DNA from: Paenisporosarcina sp. FSL H8-0542
GTDB lineage: Bacteria > Bacillota > Bacilli > Bacillales_A > Planococcaceae
Reading direction: 5' to 3'
NCBI RefSeq assembly: GCF_038632915.1
Contig: NZ_CP152050.1
Coordinates: 545,001 to 600,000 of the forward strand
DNA: 55,000 nt
The notes below the pieces were generated by a model, which did not search any database, was not told where the DNA came from, and was given only the letters and a program-made list of their open reading frames with translations. Position numbers and translations under genes: made by a program. Of the stretch, positions 1-55,000 are shown piece after piece. Position 1 is the first letter of the stretch. Each line of letters opens with the position of its first letter.

Positions 1-2033
<2,033 letters not shown>

Positions 2034-2099
2034 AAAATGAATTTGAATGGTTTTCAATGACCCGTTTATCCAGTTTTGAGTGAACAAACACTCAAATAG

Positions 2100-2215
<116 letters not shown>

Positions 2216-2223
2216 AAAATAAG

Positions 2224-2256
2224 AAACCGGTACCTTCCAAGGTATCGGTTTTTTTG
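2224..2256 (+). terminator. Terminator of the rrn operon
   Basis: Inverted repeat AAACCGGTACCTT / AAGGTATCGGTTT with a 2-base loop, running into seven T residues, 8 bases after the 5S gene. Confidence 0.9.
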
Positions 2257-2687
2257 TGATCTTTTTTAATGTTTGAACAGGAGCGCAGCGAAAACAAGAC
2301 CATTAAGAGTTTTATGGCCAGCCATGACCCTAACCCTAACCCCTAAATGGGAGCCATTCCACTGACGTTGCATGGCTCTTTTCTGTTGGAGAGGGATTCT
2401 TTAGAGCAAGTCGATAAAAAGACGTCGATGGGTTCAGCAAGTAAACTTGCGAGTGAGACGGCTTTGAGCGATAAAGCGGTTCATATGAGCGATTAGTACC
2501 GTTATCTAAGCGATAAATATAGGAAAGCAACTTTCAAGAATAAAAACTTGTATCAAAGACCAACATAACTCTTCTTATGAGATTGTCAATCTATCATTTC
2601 GTTCACGATGACGTCTTTTTTCTCTCAGGAGAGGAAAATGAATATTACAAAAAAGCCTTGCAGATTGATCATCAGCAAGGCAAATAA
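2257..2687. other. Gene-free stretch between rrn operon and the SLH gene
   Basis: No credible gene is visible. It contains a second terminator-like hairpin (GAGCCAT 2351-2357 with ATGGCTC 2372-2378, then TTTT) and a short CCCTAA tandem at 2331-2342. The last 40 bases hold the minus-strand terminator of the neighbouring gene. The short minus-strand frame at 2336-2530 has no ribosome binding site and no recognisable sequence. Confidence 0.6.
2648..2682 (-). terminator. Terminator of the SLH-transglycosylase gene
   Basis: On the minus strand, GCCTTGC and GCAAGGC (2655-2661 and 2675-2681) form a 7-bp stem followed by a T run, directly after the stop codon of the gene ending at 2688. Confidence 0.8.
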
Positions 2688-4145
2688 TTATTTAATGTAT
2701 TTTGATGCAATATAGCCATAGTAAGTCTTGCCATTTTGCTCGACTTTGACTGGATACCAAGCAAAAGTATTGGTCGAATCCTTATTTTCGTCATAAACAA
2801 GACCTCCAAGGATGGTGATTTTGTCTTTAGACGTGATTTTCGTTATTTCTCTAGAGGAAGTTCCAGGAGATGGACGTAGTCGGCCATCATTAATGTACCG
2901 CACAGTATCTCCAGCTTCAAACATTTCTTTTGATAAAGTTTTGTCAGCTACAGAAACCTCATAATGCATTTTTTTGAATACGATATTCGCTGTTGAATTT
3001 TTATCGTATTGGAAATCAAGTGATGTCATGTTCATGGGAACAAGATTGATATTGGATAAATCATAAGCTTCACTCAATAAACGGTAAACACCTTCTTGAT
3101 AAGCTGTAGTGTTTGTTAGACCGCTATCTTGGTAGAGTGGGCTGTTTTTAGGTTTAATCCCATTGTACGCCATTACTGCAAAGTACCAGTTTTGCAATTC
3201 TTCTCGCTTCATATCACCAATTGACGGCAAGTTTGTATTTTTGAAATTCTTATTCAACATATCTACTCCAGCAAATATGTTATAAGCAAGATCAGATTTT
3301 AATAGATCTACATCGTATCCAGCGGTTGTAGTGATTTGCATCAACCCAATCCCGCCATCAGCAGTAATGATTGGATTACCATTCGAATCGAATTGTTTCC
3401 ATTGTCCACTTTCTTTTGTAGCTACTGACTTAACAATTTCCGGTGGAATACCTGCTTTGAGCGCTTCTCGCGTCAATAAACAGTTAACTGTCTGTCTGTC
3501 CTGTTTTTTGCTCTTTGGTTCATACCCGCAAGTATTGATAGATAGTCTGAACCTATCGCTCAAAGCACGTGCAAGCAATCCGGAAAATTCACTTCTTATA
3601 ATTGAGCTATCAGGAAGAAATTTTCCATTAGAGTATCCTTTTGTGACACCGAAAGAATAAATCTTGCGGACTGATGAATAAGAAGATTTATCGATTGGCA
3701 CATCAGAGAATGAAATCGCTTCTTCTTCAGTCAATTTAAAAGCTCTAGCAATAAAAATAGCCATTTGACCTCGTGTTACAGGTTCGTCCGGATGAAATTT
3801 CCCATCCGTATATCCTTTAATAATATTAAGTTTTAATGATGAATCAATTGCACCTGAAGCAACATTTTTTTTCGTTACATCTGGAAAATCAGTATCACGT
3901 GGAGTCGTATCCAAATCCAATGCTCTAGCAATCATCAAGGCAGCTGCTGCACGTGTAACCGTATCTTTAGGTCCAAAATTGCCATCTTTATAACCACTGA
4001 TGATTTCCTCATTAAATAAATACATCATCTCTTCAAAAAATGGGTCACCAGGTTTCACATCCGTAAACCCTTCAGCATTCGCTTGTCCAACATTTCCTGT
4101 TAATATCAGAACAAACGAAAATAGTAAAATATAAATCTTCTTCAC
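2688..4145 (-). CDS. S-layer-homology-anchored lytic transglycosylase-like cell-wall protein
   Basis: A 485-residue secreted protein. A signal peptide (about residues 1-24, ending QANA) is followed by three SLH domains (about 27-70, 87-140, 147-198; each has the G-Y-x-D/N-G-x-F-x-P pattern), which bind pyruvylated wall polymers. Residues about 215-335 look like an SLT lytic transglycosylase domain: a likely catalytic Glu in ATKES, then GIGLMQIT and a downstream AYNIFAGVDML segment. The C-terminus (about 400-485, ending GYIASKYIK) resembles a bacterial SH3 domain. It would cleave peptidoglycan at the cell surface. The start is GTG, with AGGAGAGG 7 bases upstream; the nearby ATG is out of frame. 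It is monocistronic with its own terminator. The domain calls are from motif recognition; the exact substrate is unknown. Confidence 0.88.
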   Translation of the reverse strand: MKKIYILLFSFVLILTGNVGQANAEGFTDVKPGDPFFEEMMYLFNEEIISGYKDGNFGPKDTVTRAAAALMIARALDLDTTPRDTDFPDVTKKNVASGAIDSSLKLNIIKGYTDGKFHPDEPVTRGQMAIFIARAFKLTEEEAISFSDVPIDKSSYSSVRKIYSFGVTKGYSNGKFLPDSSIIRSEFSGLLARALSDRFRLSINTCGYEPKSKKQDRQTVNCLLTREALKAGIPPEIVKSVATKESGQWKQFDSNGNPIITADGGIGLMQITTTAGYDVDLLKSDLAYNIFAGVDMLNKNFKNTNLPSIGDMKREELQNWYFAVMAYNGIKPKNSPLYQDSGLTNTTAYQEGVYRLLSEAYDLSNINLVPMNMTSLDFQYDKNSTANIVFKKMHYEVSVADKTLSKEMFEAGDTVRYINDGRLRPSPGTSSREITKITSKDKITILGGLVYDENKDSTNTFAWYPVKVEQNGKTYYGYIASKYIK

Positions 4146-4308
4146 TCATATCCTCTCCTCTTATCAATAGAATAACAAAATTGGAATATAATTGGTACTC
4201 CTGTTCCTAATTGTTACTGATTTCATGCTCTTTGTTGCGTTTTCATTCTTTCGAACTCACGTATAAGTAAGCACGAAAAAAAACTTTAAAAGTTTTTTCG
4301 AAAAACTA

Positions 4309-4336
4309 TTGTAATATTTTCATACATTGGTATAAT
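4309..4336 (+). promoter_or_regulatory. SigA-type promoter of tRNA-Asp
   Basis: TTGTAA (4309-4314), a 16-base spacer and TATAAT (4331-4336) preceded by TGG, giving an extended -10. The tRNA starts 25 bases downstream. Confidence 0.75.
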
Positions 4337-4360
4337 AAATCTTGTCGTTAAATATTGTGT

Positions 4361-4436
4361 GGTCCCGTGGTGTAGCGGTTAACATGCCTGCCTGTCACGC
4401 AGGAGATCGCGGGTTCGATTCCCGTCGGGACCGCCA
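4361..4436 (+). tRNA. tRNA-Asp (anticodon GTC)
   Basis: A 76-base cloverleaf. Acceptor strands GGTCCCG and CGGGACC are followed by an encoded GCCA end. The anticodon arm CCTGC-CTGTCAC-GCAGG carries GTC, and the T-arm has GGTTCGATTCC. It stands alone between its own promoter and terminator. Confidence 0.97.
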
Positions 4437-4452
4437 TTTATATTAAATTAAC

Positions 4453-4491
4453 AATCCGCAAAGAAAGGAAACTTTCTATGTGGATTTTTTT
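4453..4491 (+). terminator. Terminator after tRNA-Asp
   Basis: AATCCGCAAAGAAAG pairs with CTTTCTATGTGGATT across a GAAA-type loop and is followed by a T run. Confidence 0.8.
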
Positions 4492-4596
4492 GTATAATTA
4501 AAAAGCCCATCGCTTTACGCTGCTCTTGTTCAAATAAAGTGAAGTATTGCGGAGGATTCGGTACACTAGAGAAAACATCAGTGAGGTATTAAATAT

Positions 4597-5049
4597 ATGA
4601 CTTATATAAAACGAGTCACATCCCTTGAAGAAACGGAACAATTTGGCCAACGATTAGGGTCTCTTGTTCAAGCACAAGATGTGATTACACTAGAAGGCGA
4701 TCTTGGCGCAGGCAAGACGACTTTTACAAAGAGCTTCGCAAAAGGATTAGGCGTAGAGCGTAATGTGAACAGCCCAACCTTTACGATATTAAAGCAATAT
4801 GAAGGCCGCTTGCCTTTCAATCATTTGGATGTTTATCGTCTAGCTGATAGTGAAGAAGACTTAGGTTGGGATGAACTGTTTTACGGAGATGCCGTAACGG
4901 TGATTGAGTGGGCAAAGTTGATTGAATATGATTTGCCGAAAGAGCGTTTGCAAATCGAAGTTTTCTACGAAGATGAATTTGCTCGACGTTTTGAAATTAC
5001 GCCTATAGGTGAACGCTATGAGCAATTATGTAAGGAGTTATTTGCATGA
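4597..5049 (+). CDS. tsaE: tRNA t6A biosynthesis ATPase TsaE
   Basis: A 150-residue cytosolic P-loop ATPase. Together with TsaB and TsaD it makes N6-threonylcarbamoyladenosine (t6A) at position 37 of ANN-decoding tRNAs; TsaE cycles the TsaBD complex. The Walker A motif GDLGAGKTT lies at about residues 34-42, followed by the family signatures NSPTFT and HLDVYRL. The length is normal. The start ATG has GTGAGGT upstream. It is the first gene of a tightly packed operon; its stop overlaps the tsaB start by 4 bases (ATGA). It corresponds to B. subtilis ydiB. Confidence 0.96.
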   Translation: MTYIKRVTSLEETEQFGQRLGSLVQAQDVITLEGDLGAGKTTFTKSFAKGLGVERNVNSPTFTILKQYEGRLPFNHLDVYRLADSEEDLGWDELFYGDAVTVIEWAKLIEYDLPKERLQIEVFYEDEFARRFEITPIGERYEQLCKELFA

Positions 5050-5756
5050 TATGGTTAGGGATTGATACATCGAATGTGCCATTGACGATAGCGGTAGTCA
5101 AAGACAATCAGTTATTGGTTGAATGGACAAGCTCGATAAAAGTAACGCATTCTGTAGGGGCTATGCCTGCTGTAGAAGAAGCATTAAGACAAGCGGATAT
5201 TAAACCGAATGAACTGGATGCTATTGCCGTAGCAGAAGGCCCAGGATCCTACACAGGAGTTCGCATCGGGGTCACAATAGCAAAAACATTGGCTTGGACG
5301 TTGAAAATTCCGGTTGTTGGGGTTTCAAGTCTTCAAACGCTTGCTGGCAACGGTTCACTTTTCAATGGGATCATTTGTCCAATTATGGATGCCAGAAGAC
5401 AAAATGTGTTTTCAGCCATTTATACGAATGAGTTGGAATCTATTCTGCCAGATGGTCATTATGCGTTGGAAGCAGTGTTGGAAGAGTTGGCGACGACAGA
5501 AGAAGATATTTTGTTTGTAGGGAAAGATGTAGCGATTCACTGGGAAGCCATTCAACAAGTTTTAGGTGAACGTGCTATTCGTGCACCATTTCATCAGGAC
5601 TTGCCAAAAGGTTCTGTGGTAATTGAGCAAGCAATGATGAAACCATTGACTTCAATAGAAGAAACGCATCATTTCGTACCGGATTATAAGCGGATTACAG
5701 AAGCTGAAACAAACTGGCGTGCTGAACAGCAAAAGGCTGGTCAAACGAATGAGTGA
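5046..5756 (+). CDS. tsaB: tRNA t6A biosynthesis protein TsaB
   Basis: A 236-residue protein of the ASKHA fold, the partner of TsaD in the t6A complex. It opens with IWLGIDTS and carries the diagnostic GPGSYTGVRIG at about residues 66-76. TsaB lacks the metal-binding HxxxH of TsaD and acts as scaffold or dimer partner. It overlaps tsaE by 4 bases upstream and rimI by 8 bases downstream, which implies translational coupling. B. subtilis equivalent: ydiC. Confidence 0.95.
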   Translation: MIWLGIDTSNVPLTIAVVKDNQLLVEWTSSIKVTHSVGAMPAVEEALRQADIKPNELDAIAVAEGPGSYTGVRIGVTIAKTLAWTLKIPVVGVSSLQTLAGNGSLFNGIICPIMDARRQNVFSAIYTNELESILPDGHYALEAVLEELATTEEDILFVGKDVAIHWEAIQQVLGERAIRAPFHQDLPKGSVVIEQAMMKPLTSIEETHHFVPDYKRITEAETNWRAEQQKAGQTNE

Positions 5757-6204
5757 ATCAGTCAGCTATAGAAAAATGACCTTTGACGATATTGACGGGG
5801 TCTTGAGAATTGAACATGAAGCCTTCAGTCAACCCTGGACACGCGATGCGTTCGTTCAGGAGATGACAACAAACTTGCATGCGTATTATTTAATCGCTGA
5901 AGATGAAGATCAACAAATTGTAGGTTTCTGTGGGATGTGGCTCGTAATGGACGAAAGCCATATCACAAACGTCGCAGTGACCGAGCATGTGAAAGGCCAA
6001 GGAATCGGGGAAGGACTTATGCGTGAAGCGATTCGAGTGGCAAAAGAGCATGGTGTAGTGCTGATGACGTTGGAAGTACGTGTTAGTAATACGATCGCTC
6101 AAAATCTGTACCGTAAATTAGATTTTCAAAATGGTGGAATCCGAAAAGGTTATTATTCAGATAACCATGAGGATGCACTGGTGATGTGGGTGGAATTCAA
6201 ATGA
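5749..6204 (+). CDS. rimI: Ribosomal-protein S18-alanine N-acetyltransferase RimI
   Basis: A 151-residue GNAT acetyltransferase. RimI transfers acetyl from acetyl-CoA to the N-terminal Ala of ribosomal protein S18; bacterial homologues may also modify other proteins. The acetyl-CoA loop V-x-G-Q-G-I-G is visible ([11 protein letters not shown]), followed by LEVRVSN and [10 protein letters not shown], which are typical of RimI. I chose the ATG at 5749 (MSESVSYRK) over an in-frame GTG at 5719, because the 10 extra residues lie inside tsaB and do not look like the family. The stop overlaps tsaD by 4 bases. B. subtilis equivalent: ydiD. Confidence 0.93.
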
Positions 6205-7220
6205 CGAAAGATCAAATTATATTAGGTATTGAAACAAGCTGTGATGAGACGGCTGCATCAATTGTGCGTAATGGAAGAGAAATCGTATCCAACGTCGTTT
6301 CATCTCAAATCGAAAGCCATAAACGCTTCGGGGGAGTAGTCCCAGAAATCGCTTCTCGACACCATGTAGAGCAAGTGACAATCGTGATTGAAGAAGCTTT
6401 GAAGCAAGCGAATATGCAGCCAAGTGATTTGGATGCTGTAGCTGTTACCGAAGGACCAGGACTTGTCGGTGCATTGCTAATCGGTATCAATGCCGCAAAA
6501 GCATTCGCATTCGCAAATCAATTGCCTCTAGTTGGGGTTCATCATATAGCAGGGCATATTTATGCCAATCAGTTAGTGGAGCCTATGCAATTTCCTTTAT
6601 TGGCCCTGGTCGTATCAGGCGGGCATACGGAAATAGTATTAATGAAAGAACATGGTTCGTTTGAGCTGATTGGAGAAACGCGTGATGACGCGGCAGGGGA
6701 AGCGTATGACAAAGTAGCCAGAGTGTTGAAGCTTCCTTATCCAGGTGGTCCGCATATTGACAGGTTAGCGCATGAAAGCGAAGAAGCTATCGCATTTCCA
6801 CGTATTTGGTTGGAAGAAGGATCGTATGATTTCAGCTTCAGCGGCTTGAAGTCATCGGTCATCAATTATATGCACAATGCTGAACAGCGTGGTGAAGAGA
6901 TTAAACCACAAGCAGTTGCTGCAGGTTTCCAAAACAGTGTGGTTGAAGTGCTCACAGCGAAGACAATGCGTGCAGCCAAGCAATTTAACGTTAAGCAAGT
7001 AATTGCAGCTGGTGGAGTTTCTGCGAACAAAGGATTGCGAAAATCGCTGGAAGACACTTTTGCAAAAGAAGGAATTCCGTTTACAGTTCCACCTTTGTTT
7101 TTATGTACCGATAATGCGGCAATGATTGCTGCTGCTGGCTCCGTTATGTTCGAAAAAGGGATTACAAGTACACTGGCAATGAACGGCAGACCAGGTATGA
7201 CATTATTCGACTGGAATTAA
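6201..7220 (+). CDS. tsaD: tRNA N6-adenosine threonylcarbamoyltransferase TsaD
   Basis: A 339-residue catalytic subunit of the t6A complex (formerly Gcp/YgjD). It transfers the threonylcarbamoyl group from threonylcarbamoyl-AMP to A37. Visible signatures: [14 protein letters not shown] at the N-terminus, metal-binding HHIAGHIYA at about residue 110, LVVSGGHTE, and the C-terminal [13 protein letters not shown]. The length is normal. The start is ATG at 6201 inside the rimI stop (ATGA), with GGTGGA upstream; a longer in-frame GTG at 6186 is less likely. Last gene of the operon, followed by a strong terminator. Confidence 0.96.
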
Positions 7221-7221
7221 G

Positions 7222-7262
7222 AAGAATCGATTCTCTAATAAAAGAGAATCGATTCTTTTTTA
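7222..7262 (+). terminator. Terminator of the tsaE-tsaB-rimI-tsaD operon
   Basis: A perfect 14-bp stem, AGAATCGATTCTCT / AGAGAATCGATTCT, with a 6-base loop, running into TTTTTT just after the tsaD stop. Confidence 0.93.
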
Positions 7263-7301
7263 GCAAAAATGAATTGTGATGTCAATAGAGAACATCTGTA
7301 C

Positions 7302-7460
7302 TTATGCACATTTTGTGGACAACTTGTGTATAAGTGACTGGAATTCAATATATAGTGGTACGATTTACATTGAAGTATGTGTATAAAAACTTTTTCCCCT
7401 GTGGATAGTGTGCATAAGTCTGTTGATAGATTGATATATCAACCTTTTGCATGTGAATAA
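7302..7460. promoter_or_regulatory. DnaA-box cluster between tsaD and ydiF
   Basis: Five perfect matches to the DnaA box TTATNCACA lie within 159 bases. One is TTATGCACA at 7302-7310. Four are in the opposite orientation: TGTGTATAA at 7325-7333 and 7378-7386, TGTGCATAA at 7409-7417, and TGTGAATAA at 7452-7460. Two one-mismatch boxes sit between them: TGTGGACAA at 7314-7322 and TGTGGATAG at 7400-7408. The region is AT-rich and gene-free, between two convergent genes, so it is not a promoter. No dnaA or dnaN is nearby. It most likely titrates DnaA or regulates replication timing. Confidence 0.85.
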
Positions 7461-7494
7461 ATTTGTGGAAAGAAAAATGTCGAAATTTGTACTT

Positions 7495-7512
7495 GACCCA
7501 TATATATGGGTC
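7495..7512. repeat. Perfect 18-bp palindrome next to the DnaA-box cluster
   Basis: GACCCATATATATGGGTC reads identically on both strands. It lies between the last DnaA box and the ydiF terminator. No T run follows directly, so it is not a clear terminator. It could be a protein-binding site. Confidence 0.5.
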
Positions 7513-7522
7513 TTTAATAGTA

Positions 7523-7552
7523 AGAAAATACCGCATGTTTTGACTTGCGGTA
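7523..7552 (-). terminator. Terminator of the ABC-F gene
   Basis: On the minus strand, TACCGCA and TGCGGTA (7-bp stem) are followed by TTTTCTTA, starting a few bases after the stop of the gene ending at 7557. Confidence 0.7.
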
Positions 7553-7556
7553 ACAG

Positions 7557-9488
7557 TTAATATGATTCTAACTCTTCTTCTAATTCAACCCATTCTGTCA
7601 TGAATGTTTCTTGTTCTTCTTTATAAGCATCCAGCTCTGTTTGAAGGGTCATTAATTGCGTATGATCTTGGAAAATGGCTGGGTCACATAATTTTTCTTC
7701 CACAGCATTAATTTGTTCCTCAATTGTTTGTAATTGAGTTTCAAGGTCTTCCAAGCGTCTTGTGATTTGTCGTTCCCGTTTCTTTGCCTCTTTATCGATG
7801 GTAGAAGTGGATTGCTTCGCCGTTGCAGCTTCTATTGCTTTAGGACCTGCTTGCTCAGCTCGAATTTCTTCTAACTCTTTTTTCTTTTCGACATAGTAAT
7901 CGTAATCACCTAAATATTCAAAGGCACCATCACTTGATAACTCAATCACTTTCGTGGCAATCCGGTTAATAAAGTAGCGGTCATGTGATACGAATAGGAT
8001 CGTACCGGGATAGTCGATTAAGGCATTCTCCAGTACTTCTTTGCTATCAAGATCCAAATGGTTAGTTGGCTCATCGAGAATCAAGGTGTTGGCTTTCAAC
8101 ATCATCAGTTTCGCCAAAGCAACACGCGCTTTTTCCCCGCCTGATAATGAAGAAATCGATTTAGTCACATCATCACCACTGAACAGGAATCGTCCTAACA
8201 CATTCCGGACATCTTTCTCATTCATTAATGGCCATTCGTCCCACAATTCTCTCAGTACGGAGCGAGTTCCCGTCAATTTTGCCTGTTCCTGGTCATAGTA
8301 ACCGAATTGAACATTGGTCCCGTAATGTATGGATCCAACTATCGGTGGGATATCCTTAACCACCGTTTTCAGTAAAGTGGATTTCCCGACACCGTTCGGT
8401 CCGACCAGGGCGATGCGGTCTTCACGGAATACACGGAGATTGACGTCCTGAGAGACAGGTTTCCCAGAATAACCGACTGTTACATCCTGCACTTTCAAGA
8501 CGTCATTGCCACTTTGACGGTCAATAGAAAATCCGAAATTCGCAGATTTTTCATCCCCGTCCGGCGAATCCATCCAATCCGTTTTCTCCAATACTTTGCG
8601 ACGCGACTGTGCCATCTTAGTCGTGGAAGCCCGTGCAAGGTTACGTTGAACAAAATCTTCAAGTTTAGCTTTTTCCTCTTGTTGCTTATCAAATGTTTTC
8701 ATATCACGTTCGTACGTCTTGGCCTTTTCATCCAAGTAAGCACTATAATTACCTACAAAACGTTTCACTTTGTGACGAGAAACTTCATATACAAAGTTCA
8801 CGACTTGATCAAGGAAGTAACGGTCATGCGAAACGATAAGTATCGCACCAGGATATCCTTGAAGATAACGCTCCAGCCAGCTGAGCGTATCGATGTCCAG
8901 ATGATTCGTCGGCTCATCAAGAATCAGTAAATCTGGCTTCGTTAATAATAATTTAGCCAATGCCAGTCGAGTTTTTTGACCACCCGATAGCGATTGAATT
9001 GGTTTTGTGTATTCTTCAGGGAAGAATTGCATTCCGTGGAGGACGGAGCGGGTATCCGCTTCATACTGATAGCCACCGGAGTCTTTGAATGCCACTTGTT
9101 TATTGTCATAGTCAGACATGATACGCGCATAAGACTCAGCGTTTTCATATACTTCGGGATTCGCCATTTGCTGTTCCAGGGAACGCAATTCTCTTTCAGC
9201 AGCCCGGTGATGCTCAAAAATGGTCATCATTTCGTCCCAAATAGATAAGTCGGAGTCAATGCCTGCATGCTGTTCCATATAACCGACTTTTGTGCCTTTA
9301 GGAATGATGATTTCTCCAGAGTCATACGACATTTCACCTGCAATAATTTTCAGGAGTGTCGACTTTCCGGCACCGTTTCGTCCGACTAAAGCCACACGGT
9401 CACGATGGTTGATTTCAAGTTTGACACCGCTTAATATTTCATCGACGACAAACGATTTATATAATTGATTCACTTGTAAGACAATCAT
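7557..9488 (-). CDS. ydiF: ABC-F family ATP-binding protein (YdiF-like)
   Basis: A 643-residue soluble protein with two ABC ATPase domains and no membrane segments, the ABC-F architecture. Walker A motifs are GRNGAGKST (N-domain) and GPNGVGKST (C-domain). Signatures are LSGGQKTR and LSGGEKAR, and Walker B is ILDEPTNHLD in both. A charged linker separates the domains, and a Glu/Lys-rich coiled coil (about the last 100 residues) ends the protein. ABC-F proteins act on the ribosome E site to relieve stalling; some give antibiotic protection. The housekeeping position beside tsaD suggests the YdiF type rather than a resistance factor. The start is ATG at 9488 with GAGGTGG 5 bases upstream; an in-frame GTG at 9509 is unlikely. 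Confidence 0.93.
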   Translation of the reverse strand: MIVLQVNQLYKSFVVDEILSGVKLEINHRDRVALVGRNGAGKSTLLKIIAGEMSYDSGEIIIPKGTKVGYMEQHAGIDSDLSIWDEMMTIFEHHRAAERELRSLEQQMANPEVYENAESYARIMSDYDNKQVAFKDSGGYQYEADTRSVLHGMQFFPEEYTKPIQSLSGGQKTRLALAKLLLTKPDLLILDEPTNHLDIDTLSWLERYLQGYPGAILIVSHDRYFLDQVVNFVYEVSRHKVKRFVGNYSAYLDEKAKTYERDMKTFDKQQEEKAKLEDFVQRNLARASTTKMAQSRRKVLEKTDWMDSPDGDEKSANFGFSIDRQSGNDVLKVQDVTVGYSGKPVSQDVNLRVFREDRIALVGPNGVGKSTLLKTVVKDIPPIVGSIHYGTNVQFGYYDQEQAKLTGTRSVLRELWDEWPLMNEKDVRNVLGRFLFSGDDVTKSISSLSGGEKARVALAKLMMLKANTLILDEPTNHLDLDSKEVLENALIDYPGTILFVSHDRYFINRIATKVIELSSDGAFEYLGDYDYYVEKKKELEEIRAEQAGPKAIEAATAKQSTSTIDKEAKKRERQITRRLEDLETQLQTIEEQINAVEEKLCDPAIFQDHTQLMTLQTELDAYKEEQETFMTEWVELEEELESY

Positions 9489-9612
9489 GAATTCCACCTC
9501 AGTTCTCACTTAGTTTAATGGATGCCAGGAACTCATGCAACGACTGAACTTTACTTCTCTCATCTACTCATGTAAGATGAAAGCGATTTCGCTTGAATGC
9601 AGGAGGAACGGC

Positions 9613-10269
9613 ATGAAACAAGAACCGCTTAAAATTCCACAAGCTACAACTAAAAGATTACCTCTCTATTACCGATTCATCCAAAACTTCTCGAACGCAG
9701 GGAAGAAAAGGGTATCTTCACAGGAACTGAGTGAAGCGATGAAAATAGATTCAGCAACTATTCGCCGGGACTTTTCACATTTTGGTGCGTTAGGCAAAAA
9801 AGGCTACGGCTATGATGTGCCAAATCTGTTGGCATTTTTCCGTCAAACACTCGATCAGGATGAAGAAACGAATGTCGCATTAATAGGTGTAGGTAGTTTA
9901 GGGACGGCATTTCTGAAATACAACTTCCATAAAAATCATAACACCCGAATCGTATTGGCATTTGATACAAGTGCAACGGAAGATGGGATGATGCTTAGTG
10001 ACATCCCGATCTTCGAGCCTAGCAAGCTAGAAGAAAAAATACAGGAATACGGAATCGAACTCGTGATTTTAACCGTACCTTCACGAGCAGCGCAGGAAGT
10101 AACGGACCGATTAACGAAAACATCCGTAAAAGGGATTTTGAACTTCACACCGATTCGTCTGACTGTCCCTGATACGATACGTGTTCATACAATTGATTTG
10201 TCCGTAGAGCTGCAAACACTGATTTACTTCATTAAACAGGATGAAGAAACGTTCACACATAATTCATAG
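9613..10269 (+). CDS. rex: Redox-sensing transcriptional repressor Rex
   Basis: A 218-residue dimeric repressor that binds DNA when NAD+ is high and is released by NADH. It controls fermentation and anaerobic respiration genes. It has an N-terminal winged helix ([24 protein letters not shown], about residues 40-63) and a Rossmann NAD(H) domain with [10 protein letters not shown]. The start is ATG at 9613 with AGGAGG at 9601-9606; the upstream in-frame extension has no such site. It is divergent from the ABC-F gene and followed by tatA-tatC. In B. subtilis a moaC gene precedes rex; it is absent here. I found no convincing Rex operator nearby. Confidence 0.95.
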
Positions 10270-10332
10270 AAGCAATTAGCAAACTAAGCAAAAATGCGTT
10301 AAAATAAATATAGACACGAGGAGGTGCCTATC

Positions 10333-10527
10333 ATGCCTACAGGTCCATTGAGTATTTTATTGATTGTGGTAGTGGCTTTACTTGTATTTGGTCCGAAAAA
10401 GCTTCCTGAACTGGGACGAGCATTCGGCAGTTCGCTTCGCGAATTCAAAAATGCAACAAGAGGTCTAGTCGATGACGACGAAGATGACGATCATAAAAAG
10501 AAGAAAAAGATAGAAGAAGATAAGTAA
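10333..10527 (+). CDS. tatA: Twin-arginine translocase subunit TatA
   Basis: A 64-residue membrane protein. A short N-terminal transmembrane helix (about residues 4-19) is followed by the [14 protein letters not shown] hinge and amphipathic helix, and a strongly acidic then basic tail ([13 protein letters not shown]). TatA multimers form the path for folded proteins carrying RR signals. GAGGAGGTG lies just upstream of the ATG at 10333; a GTG at 10324 lies inside that site and is not the start. Probably equivalent to TatAy of B. subtilis. tatC follows 21 bases later, so this is a minimal two-component system. EfeB at 32.5 kb is a likely client. Confidence 0.94.
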
Positions 10528-10548
10528 GTACGTTAGGGTGTTTTTCTG

Positions 10549-11328
10549 ATGGAAGAAAGAGACATGACTACAGTTGAGCATATTATTGAATTAAGAAAAC
10601 GACTGATGATAATCGTCGTTTTCTTTGTTATAGCAGTGATCATCAGCTATTTTCTGGCTGGCCCACTGATAGAATTTTTGCAGGTAAGTGAAGAAGCACG
10701 CAACATAACATTGAATGCATTTAAAATTACGGATCCATTTAAAATATTAATTTCCGTAATGATGGTTTTGGCAATAGTCATGACATCCCCACTCATTTTA
10801 TATCAAATTTGGGCATTCATTTCTCCAGGACTCTATCAAAAAGAGCGAACGGCAACTCTTAGCTACATTCCGTTTATCTTTTTGTTATTTATAGCAGGGG
10901 TTTCATTTTCCTACTATGTCGTATTCCCATTTGTCATCCATTTCATGGCTGACTTATCAGCTGATCTGAACATTGTGCAGACAATCGGGATCAATGAATA
11001 CTTCGAATTCCTGTTTCAATTGACCATTCCATTCGGTTTTGTTTTCCAAATGCCGGTTATCTTGCTGTTCCTGACCCGATTAGGGATTTTGACACCGATG
11101 ATGCTGACCAAGTATCGCAAGTATATTTACCTTGTGCTTGTGGTGGTTGCGGATATTTTAACGCCACCAGATATTATGTCGCACGTTTTGGTTACACTTC
11201 CGCTCATCTTGCTGTTTGAATTCAGCATTGTCATAGCCAAAATAGGCTATCGCAAATATATAAAGGCAGAAGCTCTTCAAAAAATCGAAGAAGCGAAACG
11301 CCAAAATGAAAGCCTTCCACCTCTATAA
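10549..11328 (+). CDS. tatC: Twin-arginine translocase subunit TatC
   Basis: A 259-residue polytopic membrane protein, six predicted helices, the receptor for twin-arginine signal peptides. Family features: an N-terminal ELRKRL segment, SPLILYQIWAFISPGLYQKER in the first cytosolic loop, and FGFVFQMP later. The start is taken at 10549 (AGGGTG upstream); the ATG at 10564 is an alternative. The gene ends inside its own terminator: the stop codon sits in the loop of the hairpin at 11311-11340. Confidence 0.95.
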   Translation: MEERDMTTVEHIIELRKRLMIIVVFFVIAVIISYFLAGPLIEFLQVSEEARNITLNAFKITDPFKILISVMMVLAIVMTSPLILYQIWAFISPGLYQKERTATLSYIPFIFLLFIAGVSFSYYVVFPFVIHFMADLSADLNIVQTIGINEYFEFLFQLTIPFGFVFQMPVILLFLTRLGILTPMMLTKYRKYIYLVLVVVADILTPPDIMSHVLVTLPLILLFEFSIVIAKIGYRKYIKAEALQKIEEAKRQNESLPPL

Positions 11329-11346
11329 TGGTGGAAGGCTTTTTGC
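11311..11346 (+). terminator. Terminator overlapping the tatC stop codon
   Basis: An 11-bp perfect stem, AGCCTTCCACC / GGTGGAAGGCT, with an 8-base loop that contains the tatC TAA, then TTTTTGC. It probably also serves the convergent gene. Confidence 0.9.
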
Positions 11347-11360
11347 TTTTAGTGCTTTTA

Positions 11361-12092
11361 TTATTGTGAATTGGATAGTGATTCTAAATACTTTTGATAG
11401 CGTTCAATGTTCTCCATATTTAATTGAATCAATACAACAAACCCATTCAACAGCATATGGGAGATGATCGAAGTCAAAATTCGTCTAGTTTTATAGTATA
11501 AAAATGCGAATATAAATCCTGACACGGCATAGAGTAAAAGGTGTGTGAAATCAAAATGGATAATCGCAAATACGATGGCACTCACTGCACCTGCAATGAA
11601 GAAATTTGTTTTTTGGACAAGGTTACCGAAAATGACCCGTCTGAAAATCAGTTCTTCAAGAATAGGGGCAAACAAGGCAATCGCAAAAATCGCCATTGGC
11701 ACTGCTTCGGCAATTTGTATTAGTGAAGCGGTATTTTCGGATCCCTGCTCGATGCCAAAGGATTGTTCAATAAGCGATGCAATGGCTTGTCCGAAGAGAA
11801 CCATAAAGAAACCGGCAATTCCCCAAAGAATCGAAGCGGGGACAGAACTCTTTTTACCCTTTAAGTGATTTAAAAAAGCACCATCTTTACGGATGATTAG
11901 TAAAACAATAAGTGTGGCCACTGCCATGCTCAGGAACACCCACCAGCCACTTGCTAATAACTTGGCTTGCTCGATTTCCATGCCTTCCTGACCTTTCAAA
12001 TAGCTGAAAATGAGGGGAGCAAATAAGGCGCCAGACAGTTGCATTACGATGTAAGTCAATATGAGATAAAACGCTGTTTTGTTATTTTTCAC
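11361..12092 (-). CDS. CPBP-family intramembrane metalloprotease (YdiL-like)
   Basis: A 243-residue membrane protein with about seven or eight hydrophobic segments. It has the CPBP (CAAX protease and bacteriocin-processing) motifs: EELIFRR (about residue 155), FAIIHFD and a C-terminal HMLLNG. The Glu and His residues would bind the catalytic metal. Substrates are unknown. I chose GTG at 12092 (MKNNKTAFY), which has AAAGGAAA at the right distance and gives the family length; the 33 upstream codons look non-coding. Its position between tatC and groES matches B. subtilis ydiL. Confidence 0.88.
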   Translation of the reverse strand: MKNNKTAFYLILTYIVMQLSGALFAPLIFSYLKGQEGMEIEQAKLLASGWWVFLSMAVATLIVLLIIRKDGAFLNHLKGKKSSVPASILWGIAGFFMVLFGQAIASLIEQSFGIEQGSENTASLIQIAEAVPMAIFAIALFAPILEELIFRRVIFGNLVQKTNFFIAGAVSAIVFAIIHFDFTHLLLYAVSGFIFAFLYYKTRRILTSIISHMLLNGFVVLIQLNMENIERYQKYLESLSNSQ

Positions 12093-12185
12093 AGATAGTT
12101 TCCTTTCATCAAAAGAAGTTCTCTTCCTATTGTATTGTTTTTCGTGAGTCCTCGCAAAGAATACAAAAAATCTGTATGTTCCCAC

Positions 12186-12214
12186 TTGCAAAAATGTGAG
12201 TGATTCATTATGAT
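12186..12214 (+). promoter_or_regulatory. groESL promoter (SigA type)
   Basis: TTGCAA (12186-12191), a 17-base spacer and TATGAT (12209-12214). Transcription would start about 12221, immediately before the CIRCE operator. Confidence 0.85.
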
Positions 12215-12224
12215 AGGAATTGTG

Positions 12225-12251
12225 TTAGCACTCAAGAAGAGAGAGTGCTAA
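12225..12251. promoter_or_regulatory. CIRCE operator (HrcA binding site)
   Basis: A perfect TTAGCACTC-N9-GAGTGCTAA (12225-12233 and 12243-12251), the consensus heat-shock operator bound by HrcA. It lies in the 5' leader of groESL just downstream of the promoter. Confidence 0.98.
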
Positions 12252-12287
12252 TAAAATAATTACTACCATTCAAGGAGGTTGTTTCAC

Positions 12288-12572
12288 TTGTTAAAACCAT
12301 TAGGCGATCGTATTGTAATCGAATTAATCGAAGCTGAGGAAAAAACTGCATTCGGTATCGTACTTCCAGACTCTGCTAAAGAGAAGCCGCAGGAAGGCAA
12401 AGTAGTTGCTGTAGGAACTGGTCGTGTACTGGATAACGGCACACGTGTTGAGTTGGATGTAAAAGAAGGCGACAAAATCATCTTCTCTAAATACGCAGGT
12501 ACTGAAGTGAAATTTGAAGGTAATGAATTCTTGATTTTACGTGAAAATGATATTTTAGCAATTGTAGGCTAA
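12288..12572 (+). CDS. groES: Co-chaperonin GroES
   Basis: A 94-residue co-chaperonin that caps the GroEL ring. It begins [11 protein letters not shown] and contains the mobile-loop region [20 protein letters not shown]. The start codon is TTG at 12288: AAGGAGG at 12272-12278 is 9 bases upstream. An in-frame TTG at 12279 directly abuts that site and cannot be used. This gives the usual 94-residue length. First gene of the CIRCE-controlled groE operon. Confidence 0.97.
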
Positions 12573-12579
12573 TACTTAA

Positions 12580-14232
<1,653 letters not shown>

Positions 14233-14236
14233 TATA

Positions 14237-14302
14237 GTCTCGAAAATGTTGATATATCAATGCTTTTAAGACTTGAAAGTTTTTGGTGCCGGAATGGTGC
14301 CG
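14237..14302. other. Possible integration-junction sequence behind groEL
   Basis: Five bases after the groEL stop begins GTCTCGAAAATGTTGATATA..., containing the palindrome TTGATATATCAA (14249-14260). It closely matches GTCTCAAACCTTGATATATC at 52816 behind guaA. It is followed by the direct repeat GGTGCCG-GAAT-GGTGCCG (14285-14302). No protein is encoded. Inference: remnant of an att site or integrase arm. Confidence 0.45.
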
Positions 14303-14328
14303 TGATTTTAATTTGTAGTTGATTTTGA

Positions 14329-14375
14329 GAGGCTTTTCATGAGTTCACTGAACTTTTGAGAAGCCTCTTTTTTTT
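14329..14375 (+). terminator. Terminator downstream of groEL
   Basis: GAGGCTT and AAGCCTC (14329-14335 and 14361-14367) form the base of a hairpin with an inner GAGTTC / GAACTT stem, then eight T residues. Probably the groE operon terminator. Related hairpins recur at 28067 and 43089. Confidence 0.8.
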
Positions 14376-14398
14376 CTATCCTTAGTTATGTGTAGAAA

Positions 14399-14432
14399 TT
14401 AAAAGGAACTTCTACCCGGACGTTCCTTTTAT
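14399..14432. terminator. Terminator-like hairpin
   Basis: AAAAGGAAC and GTTCCTTTT flank a 12-base loop; a T-rich tail follows. No assigned gene lies directly upstream on the plus strand. Confidence 0.45.
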
Positions 14433-14578
14433 TTCGCTCTCAGAATATTAAACGCAGCATAAGCTAGCGTTGCTTTTTATGTAAATTTATTAATTGTTAA
14501 TCAATAGAATTGAGTTTAGATTTAGATTTAGATTTAATGCCCATAATAATCTAAGAAAACAATTCAAAGGATGATATT

Positions 14579-15088
14579 GTGATTTATATATAAAATGACT
14601 ATGGTGGAACTCATACTACAGCTCTGGCAGCTGCATATCATTTAAAAGAAATTATCCAATCAGAACGAGAACTGACAAAAGAAGAAATATTAAGTGTAAA
14701 CTATTTCAATAAGTTAACTAAAAAGGATTTTGGAAACATCATTTTCCATGGGATAGATGAAAATGGAGACTCAGTGTATACAATAGGTCGAAAATCTTCT
14801 AAACTCGTTGTTCCAGCAATGAAAAATTTAATTTCATTGATTCAAAGTAAACATCAATTTCATGAACAAATAATCTTCTCCAATACATCACCCACTGTAC
14901 CATTAGCGATGTCGATTGGGGGTTTTTTTTCTAGAGGATTAAAAATTGATTTTATTGGTGTGCCATTATTAGTTATTGGTGCAAAACAATGTTGTGATAA
15001 TATTTTTCGGCTGGTAGAAAATACAAAACAAATAGCCCAAAACAATAAGGATCAAGTGATTATTTTAGAAAATAACGAATATAAGTAA
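14579..15088 (+). pseudogene. DUF3189-family gene interrupted by a stop at codon 5
   Basis: Read from GTG at 14579 (AAAGGA upstream), the frame gives V-I-Y-I-stop-N-D-Y-G-G-T-H-T-T-A-L-A-A-A-Y-H-L-K and then stays open to 15088, 169 residues in all. The family normally begins I-Y-x-Y-N-D-Y-G-G-T-H-T, so the stop TAA (14591-14593) replaces the expected Tyr codon by one base. The rest is intact (FGNIIFHGIDENG, PTVPLAMSIGGFFSRG). Function of the family is unknown to me. It may be a fresh pseudogene; a sequencing error or reinitiation at an internal codon (for example 14774) are alternatives. It sits in the accessory region after groEL. Confidence 0.75.
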
Positions 15089-15284
15089 TACTTTTTAATT
15101 TTATTTATTTCTGTTATAAAAAAATTCTTTAGCATGTAAGAGATTGTTTGTTTACAGTTGGAACATTATGCGCAACATCGTTAACACTAGTTGAGGTGTA
15201 TTTTTTAAGCTCATTATTAAAAGGAATCTAATACCTCAAGGTTGAATTTATACTTAAGTAATTAAATCGAGATGTTTATATTGA

Positions 15285-15494
15285 GTGATGAAAGCTTTAT
15301 GGCATAAGTTAAAAATGGTTATTACAGCTACAAGCGTAACTTTTATATTAGGCTTAAATATAGATAAGTATGTAAACTATATTGCTCTGTTCTTAAGTTC
15401 TATTCTTACAGTATTGACTACAAAGGATCAGTTTCAACAATTCACCACTAGACATCTTAAGTTAGGTAGAAGAGCAGCGGATATTGTAATGTAA
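15285..15494 (+). CDS. Small membrane protein, possibly a truncated SLATT/DUF4231-like fragment
   Basis: A 69-residue frame with two hydrophobic segments (about 11-25 and 30-44) and a following FQQFTTRHLKLGRRA. The order (short basic start, helical hairpin, then Q-F-x-x-F-T-T-R) recalls SLATT-type membrane domains, which are usually longer, so it may be a fragment. The start is GTG 15285 or ATG 15288, with only a weak ribosome binding site. A strong terminator follows. I cannot assign a function. Confidence 0.4.
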   Translation: MMKALWHKLKMVITATSVTFILGLNIDKYVNYIALFLSSILTVLTTKDQFQQFTTRHLKLGRRAADIVM

Positions 15495-15519
15495 TTTTGC
15501 TAACATAGTATATATGATT

Positions 15520-15566
15520 AGAGGCTTCACATAAATTGTTCAAGTTTATGTGATGCCTCTTTTTTA
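15520..15566 (+). terminator. Terminator
   Basis: AGAGGCTTCACATAAA pairs with TTTATGTGATGCCTCT (one mismatch) across a 9-base loop, then TTTTTTA. Confidence 0.88.
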
Positions 15567-15739
15567 TTTCTTTAGCTCGAATACTGATGTCATTCAAAGG
15601 GGAATGCTTTTTCATTGTCTGAAATTAAAGGAATATTTATATAACAGCAAGAATAGAATTGGAAAGGATAATAATTTATTGTGAAACGATAAATATCCTG
15701 TTAAAATCAAATTGAAGATAAATAGGAGAGGTGCTTTAT

Positions 15740-16219
15740 ATGAAACGAGAAACACTCTTTTTAAAGGTAGTTATTTTTCTTATGGGAATTCCGATTCTTG
15801 CTTTATGTATATTTGTGTTGCCTGAGTTCGCTGACCTTTACACAGAATTCGAAAATGGGCTGGCTTATTTGCAATATCCTGTTTTAATCTGTATGTATGC
15901 AACGGCGATTCCGTTTTTCTTCGCTCTGTATCAGGCTTTAAGACTTTTAAGCTATATTGACAAGAACGAAGCTTTCTCGGAATTATCTGTAAAGGCTTTA
16001 AAGAATATAAAATACTGTGCAATCACAATCAGTATCTTATATGTGGCAGTATTGCCAGCCATATTTCTCGTAGCAGATTCAGACGATGCCCCTGGACTCG
16101 TAGTAATCGGAATGGTCATTATTTTTGCTTCAATTGTGATTGCAGTCTTTGCTGCTGTTCTTCAAAAGATATTAATAAATGCCATAAATATAAAATCAGA
16201 AAATGATTTAACGGTCTGA
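15740..16219 (+). CDS. DUF2975-family membrane protein
   Basis: A 159-residue protein with four hydrophobic helices (about 7-27, 45-68, 88-111, 121-146) and the DUF2975 style K-N-E-A-F-S motif between helices 2 and 3. Function is unknown; such proteins are commonly encoded beside a YozG-like XRE regulator, as here. ATG at 15740 is chosen because GGAGAGG ends about 8 bases upstream; a GTG at 15731 overlaps that site. The regulator starts 10 bases after its stop, so the two are co-transcribed. Confidence 0.82.
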   Translation: MKRETLFLKVVIFLMGIPILALCIFVLPEFADLYTEFENGLAYLQYPVLICMYATAIPFFFALYQALRLLSYIDKNEAFSELSVKALKNIKYCAITISILYVAVLPAIFLVADSDDAPGLVVIGMVIIFASIVIAVFAAVLQKILINAINIKSENDLTV

Positions 16220-16229
16220 GGTGAGTAAA

Positions 16230-16451
16230 ATGGCGATTATAATCAATATTGATGTGATGTTGGCTAAAAGAAAAATGAGCGTAACAGAACTTTCGGAGAG
16301 GGTTGGAATCACAATGGCTAACCTTTCTATATTGAAAAATGGAAAGGCAAAAGCAATTCGATTATCAACTTTAGAAGCTATTTGTAAGGCTTTGGACTGT
16401 CAGCCTGGGGATATTTTAGAATACAAAAGTGACATAGACACACTAGGATAA
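16230..16451 (+). CDS. XRE-family transcriptional regulator (YozG-like)
   Basis: A 73-residue single-domain helix-turn-helix protein. The recognition region is VTELSERVGITMANLSILKN, followed by IRLSTLEAICKALDCQPGDILEY, typical of the small Cro/C1-type partner of DUF2975 proteins. It probably regulates its own operon. TGAGGTG supplies the binding site for the ATG at 16230; an in-frame GTG at 16221 is inside that site. Confidence 0.88.
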   Translation: MAIIINIDVMLAKRKMSVTELSERVGITMANLSILKNGKAKAIRLSTLEAICKALDCQPGDILEYKSDIDTLG

Positions 16452-16486
16452 TAAGATTAGAAAACAATTTAATCAACTAACGAGAT

Positions 16487-16516
16487 GCGTTGATCCAAGA
16501 AGGATTAACGCTTTTT
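16487..16516 (+). terminator. Terminator of the DUF2975-XRE pair
   Basis: GCGTTGATCC and GGATTAACGC (one mismatch) with an AAGA loop, then TTTTTTG. The 3' arm is also part of a repeat shared with 17531-17576. Confidence 0.75.
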
Positions 16517-16560
16517 TGTTGAACTTATTCAACTAACGGGGCAGTTTACTTCAATAAGCA
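16517..16560. repeat. Dispersed short repeat, copy 1
   Basis: TTGTTGAACTTATTCAACTAACGGGGCAG..., ending in TTCAATAAG. Together with the preceding AGAAGGATTAACGC it is nearly identical to 17531-17576. Part of a family also at 16888, 17329 and 21298. Confidence 0.65.
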
Positions 16561-16620
16561 AGAATGAACTTTATAGTGAACGGTAACGTCATTTTATTAA
16601 GTTAAACGAGGGGGGAGATT

Positions 16621-16797
16621 ATGGGCTTTTGGTATTTCTTAATATTATTTGTAGGATTATTTTTAGTAGTTAAGGGGCTACTTGGGAATAAAAAATTTAG
16701 CTTGGTATTTGTAGGACTATTATTTATTTCATTCTCATTATTTATGTTTTCTCCAGGAAGTGCTGAAATTATTTCGGAATTATTCAATTTGAACTAA
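16621..16797 (+). CDS. Small two-helix membrane protein (58 aa)
   Basis: It begins MGFWYFLILFVGLFLVVKG and has two hydrophobic helices (about 3-20 and 27-45), ending EIISELFNLN. A very strong ribosome binding site (GAGGGGGGAGATT) lies just before the ATG, the main evidence that this short frame is real. No family is recognised. A perfect terminator follows at 16857. Confidence 0.65.
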   Translation: MGFWYFLILFVGLFLVVKGLLGNKKFSLVFVGLLFISFSLFMFSPGSAEIISELFNLN

Positions 16798-16856
16798 AGT
16801 GTACAATAGATTTTAGACTGACCACTTATAGGTATTTTTACTAACGGATGTAACGG

Positions 16857-16890
16857 ATGCTTTACTTCAAGAAGAAGTAAAGCATTTTTC
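16857..16890 (+). terminator. Terminator
   Basis: A perfect 12-bp stem, ATGCTTTACTTC / GAAGTAAAGCAT, with an AAGAA loop, then TTTTTC. Confidence 0.9.
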
Positions 16891-16924
16891 TTATTGAACT
16901 AACGGGGAAGGTTAGTTGAAGAAG
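16888..16924. repeat. Dispersed short repeat, copy 2
   Basis: TTCTTATTGAACTAACGGGG..., then GGTTAGTTGAAGAAG. The ends are complementary (TTCTT...AACTAAC and GTTAGTT...AAGAA). Confidence 0.6.
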
Positions 16925-16960
16925 CGGAGTATGGTTGAACTGCGAACTAATTAAATACTG

Positions 16961-17131
16961 TTATAAGTCAAATAAAATAAATGCTACCGCCAAACCATAC
17001 GCCATTGTGTGAATAGATGCCCAAAGAGCATCGTGATGAACCCCTTTAACTTGGTTTTTTGAAGGTTTGGCAATCCGAATTGTATCTATATAAGAAACAA
17101 TCAATAACGAAACAACTAAGAATTTCAACAA
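16961..17131 (-). CDS. Putative small membrane protein
   Basis: About 57 residues from TTG at 17131: LLKFLVVSLLIVSYIDTIR, a polar middle (KPSKNQVKGVHHDALW) and a second hydrophobic segment (TMAYGLAVAFILF). A purine-rich AAAGGGGGGG stretch precedes it on the minus strand and could bind ribosomes. Composition is protein-like and the two helices are convincing, but no family is recognised. The start is uncertain (17131 or 17128). It might share a transcript with the decayed zinc-ribbon frame just upstream. Confidence 0.45.
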   Translation of the reverse strand: MLKFLVVSLLIVSYIDTIRIAKPSKNQVKGVHHDALWASIHTMAYGLAVAFILFDL

Positions 17132-17164
17132 ATTCAACCCCCCCTTTCTTATTCGCATTTTATG

Positions 17165-17279
17165 TCAATAATCCGATTCTTGTTCAGCACAACTCTTACA
17201 CCAAACGCCTTCTTCCGAATCTAAATAATATCCCGTACTTTCCCGTTGCACATTACACAATTGTCTTTATGACTTTCAT
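17165..17279 (-). pseudogene. Frameshifted small zinc-ribbon gene
   Basis: On the minus strand, AGGAGGAGACATC precedes ATG at 17279. The reading frames after it are broken. One frame gives H-K-D-N-C-V-M-C-N-G-K, and a second, shifted frame gives G-Y-Y-L-D-S-E-E-G-V-W-C-K-S-C-A-E-Q-E-S-D-Y-stop (stop 17165-17167). Joined, they make a Cys-x2-Cys ... Cys-x2-Cys zinc ribbon. At least two frame disruptions are needed to connect the ATG to both halves. The pattern is suggestive but short. Confidence 0.35.
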
Positions 17280-17328
17280 TACGATGTCTCCTCCTAATTC
17301 TTCTGTATATGTCAACACTTCAATAAGT

Positions 17329-17365
17329 CTTGTTCAACTAACGGATGCTTTAGTTGAATAAGAAA
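17329..17365. repeat. Dispersed short repeat, copy 3
   Basis: TTGTTCAACTAACGGATGCTT..., then TAGTTGAATAAG. Same family as 16517, 16888, 17531 and 21298. Confidence 0.65.
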
Positions 17366-17372
17366 AAAGAAA

Positions 17373-17404
17373 AAAGCTAACGTCTGAGAAAAGACATTAG
17401 CTTT
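17373..17404 (-). terminator. Terminator-like hairpin, minus strand
   Basis: AAAGCTAACGTCT / AGACATTAGCTTT (one mismatch). The T run lies on the minus strand side. It could end transcripts of the PadR-permease operon about 230 bases upstream. Confidence 0.55.
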
Positions 17405-17467
17405 CAGTATTTACAGGTATGCTCCGCATGTACCGTTTTAACGCAAATAACCCACCATTCCTATAAT

Positions 17468-17507
17468 GCCAAAAACCCTTGATATATAAGGGTTTTTGGC
17501 GTTTTTT
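17468..17507 (+). terminator. Strong hairpin with TTGATATAT loop
   Basis: A perfect 13-bp stem, GCCAAAAACCCTT / AAGGGTTTTTGGC, around GATATAT, then GTTTTTTG. It is terminator-like. The TTGATATAT centre resembles the junction motifs at 14249 and 52827. Confidence 0.75.
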
Positions 17508-17530
17508 GTTTAGGTGTTAAGGTTATAGAA

Positions 17531-17576
17531 AGAAGGATTAACGTATTTTTTGTTGAACTTATTGAACTAAAGGGGC
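17531..17576. repeat. Dispersed short repeat, copy 4
   Basis: AGAAGGATTAACGTATTTTT..., then TTGTTGAACTTATTGAACTAAAGGGGC. It differs from 16498-16543 at only a few positions over about 46 bases. Confidence 0.65.
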
Positions 17577-17633
17577 TCCTGTGTGTAGCAAAAGAATCTG
17601 GAATTGAGGGATTAAAGACTTATTGATCTAAAT

Positions 17634-18161
17634 CTAAACTTCTTTAGTTATATCATACTTTAACAATTGTCGATGGTCATAAAATTTCTCGAAAATAATA
17701 CCCATTAAATAGAAAAATAATAAACCAAAACATATGTGAATGAGTGTAAATTTAACTCCAAATGAAGCAAATTCATATATAATAACTGGTAATTTTGCGG
17801 TTGTCCAAACTCCTAAAAAAAATACAATGTACCGTATGCCTGCCCCTTTTTTTAATAAAAGTGCCGCAATTGGAAAAGCTACGTAGAGGGGACCAGCTGC
17901 AATTACTCCTAATAATAGGGAGAACAAAATGCCATAGATGCCGGATTTTTCTCCCATATATCTAATTAGTGTTTCTTTCTCCACCCATTTGTCAAGCAAG
18001 CCTACGAATATTAAGACAGGAGGGAGTAGAATCAGCATATCTAAAATGCTTTTTCCTGTTAATTGAAATGCATTCCATCCCACGGATTGGTTTATAAAAG
18101 TAAGGATAATTAGCCCAAATAATAAAATCAAAAAGAAACGATATCTTTTTAATATATTCAT
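17634..18161 (-). CDS. Permease half, second gene of split transporter
   Basis: A 175-residue membrane protein with about five hydrophobic segments. It has the sequence MGEKSGIYGILFSLLLGVIA, then AGPLYVAFPIAALLLKKGAG, which parallels GEKSGLIGIIYSTLLGSIA and VVFPLGHTLVQNGAG in the neighbouring gene. Both therefore look like homologous halves of one permease, probably of the DUF318/YraQ-ArsP-like type; the family name is tentative. The ATG at 18161 overlaps the upstream stop (ATGA), so translation is coupled. Substrate unknown. Confidence 0.75.
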   Translation of the reverse strand: MNILKRYRFFLILLFGLIILTFINQSVGWNAFQLTGKSILDMLILLPPVLIFVGLLDKWVEKETLIRYMGEKSGIYGILFSLLLGVIAAGPLYVAFPIAALLLKKGAGIRYIVFFLGVWTTAKLPVIIYEFASFGVKFTLIHICFGLLFFYLMGIIFEKFYDHRQLLKYDITKEV

Positions 18162-18640
18162 ACCATCACCAGCCAAATAATATATGAAAATATTAGAGAC
18201 ATTAACAATGCAGATGCGTTGCGAGAATAGGCAAAGCTACGTCCGAATATCTTTTGCTCCATAGGTAAAGTTGTGATTCCTACGGACATTAATGTAGACA
18301 TTAATACAGCTACTTGAGGGAGTCCTGCACCATTTTGGACTAACGTATGTCCAAGAGGAAATACAACAAAGCTAGGAACTAGTGCAATAGATCCGAGTAA
18401 TGTCGAATAAATAATACCTATCAATCCAGATTTTTCTCCAATGATTGAAGAAATTAAGGATGGAGTTAAAATAGATAGTGATAGGCCAACAAAAAGCATA
18501 ATTGATAACATGTCAGGTATAATATTACGAAAGCTTTTCCATGACTTTAATAGAGCATCTTTTGTTTTATTTCGATCTTTTATAAAAGAAATACTGATAA
18601 GAATAATAGCTATACCGTAAAGGATAGCACCATTAATCAT
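18158..18640 (-). CDS. Permease half, first gene of split transporter
   Basis: A 160-residue membrane protein. It has an N-terminal helix (about 2-18), a charged loop KDRNKTKDALLKSWKSFRNIIPD, then helices around GEKSGLIGI and the VVFPLGHTL stretch, and a final helix to the C-terminus. It likely forms a heterodimer with the next gene product. Its start overlaps the end of the PadR gene by 8 bases and its end overlaps the second half by 4 bases, so all three genes form one compact operon. Confidence 0.75.
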   Translation of the reverse strand: MINGAILYGIAIILISISFIKDRNKTKDALLKSWKSFRNIIPDMLSIMLFVGLSLSILTPSLISSIIGEKSGLIGIIYSTLLGSIALVPSFVVFPLGHTLVQNGAGLPQVAVLMSTLMSVGITTLPMEQKIFGRSFAYSRNASALLMSLIFSYIIWLVMV

Positions 18641-18974
18641 GATTAGACTCCCTCCATTTTTTGTATTTATTTAAGAAAAATGATAAATTCTTAATTTTTT
18701 CTTCGATATCTATTTGAAAATCTTCTAATTTTCTTTTTCCAACTGTAGTAATTTTGTACATTTTCATCGGCTTATCTTGATTAGATGTGTCCAAATAAGA
18801 CTCAACAGCACCTTCTTTCTCTAATGTTTTTAATGTGCGATATAAGATGGCACTATCTATTGGATTGAGGGGAAGCTCTTCTTCACATTTCTGCAGAAGT
18901 CTCCCGCCATAGCTATCACCCTCTGTTAAAAACAGCAAAAGAAATGCACCTGTATGTCTCCCTGTATGTTTCAT
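18633..18974 (-). CDS. PadR-family transcriptional regulator
   Basis: A 113-residue winged-helix protein. It shows the PadR pattern: FLLLFLTEGDSYGGRLLQKCEEE, then AILYRTLKTLEKEGAVES and a beta-wing with KMYKITTVGKRKLEDF, and a C-terminal helix for dimerisation. PadR-family repressors usually control an adjacent transporter and respond to small molecules. AGGAGG lies upstream of the ATG. A 38-bp near-perfect palindrome 47 bases upstream is the probable operator, suggesting autoregulation of the operon with the two permease halves. Confidence 0.9.
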   Translation of the reverse strand: MKHTGRHTGAFLLLFLTEGDSYGGRLLQKCEEELPLNPIDSAILYRTLKTLEKEGAVESYLDTSNQDKPMKMYKITTVGKRKLEDFQIDIEEKIKNLSFFLNKYKKWRESNHD

Positions 18975-19020
18975 GAAATTATAACCTCCTAAAATAAATG
19001 TGAAATTTTTCCCAGCGAAT

Positions 19021-19058
19021 ATTACTGTTAATGACAGTATACTGTCATCAACAGTAAT
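19021..19058. promoter_or_regulatory. 38-bp palindromic operator upstream of the PadR operon
   Basis: The core ATGACAGTATACTGTCAT (19031-19048) is a perfect 18-bp palindrome. Outer arms ATTACTGTT and AACAGTAAT extend it to 38 bases with a single mismatched pair. A possible minus-strand promoter (TAACAT-N17-TATACT) overlaps it. It is the likely binding site of the PadR protein. Confidence 0.75.
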
Positions 19059-19095
19059 ATGTTACCGAAAGTACGTTCTTTTTTAAAAAAAATTT

Positions 19096-19194
19096 AGAGG
19101 TCTTCCACGAGTTTTCTAACTTAATGGTGGCCTCTTTTTTCATGTCTTTCGTAACGTACAAATAGACAATTTTCGTTGCGTCTTCAGCTTTGTG
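19096..19194 (-). pseudogene. Possible tyrosine-integrase C-terminal remnant
   Basis: One minus-strand frame reads H-K-A-E-D-A-T-K-I-V-Y-L-Y-V-T-K-D-M-K-K and continues E-A-T-I-K-L. This resembles the end of phage and ICE tyrosine integrases (His of the LGH box, nine residues, catalytic Tyr, then a T-x-V-T-x-D-M-K-K-E-A-like tail). No start, upstream catalytic Arg or LG of the LGH box is preserved, so at most it is a degraded fragment. It fits the accessory nature of 14.2-19.3 kb. Homology is from pattern memory only. Confidence 0.4.
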
Positions 19195-19397
19195 ACATGG
19201 CCATTTTCCATAAAAAGCTTTCGTTACCGTCGAGATCTGTTCCTATCTCAGTCATTATTTCCAGAGCTAGAACGTTTGAAATGAGATCGGAAAATTAGAA
19301 ATATCAAAATTTTTTTTATTTAGTGAAACTGTATGCCAGCATTTTTCGTCTAAGAAAATGTTGGTAATAAAAACAAAAAATGGGGGTAAAATTAAAG

Positions 19398-20768
19398 ATG
19401 AAAAAAGGGAAAACAATGTTATGTCTCGGATTAACAGCTGCATTGACCATCGTCCCATTGTTTCAAAATAATGTTGCATCAGCCACTGAATACTCAAAAA
19501 TCATACAGCCAGTTCACAATAAGAAGATTGATTTCACAACAAACCAAGCAGTAAGTCTTGCAGTGGAATGGAGCAAAACTTCGGCGTATGTACAGCGTGG
19601 TGGGGATTATAAAAACGGCGAGTACAAAACATTCAAGCAAAATGGAAAGACGTACCGTTATCTGTCCTCTTCAATTGATACGAAAAAAGAGCTGCTCGCC
19701 CTGCTTGGGAAATCACTTGAACCAGCTGCAGCAGAACAATTCATCAAAAACCAAGGGATTATTTCATACAATGGAAAACTTGCGCAAGTCGAGGCTGATG
19801 GTGGTTCTTTGCTTAACTGGACAAAAGCCAAAGCTCAACTAATCAAATCCGAAAGCAAGTCAAAAGTATTTCGTTTGACGGTTCCTGTTGGGGATTCAAA
19901 GACCACGCAAAGCTATATCGTGGAGTATAAATACACCAAAAAAATCGGATGGCGGATTAGCAAGGAACCTATACTTGATATCAACAATGTCATGAACGAT
20001 GCACTAGCTTTGGACCTGGCAACGAAATATGGTAAAGCGGAAAGTTATATCCAAAAGGGCGGTGCTTACCGTGAAGGCGAATACAAAACATTCAGCCACG
20101 ACGGTAAAACTTACCGTTATCTATCCAGCGACATAGACACGAAATATGAACTGATAGCTTACTTGAAACAATCCATGACGCCTGCCCTTGCAGAGCAATT
20201 CTTCAAAGAGCGTGGAATCATCGAATACAAAGGCAAACTCGCGCAATTGGAAGCGGACGGAGGTTCGATGGCTCAATGGGCAAAATCAAAAGTCGAATTC
20301 ATAAAAACCGTGAAAGACACGAAGTTCTATCGCGTAACTGTGCCATTTGGCGAATCAGGTGATGTGCTTATGTACATCGTCGAATACCAGTTCGAAGACA
20401 AGGCGGGGTGGAGAGTAAGCAAAGCGCCATACTGTGATCTCGACATTCCTGGCAATGTGAATCCTGCTTTCATCTTCTTCAATTATCTGCTGGTTGATGC
20501 CAAAGTAGTAAAAGAACAATTCCTGGCCTCTTCCACATTCAATGTGGAAGAATTCAGAAAAGGCATCAAAAAAGTCGAATTCCAAAAAATGACTGAAGTA
20601 AACCGCAGCGACAACCAAGTGGAATTCCTGGTTAAATTCACTGCCCAACTTGCCCCAGGCTATAAAGGCCCACTTGTAAACGGTGAAAACTTGATGTATT
20701 TCTATATCCAGCCGACGGGTTCTATGCAATTCAAGATTGACCGCATCGGCACGGTCAGCTGGCAATAA
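19398..20768 (+). CDS. Secreted IseA (YoeB)-like protein with two tandem domains
   Basis: A 456-residue exported protein with a signal peptide (KKGKTMLCLGLTAALTIVP... to about ASA). Two homologous domains of about 150 residues follow. Each contains a GG-x-Y-x-x-G-E-Y-K-T-F stretch, G-K-T-Y-R-Y-L-S, DTK-x-E-L, GK-L-A-Q-x-E-A-D-G-G-S and GWR-I/V-S-K. These features recall IseA/YoeB, a secreted inhibitor of DL-endopeptidase autolysins; that assignment is from memory of the family. A C-terminal region of about 110 residues is unlike the repeats. ATG 19398 gives a normal signal peptide and has GGGGGT upstream; ATG 19380 is possible. A strong terminator follows. Confidence 0.7.
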   Translation: MKKGKTMLCLGLTAALTIVPLFQNNVASATEYSKIIQPVHNKKIDFTTNQAVSLAVEWSKTSAYVQRGGDYKNGEYKTFKQNGKTYRYLSSSIDTKKELLALLGKSLEPAAAEQFIKNQGIISYNGKLAQVEADGGSLLNWTKAKAQLIKSESKSKVFRLTVPVGDSKTTQSYIVEYKYTKKIGWRISKEPILDINNVMNDALALDLATKYGKAESYIQKGGAYREGEYKTFSHDGKTYRYLSSDIDTKYELIAYLKQSMTPALAEQFFKERGIIEYKGKLAQLEADGGSMAQWAKSKVEFIKTVKDTKFYRVTVPFGESGDVLMYIVEYQFEDKAGWRVSKAPYCDLDIPGNVNPAFIFFNYLLVDAKVVKEQFLASSTFNVEEFRKGIKKVEFQKMTEVNRSDNQVEFLVKFTAQLAPGYKGPLVNGENLMYFYIQPTGSMQFKIDRIGTVSWQ

Positions 20769-20781
20769 TTTTTAACCATGT

Positions 20782-20827
20782 TCCGGAACAGGCATCCCTC
20801 GCTACCTGTTCCGGATTATTTTTTTGT
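20782..20827 (+). terminator. Terminator of the IseA-like gene
   Basis: TCCGGAACAGG / CCTGTTCCGGA perfect 11-bp stem, then ATTATTTTTTT. Confidence 0.88.
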
Positions 20828-20919
20828 GGGGAGCGCAGAATCAACCCGGCGACGGTTAGTATAAAGAAAATTTTGTAACTTTGTTATAAAATTACTGTCT
20901 AATTAAAGGGGGGAGAATT

Positions 20920-21297
20920 ATGAAAAAAATACTTATATTATTTGCCATAATTGGTTTTGCATTATTCGGTTGTTCTCAAGAATCAAAGAATGAAATAAGT
21001 GGAGTAGCGGCTGAAAGTAATTCTGGTGCAAACTCTGACATTAAGAAGAGACATTTAGAACTAAAAGGTGCAGAAGAAATAGGAATTTTTGAAAGAGCAG
21101 TAAACAATTCAAAAAAGGTACCTGGTATTGCTAATATGGCAAATCCAATGTATAGCTTTAGTTTTGATGAAGAGTTTTACTCACTTTGGATAACGGAAGA
21201 AGCAGGAACGATTATGAATAGAAAAGACACGACCACTATTTACACACTAACCAGTAGTTCAGCTGAAGAAGTCTATAGGTTTGTCAATAAGGAATGA
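20920..21297 (+). CDS. Hypothetical lipoprotein
   Basis: A 125-residue protein with a lipoprotein signal peptide: KK, a hydrophobic core, then the lipobox L-F-G-C at residues 15-18. The mature part is a small polar domain (EFYSLWITEEAGTIMNRKD, TIYTLTSSSAEEVYRF). No family is recognised. GGGGGGAG lies before the ATG. It is membrane-anchored on the outer face. Confidence 0.75.
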   Translation: MKKILILFAIIGFALFGCSQESKNEISGVAAESNSGANSDIKKRHLELKGAEEIGIFERAVNNSKKVPGIANMANPMYSFSFDEEFYSLWITEEAGTIMNRKDTTTIYTLTSSSAEEVYRFVNKE

Positions 21298-21330
21298 TTT
21301 CTTCAACTAACTGGTGCTTTCGTTGAATAA
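21298..21330. repeat. Dispersed short repeat, copy 5 (divergent)
   Basis: TTTCTTCAACTAACTGGTGC, then TTTCGTTGAATAACAG. The same core (TTCAACTAAC ... GTTGAATAA) as the copies at 16.5-17.6 kb. Confidence 0.5.
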
Positions 21331-21382
21331 CAGAGAATAGAATATTAAAAAATTCATCTTTAAGGACCAGAGGTGGGGGAAC

Positions 21383-22165
21383 ATGAGAATATCGGAAATA
21401 CATCCTATATTTTATCGTCTCAGAATAAGCCAAAAGCGGCTTTTCCGATATGTTCGAAATATAAAGGATAAAAGGAGATTTGCTAAAAATTATGGAATGG
21501 ATACTTATCCATTTACTTGTAAGAAACACCAATCACTCTTAAGAAGAAAATTAGGAAATAGTGATCCACAGCTCCAAGAAAATAAAATCACTAATCTAAA
21601 ACTGGCAGCTAGTAAAATTGACGGCATCATAATAAATCCTGGAGAAGTTTTTTCTTTTTGGGAATTAGTCGGAAAAACAACTAAGAGAAAAGGATATATT
21701 GAGGGGATGCAACTTTCAATGGGTGAAGTTAAAACAGGTGTCGGAGGTGGAATTTGTCAACTAGCAAATCTTCTTTATTGGATGGTTCTTCATACCCCCT
21801 TAGAAGTAACAGAACGACACCATCATAGCTTTGACCCCTTTCCTGACGAGGGAAGAGTTCTTCCTTTTGGAAGTGGTGCAAGTGTGTTTTACAATTACAT
21901 AGATTTAAGATTTAGAAATCCAACTAATCAATCTTTCCAAATTAGAATTTGGGTAACAAGTAATCATTTAAAAGGGACAATTTCTACTAATAAAGAATGG
22001 AGATTTTCTTATCATATTCAGGAGAGAAACCATAGATTTCTAAAAATTAGCGGCAAAAATTTTCGGGAAAATGAAATTTGGAGAAAAGTTGTTGATAAGA
22101 GAACAGGGAATCATATAGATGAATCCCTACTTATTAAAAACTTTTCAGAGGTGAAATATCTTTAA
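21383..22165 (+). CDS. VanW family protein
   Basis: A 260-residue protein. The VanW core is clear: NPGEVFSFWELVGKTTKRKGY, then GVGGGICQLANLLYWMVLHTPLEVTERHHHSFDPFPD and FYNYIDLRFRNPT. VanW is found in some vancomycin-resistance clusters, but most homologues are chromosomal and of unknown role; nothing here suggests glycopeptide resistance. No signal peptide or membrane helix is evident. GAGGTGGGGGA precedes the ATG. Confidence 0.88.
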   Translation: MRISEIHPIFYRLRISQKRLFRYVRNIKDKRRFAKNYGMDTYPFTCKKHQSLLRRKLGNSDPQLQENKITNLKLAASKIDGIIINPGEVFSFWELVGKTTKRKGYIEGMQLSMGEVKTGVGGGICQLANLLYWMVLHTPLEVTERHHHSFDPFPDEGRVLPFGSGASVFYNYIDLRFRNPTNQSFQIRIWVTSNHLKGTISTNKEWRFSYHIQERNHRFLKISGKNFRENEIWRKVVDKRTGNHIDESLLIKNFSEVKYL

Positions 22166-22317
22166 TGATGCTCTATTATGTTAAACCATAAAAAATGGAA
22201 AAAGTGTTGAAATCACACGACTTAGAGGACGTCCACCTGGGCGTTTTCTTTGTTTACCTAAATAAAATCGATATCCTTACGTAGAATAATAGTAAAACGG
22301 GAGGGGGGGAGAAAAAG

Positions 22318-22524
22318 GTGAAGGTGATTCTTAAATTTAAGAATGGTGATCAAATTGCTCTCCCTGTTGCAATCACAGGATATTGGGATATAGTCGTTTG
22401 GGATGTAGTCATTCATTTAAAAGAAGTTAATGAAAAAGATTCACCATTCGAAGTTGTTTTGGGGAATGGAGAAATCTACGAAAGTAGTGGTAAAGAGCGG
22501 ATTTCAGTTGAATTGACATTCTAA
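22318..22524 (+). CDS. Hypothetical small protein
   Basis: A 68-residue protein without membrane segments, rich in beta-type residues (KVILKFKNGDQIALPVAITGYWD, VVWDVVIHLKEV). The GTG start is preceded by the strong purine tract GGGAGGGGGGGAG. No family recognised. A weak hairpin with T run (about 22543-22568) follows. Confidence 0.6.
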   Translation: MKVILKFKNGDQIALPVAITGYWDIVVWDVVIHLKEVNEKDSPFEVVLGNGEIYESSGKERISVELTF

Positions 22525-22596
22525 TAAAATATTTTAAAACTCAGAATGTCTTTACGGGCATTTTTTTGTTTTCGCATAAAACGTACAATCGACATG

Positions 22597-22652
22597 AAAA
22601 AGCATCAGCTGCCGAAACGATTCTGAGTTGTTTCGGCAACAGATGCTTTTTG
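22597..22652 (-). terminator. Terminator of the zwf-pgi-gnd operon
   Basis: GCATCTGTTGCCGAAAC and GTTTCGGCAGCTGATGC (minus strand, one or two mismatches) then TTTTTC, 8 bases after the gnd stop. Confidence 0.85.
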
Positions 22653-22659
22653 TTTATCA

Positions 22660-24075
22660 TTATTTAGCTGACCATTCAGTATGGAATACGCCATCTTTGT
22701 CTGTACGTTGGTAGGTATGTGCACCAAAGTAATCGCGCTGTGCTTGGATAAGATTGGCTGGCAATGTCTCAGTACGATAGCTATCATAGTAAGCTAATGC
22801 ACTTGAGAAAGCAGGCGTTGGAATGCCTTGTTGAATTGTTAAGCCTAGTACTTCGCGAAGGGAACTCTGATATTCTCCTACGATTTCTTGGAAGTACGGA
22901 TCAACTAATAGGTTAGGCAAGTCGCTGTTCTTGTCAAAAGCTTCTTTAATCTTTTGTAAGAACTGTGCACGAATGATACAACCTCCGCGGAAAATCATAG
23001 CTACATCCCCATAAGGAATGTTCCAACCATACTCCTCGGATGCTGCACGCATTTGGGCAAATCCTTGTGCATATGAACAAATTTTGCTCATATACAAAGC
23101 TTTACGAATCGCTTCAATCAATTCTTTTGAATCCCCTGCATACTTTTTCGACTCAGGGCCTTTAAGAATTTTGCTTGCTGCAACGCGCTCTTCCTTAACA
23201 GAAGAAATAAATCGTGCAAATACGGACTCTGTAACGATTGGGAGAGAAACACCCAAATCCAGAGCATTTTGACTTGTCCATTTTCCTGTCCCTTTTTGGC
23301 CGGCAACATCTAAAATCTGATCAACGAGTGGATTTCCGCTTTCTTCATCGATCTTAGTGAAAATGTCCGCAGTGATTTCGATAAGATAGCTATCAAGCTC
23401 GCCTTTGTTCCACTCGGCAAATATTTCATGCAATTCCTGAGTTGAAAGACCAAGAGCATGTTTCATGATGAAATAAGCTTCAGAGATCAGTTGCATATCT
23501 CCATACTCAATTCCGTTATGAACCATCTTCACATAATGTCCTGCCCCATCAGGTCCCATGTAGGTACTGCAAGGAGTACCATCTACTTTAGCAGAAATGG
23601 CATTAAGAATTGGTTCAACCTGTTCATAAGCTTCTTTCGATCCGCCTGGCATAATAGAAGGGCCGTTACGAGCTCCTTCTTCTCCACCCGAAACTCCGGC
23701 ACCAATGAAATGTAGACCTACTTCTTTTAAGTTAGCTGTACGTCTATTCGTATCTTCAAAGAATGAATTTCCGCCGTCCATAATAATATCGCCTTGTTGA
23801 AGGTGAGGGATAAGAGACTCAATGACCGTATCCGTTGTATCTCCAGCTTTAACCATCAATAATATTTTGCGTGGTGCTTCTAAAGAAGCGACGAAATCTT
23901 CTATGCTGTAAGTACCGTGAATATTTTTATCTTTCGCTTCTTTGTTGGATAATTCTTCTGTTCTATCTGTCCAGTAATCATAGACAGATACCGAAAAGCC
24001 TTTACTTTCCATATTGAGCGCAAGATTCAATCCCATCACGCCTAAACCAATAACACCGATTTGTTGTTTCATCAT
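22660..24075 (-). CDS. gnd: 6-phosphogluconate dehydrogenase, decarboxylating
   Basis: A 471-residue dehydrogenase. It oxidatively decarboxylates 6-phosphogluconate to ribulose 5-phosphate, making NAD(P)H. The N-terminal Rossmann motif is [20 protein letters not shown]; substrate and catalytic segments are [21 protein letters not shown] and [13 protein letters not shown]; the C-terminal tail is [14 protein letters not shown]. The length is normal for the family. Last gene of an operon with zwf and pgi; the gap to pgi is 18 bases. ATG 24075 or 24072 both have the GAGGTAAGG site nearby. Confidence 0.96.
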
Positions 24076-24093
24076 ATCCTTACCTCATTCCTT

Positions 24094-25437
24094 TTAACCT
24101 AATATGGATAGGCGGTTCTCTAGTTCTTCTTTTTCTTTTTCGAAACCATCTTTGCCAAGTAACGCAAACATATTATTTTTGTAAGCTTCAACTCCTGGCT
24201 GGTCAAATGGATTTACACCGAGTAAAGTTCCACTTATTGCACAAGCTTTTTCGAAGAAATAGACCATTTCCCCAAAGGTGAATTCATTGAGTTCGTCTAG
24301 CTCTATTAACAAATTTGGAACACCTCCATCGATGTGAGCGAGGGTAGTTCCGAGTGCTGCCTTTTTGTTCACTTCATCCATTGTTTTTCCAGTTAAGAAA
24401 TTCAGACCGTCCATATTGTCGACGTCCTCTTGAATGATACGTTCGATTGAAGAATTTTTAACCTGTAGAACTGTTTCTATGAAAAGACGACGCCCTTCTT
24501 GAACATACTGGCCCATCGAATGTAAATCCGTTGAGAAGTTAACTGAAGCTGGGAAGAGACCTTTTTCATCTTTCCCTTCACTTTCTCCGAAAAGCTGTTT
24601 CCACCATTCCGCTACAAAGTGCAGACGAGGCTCATAGCTTACAAACAATTCTATTGATTTTCCTTTATTATAGAAAATATTTCTTACTGCGGCATATTGG
24701 TAACTTTCATTTGTAGCAAGAACGGGATCATTATATTTGTGGTATGCAGCTTTTGCTCCATCCATCACTTGGTCAATATTAAGACCAGCTACTGCGATTG
24801 GCAGTAAACCAACAGGAGTCAGAACTGAGTAACGTCCCCCTATGTTGTCCGGAATAACAAATGTTTCGTAACCTTCTTCGACCGCAAGCTTCCGAAGAGC
24901 ACCCTTGCTCTCATCGGTAGTCACATAAATTCGATTCTTTGCCTCTTCTTTCCCATACTTCTTCTCCATAAACGTGCGGAAAATACGGAATGCTAACGCA
25001 GGCTCTGTAGTTGTCCCTGATTTGGAAATAATATTAATAGAAATGTCTTTTCCCTCTAACACTTGTAGTAAATGTTCGATGTAGGTCGAGCTAATATTAT
25101 GTCCAGCAAAATATATTTGTGTATTCTCTTTGACTTGATTATGAAACGTATGTGCTAAAGCCTCTATGGCTGCCTTAGACCCTAGATAAGAACCACCAAT
25201 ACCAATAACTATGAGCGCGTCTGACTGTTGTTGAATTCGTTTAGCAGCATGCTTCACTCTGGCAAATTCCTCTTTATTGTAGGTAAGTGGCCAGTTAACC
25301 CACCCTAAGTAGTCAGAACCTGGTCCTGTTTGTTGGTGAATTTGATTATGCGATTGTTTTACAAATTCACTTAGATTTTCAAGTTCACTGTTTTTCATGA
25401 ACGATAAAACATTGGTGAAATCAAATGAAACTGTCAT
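24094..25437 (-). CDS. pgi: Glucose-6-phosphate isomerase
   Basis: A 447-residue sugar isomerase interconverting glucose 6-phosphate and fructose 6-phosphate. Family motifs: [32 protein letters not shown], the signature region [19 protein letters not shown], and [13 protein letters not shown] near the C-terminus. Length is normal for Gram-positive Pgi. AAAGGAGTG lies upstream of the ATG. Placed between zwf and gnd, it links glycolysis and the oxidative pentose phosphate branch in one transcript. Confidence 0.96.
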
Positions 25438-25472
25438 ATTTCTTCACTCCTTTTGATTTTGACTGTTTTTTT

Positions 25473-26990
25473 CTACCACCACTTAATTTCATCGGACAGC
25501 AATAGTTGGTTTGCCTCATCTGGACCTGTTGAGCCTGCAGGATAAGAATATAAAGGCAACAGATCCTCCTGAAATGCTTCCAATAACGGTTGGATCCACT
25601 TCCATGATAATTCAACTTCTTTCCAATGGGAGAAGAAGGTTGCATTACCGAGCATTGCATCAAATAGAAGAAGTTCATATGCTTCCGGCTGACTTTCCGA
25701 ATTAGTCGAGAAGTTAATCCATGCAGGTTCAAAACGATTACTAGAAGGATCTTTCATGTTCACCCGTAAAGAAATACTTTCGTTTGGACTAATCTCGAGG
25801 ATTAATAAATTCGGAGTGATTCCTTGTAGCACATCTGAATCTTTCATCTTGTTCTTAAACTCAATGACAATCCGTGTAGACTTCTCATTCATTCTTTTCC
25901 CCGTGCGTATATAAAAAGGTATTCCACTCCAAGATGGATTATCAATATATAAGCGAGCCGCGAAATAAGTATCATTCTTTGAGGAACCATCAACACCAGG
26001 CTCTTCTTTATAGCCATAAACTGGAGTACCTTGAATCTCTCCAAATTCGTACTGACCGCGGACAACATCCTGGTATGCATTTTCTTTTAGGATTGGTCGA
26101 AGAGATTCAATAATTTCCATCTTTTTCACTCGAATTTCTTCTGCCGTTATTTTCTCTGGAAGGTAAATGGCTGTCATCATAACTAACTGAAGAAGATGGT
26201 TCTGAACCATATCACGAATGGCTCCTGCCCGATCGTAATAATCAGCCCGAGTTTCAACCCCAACAGTTTCACTTGCTGTAATTTGGACATTCGAAATTTG
26301 TTTACGATCTAGTAATGATTTCAGTGCTGGGTTGGCCAAAACTAAGGTTTCAAGATTTTGGACCATTGGTTTTCCTAAATAGTGATCAATTCTGTAGATT
26401 TCATCTTCACTGAAAGTCTTGCTCAAGTTATTATTTAATTGTCTGGCCGTCTCTAGATCACTTCCAAATGGTTTTTCCACTATGAGACGCTTCCATCCTT
26501 TGTTTTGGCATATTCCACTTGAATTAAGATTTGACGTAATAACATCAACCAGACTTGGGGCAACAGACAAATAGAATAGTCGGTTTTGTGGAATACCTAA
26601 CTCATTTTCTCTGTTTTCGATGAGCTCGTGCAAATGTTGATAGGAATCTTTGTCTGTCGCATCAAATGAACAGTACCGAAATTTGGTTAAAAAATCTTGC
26701 AAACCAGATGGTTGTACAGCTCTTCTAGAATATGCTTGAAGCGCTTTTTTCACTTTGGACTGAAACTCTTCGTTTGAAAAATAGTTTCTGCCTAAAGCAA
26801 CTATAGAAATGGTATCGGGTAATTTACCATCAAGGTGTAAATTATATAAAGCAGGAAATAATTTTCGTTGTGCTAAGTCTCCTGTTGCTCCAAATAAAAC
26901 AAAGGTAATGTCTTGCATAAACCATTCTTCTTGGAAATCAAGTAAACGATCTTTCAGGTCAAATCCTTCTTCGAGATTATCGTTCCTCAT
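25473..26990 (-). CDS. zwf: Glucose-6-phosphate 1-dehydrogenase
   Basis: A 505-residue enzyme oxidising glucose 6-phosphate to 6-phosphogluconolactone with NADP+. It has FGATGDLAQRKLFPALYNL (coenzyme site), RIDHYLGKPMVQNL (active-site signature with catalytic His region) and SWSGIPFYIRTGKRM. The start is chosen at ATG 26990 because GGAGG sits 9 bases upstream; this adds about 24 residues before the usual start (MQDITFVLF at 26918), which has only a weak site. First gene of the zwf-pgi-gnd operon. No separate lactonase gene is present. Confidence 0.94.
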   Translation of the reverse strand: MRNDNLEEGFDLKDRLLDFQEEWFMQDITFVLFGATGDLAQRKLFPALYNLHLDGKLPDTISIVALGRNYFSNEEFQSKVKKALQAYSRRAVQPSGLQDFLTKFRYCSFDATDKDSYQHLHELIENRENELGIPQNRLFYLSVAPSLVDVITSNLNSSGICQNKGWKRLIVEKPFGSDLETARQLNNNLSKTFSEDEIYRIDHYLGKPMVQNLETLVLANPALKSLLDRKQISNVQITASETVGVETRADYYDRAGAIRDMVQNHLLQLVMMTAIYLPEKITAEEIRVKKMEIIESLRPILKENAYQDVVRGQYEFGEIQGTPVYGYKEEPGVDGSSKNDTYFAARLYIDNPSWSGIPFYIRTGKRMNEKSTRIVIEFKNKMKDSDVLQGITPNLLILEISPNESISLRVNMKDPSSNRFEPAWINFSTNSESQPEAYELLLFDAMLGNATFFSHWKEVELSWKWIQPLLEAFQEDLLPLYSYPAGSTGPDEANQLLLSDEIKWW

Positions 26991-27375
26991 ATTCAATTAC
27001 CTCCAACTTTTACAATCAGTATTTTGTTTAAACCATTACTGATAATCAGTTCTCAGTATACTAACTTCATCCGAATTATGTAAGTACGCACATTAAAAAC
27101 AAATAGTGTATAAAAGTATACTTTAGTTTGCTCATAAAGGGAGGAATTAAGATACATAAGCGAAATTGAGTGAACAAAGAAACCTTCGAATTAACATCGT
27201 CCTCACTGCGTGGTCTTCCCAGTTCAGTTACGAATAACAACATCATTTAATAGATCCTATAGTTAAGCCATGTTTATAGAGAACAAAGCAGTTTCACTAG
27301 ACAATTTCACAAATGACATGCGAGGATAGCTTTATAACTAGAAAATATATTGGATAGTGGAAGGGTTGATTAAAT
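26991..27375. promoter_or_regulatory. Control region between zwf and the cyclase gene
   Basis: No gene is visible. On the minus strand, TTGTTT-N16-CATAAT (about 27072-27099) is a possible zwf promoter. Nearby at 27038-27050 lies the palindrome ACTGATAATCAGT, with further ATCAGTA / CTCAGTATA copies at about 27015 and 27052, a possible operator. The part from 27120 to 27340 shows nothing I can interpret. Confidence 0.45.
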
Positions 27376-27993
27376 ATGAAAATGCATGATGTAACAGGTG
27401 CAATTTATGAAGGAATGACCGTGTACAAGAACAAACCGGAAAAACAACCAAAATTAAATACAATAACTAATGGATATGTGACTGAAACACGGCTTGATTT
27501 CGACGTACATACAGGAACACATATCGATGCCCCACTACACATGGTCACTAATGGTGATACGTTTGAAACGATTCCATTAGACAATCTTGTAGGACAGTGT
27601 AAAGTATTCGATTTAACTGAAGTGGAAAATGGAGTTTCAAAAGCGGACTTAGAAGGGTTTGACATTCAAAAGGGCGATTTTGTTTTATTAAAAACGAAAA
27701 ATTCATTTGAGGAAACATTTAATTTTGATTTTATTTTCCTCGCACAAGATGGTGCAGAATATCTTTCTGAGGTAGGTATTCGAGGGATTGGAATTGATGC
27801 ACTTGGAATCGAAAGAAGCCAAGAAGGGCATCCAACGCATAAAACGTTATTTGCAAATAACATCATTATAATAGAAGGACTTCGCTTAAAGGAAATTGAG
27901 CAAGGGCAATATTTTATGGTGGCAGCACCATTAAAATTAATGGGTACAGACGCTTCACCTGCAAGAGTGTTGCTATTTGAAGGGCTAAGCTAA
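27376..27993 (+). CDS. Cyclase-family metal-dependent hydrolase
   Basis: A 205-residue soluble protein of the cyclase / kynurenine-formamidase fold. The metal-binding motif HTGTHIDAPLH (about residues 51-61) matches the H-x-G-T-H-x-D-x-P-x-H signature. Further motifs are GIRGIGIDALGIE and HKTLFANNIIIIEGL. Members hydrolyse formamides, including N-formylkynurenine, or isatin. No tryptophan-degradation genes are adjacent, so the substrate cannot be stated. GGAAGGG precedes the ATG. Confidence 0.88.
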   Translation: MKMHDVTGAIYEGMTVYKNKPEKQPKLNTITNGYVTETRLDFDVHTGTHIDAPLHMVTNGDTFETIPLDNLVGQCKVFDLTEVENGVSKADLEGFDIQKGDFVLLKTKNSFEETFNFDFIFLAQDGAEYLSEVGIRGIGIDALGIERSQEGHPTHKTLFANNIIIIEGLRLKEIEQGQYFMVAAPLKLMGTDASPARVLLFEGLS

Positions 27994-28066
27994 ACTTCTC
28001 TGTTTTTAACCATTTTGAAATTTATTATTAAGTCTAGATTCGATGTATGAATGTAGTAAAGATTAT

Positions 28067-28111
28067 AAAAGGCTTTTCACCAGTTTACTGAACTAGTGGA
28101 TGGCCTTTTCT
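28067..28111 (+). terminator. Terminator after the cyclase gene
   Basis: AAAAGGC / GGCCTTTT closes a hairpin with an inner CCAGTTT / GAACTAGTGG arm, then TTTTC. Similar in sequence to the hairpins at 14329 and 43089. Confidence 0.75.
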
Positions 28112-28242
28112 TCCGTGGTGAAACTATATAAGGGAGTGAAGCATAGGGATATTTGAATTAAAGTTAATTTTTTGTGCTATCATAAGGGTGAAATAGAATG
28201 CGTGTAGCCGTATAAACAGGCAATGTGACAGGAGGTTTATTG

Positions 28243-28755
28243 ATGGATAATAATGATATTTTAATCAGACTAAGATATGCTCTGGACATAAAAAATAAAG
28301 ATATGGTTGAGATATTTAAACTAGGTGGCATGGAATTTACAAAAGAAGAAGTGTTGCTGATTCTCACAAAATCTAAAGACGATTATTATGATGAAATTGA
28401 TTATGATGATGACGAGAATGAAGAAAATATTAAATGTGATAATGTGATGATGGAGTCATTTTTAAATGGATTTGTTACGTTTAAAAGAGGAAAACAAGAG
28501 CCGAAACCAGGGCAACCTGAAAGACCTGCAATAACCAATGAAAGAGTGAATAACCTTCTTCTGAAGAAGTTGAAAATCGCACTTGAATTAACAAGTGAGG
28601 ATATGCTCGACATATTAGAAAGCGCAGGCGTCACTGTAACAAAAGGCGAGTTAGGCGCTTTATTGAGAAAAGAAGGACACAAGAATTATAAAGAGTGCGG
28701 GGATAAATACGCCCGTAATTTCTTAAAAGGACTAGCTATTAAATATAGAGTGTAG
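28243..28755 (+). CDS. DUF1456 family protein (YehS-like)
   Basis: A 170-residue cytosolic protein with two related halves. Each begins with N-x-x-L-L/I-x-x-x-L-x-x-A-L-x-L/I (MDNNDILIRLRYALDI and NERVNNLLLKKLKIALEL) and is followed by F-x-x-x-G, the DUF1456 repeat. A very acidic linker (YYDEIDYDDDENEEN) separates them. Function unknown. The start is ATG 28243, preceded by ACAGGAGG; an in-frame codon at 28225 lies before that site. Confidence 0.9.
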   Translation: MDNNDILIRLRYALDIKNKDMVEIFKLGGMEFTKEEVLLILTKSKDDYYDEIDYDDDENEENIKCDNVMMESFLNGFVTFKRGKQEPKPGQPERPAITNERVNNLLLKKLKIALELTSEDMLDILESAGVTVTKGELGALLRKEGHKNYKECGDKYARNFLKGLAIKYRV

Positions 28756-28892
28756 GAATGGTAATAACCGAAAACGTTTATTTAGTGGATTCGAGGAAAA
28801 ATCCACCTGAATATCGATCGTCTTTTTTGTTCTGCTCGGTTTCGACTTTATAAAATAGAATGATGTCTCAATAAATTAAATCAAATTGAAAA

Positions 28893-28927
28893 AATGGCTC
28901 TTGGACAATCCAAGGCCATTTTTTTGT
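28893..28927. terminator. Terminator between DUF1456 gene and aldehyde dehydrogenase remnant
   Basis: AATGGCTCTTGGA / TCCAAGGCCATT (near-perfect) then TTTTTTTG. It serves the plus strand. Confidence 0.8.
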
Positions 28928-28932
28928 ATTTT

Positions 28933-29273
28933 TTATTCAGGAATATAAGGAAGCTCACCTGATTTAGGAACAGTCAGTACGTGTTCTTCTACATAAGCCT
29001 TGAAGGAGCCAGAACCGAACTCCCGGCCCATACCTGACTGTTTCACGCCGGCGGATATCGAAGCCGGGCAACACGAATCGCATGCTCTTCTTCGCCCCAA
29101 ACGGATGACGTTTGGACATAGCTGCTGTCATTCGCTTCGGCAATGACTTGCTCCTCGGAATCATACGGCAAGACCGGCACGACTGGACCGTACTGCTTCT
29201 CTACAACGACTGGATCCTTATAACCTGCTTCTAGAACGAGCATCGGCTGCATAAGTGTTTTATATCCTTTCAA
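28933..29273 (-). pseudogene. Aldehyde dehydrogenase C-terminal remnant
   Basis: The minus strand encodes YGPVVPVLPYDSEEQVIAEAND..., then SVWGEEEHAIRVARL, and after a frame break VKQSGMGREFGSGSFKAYVEE, then HVLTVPK to a stop at 28933. These are the C-terminal parts of an NAD(P)-dependent aldehyde dehydrogenase. The N-terminal three quarters, the catalytic Cys region and a stretch of roughly 20-25 residues between the two pieces are missing. A decayed gene with no expected function. Confidence 0.85.
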
Positions 29274-29416
29274 TAATCATAGAATCAACACAACTTACAG
29301 AAAACAGCAGCTGAAAATGCAATTTCAGCTGTTCTTGAACTACGATATAACGTTATTTATTTCTCATATTCGGATATTCTTCAGACACCGGAAAAACATC
29401 AAGCTGCTTTCATTGA

Positions 29417-29710
29417 TTAACCAGGGTATGAAGAAAGGAATTTTTCGTGACTGATGGAAAAGATACTTTGATAATTTTTAATCGCATTAATTCTGTCTAC
29501 TATACTTGGATCTTCATCTAAATACATTTTCATTTGATGGATTTCTTCTTTATTTTTTTGATAATGATCGTTAATTTTATATTTCGCATTCTCAAATAAC
29601 GTAATTATTTCTTCATTATTTTTATTAACAGGAATGAACACGTAGTATGTGTATTCTTCTCTAATTCCTAAATATTCGCCCGAAGAATCCTTAAAATATT
29701 TATATATCAT
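29417..29710 (-). CDS. Hypothetical protein
   Basis: A 97-residue soluble protein, Tyr- and charge-rich (IYKYFKDSSGEYLGIREEYTYYVF), with a long helical middle (ENAKYKINDHYQKNKEEIHQMK). AGGAG precedes the ATG at the right distance on the minus strand. No family recognised. An inverted repeat ACATAC-N5-GTATGT (29733-29749) lies upstream and might be regulatory. Confidence 0.6.
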   Translation of the reverse strand: MIYKYFKDSSGEYLGIREEYTYYVFIPVNKNNEEIITLFENAKYKINDHYQKNKEEIHQMKMYLDEDPSIVDRINAIKNYQSIFSISHEKFLSSYPG

Positions 29711-29935
29711 TTTAAATCTCCTATTTTTTTGACATACATATAGTATGTGTTTTTGGGGTGTATTTATTCATTGGAGGGGAGGGGGGTTCTAAAACTGTTG
29801 TTTGATGTTTTTCAGCCGCTACTAAGCCTCAAGACGTAGAAGTAAACACTCCCTAGGTTCATTTTGAACACTTGATGAAAAGGCTAAACTTAATGGAATG
29901 ATATAAATGATTGTGAGTAGAGAAGGGATGAACAA

Positions 29936-30670
29936 TTGGTGGATTATACGATAAAGGTTGAACAAGAACTGATAATTTGGAAGCGGAAAATGACAAGACA
30001 ATCCGGTCTCATAAGCCGAGTATCCAAGAATGCACAGACGAGAATCAATGGCCTTCTTCCAGAAAAATTTCATAAAGTGATGACTGAAAGCATAAAAAAC
30101 ATGGTGAAAGCAACGCTCGCAGGATCGAACATTACGACGAAAAAACGGTTATCAACGGAATTAAGTCTTTATGAGCGAGACGAACTATTTAAGCAAAAGC
30201 TTTCCACATTTAGAAAAACGGCGACGATTGAAGGAGCGGGAACAGGTGCTGGGGGAATACTTCTGGGAATTGCCGACTTTCCACTGCTGTTATCCATTAA
30301 AATGAAGTTTTTGTTTGAAGCTGCATCTGTGTATGGATTTGATACAACTAAACCAGAGGAACGTCTCTTTATCCTGCATATTTTTCTGTTGGCCTTTTCA
30401 AGCGAAGAAAAACGAAAAAAAACATTGAGTATTATTGAAAACTGGGAGGAACAGAAATCTTTAGTCGCAGACTTGGACTGGCGAGAATTTCAACAGGAAT
30501 ACCGTGATTACATCGATTTAGTGAAAATGTTTCAAATGCTGCCTGGTATAGGAGCGGTTGTTGGTGCATTTGCAAATTACAATCTGCTCGATCAACTCGG
30601 AGAATGCGCAATGAATTCATACAGATTACGTTTAATGCAAGATAAAGAAAAGGGAGCGGACACACGATGA
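29936..30670 (+). CDS. EcsC family protein
   Basis: A 244-residue protein with the EcsC pattern: GAGTGAGGILLGIADFPLLLSIKMKFLFEAASVYGFD, then PEERLFILHIFLLAFSS and a C-terminal LPGIGAVVGAFANYNLLDQLGECAMNSYRLR. EcsC is linked to the Ecs ABC transporter in B. subtilis, but paralogues like this stand elsewhere and their role is unknown. The start is TTG 29936 with GAAGGGATG upstream. It overlaps the DUF4097 gene by 4 bases (ATGA), so the two are translationally coupled. Confidence 0.88.
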   Translation: MVDYTIKVEQELIIWKRKMTRQSGLISRVSKNAQTRINGLLPEKFHKVMTESIKNMVKATLAGSNITTKKRLSTELSLYERDELFKQKLSTFRKTATIEGAGTGAGGILLGIADFPLLLSIKMKFLFEAASVYGFDTTKPEERLFILHIFLLAFSSEEKRKKTLSIIENWEEQKSLVADLDWREFQQEYRDYIDLVKMFQMLPGIGAVVGAFANYNLLDQLGECAMNSYRLRLMQDKEKGADTR

Positions 30671-31464
30671 TTTTCAAAAATAAACTCGTCATTTCATTAA
30701 TCCTATTGATTGTGATGGCAGGTGGCATGACGTTCATGTTCAATACAATGAGAGTGATTGCCGGGAGCGACAATAAGACAGTTCAAGAAGATTCATCATT
30801 TACAAACATTGAAGTTACAACAAACAATGCGGAAGTGATTATTGTACCGACCAAAAGCTCAGAAGCCACTGTTGAATATACAGGTGCTAATAAAAAGAAG
30901 AAATACATTTTTAATGTAGATGTAAAAGGGGATACACTTACCGTTCAACTAAAACAGAAACGTCGATTTTTATCTTTGTTCAATTTTCATACAGGTGACT
31001 TGAAACTCACTGTCAATGTGCCGGAAAAACAATATAAAGACCTCCAAGTAAAGAGTGACAATGGACGTATCATGGTAGAAAATTTACAGGTCGAGAAGGT
31101 ATTGCTTGAGACAGACAATGGCCAGATACAAGTTAAGGAAGTTGAAGCCAAAACAGTTAACGTTGAAAGCGATAATGGCAAAATTATTTTGGACCATGTC
31201 CAAGGGGAAATTAATGGCTCTACGGATAACGGGAAAATCTCCTTGATTACAAATAAGATAGAATGGCCGATTGATTTAGAAACAGACAACGGTAGCATTG
31301 AGGTTAAAACTGAATCTGAACCGAAAAATACAAGGATTGACGCTAAAACGGATAATGGATTAGTGAACATCTTTGGTGATAAAGACAACTATGTGACGTA
31401 CGGCAATGGGAAATCTTTGATTAAGTTGAGAACAGATAATGGTCCAATAACTGTAACGAAATAA
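30667..31464 (+). CDS. DUF4097 beta-solenoid membrane-anchored protein
   Basis: A 265-residue protein with one N-terminal transmembrane helix (about 7-24) and an extracytoplasmic part built of repeats. Seven (S/T)DNG turns occur at intervals of mostly 18-24 residues (SDNGRI, TDNGQI, SDNGKI, TDNGKI, TDNGSI, TDNGLV, TDNGPI), predicting a right-handed beta-helix as in DUF4097/LiaG-like proteins. Function unknown; relatives sit near envelope-stress systems. It is coupled to the EcsC gene and followed by a good terminator. Confidence 0.88.
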   Translation: MIFKNKLVISLILLIVMAGGMTFMFNTMRVIAGSDNKTVQEDSSFTNIEVTTNNAEVIIVPTKSSEATVEYTGANKKKKYIFNVDVKGDTLTVQLKQKRRFLSLFNFHTGDLKLTVNVPEKQYKDLQVKSDNGRIMVENLQVEKVLLETDNGQIQVKEVEAKTVNVESDNGKIILDHVQGEINGSTDNGKISLITNKIEWPIDLETDNGSIEVKTESEPKNTRIDAKTDNGLVNIFGDKDNYVTYGNGKSLIKLRTDNGPITVTK

Positions 31465-31495
31465 GAAGGGGTATAGTACGCCCAAGATTGCAGAG

Positions 31496-31530
31496 AACAC
31501 GAAGATCCTCAGGGATTTTCGTGTTTTATA
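31496..31530 (+). terminator. Terminator after DUF4097 gene
   Basis: AACACGAAGATCC / GGATTTTCGTGTT (one mismatch) with TCAG loop, then TTATA. Confidence 0.75.
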
Positions 31531-31582
31531 TGTCAAATATGTATTATGCAACGTTTCCTTCAAGATATCCCATAAACTTCCC

Positions 31583-31610
31583 TTGACTTCTCATTGATAA
31601 TGATTATCAT
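31583..31610 (+). promoter_or_regulatory. efe operon promoter with Fur box
   Basis: TTGACT (31583-31588), 16-base spacer, TATCAT (31605-31610). Overlapping it, TGATAATGATTATCA (31595-31609) is a perfect 7-1-7 Fur box. Binding of Fe(II)-Fur would block the -10 region, giving iron-repressed expression. Confidence 0.92.
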
Positions 31611-31647
31611 TGTTAAAGTAGATAAACAAAAAGAAAGAAGGATTATC

Positions 31648-32505
31648 ATGAAAAAAATTGTGACGTTTTTATCATTCGTGCTACTTAGCACTTCTTTAGT
31701 AGGCTGCACAGAAAAAGAAGAAGCTACGAAGCCAGAAGCGGCTTCAGAAACTGCTTCAGAAACTGTAGACTTACAAAATGAAGTTGATACATATAAAGAA
31801 TTTGCGATTGAGCAAATGGATCAATTTGTCATAGAGACAGAAAAATTTGTTGAGGCAGTAAAAGCAGGAGACATTGAAGAAGCAAAAGCACTTTACCCGC
31901 TTGCCCGTATGTACTTTGAGCGCTCGGAACCAATTGCTGAAAGCTTCGGAGATTTAGATCCTCGTATCGATGCTCGCCTGGCAGACCTTGAAGAAGAAGG
32001 TAAAGGCAAAGAAGATTGGACTGGTTACCATAAAATCGAATACGGCCTTTGGGTAGAAAACACAACAGAAGGTTACGCAGAAACAGCTGATCAATTATTA
32101 GCAGACGCAAAAGAATTGCGTGCACGTGTTGAGACAGTAGAAGTAACACCAGACTTGATGATGACCGGGGCAGTGGATCTTTTAAATGAAGTATCGACTT
32201 CTAAAATTACAGGGGAAGAAGAAATTTTCTCTCACACCGATTTATATGATTTCAAAGCAAACATTGAAGGTGCGGAAGAAATTTTCCACATCCTAGAGTC
32301 AAAAATCGAAGCAAAAGATGAAAAATTAGCGACGAACTTGCAAGCAAAATTTGATGCAGTAAATGAACTATTGGCAAATTACGAAACAGGCGACAATGGG
32401 TTTGTTTCATATGAAGAGTTGACTTCAGAGGATACAAAATTGTTATCAGACGCTGTTAACCAACTAGGCGAACCGCTTAGTCAAATGGGCATAATAATGG
32501 AGTGA
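31648..32505 (+). CDS. efeO: Iron-uptake lipoprotein EfeO
   Basis: A 285-residue lipoprotein. The signal peptide ends in the lipobox L-V-G-C, then a Glu/Ala-rich linker and an all-helical EfeO/imelysin-like domain (ARMYFERSEPIAESFGDLDPRIDAR, then GYHKIEYGLW, the family's H-x-x-E motif). It presents iron to the EfeU permease. The ATG at 31648 has AAGAAGG upstream; the upstream frame is leader and Fur box. First gene of an efeO-efeB-efeU operon; the classical order is U-O-B. Confidence 0.93.
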   Translation: MKKIVTFLSFVLLSTSLVGCTEKEEATKPEAASETASETVDLQNEVDTYKEFAIEQMDQFVIETEKFVEAVKAGDIEEAKALYPLARMYFERSEPIAESFGDLDPRIDARLADLEEEGKGKEDWTGYHKIEYGLWVENTTEGYAETADQLLADAKELRARVETVEVTPDLMMTGAVDLLNEVSTSKITGEEEIFSHTDLYDFKANIEGAEEIFHILESKIEAKDEKLATNLQAKFDAVNELLANYETGDNGFVSYEELTSEDTKLLSDAVNQLGEPLSQMGIIME

Positions 32506-32510
32506 GTAAA

Positions 32511-33785
32511 ATGACCTCAAACGATGAAAAGTGGTTGGAGAAGAAAATTTCAAGACGTGATATGTTGAAAATTGCAGGGGCAAGTGCAGCTGGAGCGGCT
32601 GTCTTTGCTTCTGGAATGGGGAACGTGGCGAAAGCACTCGGCTTTGAAATATTTGAAGACGACTCGACCGCGACAAATAAGATTTCATTTTACGGGAAGC
32701 ATCAGTCGGGTATTACGACAGATGCACCATCCCACGTTTACTTTGCTTCGTTGAATGTGCTTGTTCAATCACAAAGCGAATTGCAGGAATTGTTTAAGAT
32801 GTGGACTCCATTAGCAGTACGTTTAATGAACGGGGAGCAGCTCGAGGAGCTTTCTAAAGGTGGATTTACGCCACCTAAAGATACCGGAGAGTCAAAAGGA
32901 TTGGATGCTTCTAATCTGACATTAACGTTCGGAGTAGGGCCATCATTATTCAATAACCAGAAGCTAGGTCTAGGTTTGAAACGTCCGGCTGAACTGAAAG
33001 AATTGCCACATTTCCCTAAAGATCAAATCGATGAAAAATACGCAGGTGGAGACATATGTATTCAGGCTTGTGCCGATGACCCACAAGTGGCTTTCCATGC
33101 AGTTCGTAATTTAGTGCGTGCAGCGTCAGGAAGAGTCTCGTTGCAATGGACGCAAACTGGATTCACTTCAACGCCTAAGCGAAAAAACAAAAAAGAAACG
33201 CCTCGAAATTTATTTGCATTTAAAGACGGCACGGTTAACCCAAGCCCGAAAAGTGCTTCTGACATGAAGGAAGTCGTTTGGGTTCAGCCGAATGAATCGA
33301 AAAGCTGGATGACAAATGGAACCTATTTAGTCGTGCGGAAAATCCAAATGCATTTAGAGACATGGGATCGAACTTCTCTTCAAGGACAAGAGGCAACTTT
33401 TGGCAGACATCGCGATAGTGGTGCACCACTCGGGAGCAAGAAGGAATTTGATGAAGTGGATTTAAATGCAAAGGATGAAAAAGGAAATCCTCACATTCCC
33501 GCTAATTCACATATGGCGCTTGCTCGTAAAGTGAAGGATCGAATTATGAGAAGAGGTTTCTCCTACTCAAGTGGCTTGATTGATGAAACAGGAGCGTATG
33601 ACGCGGGCTTGTTATTCATTTCATTCCAAAAAAATCCTAAACAGTTTATTAACATTCAAAGCGCATTGGGACGTGATGATATGCTAAACGAATATATTAC
33701 CCATCGAGGTAGCGGTGTCTTTGCTTGCTTCCCAGGTATACAAAAAGGGAGCTATATCGGTGAGCAACTTTTTAACATTCTTTAA
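32511..33785 (+). CDS. efeB: Deferrochelatase/peroxidase EfeB (DyP type)
   Basis: A 424-residue haem peroxidase of the DyP family, exported by Tat. The N-terminus has SRRDMLKIAGASAAGAAVFAS, a twin-arginine signal. The DyP motif is LFAFKDGTVNPSP (G-x-x-D-G region), followed by VRKIQMHLETWDRTSLQGQE, then ATFGRHRDSGAP and a C-terminal FQKNPKQFINIQ. It oxidises ferrous iron at the cell surface for EfeU uptake; release of iron from haem has also been proposed. ATG 32511 is chosen (GGAGTG upstream), not GTG 32502. Its 3' end overlaps efeU by 26 bases. Confidence 0.94.
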   Translation: MTSNDEKWLEKKISRRDMLKIAGASAAGAAVFASGMGNVAKALGFEIFEDDSTATNKISFYGKHQSGITTDAPSHVYFASLNVLVQSQSELQELFKMWTPLAVRLMNGEQLEELSKGGFTPPKDTGESKGLDASNLTLTFGVGPSLFNNQKLGLGLKRPAELKELPHFPKDQIDEKYAGGDICIQACADDPQVAFHAVRNLVRAASGRVSLQWTQTGFTSTPKRKNKKETPRNLFAFKDGTVNPSPKSASDMKEVVWVQPNESKSWMTNGTYLVVRKIQMHLETWDRTSLQGQEATFGRHRDSGAPLGSKKEFDEVDLNAKDEKGNPHIPANSHMALARKVKDRIMRRGFSYSSGLIDETGAYDAGLLFISFQKNPKQFINIQSALGRDDMLNEYITHRGSGVFACFPGIQKGSYIGEQLFNIL

Positions 33786-35514
33786 GATACTTAGTCTAGT
33801 AACTATGTTGCTCGTTGTTCCTTCTCAAAACAACGTCTCTGCTGCACAGTCTTTTGGCCATTTATATATCGCTATTACTGATGCCATTATGAGCACAAAA
33901 AATGACGATGACGCAAAAGCTACTGAAGCGATTGAGACTTTTCAAACGGATTGGAAGCAACTGAACATTACAGAAGGGGAAGAATCCGCGGATGTAAATG
34001 AAGCGCTAGAAAAAGCTTCGAGTGCAACAACCAGCGAGAAACGATTGTCCGCATTGACGGATTTATCAAAAGCCCTGACAGCTTATGAGAAATCTGAAAA
34101 TCCAGTAGATGAAAAAGCCAATCGTGAGGCCTTTCTGAAGGCAGTAGAGCCTTCTCTTAACGATTTGAAAACAGCAATCGATTCTAGCGATAAAGATGAA
34201 ATCCAAGAGGCTTATTCCATCTTCCTGAAAAAATGGACGAAAAACGAGCGGGTTGTTCGCGAACAGAATATCGCAGCATACGGACAAATTGAAACACAAA
34301 TGTCATTCATGCGAATTTCTTTAGCTGGTGACGAGCTCGATGTCACTAAGTTAAAGGAACAAGTTGAATCGTTGAATCAAACGATTCAGGACTTTGTTGC
34401 AGGAAAAGTGAAGAATGCGGAAGTCTCGGGAAACTATTCGCTGACGACGCTGACAGGTTTGTTGGATGAGAGTAAAGCATCTATTGAAGAAGGAAACTAC
34501 AATCAGGCAGCCGAATCGTTGAAAAAATTCATCACAATTTGGCCAGGTGTTGAAGGAGAAATCCGTACGAAAAATGCCAGGTTGTATAGCGAAATTGAAT
34601 CTGGTATACCTCTTCTTGTGAGTGATTTATTGCGTGACGATGTGGAAGCATCTGCAATTACGGGTAAATTAGATTCCTTTAAGCAGCAAATAGATTTCAT
34701 TCAACAAGACACGACGTATAGTTTTTGGGACTCAGCCCTAATTTTGCTTCGTGAAGGATTGGAAGCATTATTGATTATTTCGGCACTCATAGCTTTCTTG
34801 AAAAAAGCAGGTCAACAAGATATGCAGCGTTATATTTATGTTGGAGCGGGCACTGGAATCAGTGTGAGTGTTATCGCAGCTATATTGATGTCCACGTTGT
34901 TTCAGTCGGGAACAATTGGAACAAGCCGTGAAGTAATGGAAGGCTATGTCGGGATAGCGGCTGCAGTTATGATGCTGGGAGTTGGCATTTGGCTGCATAG
35001 CAAATCTACCGTCACATCATGGAACCGTTACATTTCAAAACAAATGACACACGCATTGTCGATGCAAAGTGTATGGTCGATGACATTTTTAAGTTTCCTG
35101 ACGGTATTCAGAGAAGGTGCTGAAACTGTTGTGTTTTATATGGGAATTGCCCCGAAAATGTCGACGTTTGATTTCATATTGGGGATTGTCCTTGCGATTT
35201 TGATTTTAGTTGCGACAGCATTCTTTTTTGCGAGAGCCAGCAAAAAGATTCCTCTGCATTTGTTCTTTGGTGTAGCTACTGTATTCATTTACCTATTGGC
35301 CTTTAAAATTATCGGTGCAAGTTTACACACGTTGCAATTGACGAATGTCTTACCGACACATATTATTTCTAATTTACCAGTTATAAATTTCATCGGCTTC
35401 TATCCATCAGTTGAAACGTTGACTGGTCAGGTAATTTTGCTGATTCTAATCGCAGGCACGATTATATATAAGAAAATGGCATCAACTGTAAGCAATACAA
35501 GTTTACAGAGTTAG
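33760..35514 (+). CDS. efeU: Iron permease EfeU (FTR1 family) with long extracytoplasmic N-domain
   Basis: A 584-residue membrane protein. A signal peptide (to about SAA, residue 28) is followed by about 290 mostly helical extracytoplasmic residues, then an FTR1 permease domain of seven helices. Two iron-binding REXXE motifs are visible: LREGLEALLIISALIAF and FREGAETVVFYMG. It imports iron oxidised by EfeB. The start is GTG 33760, with AAAAGGGAG 7 bases upstream; this lies inside efeB. Last gene of the operon, followed by a terminator. Confidence 0.92.
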   Translation: MSNFLTFFKILSLVTMLLVVPSQNNVSAAQSFGHLYIAITDAIMSTKNDDDAKATEAIETFQTDWKQLNITEGEESADVNEALEKASSATTSEKRLSALTDLSKALTAYEKSENPVDEKANREAFLKAVEPSLNDLKTAIDSSDKDEIQEAYSIFLKKWTKNERVVREQNIAAYGQIETQMSFMRISLAGDELDVTKLKEQVESLNQTIQDFVAGKVKNAEVSGNYSLTTLTGLLDESKASIEEGNYNQAAESLKKFITIWPGVEGEIRTKNARLYSEIESGIPLLVSDLLRDDVEASAITGKLDSFKQQIDFIQQDTTYSFWDSALILLREGLEALLIISALIAFLKKAGQQDMQRYIYVGAGTGISVSVIAAILMSTLFQSGTIGTSREVMEGYVGIAAAVMMLGVGIWLHSKSTVTSWNRYISKQMTHALSMQSVWSMTFLSFLTVFREGAETVVFYMGIAPKMSTFDFILGIVLAILILVATAFFFARASKKIPLHLFFGVATVFIYLLAFKIIGASLHTLQLTNVLPTHIISNLPVINFIGFYPSVETLTGQVILLILIAGTIIYKKMASTVSNTSLQS

Positions 35515-35520
35515 CCAGAA

Positions 35521-35557
35521 AACACGAAATCCTATCAAGGGTTTCGTGTGTTTTTTT
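35521..35557 (+). terminator. Terminator of the efe operon
   Basis: AACACGAAATCC / GGGTTTCGTGTG near-perfect stem with a TATCAA loop, then TTTTTTTGG. Confidence 0.85.
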
Positions 35558-35620
35558 GGCGAAAATGGGTATACAATTAGAATGAGAAAATATTCAACTT
35601 AATTAGGAGGAGAATGAACA

Positions 35621-35887
35621 ATGGAAAAAATTGAAGTTGGCGATATTTTCACCTTAATGGATGAAAACGATCAAGAGCAAGAAATTGAAGTATTAGGAAC
35701 TTTAACTTTAGATGATGTGGAATATGCTGCAGTTGCTTTTGCCGATGAAATCGATGAAGATTCTGAAGGGGATATTGATGTTTTCTTTTTAAGAGTGGAA
35801 GATGATGAGCAATTGTCCCTGATTGAAAGTGATGAAGAATTTGATCGTGTGTCCGCTGCGTTCAAAGATTATGAAGAAGAAGAGTAA
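35621..35887 (+). CDS. DUF1292 family protein
   Basis: An 88-residue, extremely acidic protein (IDEDSEGDIDVFFLRVEDDE, ending DYEEEE) with the DUF1292 core FTLMDENDQEQEIEVLGTLTLDDVEYAAV. Function unknown; widespread in Bacillota. AGGAGGAG precedes the ATG. Own terminator at 35938. Confidence 0.92.
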   Translation: MEKIEVGDIFTLMDENDQEQEIEVLGTLTLDDVEYAAVAFADEIDEDSEGDIDVFFLRVEDDEQLSLIESDEEFDRVSAAFKDYEEEE

Positions 35888-35937
35888 AAAGAAAATCGGT
35901 TAGACTTGTGATAGAAATAATATAATTTGTGAATTAC

Positions 35938-35982
35938 AAAAGACCTTCCGTATGTTCAAAAACTTACAGAAGGTCTTTTTCT
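35938..35982 (+). terminator. Terminator of the DUF1292 gene
   Basis: AAAGACCTTCC / GAAGGTCTTT with a long loop, then TTTTCTAAT. Confidence 0.8.
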
Positions 35983-36105
35983 AATTTCTTAGTTAAATCA
36001 TGAAATTAATGCCCTAATATCCTGTTCCTTCTTAATAGAATTGAATATATATATGAAAACGGACATTCAAGTAAAATACTTTTGAAGAAAGGTTAATGTT
36101 AATGT

Positions 36106-37461
36106 ATGAGTTTGGAAATTGTAATGACGGTTTTTGTGTTTCTAATGACCATGTTAGTCATATTCTGGAGACCTAATGGAATGAATGAAGCTTGGCCTGC
36201 ATCGGTTGGGGCCGCAATTATATTACTACTCGGCATCGTATCACGTGAAGATATCTTGGATATTATTAGTAAAATCGGTGGAGCCTCAATTACCATAATG
36301 GCAACGATTGTCATGGCAGTCATATTGGAAAGTTTCGGTTTTTTCCACTGGTCAGCTGCAAGACTTGTCAGTTTATCAAAAGGATCAGGTCCTCGTTTAT
36401 ATTGGAATATTCAATTGTTATGCTTTTTAATGACCCTCTTATTTAATAATGATGGAAGCATCTTAATAACAACCCCTATTTTAATTCTCCTGCTAAAAAA
36501 TCTTAGGCTTAAACCTCATCAACAAATACCATATCTATTAAGTGGAGCTCTCATTGCAACTGCATCCAGTGCTCCCATTGGTGTAAGTAATATTGTGAAC
36601 TTGATCGCCTTAAAGATCGTTCATATGAGCCTTTATATGCACACAGCCATGATGTTTGTCCCGGCGACGTTGGGATTATTGTTTATGTCATGTTTGATGT
36701 ATTTGGTTGTTAGAAATAAATTGCCAAAAAAATTACCTCACTCTGCAAATGAAATAGAGGAAAGTTTTTTTACTAAACAATTTCATCCATTAAAAACAGG
36801 TGTTAATGTAGAAACAAAGCGACAACGTACTAAATTTATGCTGAAAATATTACTTTTTGTTTTTGTCATACGTTGTCTGTTATTTGTAGCATCTTATGTT
36901 TCTGTTCCGATTGAACTAGTTGCAGTACTCGGCTCGCTTGTATTGCTGATTTGGAGATGGTATCACTTACGAACAAATCCTATTGATATCTTGAAAAAAA
37001 CCCCCTGGCATATTCTCATCTTCGCTTTTTCTATGTATGTAATTATTTATGGTTTGCACAATATAGGTTTAACTGAGTTGCTCGTTCAAATTTGCGAACC
37101 TATTGTAAACCAAGGACTATTTCAAGCGAGCTTTATTATGGGAGGATTAGTTTCTATTCTTTCTAACGTTTTTAATAATCATCCTGCATTAATGATTGGT
37201 ACCATAACACTAACTGAAATGGGACTTGAACCCATTACTCTTAAGACTATTTATCTCGCAAACATTATTGGAAGTGATATGGGATCATTGTTATTACCTA
37301 TAGGAACACTTGCCTCTCTTATATGGATGAATATTCTCAGAGCAAATAAGTTAAATGTAACATGGAAGGACTATTTAAGTTTATCTTTGATGGTTGTGCC
37401 ACCAACAACGATTGTCACTTTATTATTATTATTCTACTGGGTACAATTGGTATTTGCATAA
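36106..37461 (+). CDS. ArsB-like ion transporter
   Basis: A 451-residue polytopic membrane protein of about eleven helices. Its features match the ArsB/ion-transporter superfamily: SREDILDIISKIGGASITIMAT, then LLFNNDGSILITTPILILLL (compare the N-N-D-A/G motif), ATASSAPIGVSNIVNLIAL and a second-half NNHPALMIGTI with NIIGSDMGSLLLPIGTLASLIW. It could extrude arsenite or transport another anion. No arsR or arsC is adjacent, so an arsenic role is not established. Resembles B. subtilis YdfA. AAAGG lies somewhat far upstream of the ATG. Confidence 0.82.
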   Translation: MSLEIVMTVFVFLMTMLVIFWRPNGMNEAWPASVGAAIILLLGIVSREDILDIISKIGGASITIMATIVMAVILESFGFFHWSAARLVSLSKGSGPRLYWNIQLLCFLMTLLFNNDGSILITTPILILLLKNLRLKPHQQIPYLLSGALIATASSAPIGVSNIVNLIALKIVHMSLYMHTAMMFVPATLGLLFMSCLMYLVVRNKLPKKLPHSANEIEESFFTKQFHPLKTGVNVETKRQRTKFMLKILLFVFVIRCLLFVASYVSVPIELVAVLGSLVLLIWRWYHLRTNPIDILKKTPWHILIFAFSMYVIIYGLHNIGLTELLVQICEPIVNQGLFQASFIMGGLVSILSNVFNNHPALMIGTITLTEMGLEPITLKTIYLANIIGSDMGSLLLPIGTLASLIWMNILRANKLNVTWKDYLSLSLMVVPPTTIVTLLLLFYWVQLVFA

Positions 37462-37473
37462 AATACGATGTAG

Positions 37474-37516
37474 CCCCTAATAAAGTGACCCAGGAACAAT
37501 TCCGAGGTCACTTATT
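37474..37516. other. Hairpin after the ArsB-like gene
   Basis: CTAATAAAGTGACC and GGTCACTTATTAG form a stem of about 13 bp with a 15-base loop and no T run, so it is a weak terminator candidate. The following 37517-37679 shows no gene. Confidence 0.45.
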
Positions 37517-37679
37517 AGCTGTCTAGGTAGCAGGACCTTTCATAAAACTGTTCAGTTTATGGATGTATTCTTTTTTATTTCTTGAATTTGCAATTCAGAA
37601 TTGGATCAATAAAGTAATTTAGAAAATTAACCAAGGGTAATAGGGGGATTTTAGATGTGGAAGAATTGAATGGAACATT

Positions 37680-39167
37680 TTATTTGGGTCGAGTATTCAA
37701 CTTTTCTCTCAGTTCTGATTCCAGTTTAATATAGTGCTCCAATCTCTTTTCTGTTGCTTCTAATATCCCTTCTAATATCTTTATTCTTAACTGATCTTCT
37801 GATAAAGCTTTTACTTTAATTAATTCGTTTGAATTTCTCAGCGATTTTTCAAATTCCTGTTGATTAATCATAGTCCTTGTATCCTTCCTTTTTGAATAAA
37901 CAAAAAATATTTCTGAGTATTGTTCAATTTCATTAATTGTACTGTTGTGATTAATTTCAACTGGTACCATACTCTCAAATACTTCTTTGTCAGGAAAATC
38001 ATAGAACAGATACTCCTTATTGGAATTAATGAAGATGATAATAGACTCGTGATCAATTGATTTAATAAAATTACTTATTTCTCTAGATTCCTGAAAAGTA
38101 TTACGGTTAAAATCATCAATTATAACAATACTTTTATGAGGAATTTGACTCGAATTATTAACACTAATAACACTGCTGCACAATTGATTTCCAGAACAAT
38201 TCAATAAATTTTCCAGAAGCAGTTTATCTGTATTCATTTCATAAATTTCATAATCTGCCGCTAACTCATTGATTAACTTCACAACACAATAATAACGATG
38301 TGTAATATTAAAATACCTTTCAAAATCAATGGAAAAATTTATACAATTTTCGAAATGACCCATTATGTTATTTATGCGAGGGGGAGTTATAGTCATTACT
38401 GTTTTCGGTTTTTCATTAAAAATAAAAGGAATTAACTCAGATGGAAACTCCTTTTTTATTACAGTTGCCTGCTGAAATATCCCATTATAGAACATAAGAT
38501 CATCAGGATGGGGGTATATCACTAACCTGGTTTCCGGTTCCGGTACGAAGTAATCAACCATTAGTTGATATATTTTTTTTTGTTCTTCGTAAGTTATAAA
38601 ATTAGAGAGAAGTTCTGTTAATAAGATTGTTGAATCTTTATTAATTTGAATCTTTTGATTGATACCAAAAAATACAAGAACTTTATCAAGAAAACTACGA
38701 CCCATTCTACCCATACTTTCAATCAAATCAAAATGTTCTAGGTTAGGTTCATCGAATTCTATGATTCTTTTGTTGAAGTTTCCTATTTTCTTGGTGATTA
38801 TCTGATTCTTTCTATCGTATCCGCTGCCATCTTCCAAGGAAGTGAAATTAATTTCTTTTTCAATCAAATAAATTCCAAAAATACTATCCGGGCTCTCTAC
38901 AATTATTTCAGTAAATTCGTGGGGATTAATCTTATTTTCCACGAGATATTTTTCAATTACATAATTATTTTTTTCGGTATCTAATTCGTGGGTATTTAAA
39001 AAAAAGATTTTATCAAAAAAGAGACCTTCCATTTCCTTAAACTGTGGGAATTTTTCTTTAATTGAATCTGATAATAGAATGTAACAAACCTGTTCTTTAT
39101 GAAAAAGTTCTTTATATATGATGCAGTGTAACAATTGATGAATTGTAACTACATGGTACAAAATCAT
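37680..39167 (-). CDS. Sialyltransferase-like protein (GT52/polysialyltransferase type, tentative)
   Basis: A 495-residue cytosolic protein. Residues 1-10 (ILYHVVTIHQLL) look like the first beta strand of a GT-B glycosyltransferase. SLEDGSGY at about 110-117 and IYPHPDD at about 217-223 match the D/E-D/E-G and H-P motifs shared by bacterial sialyltransferases. A FPSELIPF segment follows at about 240. The last 60 residues are a charged coiled coil. It probably transfers a sugar to a surface glycan. ATG 39167 is chosen, with GGAGTG 6 bases upstream; GTG 39176 lies within that site. Second gene of a pair with the HAD protein. AT-rich. Confidence 0.55.
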   Translation of the reverse strand: MILYHVVTIHQLLHCIIYKELFHKEQVCYILLSDSIKEKFPQFKEMEGLFFDKIFFLNTHELDTEKNNYVIEKYLVENKINPHEFTEIIVESPDSIFGIYLIEKEINFTSLEDGSGYDRKNQIITKKIGNFNKRIIEFDEPNLEHFDLIESMGRMGRSFLDKVLVFFGINQKIQINKDSTILLTELLSNFITYEEQKKIYQLMVDYFVPEPETRLVIYPHPDDLMFYNGIFQQATVIKKEFPSELIPFIFNEKPKTVMTITPPRINNIMGHFENCINFSIDFERYFNITHRYYCVVKLINELAADYEIYEMNTDKLLLENLLNCSGNQLCSSVISVNNSSQIPHKSIVIIDDFNRNTFQESREISNFIKSIDHESIIIFINSNKEYLFYDFPDKEVFESMVPVEINHNSTINEIEQYSEIFFVYSKRKDTRTMINQQEFEKSLRNSNELIKVKALSEDQLRIKILEGILEATEKRLEHYIKLESELREKLNTRPK

Positions 39168-39223
39168 GATGTTCACTCCGAATCTAAATTGTAAAAAAAC
39201 ATATTTCAGCTTAATTAGTAGAC

Positions 39224-41230
39224 TTATAGATTAGCCTGATCCATTATGTCATTTAATGTCTCGAAAGATTGATTTTCAGTATCCGCAATTACTCCTCTGG
39301 AAAAACTCAAGTCACCAAAATTTTCCCTTATAAATCGAAGGTCTCTTATGATCATTCTGAATGGTAAATACGCATCGTACCCAGATATGTTAAAGAGATA
39401 CTCATAATTCGAAAACGTCTTCTTATATAACTTTACAAAATCATAAATACCTTGATGAATTTGTTCAATAATCTTATAGTTTTCAACTTCTGGGACATCA
39501 AATAGTAATTTATATCCGTCTTCAGTTCTCTTAAAGCCGGAGAATGAAGGATAGCAAGCCTGCGTAAATAACTCGAAAAATACATTATTATGTTTAGTAC
39601 TTGTGTGTGTATCGTATAAATTTCTGTTAAGCATTCTAGAAAAAATGTAAACTCCTATTTCTTTCTTCATGATCTGGCTTAGATTACCTGTGTGGTTCGA
39701 GTGTCTACAAGCGGCTACTAAACTGTGAACTTCACAATTTAACTTCCATTTTTGTTCAATCAAATATTTAATCCCTGCCCCCCCAGATCCAACCCAGCCA
39801 ACATCAACTACCGCAACTTTTTTATTTCCTTGAATTATATTCATAAAATACTCTTTTACAATTGCATGATCTTCAGTTAGTTTTTTCACAACAGTTTCCC
39901 AATTTTTTACTAAAAAAGATTGAATTAATTTTACATTTCCTTTATGAATGATATCGTCTTCTTTTAGGTCATGCTGAGTCAACAAACTAAATAATTCTTC
40001 TAACTCCAAAGACTCAAACAGACCTTTGATTGTAATTCCTAATGCACTTTTTGCTTTGTGTTGAACCATTCGTTTCAAGAAATCATATCGGTTTTTTTCT
40101 ATTGTATATTTCGCATTAGCAATTCGAGACCAGTAAACATATTCAGTATCCATATCAGTGAAAAGAAAATTAAATACTTTCCTATAAATGTCTCCGTCTC
40201 TTGAAAGAAACAATATTTTATCTATATTATTTTGTTTTGCATAATCATAAATCCATTTGCAGTAGCCCAATATATACAAACCACCATAAATGAAACCATA
40301 TTCATAATGAGGAGTATATTGCTTAATACCATTATGCAAATGAGTATTAACAATTCCACTGTATGTGGAAGCAATTAGTTCGGACATATCGTCTGGGCGG
40401 TATTGATTTCCAGTCTCATGAACGTTATTGTAATATCTTGCCTCTATGCCTAGTTCTTGAGCGCTTTTTATATCTGATTCATAATTCGTCCCGACGTGTA
40501 CCATACTCAAATCCTTGCCTAATTTTGTTAAAGCTATATTGAATAATTGTTTATCGCGTTTACTGCAATGGTTCTCACAGGAAACAAAAACGTCAAAAAA
40601 ACCACTAAAACCTGAGTTCTCCAATAATTGTTCAATCATTGACTTTGTTAAATACATATCAGAAATAGCAATTATTTTTTTATTTTGGGACTTAAGTATT
40701 TCAAAAACATCTTTCATATAGGGATTAGCAAAGCAAAACTCTAATTCTGTTTGTAACTCTATCTGCACGCCATATTGTTTATCAATTCCTGTTCTTAACT
40801 CAACTTGTTCGTAAATATCATATATTGTTACTTCGCTAATTCCTTTTTTTCCTTTTGCTTGATTACGCGCTTCCTTTTCCGCTTCCCTTCGTATAGCCAT
40901 AAAATTCACACAGCTATGTTTTTCCCCTAATATCATGAAAAGATGATGAGGTTGGGCAAACGGTCTTAATAACAAAGTGTCAAATACATCAAACGAAATA
41001 ACCTCGTATTCTAACATATTTCTTGCAAAATCAAGTGCTTTTGGTCGGCTTATTATTTTCGACTCCGAGCCATCTAAATATGGCAACTTTAGTTTCTCTT
41101 TTGGATTAAATGGTAATGCATCTATAAATATTCCTCCTTTTACACATTGGAATTTCTTGAGCAGGAATAACCCAACGGTTGCCCGTGGCACATTTAAGCA
41201 AATAACAGTCGTATAAATACCGTCTTCCAT
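39224..41230 (-). CDS. Large HAD-superfamily protein (COG5610-like), glycan-locus type
   Basis: A 668-residue protein. A HAD hydrolase domain starts at about residue 75: VISFDVFDTLLLRP (motif I), KKIIAISDMYLT (motif II), KRDKQLF (motif III Lys) and HVGTNYESDIKSAQELGIE (motif IV). The second half (about 300-640) includes DKILFLSRDGDIYRKVFNFLF and KVAVVDVGWVGSGGAGIKYLIE, seen in COG5610-type proteins of capsule and LPS clusters. No ribosome binding site is visible before ATG 41230, and the first 70 residues are unlike the family, so the 5' end may be wrong or rearranged. It lies 56 bases upstream of the transferase gene and is probably co-transcribed. Confidence 0.7.
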   Translation of the reverse strand: MEDGIYTTVICLNVPRATVGLFLLKKFQCVKGGIFIDALPFNPKEKLKLPYLDGSESKIISRPKALDFARNMLEYEVISFDVFDTLLLRPFAQPHHLFMILGEKHSCVNFMAIRREAEKEARNQAKGKKGISEVTIYDIYEQVELRTGIDKQYGVQIELQTELEFCFANPYMKDVFEILKSQNKKIIAISDMYLTKSMIEQLLENSGFSGFFDVFVSCENHCSKRDKQLFNIALTKLGKDLSMVHVGTNYESDIKSAQELGIEARYYNNVHETGNQYRPDDMSELIASTYSGIVNTHLHNGIKQYTPHYEYGFIYGGLYILGYCKWIYDYAKQNNIDKILFLSRDGDIYRKVFNFLFTDMDTEYVYWSRIANAKYTIEKNRYDFLKRMVQHKAKSALGITIKGLFESLELEELFSLLTQHDLKEDDIIHKGNVKLIQSFLVKNWETVVKKLTEDHAIVKEYFMNIIQGNKKVAVVDVGWVGSGGAGIKYLIEQKWKLNCEVHSLVAACRHSNHTGNLSQIMKKEIGVYIFSRMLNRNLYDTHTSTKHNNVFFELFTQACYPSFSGFKRTEDGYKLLFDVPEVENYKIIEQIHQGIYDFVKLYKKTFSNYEYLFNISGYDAYLPFRMIIRDLRFIRENFGDLSFSRGVIADTENQSFETLNDIMDQANL

Positions 41231-41548
41231 TTATGACACTATTATCTTATTCTGTTTGTTCAATTGAAGTGAAGGTGAGCCGGGAGGTTTAGACAAAAAA
41301 GCATCTTCAGTAGTATATGCATTGATAAAATTTTTGAGGAAACATGCCGTGATTTTTTATGACCTGGTAATCCAAAGGGACTGTCTTATAAAAATGAAAA
41401 GGACTTGAAGTATTATTGAAAGACTAAAAATGAGGAAGAACGGAAACGTCATTGAGGTCAATGGTTCGGTCCTGCTAAGCTCCAGCCAAAAGACAATTGC
41501 CGTGACGTAAGAATCTATCGCAATAATTTAGAAAAAAGGAATGAAAAT
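41231..41548. other. Intergenic region without recognisable gene
   Basis: Between divergent genes. I see no promoter I would defend and no conserved structure. The plus strand around 41445-41509 has a short open stretch without start or binding site. Confidence 0.5.
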
Positions 41549-42133
41549 GTGGACGACTTTCACAAAATCACTATAAAAAAAACAAATAAAGGCTTGAAAA
41601 TTAAAAACCCGACCAATTACGAATTGATCGGTAAAGGAATGCAGGGAGCTGTTTTCAAACTTTCTGATGACCGATGCTTAAAGATATATGCAAAAAAACG
41701 ACACTGTCTGAGAGAGAGCAAAACACTGTATGCAGGGAAGGTCTCCTCAATTGTTCCCAAGGTTTTCGAAGTCGGCTCGAATTATATTGTTATGGAATAC
41801 ATCAAGGGTCAACCTTTGGAGGATTATCTGAATTCGCACCTCAGCATCTCGGAACCAATCGCCAAACAACTGGTTTATATATTCAAGGAAATGAAAAGGA
41901 TCGGTTTTACCAGAATCGATGCCAGTATACGCCATTTATTCGTAACCGATGTTGGAGAAATCAAAGTGGTAGACCATGTGAATTCATTGAAAATACAACA
42001 AGAGTGGCCAATTCGTTTCTTTTGTGCCCTCAAAAAATTAAAGCTGCTGGACACGTTCCTGTATCAGTTAAAGGAAATGGATCCGGAATTATATGGGGAG
42101 TGGAAAAAATTGATGGATGAAAGCAAGGAGTAA
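41549..42133 (+). CDS. Small serine/threonine kinase-like protein (YrzF-like)
   Basis: A 194-residue protein with the N-lobe of a protein kinase: ELIGKGMQGAVFKL (Gly loop), CLKIYAKK (putative ATP Lys), VMEYIKGQPLEDYL (hinge). The catalytic loop reads RIDASIRHLFV, with Asp kept but His where HRDxxxxN has Asn, and the metal Asp lies in VVDHVN instead of DFG. The protein ends early, with a reduced C-lobe. It may be an atypical kinase or a pseudokinase. The GTG start has AAGGA 8 bases upstream. Confidence 0.72.
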   Translation: MDDFHKITIKKTNKGLKIKNPTNYELIGKGMQGAVFKLSDDRCLKIYAKKRHCLRESKTLYAGKVSSIVPKVFEVGSNYIVMEYIKGQPLEDYLNSHLSISEPIAKQLVYIFKEMKRIGFTRIDASIRHLFVTDVGEIKVVDHVNSLKIQQEWPIRFFCALKKLKLLDTFLYQLKEMDPELYGEWKKLMDESKE

Positions 42134-42175
42134 TAACGTAACCCTATTTACTATAGAAATAATAAGTAACCATAG

Positions 42176-42223
42176 AAAGGTGATGCAGGAGTTCGATAAC
42201 ATTTCCGCATCACCTTTTTATTG
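42176..42223 (+). terminator. Terminator after the kinase-like gene
   Basis: AAAGGTGATGC / GCATCACCTTT stem (extended by GG/CC) with a 20-base loop, then TTATT. Confidence 0.8.
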
Positions 42224-42330
42224 TGGTTTTCGGAAGGTTTTTTCTTTATAAGTCTGTCTTTTTGGTGATAGCTAAAGTGTTTGATATAGTTATTCATAGA
42301 TTTAGTGCCATCAAAAAGGAGTAATAAAGG

Positions 42331-43089
42331 ATGAAAATAGTTTCGTGGAACGTAAATGGCATTCGAGCTTGTGTGAAAAAAGGATTTCTCGAGTATTTTC
42401 AACAAGTAAATGCTGATATATTTTGTCTGCAGGAGACAAAGTTGCAGGCTGGTCAAATAGAATTGCATCTAGAAGGATACGAACAATACTGGAATTATGC
42501 AGTGAAAAAAGGCTACTCTGGTACCGCCGTATTTACTAAGAAAAAGCCGCTATCCGTCAGATACGGAGTAGGGGACCTGAGTGAAGAAGCGGAGGGGAGA
42601 ATTCTCACCTTGGAATATGAACAGTTTTATTTAGTGAACGTCTATACGCCGAATGCCAAGCGGGATTTAACAAGACTTCCCTATCGCTTGGAGTGGGAAG
42701 ATGAAATGCGTACCTACTTACAGCAACTCGACCAAATCAAACCCGTGATTATGTGTGGGGATTTAAATGTGGCACACGAAGATATTGATCTCAAAAATCC
42801 CAAAACAAATAGAGGGAATTCTGGCTTTACAGTGGAAGAACGTGGCAAGATGACCGCACTGCTTCAAGAAGGGTTCACCGATACATTCCGCTACTTTTAT
42901 CCTGATACAGAAGGGGCCTATACGTGGTGGTCATACATGAGTAAAGTGAGAGAACGTAATATTGGATGGCGCATTGATTACTTCATAGCATCCAATAGAC
43001 TTGAAAACAGACTCCAAGATTCGTATATTCATCCTCAAATACTTGGTAGCGATCATTGCCCAATCATATTGGAAGTAGCAGACATGTAA
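42331..43089 (+). CDS. exoA: Exodeoxyribonuclease III / AP endonuclease
   Basis: A 252-residue Mg-dependent DNA repair nuclease, acting on abasic sites and 3' blocked ends. Family motifs are complete: KIVSWNVNGIRA, FCLQETKL (metal Glu), GYSGTAVFTK, NVYTPNA, CGDLNVAH (Asp/Asn), GWRIDYFIAS and the C-terminal LGSDHCPI (catalytic Asp-His). Normal length. AAAAAGGAG precedes the ATG. Stands alone, with its own terminator. Confidence 0.97.
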   Translation: MKIVSWNVNGIRACVKKGFLEYFQQVNADIFCLQETKLQAGQIELHLEGYEQYWNYAVKKGYSGTAVFTKKKPLSVRYGVGDLSEEAEGRILTLEYEQFYLVNVYTPNAKRDLTRLPYRLEWEDEMRTYLQQLDQIKPVIMCGDLNVAHEDIDLKNPKTNRGNSGFTVEERGKMTALLQEGFTDTFRYFYPDTEGAYTWWSYMSKVRERNIGWRIDYFIASNRLENRLQDSYIHPQILGSDHCPIILEVADM

Positions 43090-43131
43090 AAAGCCTTTCA
43101 TGAGTTCATTGAACTTGTGATAGGCTTTAAT
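43088..43131 (+). terminator. Terminator of exoA
   Basis: AAAAGCCTTTCA / TGATAGGCTTTA around an inner GAGTTCATTGAACTTG arm. Belongs to the same hairpin type as 14329 and 28067. Confidence 0.7.
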
Positions 43132-43154
43132 ATTTGTTATGCAGGAATATGTTA

Positions 43155-43520
43155 TCAGGTACGTTTGAACAAGCTATTGTTTGTTTGTAAGATCGAACCG
43201 ATGTAGCCTGCAAGATAGGCAATAAGCATAACAAAGATGACGGTTAAATCAATTGAAAAATGTCGGCTGTAAAATTCACTTAATATGATGAAGAGAGCTC
43301 CACAAATACCACCGATGTGTGGAGATGAATTAATATAATAGCGCATCGCCACTAACCCGCCACTAAGCGCGATAACGAAAAAATTGATTTTCACGAGTAA
43401 TTCGTATGACATGGCGTGCAATAGCTTAATTTCTATGAATAGTAAAAATTGCAGAATGAAAAATTGAGCAACTAAAGAAAGCAAGATAACAGGCAGCCAA
43501 TCAAATTTTTTACCTTTCAA
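43155..43520 (-). CDS. Small four-helix membrane protein (TIGR04086/YrzE-like)
   Basis: A 121-residue membrane protein with four hydrophobic segments (about 6-28, 45-60, 69-83, 92-112). The layout and GLVAMRYYINSSPHIGGICGALF resemble the TIGR04086 (YrzE) family; function unknown. The start is TTG 43520: AAGGAGG lies 9 bases upstream. The in-frame TTG at 43529 abuts that site and is rejected, the same situation as in groES. Confidence 0.75.
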   Translation of the reverse strand: MKGKKFDWLPVILLSLVAQFFILQFLLFIEIKLLHAMSYELLVKINFFVIALSGGLVAMRYYINSSPHIGGICGALFIILSEFYSRHFSIDLTVIFVMLIAYLAGYIGSILQTNNSLFKRT

Positions 43521-43705
43521 AATGAACAACCTCCTTGTATCAAATTGTATGCATACCAGGCATCAAAAAGAATAAGTGAGGGTTCATTGTCTTAATATGA
43601 TGGAAATAATGAAAATGACGATAGAAAATTTCCAGTATTGGCCGTATTTCGAGTATAATGAAGAGAAGCAAAGACCAATTATATCTCTCCGAAGGAGGAA
43701 ATTAC

Positions 43706-43909
43706 ATGACAGAAAACAACGAAAACAACCAGCAAGAAGCACCGAAGAAAAAAATGAGTCTAAAAGAAGCGATGCAAAAGCAGTTGGAAGCGAAGAAAAA
43801 CCAATCGAATGAAAACAATGCCAAAGGAAATTCAACGCAATCAGCGAAAAAAATGCAAAGTCAACAAACCAAAAAAGTGAGCAATACACGTAGAAAAATG
43901 GGTACATAA
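43706..43909 (+). CDS. Small hydrophilic basic protein
   Basis: A 67-residue protein dominated by Asn, Gln, Lys and Glu (TENNENNQQEAPKKKMSLKE, ending SNTRRKMGT). AAGGAGG precedes the ATG at 43706 at ideal spacing. It is probably disordered with a short helix (MSLKEAMQKQLEAKK). No family or function known to me. A perfect terminator follows. Confidence 0.7.
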   Translation: MTENNENNQQEAPKKKMSLKEAMQKQLEAKKNQSNENNAKGNSTQSAKKMQSQQTKKVSNTRRKMGT

Positions 43910-43915
43910 TTTATC

Positions 43916-43952
43916 AACGCAAACCAATTTCACAATTGGTTTGCGTTTTTGT
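43916..43952 (+). terminator. Terminator
   Basis: A perfect stem, AACGCAAACCAATT / AATTGGTTTGCGTT, with a TCAC loop, then TTTGTT. Confidence 0.9.
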
Positions 43953-44022
43953 TAGAGAAGATAAGATTTCGGGTAAATGGTGTATACTAAGGACTATTAT
44001 GATCGTGGAAGAAGGTTTAATG

Positions 44023-45492
44023 ATGACTTCAAGATATGCTGATGATGGACTTGCATTACATACAGACTTATATCAAATCAATATGGCGGAGGCCTACTGG
44101 GCTGACGGAATACATAACAGAAAAGCGGTTTTTGAGTTGTTTTTCCGCAAGCTTCCATTTGGCAATGGTTATGCCATTTTTGCGGGACTAGAGCGAGTAC
44201 TGGATTTTCTCCGGGAGTTTCATTTCTCCGATAGTGATTTAGCGTATTTGCAGGATGAGCTGGGGTACAAGGAAGATTTTATCAGTTATTTACGCGAGGT
44301 CCGTTTTACAGGTAACGTTTATTCAATGGTGGAAGGTGAACTTGTTTTTGCCAATGAGCCAATCATTCGTATAGAGGCTCCACTCGTGGAAGCGCAATTG
44401 ATTGAAACTGCACTCCTGAACATCGTCAATTACCAAACGCTGATTGCGACGAAAGCCAGTCGAATTAAACAAATTGTAAAAACTGATACCGTGATGGAAT
44501 TTGGTACACGTCGGGCACAGGAAATGGATGCGGCAATTTGGGGCGCACGTGCTGCCGTCATCGGTGGACTAGAAGCGACGAGTAATGTGCGGGCTGGTAA
44601 AAAGTTCGGCATTCCAGTTGCAGGAACCCATGCACATTCTCTAGTACAAGCATACAAAAGCGAATATGAGGCTTTTCATGCTTATGCAAAACGCCATAAT
44701 GATTGTGTGTTCCTCGTAGATACATACAATACATTGAAAATTGGTGTACCAACGGCTATTCAAGTGGCGAAAGAGCTTGGGGATAAAATCAATTTCATTG
44801 GCATTCGTCTGGATAGCGGTGACATTGCTTTCCTTTCTAAAGAGGCGCGCAAAATGCTCGACGAAGCCGGATTTACAGAAGCGAAAATTGTTGTATCAAA
44901 CGATTTAGATGAATATACAATCTTAAACTTAAAAGCACAGGGCGCAAAAGTAGATATGTGGGGAATTGGCACAAAGTTAATTACAGCTTATGACCAACCA
45001 GCCCTTGGAGCAGTATACAAAATTGTATCAATCGAGAGTGATAATGATGTGATGGAAGATACAATTAAAATTTCTTCTACAACTGAAAAGGTCACGACAC
45101 CTGGTCGGAAAAAATTGTATCGAATTATTGATCGTGAAAATGGAAAAGCAGAAGGCGATTACATCACAATGTTTGATGAAGATCCAACCCATGAAAAGCG
45201 CTTGAAAATGTTTCACCCAGTTCATACATTTGTATCTAAATTCGTGACTAACTTTGAAGCTAAAGATCTTCATACAAAAGTTATTGAAAATGGACAAATC
45301 ATCTATTCAAATCCAACTTTGTTTGAAATGCGTGATTATGCATCGACGAACTTGGAACTGCTTTGGGATGAGTATAAACGTTCATTAAATCCAGAAGAAT
45401 ATCCAGTGGATTTAAGTCAAAAATGTTGGGATAACAAGATGCGGAATATCCAGGAAGTTCAAGAAATGGTCGACCGCATGCATTATGCTTGA
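44023..45492 (+). CDS. pncB: Nicotinate phosphoribosyltransferase
   Basis: A 489-residue NAD-salvage enzyme: nicotinate + PRPP + ATP gives nicotinate mononucleotide. Signatures: LHTDLYQINMAEAYW near the N-terminus, EFGTRRAQEMDAAIWGARAA, then GTSN-like ATSNVRAGKKFGIPVAGTHAHS and FIGIRLDSGDIAFLSKEAR. Length is usual for the Gram-positive type. GAAGAAGG lies 7 bases before ATG 44023 (ATG 44020 also possible); the longer upstream frame runs through the preceding terminator and is rejected. nadE follows after 12 bases, so both act in one NAD pathway operon. Confidence 0.94.
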   Translation: MTSRYADDGLALHTDLYQINMAEAYWADGIHNRKAVFELFFRKLPFGNGYAIFAGLERVLDFLREFHFSDSDLAYLQDELGYKEDFISYLREVRFTGNVYSMVEGELVFANEPIIRIEAPLVEAQLIETALLNIVNYQTLIATKASRIKQIVKTDTVMEFGTRRAQEMDAAIWGARAAVIGGLEATSNVRAGKKFGIPVAGTHAHSLVQAYKSEYEAFHAYAKRHNDCVFLVDTYNTLKIGVPTAIQVAKELGDKINFIGIRLDSGDIAFLSKEARKMLDEAGFTEAKIVVSNDLDEYTILNLKAQGAKVDMWGIGTKLITAYDQPALGAVYKIVSIESDNDVMEDTIKISSTTEKVTTPGRKKLYRIIDRENGKAEGDYITMFDEDPTHEKRLKMFHPVHTFVSKFVTNFEAKDLHTKVIENGQIIYSNPTLFEMRDYASTNLELLWDEYKRSLNPEEYPVDLSQKCWDNKMRNIQEVQEMVDRMHYA

Positions 45493-45504
45493 GGAGGTGC
45501 TATC

Positions 45505-46332
45505 ATGACAAACTTACAGCAGACAATTATAGAAGAATTGAAAGTTAAACCATCGATTGACCCCCAGGAAGAAATTCGGACGTCGATTGATTTTATGAAA
45601 AGCTATTTAACAAAGCATCCATTCCTTAAAGGAATGGTGCTTGGGATTTCAGGCGGACAGGATTCTACACTTACAGGTAAACTGGCACAAATGGCCGTGA
45701 ATGAATTAAATGAAGAAGCGGGAACTGAAGCCTACTCATTCATTGCAGTACGGCTGCCATATGGCGTCCAGTTTGATGAAGACGATTGTCAAGATGCACT
45801 GGATTTCATTCAACCATCAAAAATTTATACGGTAAATATTAAGGAAGCGGTCGATGCCAGCAAACGTACACTTGATGCATCTGGAATCACTCTTTCCGAT
45901 TTTGCCAAAGGCAATGAAAAAGCACGTGAGAGAATGAAAGTTCAATATTCAATAGCAGCGATGCACAGTGCGGTCGTTCTCGGAACGGATCATGGTGCTG
46001 AAGCCATCACAGGATTTTATACAAAATTTGGGGATGGTGGCGCAGATTTAGTCCCGTTATTCAGATTAAATAAACGTCAAGGCAAGCAAATGTTAAAAGC
46101 TTTGGGCAGTCCTGAACATTTGTATACGAAGATTCCAACTGCTGATTTGGAGGAAGATCGACCGGCATTACCGGATGAGATTGCACTTGGTATAACTTAT
46201 GATCAAATTGATGATTATTTAGAAGGCCGAGAAATTCTTTCTGAACCACGAGAAAAATTGGAAAATTATTATTTACGCTCTCAACATAAAAGACATTTAC
46301 CAATAACCGTCTTTGACGACTTTTGGAAATAA
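45505..46332 (+). CDS. nadE: Ammonia-dependent NAD+ synthetase
   Basis: A 275-residue enzyme making NAD from nicotinate adenine dinucleotide, ATP and ammonia. It has the PP-loop [61 protein letters not shown] and [15 protein letters not shown], all typical. There is no glutaminase domain, so ammonia is the donor. GAGGAGGTG precedes the ATG. Downstream of pncB in the same operon; the enzyme linking them (NadD) is not in this window. Confidence 0.96.
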
Positions 46333-46335
46333 GCC

Positions 46336-46370
46336 AAAGCACACATGGAAATCATCCGTGTGTGCTTTTC
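46336..46370 (+). terminator. Terminator of pncB-nadE
   Basis: AAAGCACACATGGA / TCCGTGTGTGCTTTT with an AATCA loop, then TCTTAT. Confidence 0.85.
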
Positions 46371-46481
46371 TTATATAATAATAAGTTGTAAAAAAGGGTA
46401 ATTTTAGTTAAACTTACGTTATAATATGTTAATTTTCTAAAAAATATAATAATTAAGTAGGACAATTGGGGGAGTAATGAG

Positions 46482-47432
46482 ATGAGAAACCAAGAGAAAA
46501 TACATGCAATTGTTGATAATATTGAACGAGTAATGATTGGGAAACGTGAAGTTGCCGAGTTAAGTATAGTTGCGTTAATCGCTCAAGGCCATGTATTGCT
46601 TGAAGATGTGCCGGGCGTTGGAAAGACCATGATGGTACGTGCTTTAGCAAAATCTGTTGGTGCTCAATTCAAACGAATTCAATTCACGCCGGATTTATTG
46701 CCATCGGATGTAATTGGTGTATCGATTTACAATCCTAAAGAAATGGAATTCCAATTCAGACCAGGTCCGATAATGGGAAATATCGTATTGGCGGATGAGA
46801 TCAATCGGACTTCCCCTAAAACTCAGTCAGCACTTTTGGAAGGTATGGAAGAAGCAACCGTGACAATTGATGGTGAAACCATGACGATTCCTAAACCGTT
46901 TTTCGTAATGGCCACTCAAAACCCGATAGAATACGAGGGGACATATCCGCTTCCAGAAGCGCAATTGGACCGATTCCTTTTAAAACTTCGCATGGGATAC
47001 CCGTCACACACACAAGAAATTGAAGTATTGAAGCGTGCAGAGAAGTCAGTTCCAATAGAAAACTTGAATTCTGTCATTTCTTTGGAGGATCTGATTCTTA
47101 TGCAAAAAGAAGTAAAAGACATCGTGGTCGACGATACAATTAAAAACTACATCGTCGATTTAGCAAACCGTACAAGAAAAGATTCATATATTTACTTAGG
47201 TGTCAGTCCTCGTGGGTCACTGGCATTGATGAAGGCATCGCAGGCGTTTGCGATGTTGAAGGGAAGAGACTTTGTAACACCTGACGATATTCAATATTTA
47301 GCACCATTTGTTTTCAGCCACCGCATGATTTTACGTTCAGAAGCCCGCTATGATGGCATAACACCAGAGGAAATTGTGGAACGTATCTTAGCCAAAACGA
47401 ATGTTCCAATTAAAAGGTTAGTTAAACAATGA
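46482..47432 (+). CDS. MoxR-family AAA+ ATPase
   Basis: A 316-residue AAA+ ATPase of the MoxR type: Walker A GVGKTMMVRA, Walker B VLADEINRTSPKTQ, sensor 1 MATQNPIEYEGTYPLPEAQLDRF, and sensor 2 in the LGVSPRGSLAL segment. MoxR ATPases are thought to act as chaperones for assembly of complexes, usually with a DUF58 partner, as here. GGGGGAG lies 7 bases before the ATG. First gene of moxR-DUF58-transglutaminase, the arrangement of B. subtilis yeaC-yeaD-yebA; its stop overlaps the next start (ATGA). Confidence 0.94.
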   Translation: MRNQEKIHAIVDNIERVMIGKREVAELSIVALIAQGHVLLEDVPGVGKTMMVRALAKSVGAQFKRIQFTPDLLPSDVIGVSIYNPKEMEFQFRPGPIMGNIVLADEINRTSPKTQSALLEGMEEATVTIDGETMTIPKPFFVMATQNPIEYEGTYPLPEAQLDRFLLKLRMGYPSHTQEIEVLKRAEKSVPIENLNSVISLEDLILMQKEVKDIVVDDTIKNYIVDLANRTRKDSYIYLGVSPRGSLALMKASQAFAMLKGRDFVTPDDIQYLAPFVFSHRMILRSEARYDGITPEEIVERILAKTNVPIKRLVKQ

Positions 47433-48643
47433 AGAAAGCTAACTTGACATGGGCAATTGGAGGACGACTCCTTTTTGTCCTCTTTCTAGTCATTTTTTCG
47501 TTTGCATTTGCCATGTTTCAGGGTGGTTTCGTCAGTTGGTTCATTTTTTACTCAATAGTTCCGTTTGCCTTATATTCCATTGCATTCTTCTTCAGTCCCA
47601 TTTCGAAAATAGAAATTGAGCGCTATATTCAAACTGCTCAAATCCGCAAAGGTGGGAAATTGATTGTGACGGTGAAATTAAAAAGACCGTCACGTTTTCC
47701 AATGCTTTATCTTGTCGTAAAGGAAGTCACTCAAAGTGCATCCCTTATCAGACATGCAAATAAACAATTGAAAACTGTGAAAATGGTAGGGTTTCAACGA
47801 AACATCGAGTGGACCTATGAAATCGATCAGATGCCACGTGGCGAACATTCTTTGGATGGTATTGAAATTTCCGTAAGTGATTTTTTTGGCTGGGTGAAAA
47901 AAACACATGTACTTCCATTAAAACAGACCGTCATCGTTTACCCAAACATAGCGGAAATGATTTATATGCCGATTGAAACTCGATACGATCAAGGCGCCGC
48001 CGCCTCACCATTTACAATTGTTAAGGATACTACGATGGCAACAGGGGTTCGGGACTATCAACCGGGTGACCGGGTTTCTTGGATTCATTGGAAATCATTT
48101 GCCCGCACTCAAACCTTACGTACGAAAGAATTTGAAGATCGACAGTCACAGGATTTGTTCATTATGGTTGACCGAAAACCGTCGGAAAATTTTGAAGAAC
48201 AAATTGAATTGACAGCATCAGTGTTACAAGCAGTTGTTCGAAACCAAGCAAGTGCGGCATTCTTGTCATTAGGTGCCTCTCGCTTTTATTTCCCTGCTGT
48301 TCAAAGTGAGGAACAGCTGCAACGAACGATGTTTCATTTAGCTAAAGTTGAAGCTGATTTGACGCAGCCAATCGAAAAATTATTGCTGAAAGATCCAGCC
48401 ATGTCGAGCGCAACATCCATTTTGCTAATTACTGGTGAATTAACCACAGCATTAATTGAATCAATTCCACGAGCTGCCAAAAACTTACGTCAATGTACTG
48501 TTTTTGTTGTTGTGAAAAAAGGCGAAAAGTTATCGAAACAAGCAATGACATTGCATCAACTTGCTCGTTCGAGAGGAATGATCACGCACGTGCTTTCTCA
48601 AGATCATTTCGCAAATGCCTTTACGGAGGTAGGTCGCAAATGA
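47429..48643 (+). CDS. DUF58 domain-containing membrane protein
   Basis: A 404-residue protein with two N-terminal transmembrane helices (about 10-52), a beta-rich middle and the DUF58 motif YQPGDRVSWIHWKSFARTQTLRTKEFE, then FIMVDRKPSENFEEQIELTAS, recalling a von Willebrand A fold. Partner of MoxR ATPases; function unclear. Overlaps both neighbours by 4 bases, which implies strict stoichiometric translation. Confidence 0.92.
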   Translation: MKKANLTWAIGGRLLFVLFLVIFSFAFAMFQGGFVSWFIFYSIVPFALYSIAFFFSPISKIEIERYIQTAQIRKGGKLIVTVKLKRPSRFPMLYLVVKEVTQSASLIRHANKQLKTVKMVGFQRNIEWTYEIDQMPRGEHSLDGIEISVSDFFGWVKKTHVLPLKQTVIVYPNIAEMIYMPIETRYDQGAAASPFTIVKDTTMATGVRDYQPGDRVSWIHWKSFARTQTLRTKEFEDRQSQDLFIMVDRKPSENFEEQIELTASVLQAVVRNQASAAFLSLGASRFYFPAVQSEEQLQRTMFHLAKVEADLTQPIEKLLLKDPAMSSATSILLITGELTTALIESIPRAAKNLRQCTVFVVVKKGEKLSKQAMTLHQLARSRGMITHVLSQDHFANAFTEVGRK

Positions 48644-50835
48644 AAATTGGACTTCAAAATAAATGGCTACAAGCCTTATTTTATTTACTGGTGTTCTTTC
48701 TATTCCGTGAATGGTTATTACCAGTATTAGAGTTAACCGAAACCAACTATTTATCTATATTCCTAGCTTTCATCGTCTTGTGCTTTGTATTCAGTTTCTT
48801 ATCGGCTCCATGGTGGCTTACGGTTCCTGGAAAACTGGTTTATATTGCCTGGGTCATTGTATTTGTTTATACGGACGAAGTATTTTTCACAAGCGAAGCA
48901 GTTTCATTTTTGTTTGGGGAATTAATGATAAATGTAGGTGCACTTTTCAGTCGTGACTGGTCACTAGTGACTGATTCTTTCCGTACAGTGCTGTTTTTCT
49001 CATTAATATGGATGACAGCATATTTAATACATCACTGGATCAGTATCCGTTTTAACATTTTCTTATTCTTCTTCATGACTGTTGTTTTTATTGCGGCACT
49101 GGATACATTCAGTGCGTATAAAGGTGATGGGGCGATTCTTCGTATCATGATTCTGGGGTTATTATTATCGGGGCTATTAAAAGTAGCGAAAATAATGGAA
49201 CAAAATCAAGTAACCATGACCAGGGAGAAATATGTTTTTCTTGTTATTCCTCTTGTAATGCTAGTTGCATTCAGTGGTTCAATCGGCTATTTACTTCCTA
49301 AAGCCGGACCGATATGGGAAGATCCTGTCCCGTTTATTCAATCGTTTGCTGAAGGAGCAGGTACAGGACCCGGAGGAGCAGTTGGCATCGGGAAAATTGG
49401 CTATGGTGAAGATGACTCCAATTTAGGCGGTGCTTTCAGGTCAGATAATACTGTTGTGTTTGAAGCGATTGTGCAAACACCGCAATATTGGAAGATTGAA
49501 ACGAAGGATACTTACACATCAAAAGGATGGGAACAATCCGTTTCTTCCAATGAAATTCGTAATTATACAGTAGGCGATACGCTGGATACAGGAATTCCAA
49601 CAGGTCTTGAAGAGGATAAAGATGTTGCCAAGTATAATTTCAGCTTGGAATATCCATTCTTAATGTATCCGTATGGTTCCGTGACAGTGGACGCACCTGA
49701 AGGTACAACATTCTCAATATCAAACAATACACAAAAAATCGAGACTTATCGGGAGAACGAAGAAGTCCAATTAAAGGCTTATAGTATAGCTTTCAGTGAA
49801 CCAACTTACAGTTTAAAGGCATTACGTGCAACGACTCACGAAGGTTTGTCTATACTATCTCAAGACTTTTCACGTTATTTACAGTTGCCTGAAGAATTAC
49901 CTGAACGCGTTCGGGAATTGGCTCGAACTATTACTAAAGATGAAACCAATCTATATGATAAAGCTCGGGCAATTGAACGCTATTTTCCACAAAACGCCTT
50001 TGTTTACGATCAACATAATGTTTCCGTTCCAAAAAAAGATGAGGACTATGTAGATCAATTTCTATTTGAAACAAAACGTGGGTATTGTGATAATTTCTCT
50101 ACATCCATGATTATTATGCTCCGTTCTTTAGATATCCCAGCACGGTGGGTTAAAGGATTCGCTGAAGGGCAAGAGCTTCGGACTGAAGATGGGGAAAGAA
50201 TGTACCAAGTTACAAATAATAACGCCCATTCTTGGGTCGAAGCTTATTTGCCAGGAATCGGCTGGATGCCATTCGAACCGACCATTGGTTTTAGTGGAAC
50301 TGGAAATATTGATTTCGATTTGGAGTTAAACTCGACTGATACGCCTGAAAAACCAGTTGTCCCAGCGCAACCGGAAAAACCTGAAACGACAGGCAAAGGA
50401 GAAACTAAACCATTTTCAGAACGATTCACGGATATGATTCAGAACTTTACTGACTGGATGTCGGACAATAAAGGACAAATCATTTTCTGGAGCATCATCG
50501 CACTTTTACTCTCATATATGTTGTTCCGGATTCGAAAAAAATGGATGCCGAAAATCTTGGTTCCTTATTACCGTTTACGTAAAGATAACTGGCAGTCATT
50601 TGAGCATAGCTACCATAGTTTGTTAAAACAGCTTGAGTTGTATGGGATTCAACGGAATGAAGGGCAAACATTGCAAACTTATGCAAAATATGTGGATTCA
50701 TTCTTCGGCTCAAAAGATATGAAAGTATTGACGACAGCTTATGAAAAAGGCTTTTATGGGAAAAATATCGAGTCTCACGAATGGCTTCAACTGAGAGAAA
50801 GTTGGGAAAATTTAATCAATCGCACCAGTGGTTGA
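48640..50835 (+). CDS. Transglutaminase-like membrane protein (TgpA/YebA type)
   Basis: A 731-residue protein. About seven transmembrane helices fill residues 8-225. An extracytoplasmic region follows with a transglutaminase-like core: Cys in ETKRGYCDNFSTSMIIMLRSL, then PARWVKGFAEGQE, His in NNAHSWVEAYLPGIGWMPFEP and the usual catalytic Asp region after it. A Pro-rich linker, one more helix (about 605-622) and a C-terminal DUF4129-like cytosolic tail complete it. It probably modifies envelope proteins. The start ATG 48640 overlaps the DUF58 stop (ATGA) with GGAGGTAGG upstream. Confidence 0.92.
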   Translation: MKIGLQNKWLQALFYLLVFFLFREWLLPVLELTETNYLSIFLAFIVLCFVFSFLSAPWWLTVPGKLVYIAWVIVFVYTDEVFFTSEAVSFLFGELMINVGALFSRDWSLVTDSFRTVLFFSLIWMTAYLIHHWISIRFNIFLFFFMTVVFIAALDTFSAYKGDGAILRIMILGLLLSGLLKVAKIMEQNQVTMTREKYVFLVIPLVMLVAFSGSIGYLLPKAGPIWEDPVPFIQSFAEGAGTGPGGAVGIGKIGYGEDDSNLGGAFRSDNTVVFEAIVQTPQYWKIETKDTYTSKGWEQSVSSNEIRNYTVGDTLDTGIPTGLEEDKDVAKYNFSLEYPFLMYPYGSVTVDAPEGTTFSISNNTQKIETYRENEEVQLKAYSIAFSEPTYSLKALRATTHEGLSILSQDFSRYLQLPEELPERVRELARTITKDETNLYDKARAIERYFPQNAFVYDQHNVSVPKKDEDYVDQFLFETKRGYCDNFSTSMIIMLRSLDIPARWVKGFAEGQELRTEDGERMYQVTNNNAHSWVEAYLPGIGWMPFEPTIGFSGTGNIDFDLELNSTDTPEKPVVPAQPEKPETTGKGETKPFSERFTDMIQNFTDWMSDNKGQIIFWSIIALLLSYMLFRIRKKWMPKILVPYYRLRKDNWQSFEHSYHSLLKQLELYGIQRNEGQTLQTYAKYVDSFFGSKDMKVLTTAYEKGFYGKNIESHEWLQLRESWENLINRTSG

Positions 50836-50885
50836 TTTTAAGGCGGACAACCTGTAGAATTGAGAAAAATTATACAGACCGGTTT

Positions 50886-50958
50886 GCCCTCATATATGTC
50901 CGATAATAAGGTTCGGATGTTTCTACCAAGTCGCCGGAAATGACTTGACTATGAAGGC
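50886..50958 (+). ncRNA. Guanine (purine) riboswitch aptamer upstream of guaA
   Basis: The purine aptamer is readable: P1 GCCCTCATA / TATGAAGGC, then GTTCGGAT, the J2/3 core GTTTCTACC, P3 CAAGTC / GACTTG and the J3/1 GACTATG. The position equivalent to 74 of xpt is C (GACTATG rather than GATTATG), which specifies guanine. The 3' P1 strand is shared with the terminator at 50954-51006, so ligand binding should favour termination or otherwise switch it. Confidence 0.93.
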
Positions 50959-51006
50959 GAATGCACCCATGTCTATTTATGGACATTTATTTGCATTCGC
51001 CTTTTT
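50954..51006 (+). terminator. Expression-platform terminator of the guaA riboswitch
   Basis: AAGGCGAATGCA (50954-50965) pairs with TGCATTCGCCTT (50992-51003), then T residues. An inner TGTCTA/TGGACA arm fills the loop. The 5' arm overlaps the aptamer P1, the normal competition of a transcriptional riboswitch. Confidence 0.88.
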
Positions 51007-51035
51007 AACGAGAAGAGACTTAAATGTCTAGTAGC

Positions 51036-51129
51036 AAGCGTCAGTCTGCACCTAACCTTGAGATATTCAACTGGAACGGTTTTTCCGTTTCATTTCTTTC
51101 AGGGTAGGTCCCAGACTTCAGTGACGTTT
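51036..51129 (+). ncRNA. Unrecognised structured leader between riboswitch and guaA
   Basis: A long imperfect hairpin: AAGCGTCA (51036-51043) with TGACGTTT (51122-51129), GTCTG (51044-51048) with CAGAC (51112-51116), CCTAACC (51051-51057) with GGGTAGG (51102-51108), and an apical GGAACGG-TTTTT-CCGTTTC (51073-51091). It is followed by a terminator. It does not match a riboswitch or T-box consensus I know. Confidence 0.5.
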
Positions 51130-51156
51130 CAGCTTTTCTTGTGTAGAGCAAAAGAG

Positions 51157-51190
51157 CGCGTAGAAAGGTTTTCTTTCATACGCGTTTTTT
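51157..51190 (+). terminator. Second terminator in the guaA leader
   Basis: CGCGTAGAAAG (51157-51167) and CTTTCATACGCG (51173-51184) with a GTTTT loop, then TTTTTT. It lies 46 bases before the guaA start and must be read through for expression. Confidence 0.85.
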
Positions 51191-51235
51191 CTATATTAAA
51201 GGGAGTCCGAAAATCAAAGTGAAGAGGTGGCCATA

Positions 51236-52789
51236 TTGTCAGCAACTCCTATGTTGAAAGAACAAGAAAAAATCGTCGTACTTGACTTTGGTAGTCAATA
51301 CAATCAGTTAATCACTCGCCGTATCCGTGAGTTCGGTGTTTACAGTGAATTACATCCGCATACAGTAACCGCTGAAGATATTAAATCTATGAATGCTACA
51401 GGTATCATTTTCTCAGGTGGTCCAAATTCGGTTTATGATGCAAATGCTTTCCATATTGACCAAGCAATTTTCGATTTAAACATTCCGATTTTAGGAATTT
51501 GCTATGGTATGCAATTAATGTCTCAACATTTTGGTGGGAAAGTTGAAAAAGCTTCTCATCGCGAATACGGTAAAGCTGAAATTTCAGTTGTTAAAGAAAG
51601 TACATTATTCCATGACTTACCGAAGGAACAAATTGTTTGGATGAGTCACGGAGACCACGTGACGGTTGCCCCAGAAGGTTTTGAAGTAATTGCTACAAGC
51701 CCATCATGTGCGGTAGCAGCTATCGCTGATGAATCACGCGGGTTATATGCGGTTCAATTCCACCCTGAAGTACGTCACTCGGTTTACGGTATTGAATTGA
51801 TTCGTCAATTCGTATTTGGTGTTTGTAAAGCTAAAGGTGATTGGTCAATGGAAAGCTTCATTGAGCTTGAAATTGAAAAAATCCGTCAAGAAGTCGGCGA
51901 TAAAAAAGTATTGTGTGCATTAAGCGGCGGAGTGGATTCCTCTGTTGTTGCAGTATTGATTCACAAAGCAATCGGCGATCAATTAACGTGTATGTTTGTC
52001 GACCATGGTTTACTTCGTAAAGGCGAAGCTGAGAGTGTAATGAAGACTTTCGCTGATGGCTTCCATATGAATGTCATTAAAATTGATGCACGTGAGCGGT
52101 TCATGAACAAACTGGCTGGCGTTTCAGATCCTGAAACAAAACGTAAAATTATCGGCAATGAATTCATATATGTATTCGACGATGAAGCAGCAAAACTTGA
52201 AGGGATGGACTTCCTAGCTCAAGGTACGCTTTATACGGATATTATCGAGAGTGGCACAGCTACTGCACAGACTATCAAGTCTCACCACAATGTTGGCGGG
52301 CTTCCTGAAGATATGCAGTTCAAATTAATTGAACCATTAAACACGCTATTTAAAGATGAAGTTCGTGCACTTGGAACAGAGCTTGGAATGCCAGATGAAA
52401 TTGTATGGCGTCAACCATTCCCAGGTCCAGGTCTTGGAATTCGCGTTTTAGGAGCAATTACAGAAGAAAAACTTGAAATCGTTCGTGAATCTGATGCGAT
52501 TTTACGTGAAGAAGTAGCTAAAGCTGGTCTTGAACGAGATATCTGGCAGTACTTCACGGTGTTACCTGACATTCGAAGTGTCGGTGTAATGGGTGATGCA
52601 CGTACTTACGATTATGCTATCGGCATTCGTGCAGTAACTTCAATCGATGGGATGACATCTGACTGGGCTCGTGTGCCTTGGGATGTATTGGAGAAAATCA
52701 GTGTCCGCATCGTCAATGAAGTGCCAAACATCAACCGTGTACTGTATGACATCACGAGCAAGCCACCTGCAACAATTGAGTGGGAATAG
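51236..52789 (+). CDS. guaA: GMP synthase (glutamine-hydrolysing)
   Basis: A 517-residue enzyme converting XMP to GMP with glutamine and ATP. N-terminal class I glutamine amidotransferase: [29 protein letters not shown] (Cys nucleophile), [10 protein letters not shown] (His-Glu). ATP-pyrophosphatase domain: [16 protein letters not shown]-terminal dimerisation domain ending [11 protein letters not shown]. The start is TTG 51236, with GAGGTGG 5 bases upstream; GTG 51227 lies inside that site. The leader carries a guanine riboswitch, so it is probably repressed by guanine. The last 40 bases are duplicated downstream at 53010. Confidence 0.96.
52749..52788. repeat. Putative att repeat A, within guaA 3' end
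   Basis: 40 bases starting ACATCACGAGCAAGCCACC and ending GAGTGGGAATA. It is repeated at 53010-53049 with one difference (T to A). Confidence 0.75.
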
Positions 52790-52815
52790 TAGGTTGTAAA
52801 GAACTTTTTTGAAAC

Positions 52816-52846
52816 GTCTCAAACCTTGATATATCAGTGTTTATAG
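52816..52846. other. Motif shared with the groEL 3' junction
   Basis: GTCTCAAACCTTGATATATC followed by AGTGTTTATAG. It parallels 14237-14270 (GTCTCGAAAATG-TTGATATATC-AATGCTTTT). Inference: integrase-related arm or junction. Confidence 0.45.
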
Positions 52847-52870
52847 ATGTTTTATTGAAAGTGACTTATA

Positions 52871-52887
52871 CCACCAGCAACAATTGA
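52871..52887. repeat. Partial third copy of the guaA 3' repeat
   Basis: CCACCAGCAACAATTGA, identical to 17 bases of the copy at 53010-53049, including its distinguishing A. Confidence 0.6.
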
Positions 52888-52898
52888 CTATTAACAAA

Positions 52899-52945
52899 TA
52901 CTCTCTTTTATTTGCGATATTTTGCAAATAGAAGGGAGTTTTTTT
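52899..52945 (+). terminator. Terminator downstream of guaA
   Basis: ACTCTCTTTTATTTGC / GCAAATAGAAGGGAGT (G-U pairs allowed) with a GATATTTT loop, then TTTTTTTA. It lies 110 bases from the stop, between repeat copies. Confidence 0.8.
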
Positions 52946-53009
52946 ATGGTTAAAATTGTTGAGTTACTGGATGATTTTCAATGAATCAAAAAATCGAAGG
53001 CAAAATACC

Positions 53010-53049
53010 ACATCACGAGCAAGCCACCAGCAACAATTGAGTGGGAATA
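53010..53049. repeat. Putative att repeat B, copy of guaA 3' end
   Basis: 39 of 40 bases identical to 52749-52788, including the equivalent of the last guaA codons and the first two bases of the stop. It is outside any gene. Confidence 0.75.
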
Positions 53050-53173
53050 AAGAGTTCAGTTGGAAATGAATGTTTATTTCCGAACTATGGAGACATTTTT
53101 TTAATTATTGTTCGGAAAAATGATTGAAACCTCTACAAATAGATGTTATAGTACTATTGTAATTAAATACTGT

Positions 53174-53242
53174 CGTCGTATAAAGTCGGGAATATGGCCC
53201 GAAAGTTTCTACCGAGTTACCGTAAATGACTCGACTACGATT
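53174..53242 (+). ncRNA. Guanine (purine) riboswitch aptamer upstream of pbuG
   Basis: It contains CGTATAAAGTCGGGAATATG, then GCCCGAAAGTTTCTACCGAG and GTAAATGACTCGACTACGA. P2 (TCGGG / CCCGA), P3 (CGAGT / ACTCG) and P1 (TCGTA / TACGA) are all formed. GACTACG gives C at the discriminator, so guanine or hypoxanthine. Controls the permease gene downstream. Confidence 0.96.
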
Positions 53243-53304
53243 TAGAAAGGCGGACCGTTCCGTCTTTCTTACTTCTTATTAACATCGTTAATGGAAGAAA
53301 TCGG

Positions 53305-53336
53305 AGGCATGCGACTTTTTGTTGCATGCCTTTTTG
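53305..53336 (+). terminator. Expression-platform terminator before pbuG
   Basis: AGGCATGC / GCATGCCT stem with T run. An earlier hairpin, AGAAAGGCGGA / TCCGTCTTTCT (53244-53270), lies between aptamer and terminator and may be the switching element. Confidence 0.75.
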
Positions 53337-53505
53337 TTTTTTATAATAGAAAGCATTTAGCGCAAGTCGAATTCAATTCGGTGGTTAACATCTCTATTAA
53401 ACTGGGTATCTGTTTTATAGACTGAGAGTTGAGTTAAGATCTGACGCTGAAACTTAATTATTATAGAGGAAACAAATGTGTACACGACAACACGGAGGAA
53501 AAAAC

Positions 53506-54846
53506 ATGAAAAAGTATTTTCAATTTGAAGAACTCGGAACGAATTATCGTCGCGAGATTATTGGTGGACTAACTACGTTCTTATCGATGGCCTACATTTT
53601 GATCGTCAATCCATTAACTTTGTCACTAAATTCGGTGCCTGATTTACCTGACGCAATGCGCATGAATCCAGGTGCAGTATTTGTAGCAACTGCTTTAGCG
53701 GCAGCTGTCGGTTCTCTCTTTATGGGATTGATAGCCAAGTATCCCATAGCCCTTGCCCCGGGAATGGGATTAAATGCATTCTTTGCTTATACAGTTGTTC
53801 TAACTTACGGAATTCCTTGGCAAACAGCTTTAACAGGTGTTCTATTTTCGGGACTAATTTTTATTGTACTTTCATTATCGGGAATTCGTGAAACCATCAT
53901 CAATGCCATTCCTGCTGAATTAAAATATGCTGTTGGAGCAGGTATCGGTTTGTTCATCACCTTTATCGGCTTACGAAACGCAGGGATAATCGTCAATAAC
54001 GAAGCTACACTAGTTGGATTAGGAGATTTATCTGCAGGAAATACGTTGCTAGCCATCTTTGGATTAGTGTTAACTGTTATCTTTATGGTAAGAGGCGTTA
54101 AAGGTGGTATCTTTTACGGGATGCTATTAACGGCAGTAGCGGGGATGATTTTCAATTTAGTAGATGTTCCTTCTTCTATAGTAAGTAAAGTTCCAAGTGT
54201 GGCTCCAACTTTCGGGGTGGCGTTCGAACCTTTACTGAATGATCCAGGATCATTAATGACCATCCAATTCTTAATTGTAGTACTGACATTCTTATTCGTA
54301 GATTTCTTTGATACTGCAGGTACTCTTGTTGCCGTTGCCAACCAAGCCGGCTTAATGAAAGACAATAAACTTCCGCGTGCGGGTAAAGCATTGCTAGCAG
54401 ATTCACTTGCAACTGTAACGGGAGCGATTTTCGGTACTTCAACGACGACTTCTTATATTGAATCAAGTGCAGGAGTTGCCGCAGGTGCAAGAACGGGATT
54501 TGCAGCAATTGTTACGGGTGTCTTATTCTTATTGGCATTATTCTTCTCACCAGTATTATCCGTAATGACTTCTGCAGTAACAGCACCAGCCTTAATCATT
54601 GTCGGTGTCCTGATGGTTTCATCTTTGAATAAAATTGAATGGAATCGATTTGAAATTGCGGTACCGGCATTTTTAACTATTATTACGATGCCCCTTACGT
54701 ATAGCATCGCTACAGGAATCGCTATGGGATTTGTATTTTATCCGATTACAATGATCTTGAGCGGGAATATTAAAAAGGTTCATCCTATCATGTACGGCAT
54801 GTTCGTTATTTTTATTCTATACTTTGTGTTTGTAGAAGGGCACTAA
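53506..54846 (+). CDS. pbuG: Guanine/hypoxanthine permease, NCS2/AzgA family
   Basis: A 446-residue membrane protein with about 13 helices, importing hypoxanthine/guanine by proton symport. Family motifs: FLSMAYILIVNPLTLS, GLIAKYPIALAPGMGLNAFFAYTVV, then FVDFFDTAGTLVAVANQAG and GTSTTTSYIESSAGVAAGARTG. The start ATG 53506 has CGGAGG upstream. A guanine riboswitch in its leader controls it. pbuG versus pbuO cannot be separated by eye; position after guaA, as in B. subtilis, favours pbuG. Confidence 0.9.
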   Translation: MKKYFQFEELGTNYRREIIGGLTTFLSMAYILIVNPLTLSLNSVPDLPDAMRMNPGAVFVATALAAAVGSLFMGLIAKYPIALAPGMGLNAFFAYTVVLTYGIPWQTALTGVLFSGLIFIVLSLSGIRETIINAIPAELKYAVGAGIGLFITFIGLRNAGIIVNNEATLVGLGDLSAGNTLLAIFGLVLTVIFMVRGVKGGIFYGMLLTAVAGMIFNLVDVPSSIVSKVPSVAPTFGVAFEPLLNDPGSLMTIQFLIVVLTFLFVDFFDTAGTLVAVANQAGLMKDNKLPRAGKALLADSLATVTGAIFGTSTTTSYIESSAGVAAGARTGFAAIVTGVLFLLALFFSPVLSVMTSAVTAPALIIVGVLMVSSLNKIEWNRFEIAVPAFLTIITMPLTYSIATGIAMGFVFYPITMILSGNIKKVHPIMYGMFVIFILYFVFVEGH

Positions 54847-54848
54847 TC

Positions 54849-54898
54849 AATAAAAAAGAAGGACAATACTTTCATTAGTATTGTCCTTCTTTTTTATT
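54849..54898 (+). terminator. Terminator of pbuG
   Basis: A perfect 22-bp stem beginning AATAAAAAAGAAGGACAATA on the 5' side, with a 6-base loop. The rest of the window (54899-55000) shows no gene. Confidence 0.93.
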
Positions 54899-55000
54899 GG
54901 TAGAGAAGCAACGTTTTACTTTATACGATTGTAATAAATTGGTGGTTGAAAAGCTCCTAATATTCTGATAATATAAACCCATAACAAATCTATAAAATAG

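Follow-up and report, generated by a model that had tools for sequence, protein, structure and literature searches.

Tandem DnaA boxes behind tsaD in Paenisporosarcina and their conserved place, orientation and spacing in the Bacillota

The gap between gcp (tsaD) and ydiF is one of eight regions of Bacillus subtilis DNA that bind DnaA with high affinity in vitro (PMC4447404). In the part of that paper available to us it appears as region 4 of the top 20, “downstream of gcp; downstream of ydiF”, with 10 sites; the apparent Kd is 0.15 uM with ATP and 0.33 uM with ADP, and 16-fold more of the region is recovered with ATP-DnaA at 55 nM. According to the same source the regions are too few to define what gives a site its preference for ATP-DnaA, and other B. 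subtilis clusters act on promoters. An earlier note on the DNA described here had tentatively placed such a cluster near gcp(tsaD)-ydiF, and region 4 is that cluster. The note also held that clusters away from oriC restrain initiation. This stands for six B. subtilis clusters outside oriC, the joint deletion of which leads to early initiation (Okumura 2012, cited through PMC5295017 and PMC13220808), but as far as the available parts of these reviews go it does not stand for gcp-ydiF singly. We presume that gcp-ydiF was among the six by subtracting the two regions at oriC from the eight strong ones. In the reviews the clusters of B. subtilis serve to hold DnaA and have a strong effect only when taken together (PMC5295017, PMC13220808, both seen in part), and according to one of them no cluster with a significant role has been identified in this species (PMC5295017). 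The accessible portion of a further paper, PMC545597, names gcp only as a peptidase and has DnaA boxes only in a reference.

In Escherichia coli, initiation is likewise influenced by non-coding loci with DnaA boxes at a distance from oriC, namely datA, DARS1 and DARS2 (PMC13220808, PMC4585315, from the parts available). The E. coli DnaA protein favours close tandem pairs of boxes with a gap of 2-3 bp (PMC11317965, in part). B. subtilis has neither IHF nor datA/DARS loci, and no regulator of the nucleotide switch of DnaA is known in this species, according to the accessible sections of one review (PMC13220808). The site described below differs from datA and DARS in that no dependence on IHF has been shown for it. 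The genes that surround the E. coli loci are also different from those at tsaD-ydiF.

The window, by which we mean the whole stretch of DNA that was analysed, comprises 55,000 nucleotides of Paenisporosarcina sp. FSL H8-0542 (NZ_CP152050.1, positions 545,001 to 600,000), and coordinates are positions within it unless given in kb or Mb of the genome. The tsaD (gcp) open reading frame lies on the plus strand (6186..7220), matches an annotated tsaD in a phage collection at 61% identity, has a match in 141 of 141 genomes and anchors the cluster with its 3' end. Its convergent neighbor on the minus strand (7557..9509) encodes an ABC-F type ATPase and is taken to be ydiF on the basis of sequence recognition and the gene order in B. 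subtilis. The two genes are separated by 336 bp of non-coding DNA. A simple terminator scan of this gap found none, whereas RNA folding yields two clear hairpins: an intrinsic terminator of tsaD with an 18-bp stem and a T run (7219..7260, plus strand, -23.5 kcal/mol) and a terminator-like hairpin of ydiF (7529..7552, minus strand). The folding agrees with the previous description of terminators on both sides, and the tsaD hairpin is retained in all six aligned gaps from the same genus, one of them from the same species.

Five exact and two one-mismatch DnaA boxes had been reported between 7302 and 7460, six of the seven in one orientation, and a motif scan recovered every one of them. Exact matches to TTATNCACA start at 7302 (plus) and at 7325, 7378, 7409 and 7452 (all minus), and there are no others in the 55 kb window. 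Box 1 (7302..7310, exact TTATGCACA) is followed on the minus strand by box 2 (7314..7322, TTGTCCACA, one mismatch), box 3 (7325..7333, exact TTATACACA) and box 4 (7378..7386, again an exact TTATACACA), whose offset of 76 from box 1 is common to L003, L004, L005, L007 and L008, five of the named loci considered below. Box 5 (7400..7408, minus, CTATCCACA, one mismatch) abuts box 6 (7409..7417, minus, exact TTATGCACA) in a 9-bp step, and box 8 (7452..7460, minus) is an exact TTATTCACA. Two additional minus-strand boxes with two mismatches each are recognised by their conserved offsets, box 7 (7421..7429, CTATCAACA) at 12 bp from box 6 and box 9 (7464..7472, CTTTCCACA) at 12 bp from box 8. Counted from box 1, the nine boxes start at 0 (plus) and then at 12, 23, 76, 98, 107, 119, 150 and 162 (all minus).

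The genome, a single contig of 3,629,232 bp, contains 205 exact boxes and 135 copies of the reversed motif. This is one box per 17.7 kb, and the earlier estimate of one exact match in about 33 kb was too low a rate. At the observed rate the whole genome should contain approximately 4e-8 runs of five boxes in about 159 bp, and when the gap was resampled 20,000 times with a first-order model, five boxes were never reached. The site shares with the B. subtilis cluster an array of many boxes far above chance. Among five genomes of the same genus the identity to the window is 94% for box letters, 78% for the spacers within the cluster and 86% for the remaining gap; none of 10,000 permutations gave a difference between boxes and spacers as large as this. 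Since the remaining gap is also more conserved than the spacers, conservation there is not confined to the boxes.

The closest known system is the B. subtilis region: the array of many DnaA boxes lies in the same gene gap, and the B. subtilis summit, at 628 kb in a chromosome of 4.2 Mb (PMC4447404, in the part available), compares with 552 kb of 3.63 Mb here, in a genome that belongs to a different family. The kind of site is known, namely the B. subtilis DnaA-box cluster at gcp-ydiF. In the literature available to us we found no report of its place, orientation and spacing across many families of the phylum, of the sister site at comFC or of the family motifs described below; Okumura 2012 and Ishikawa 2007 may mention part of this. 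The oriC of the same genome is also dense in DnaA boxes, but dnaA is 552 kb away and the tsaD-ydiF boxes mostly point one way; the earlier statement that this is not the usual dnaA-dnaN origin is correct, as the site is not next to dnaA-dnaN.

To describe the conservation of the site we used 140 genomes that had been picked by family before any boxes were counted, 20 from the window's family (f1), 80 of the 130 genomes of its class outside that family and 40 of 135 from other classes, with some places at contig ends left out. Identical coordinates put Planococcus sp. SK3692 into family f1 and Clostridiales bacterium PH28_bin88 into f72. A cluster was scored when the 600 bp past the tsaD stop contained at least two exact boxes in a span of 300 bp. 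The cluster is present in all 20 genomes of the window's family, in 44 of the 80 from 38 other families of the class (24 of these families) and in 27 of the 40 from other classes (24 of 37 families). At least three boxes near the tsaD stop are found in 18 of 20, 35 of 80 and 14 of 40, respectively. The reversed and five permuted control motifs gave no cluster in any of the 140 genomes, and each later 600-bp bin had one in 0 of 20 genomes of the family, 1-2 of 80 of the class and 0-3 of 40 of other classes. Counting over 4 kb downstream of tsaD brings the total to 102 of 140 genomes; by family the figure is 53 of 76, leaving 23 of the 76 sampled families without a two-box cluster within 4 kb of tsaD. 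The earlier note had supposed conservation of the tsaD-ydiF gap in a family other than that of B. subtilis; the cluster is conserved in every sampled genome of that family and far more widely than was supposed, and what it accompanies is the 3' end of tsaD, not the tsaD-ydiF pair. A view restricted to tsaD-ydiF was dropped, as other classes keep the cluster though ydiF is not within 4 kb.

A separate set of 80 named loci found through TsaD includes 38 with at least two exact boxes clustered 3' of tsaD, 35 of them among the 43 loci L001-L043 and three among the 37 loci L044-L080 (L045, L052 Alkaliphilus, L057). The positives in L001-L043 include Planococcus, Lysinibacillus, Sporosarcina, Neobacillus, Anoxybacillus, Halobacillus, Brevibacillus, Paenibacillus, Saccharibacillus, Macrococcus, Jeotgalicoccus and Kroppenstedtia. 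Six of the eight negatives there end about 600 bp or less past tsaD, and the other two, Shouchella (L022) and Marinococcus (L027), have gaps of only 44 and 59 bp. The Lachnospiraceae and Erysipelotrichaceae loci have no cluster, though several end shortly past tsaD. Paenibacillus-type loci with inserted genes carry the cluster about 2.5-3.5 kb from tsaD, in several cases adjoining ydiF. The three high-GC genomes (66-67%) of family f6 have three boxes each, but several other high-GC genomes have none or one.

On a TsaD tree of 141 rows the presence of the cluster needs 21 changes compared with a mean of 33.5 after shuffling, and none of 500 shuffles was as low. On either side of the midpoint split most rows have the cluster, a pattern compatible with an ancestral site that was lost in some lines; the tree, a quick one with some long branches, cannot separate gain from loss. 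A branch made up of families f4, f16, f26 and f34 lacks the cluster in 10 of 10 genomes. Absence from this branch and from 23 of 76 families implies that the site is dispensable, and the branch offers a natural test of what replaces it. In f16, where three of three genomes have no tsaD cluster, one genome (L273) has 19 exact boxes in the 4 kb around dnaA.

The orientation and spacing of the boxes are conserved as well as their place. Within the first 600 bp, 268 of the 333 exact boxes in the 140 genomes are opposite to tsaD. Steps were measured between pairs on the strand opposite tsaD, one box exact and its partner with at most one mismatch; among the 53 families with a cluster a step of 9 bp occurs in 37, of 12 bp in 37 and of 21 bp in 32. 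No more than 0-4 families have a step of 10 or 13-19 bp, while 11 bp is seen in eight, 20 bp in seven and 22 bp in ten, with weaker peaks at 42-44 and 51-54 bp. Triplets at offsets 0,12,21 are found in 40 of 140 genomes, at 0,9,21 in 27 and at 0,11,22 in 21, and nine other sets in 0-3; several step orders therefore exist. Aligning the 26 families with a 0/12/21 triplet, where conservation of the boxes is built in because the logo is anchored on them, the non-box letters are mostly weakly conserved with some preference for G/A right after the box. The E. coli double boxes in tandem with a 3-bp gap correspond to the 12-bp step, while the available part of that paper has no description of the abutting 9-bp step or of longer arrays (PMC11317965).

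Abutting pairs also show how specific the position is. In other classes the matches listed, at most 150 places, contain 68 exact pairs (TTATNCACATTATNCACA) in 46 genomes with tsaD. The first 1 kb on the 3' side of tsaD holds 30 of them, in 28 genomes and always on the strand opposite to tsaD, whereas the 1 kb upstream holds none. If one mismatch is tolerated, 50 of 139 listed pairs are by the 3' side of tsaD, in 43 of 62 genomes; this count omits G439 and G451, which have no tsaD match, and G452, whose one pair (with one mismatch) is on a different contig from its tsaD (if it is included, the pairs become 50 of 140 and the genomes 43 of 63). The reversed tandem motif was seen among the matches listed once each in 16 of 139 genomes. 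In the window's class 110 of 141 genomes contain an abutting pair at any position. A similar arrangement behind tsaD in so many Bacillota families suggests an old site for the control of chromosome copying and not a chance run of boxes; that 53 of 76 families have a cluster with shared orientation and steps is a reason to test the single site, and the arrays form a large natural set from which the underlying rules could be read.

The 3' side of comFC is a second recurrent place for tandem boxes in other Bacillota classes, where comFC is presumed from phosphoribosyltransferase and zinc-ribbon matches in six proteins. Among the matches listed it accounts for 14 of 65 exact pairs and, with one mismatch, for 26 of 133 pairs in 26 of 58 genomes, all 26 on the comFC strand; genomes without a comFC match and G452 are omitted (with G452, 26 of 134 pairs and 26 of 59 genomes). 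Twenty second tandem sites, chosen by hand, were fetched, among them L258-L272. In some loci the comFC site is followed by an S30AE-type (hpf) or an amino-acid ABC transporter gene. In the window's own genome the comFC match (2,663,944-2,664,492) has no exact box within 1 kb among the matches listed.

Three elements of the gap that are not DnaA boxes are conserved within the window's family. The 12-mer GAACNNNNGTAC (7290..7301, plus strand) abuts box 1 and is found with at most two mismatches in 17 of the 20 genomes of the family; joined to the box it is kept with at most one mismatch in nine of nine named loci (L001-L009), and similar letters occur in two Macrococcus loci and in families f9 and f38. 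Searching for the bare 12-mer with two mismatches gives 24 of 140 genomes near tsaD, including 17 from the window's family, versus 9 of 140 in a far control stretch, and the 21-mer of element and box is found in 21 versus 2. An AT-rich CAATATATAGTG (7346..7357, no strand assigned) between boxes 3 and 4 has a similar 12-mer with one mismatch in 10 of the 20 genomes of the family. Past the last box, TTGACCNATATATA (7493..7506, plus strand) has a similar 14-mer with two mismatches in 15 of those 20 genomes and in 2 of 140 far control stretches, and a promoter-like match on the plus strand (7493-7521) coincides with it. Simple holding of DnaA gives no explanation for GAACNNNNGTAC and TTGACCNATATATA.

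We also considered a LexA/SOS box for GAACNNNNGTAC. The element resembles the SOS consensus (GAACNNNNGTTC) but keeps GTAC, and no LexA site is claimed; CGAACNNNNGTTCG with one mismatch is found less than 900 bp from tsaD in 5 of 140 genomes, none of them in the window's family, and in 2 of 140 in the far control.

The gene that follows the cluster varies in orientation and kind. Simple ORF calling was applied to 92 genomes that have a cluster near tsaD. In the window's family the next gene converges on tsaD in 16 of 20 and is co-directional in 3; elsewhere in the class the figures are 16 and 25 of 45, and in other classes 1 and 24 of 27; the remaining cases are overlaps of ORF calls or a gene in between. 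The earlier inference that the cluster is not a promoter holds in the window, where the genes converge and no gene has the array upstream of it, but is only local, since many genomes outside the family (25 of 45 and 24 of 27) have the array by position upstream of a co-directional gene. Outside Bacilli 20 next genes are of seven unrelated kinds: nine for radical-SAM proteins (most with PDZ or DUF512 matches), five for prolipoprotein diacylglyceryl transferase, two for 5-formyltetrahydrofolate cyclo-ligase, and one each for LytR-type, Mur-ligase-type, histidine-kinase-type ATPase and 2Fe-2S thioredoxin-like proteins. This variation between families means that the site stays with tsaD instead of with any one gene under its control, although a local operator role is not excluded. 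The distance from tsaD to dnaA is 6-36% of genome length in 55 of 55 genomes, with a median of 14% and 15% here, and tsaD is transcribed away from the origin in 54 of the 55 (some genome lengths were rounded to 0.1 Mb, and G118, where the place of tsaD is not listed, was left out). Gene order alone may explain the conserved distance.

On balance we favour, with moderate confidence, the reading that the tsaD-ydiF array is orthologous, judged by gene gap and box array, to the gcp-ydiF cluster of B. subtilis and forms part of an old Bacillota element on which ATP-DnaA assembles in order and is sequestered from oriC. Several DnaA molecules, preferentially ATP-DnaA, would line up on the head-to-tail boxes, which are set at steps of 9, 12 and 21 bp. 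Such a site would be copied early, being about 15% of the chromosome from oriC here, and its duplication after initiation could then draw free ATP-DnaA off oriC, a removal that would help to prevent early or repeated initiation. One-way boxes at set steps suit an ordered chain of DnaA and, together with the pair preference in E. coli (PMC11317965) and the B. subtilis data, favour high-affinity assembly, so far as these partly available sources go. That DnaA binds here in this organism, that cooperative assembly is the cause of the spacing and that a single site has a sequestering role are all inferred, without binding or phenotype data. The boxes could instead be a passive sponge, one among many, each bound independently and with no special design. 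A strong B. subtilis phenotype only when all six clusters are gone is what interchangeable sponges predict (PMC5295017, PMC13220808, in part), but independent boxes require no fixed spacing or orientation, yet the 9-, 12- and 21-bp steps dominate. The cluster upstream of tsaC/ywlC, sought in 30 genomes of which 29 have tsaC, has at least two exact boxes in only 1 of 29 (0 of 27 in other classes), a contrast that also speaks against the sponge but is one-sided because all 30 genomes were chosen for having the tsaD cluster; we find a mere sponge very unlikely.

A more active role, in which the arrangement of the boxes causes bound DnaA to hydrolyse its ATP or swap nucleotides as at E. coli datA/DARS and so alters the activity of DnaA beyond merely holding it, would be in keeping with the recurrent steps and orientation (the 9-bp step in 37 of 53 families), with extra non-box elements that could bind a partner protein and with the ATP preference of the B. 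subtilis site (PMC4447404, from the part available). This is unlikely in our judgement, as cooperative high-affinity binding alone could equally produce the spacing, and B. subtilis lacks IHF and datA/DARS and has no known regulators of the nucleotide switch (PMC13220808, as far as seen). The co-directional next genes, the promoter-like match on TTGACCNATATATA and the action of other B. subtilis clusters on promoters (PMC4447404, in part) might mean that the cluster is an operator through which DnaA controls the next gene or else an antisense transcript; against this, the genes converge in the window, the 20 next genes in other classes fall into seven unrelated kinds and the gap has one promoter-like match compared with a shuffle mean of 2.7, and we think transcription control distinctly improbable. 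Almost no credence is given to a relic or auxiliary origin: box arrays do look like oriC arrays, but the site is 552 kb from dnaA and its AT-richest 30 bp is 80% AT versus 93% in dnaA-dnaN. Runs of DnaA-trios are in no excess at the site, nor in the oriC control. Beyond the favoured sequestering assembly, it is possible, and put forward only tentatively, that the whole is an ancestral Bacillota element for DnaA control with an architecture of its own, a counterpart of datA/DARS in which assembly of ATP-DnaA sets the timing of initiation. This joint proposal takes in the head-to-tail 9- and 12-bp steps, the sister site at comFC in other classes and, in the window's family, the abutting GAACNNNNGTAC for an unknown partner.

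Elsewhere in this genome, the matches listed and seven fetched stretches reveal further clusters at oriC (both sides of dnaA), upstream of tsaC/ywlC, at rlmH/yydA and at about 735.8 kb, and the matches listed include an adjacent pair of boxes between mnmE and jag; the gene names are presumed from sequence recognition. This survey covered the best 100 of 205 and 100 of 119 places and, beyond about 3.07 Mb, only the fetched stretches. All except the cluster at 735.8 kb match B. subtilis regions (dnaA upstream and downstream, ywlC, yydA and trmE/jag), and that cluster has no counterpart among the regions named in the available part of the paper (PMC4447404). It consists of three exact boxes in 99 bp (735.7-735.8 kb, L112:1723-1821) before an acetyltransferase-like gene. 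In this genome tsaD (551-552 kb) and tsaC/ywlC (2.93 Mb, L111), which belong to the same tRNA modification pathway, each adjoin a DnaA-box cluster.
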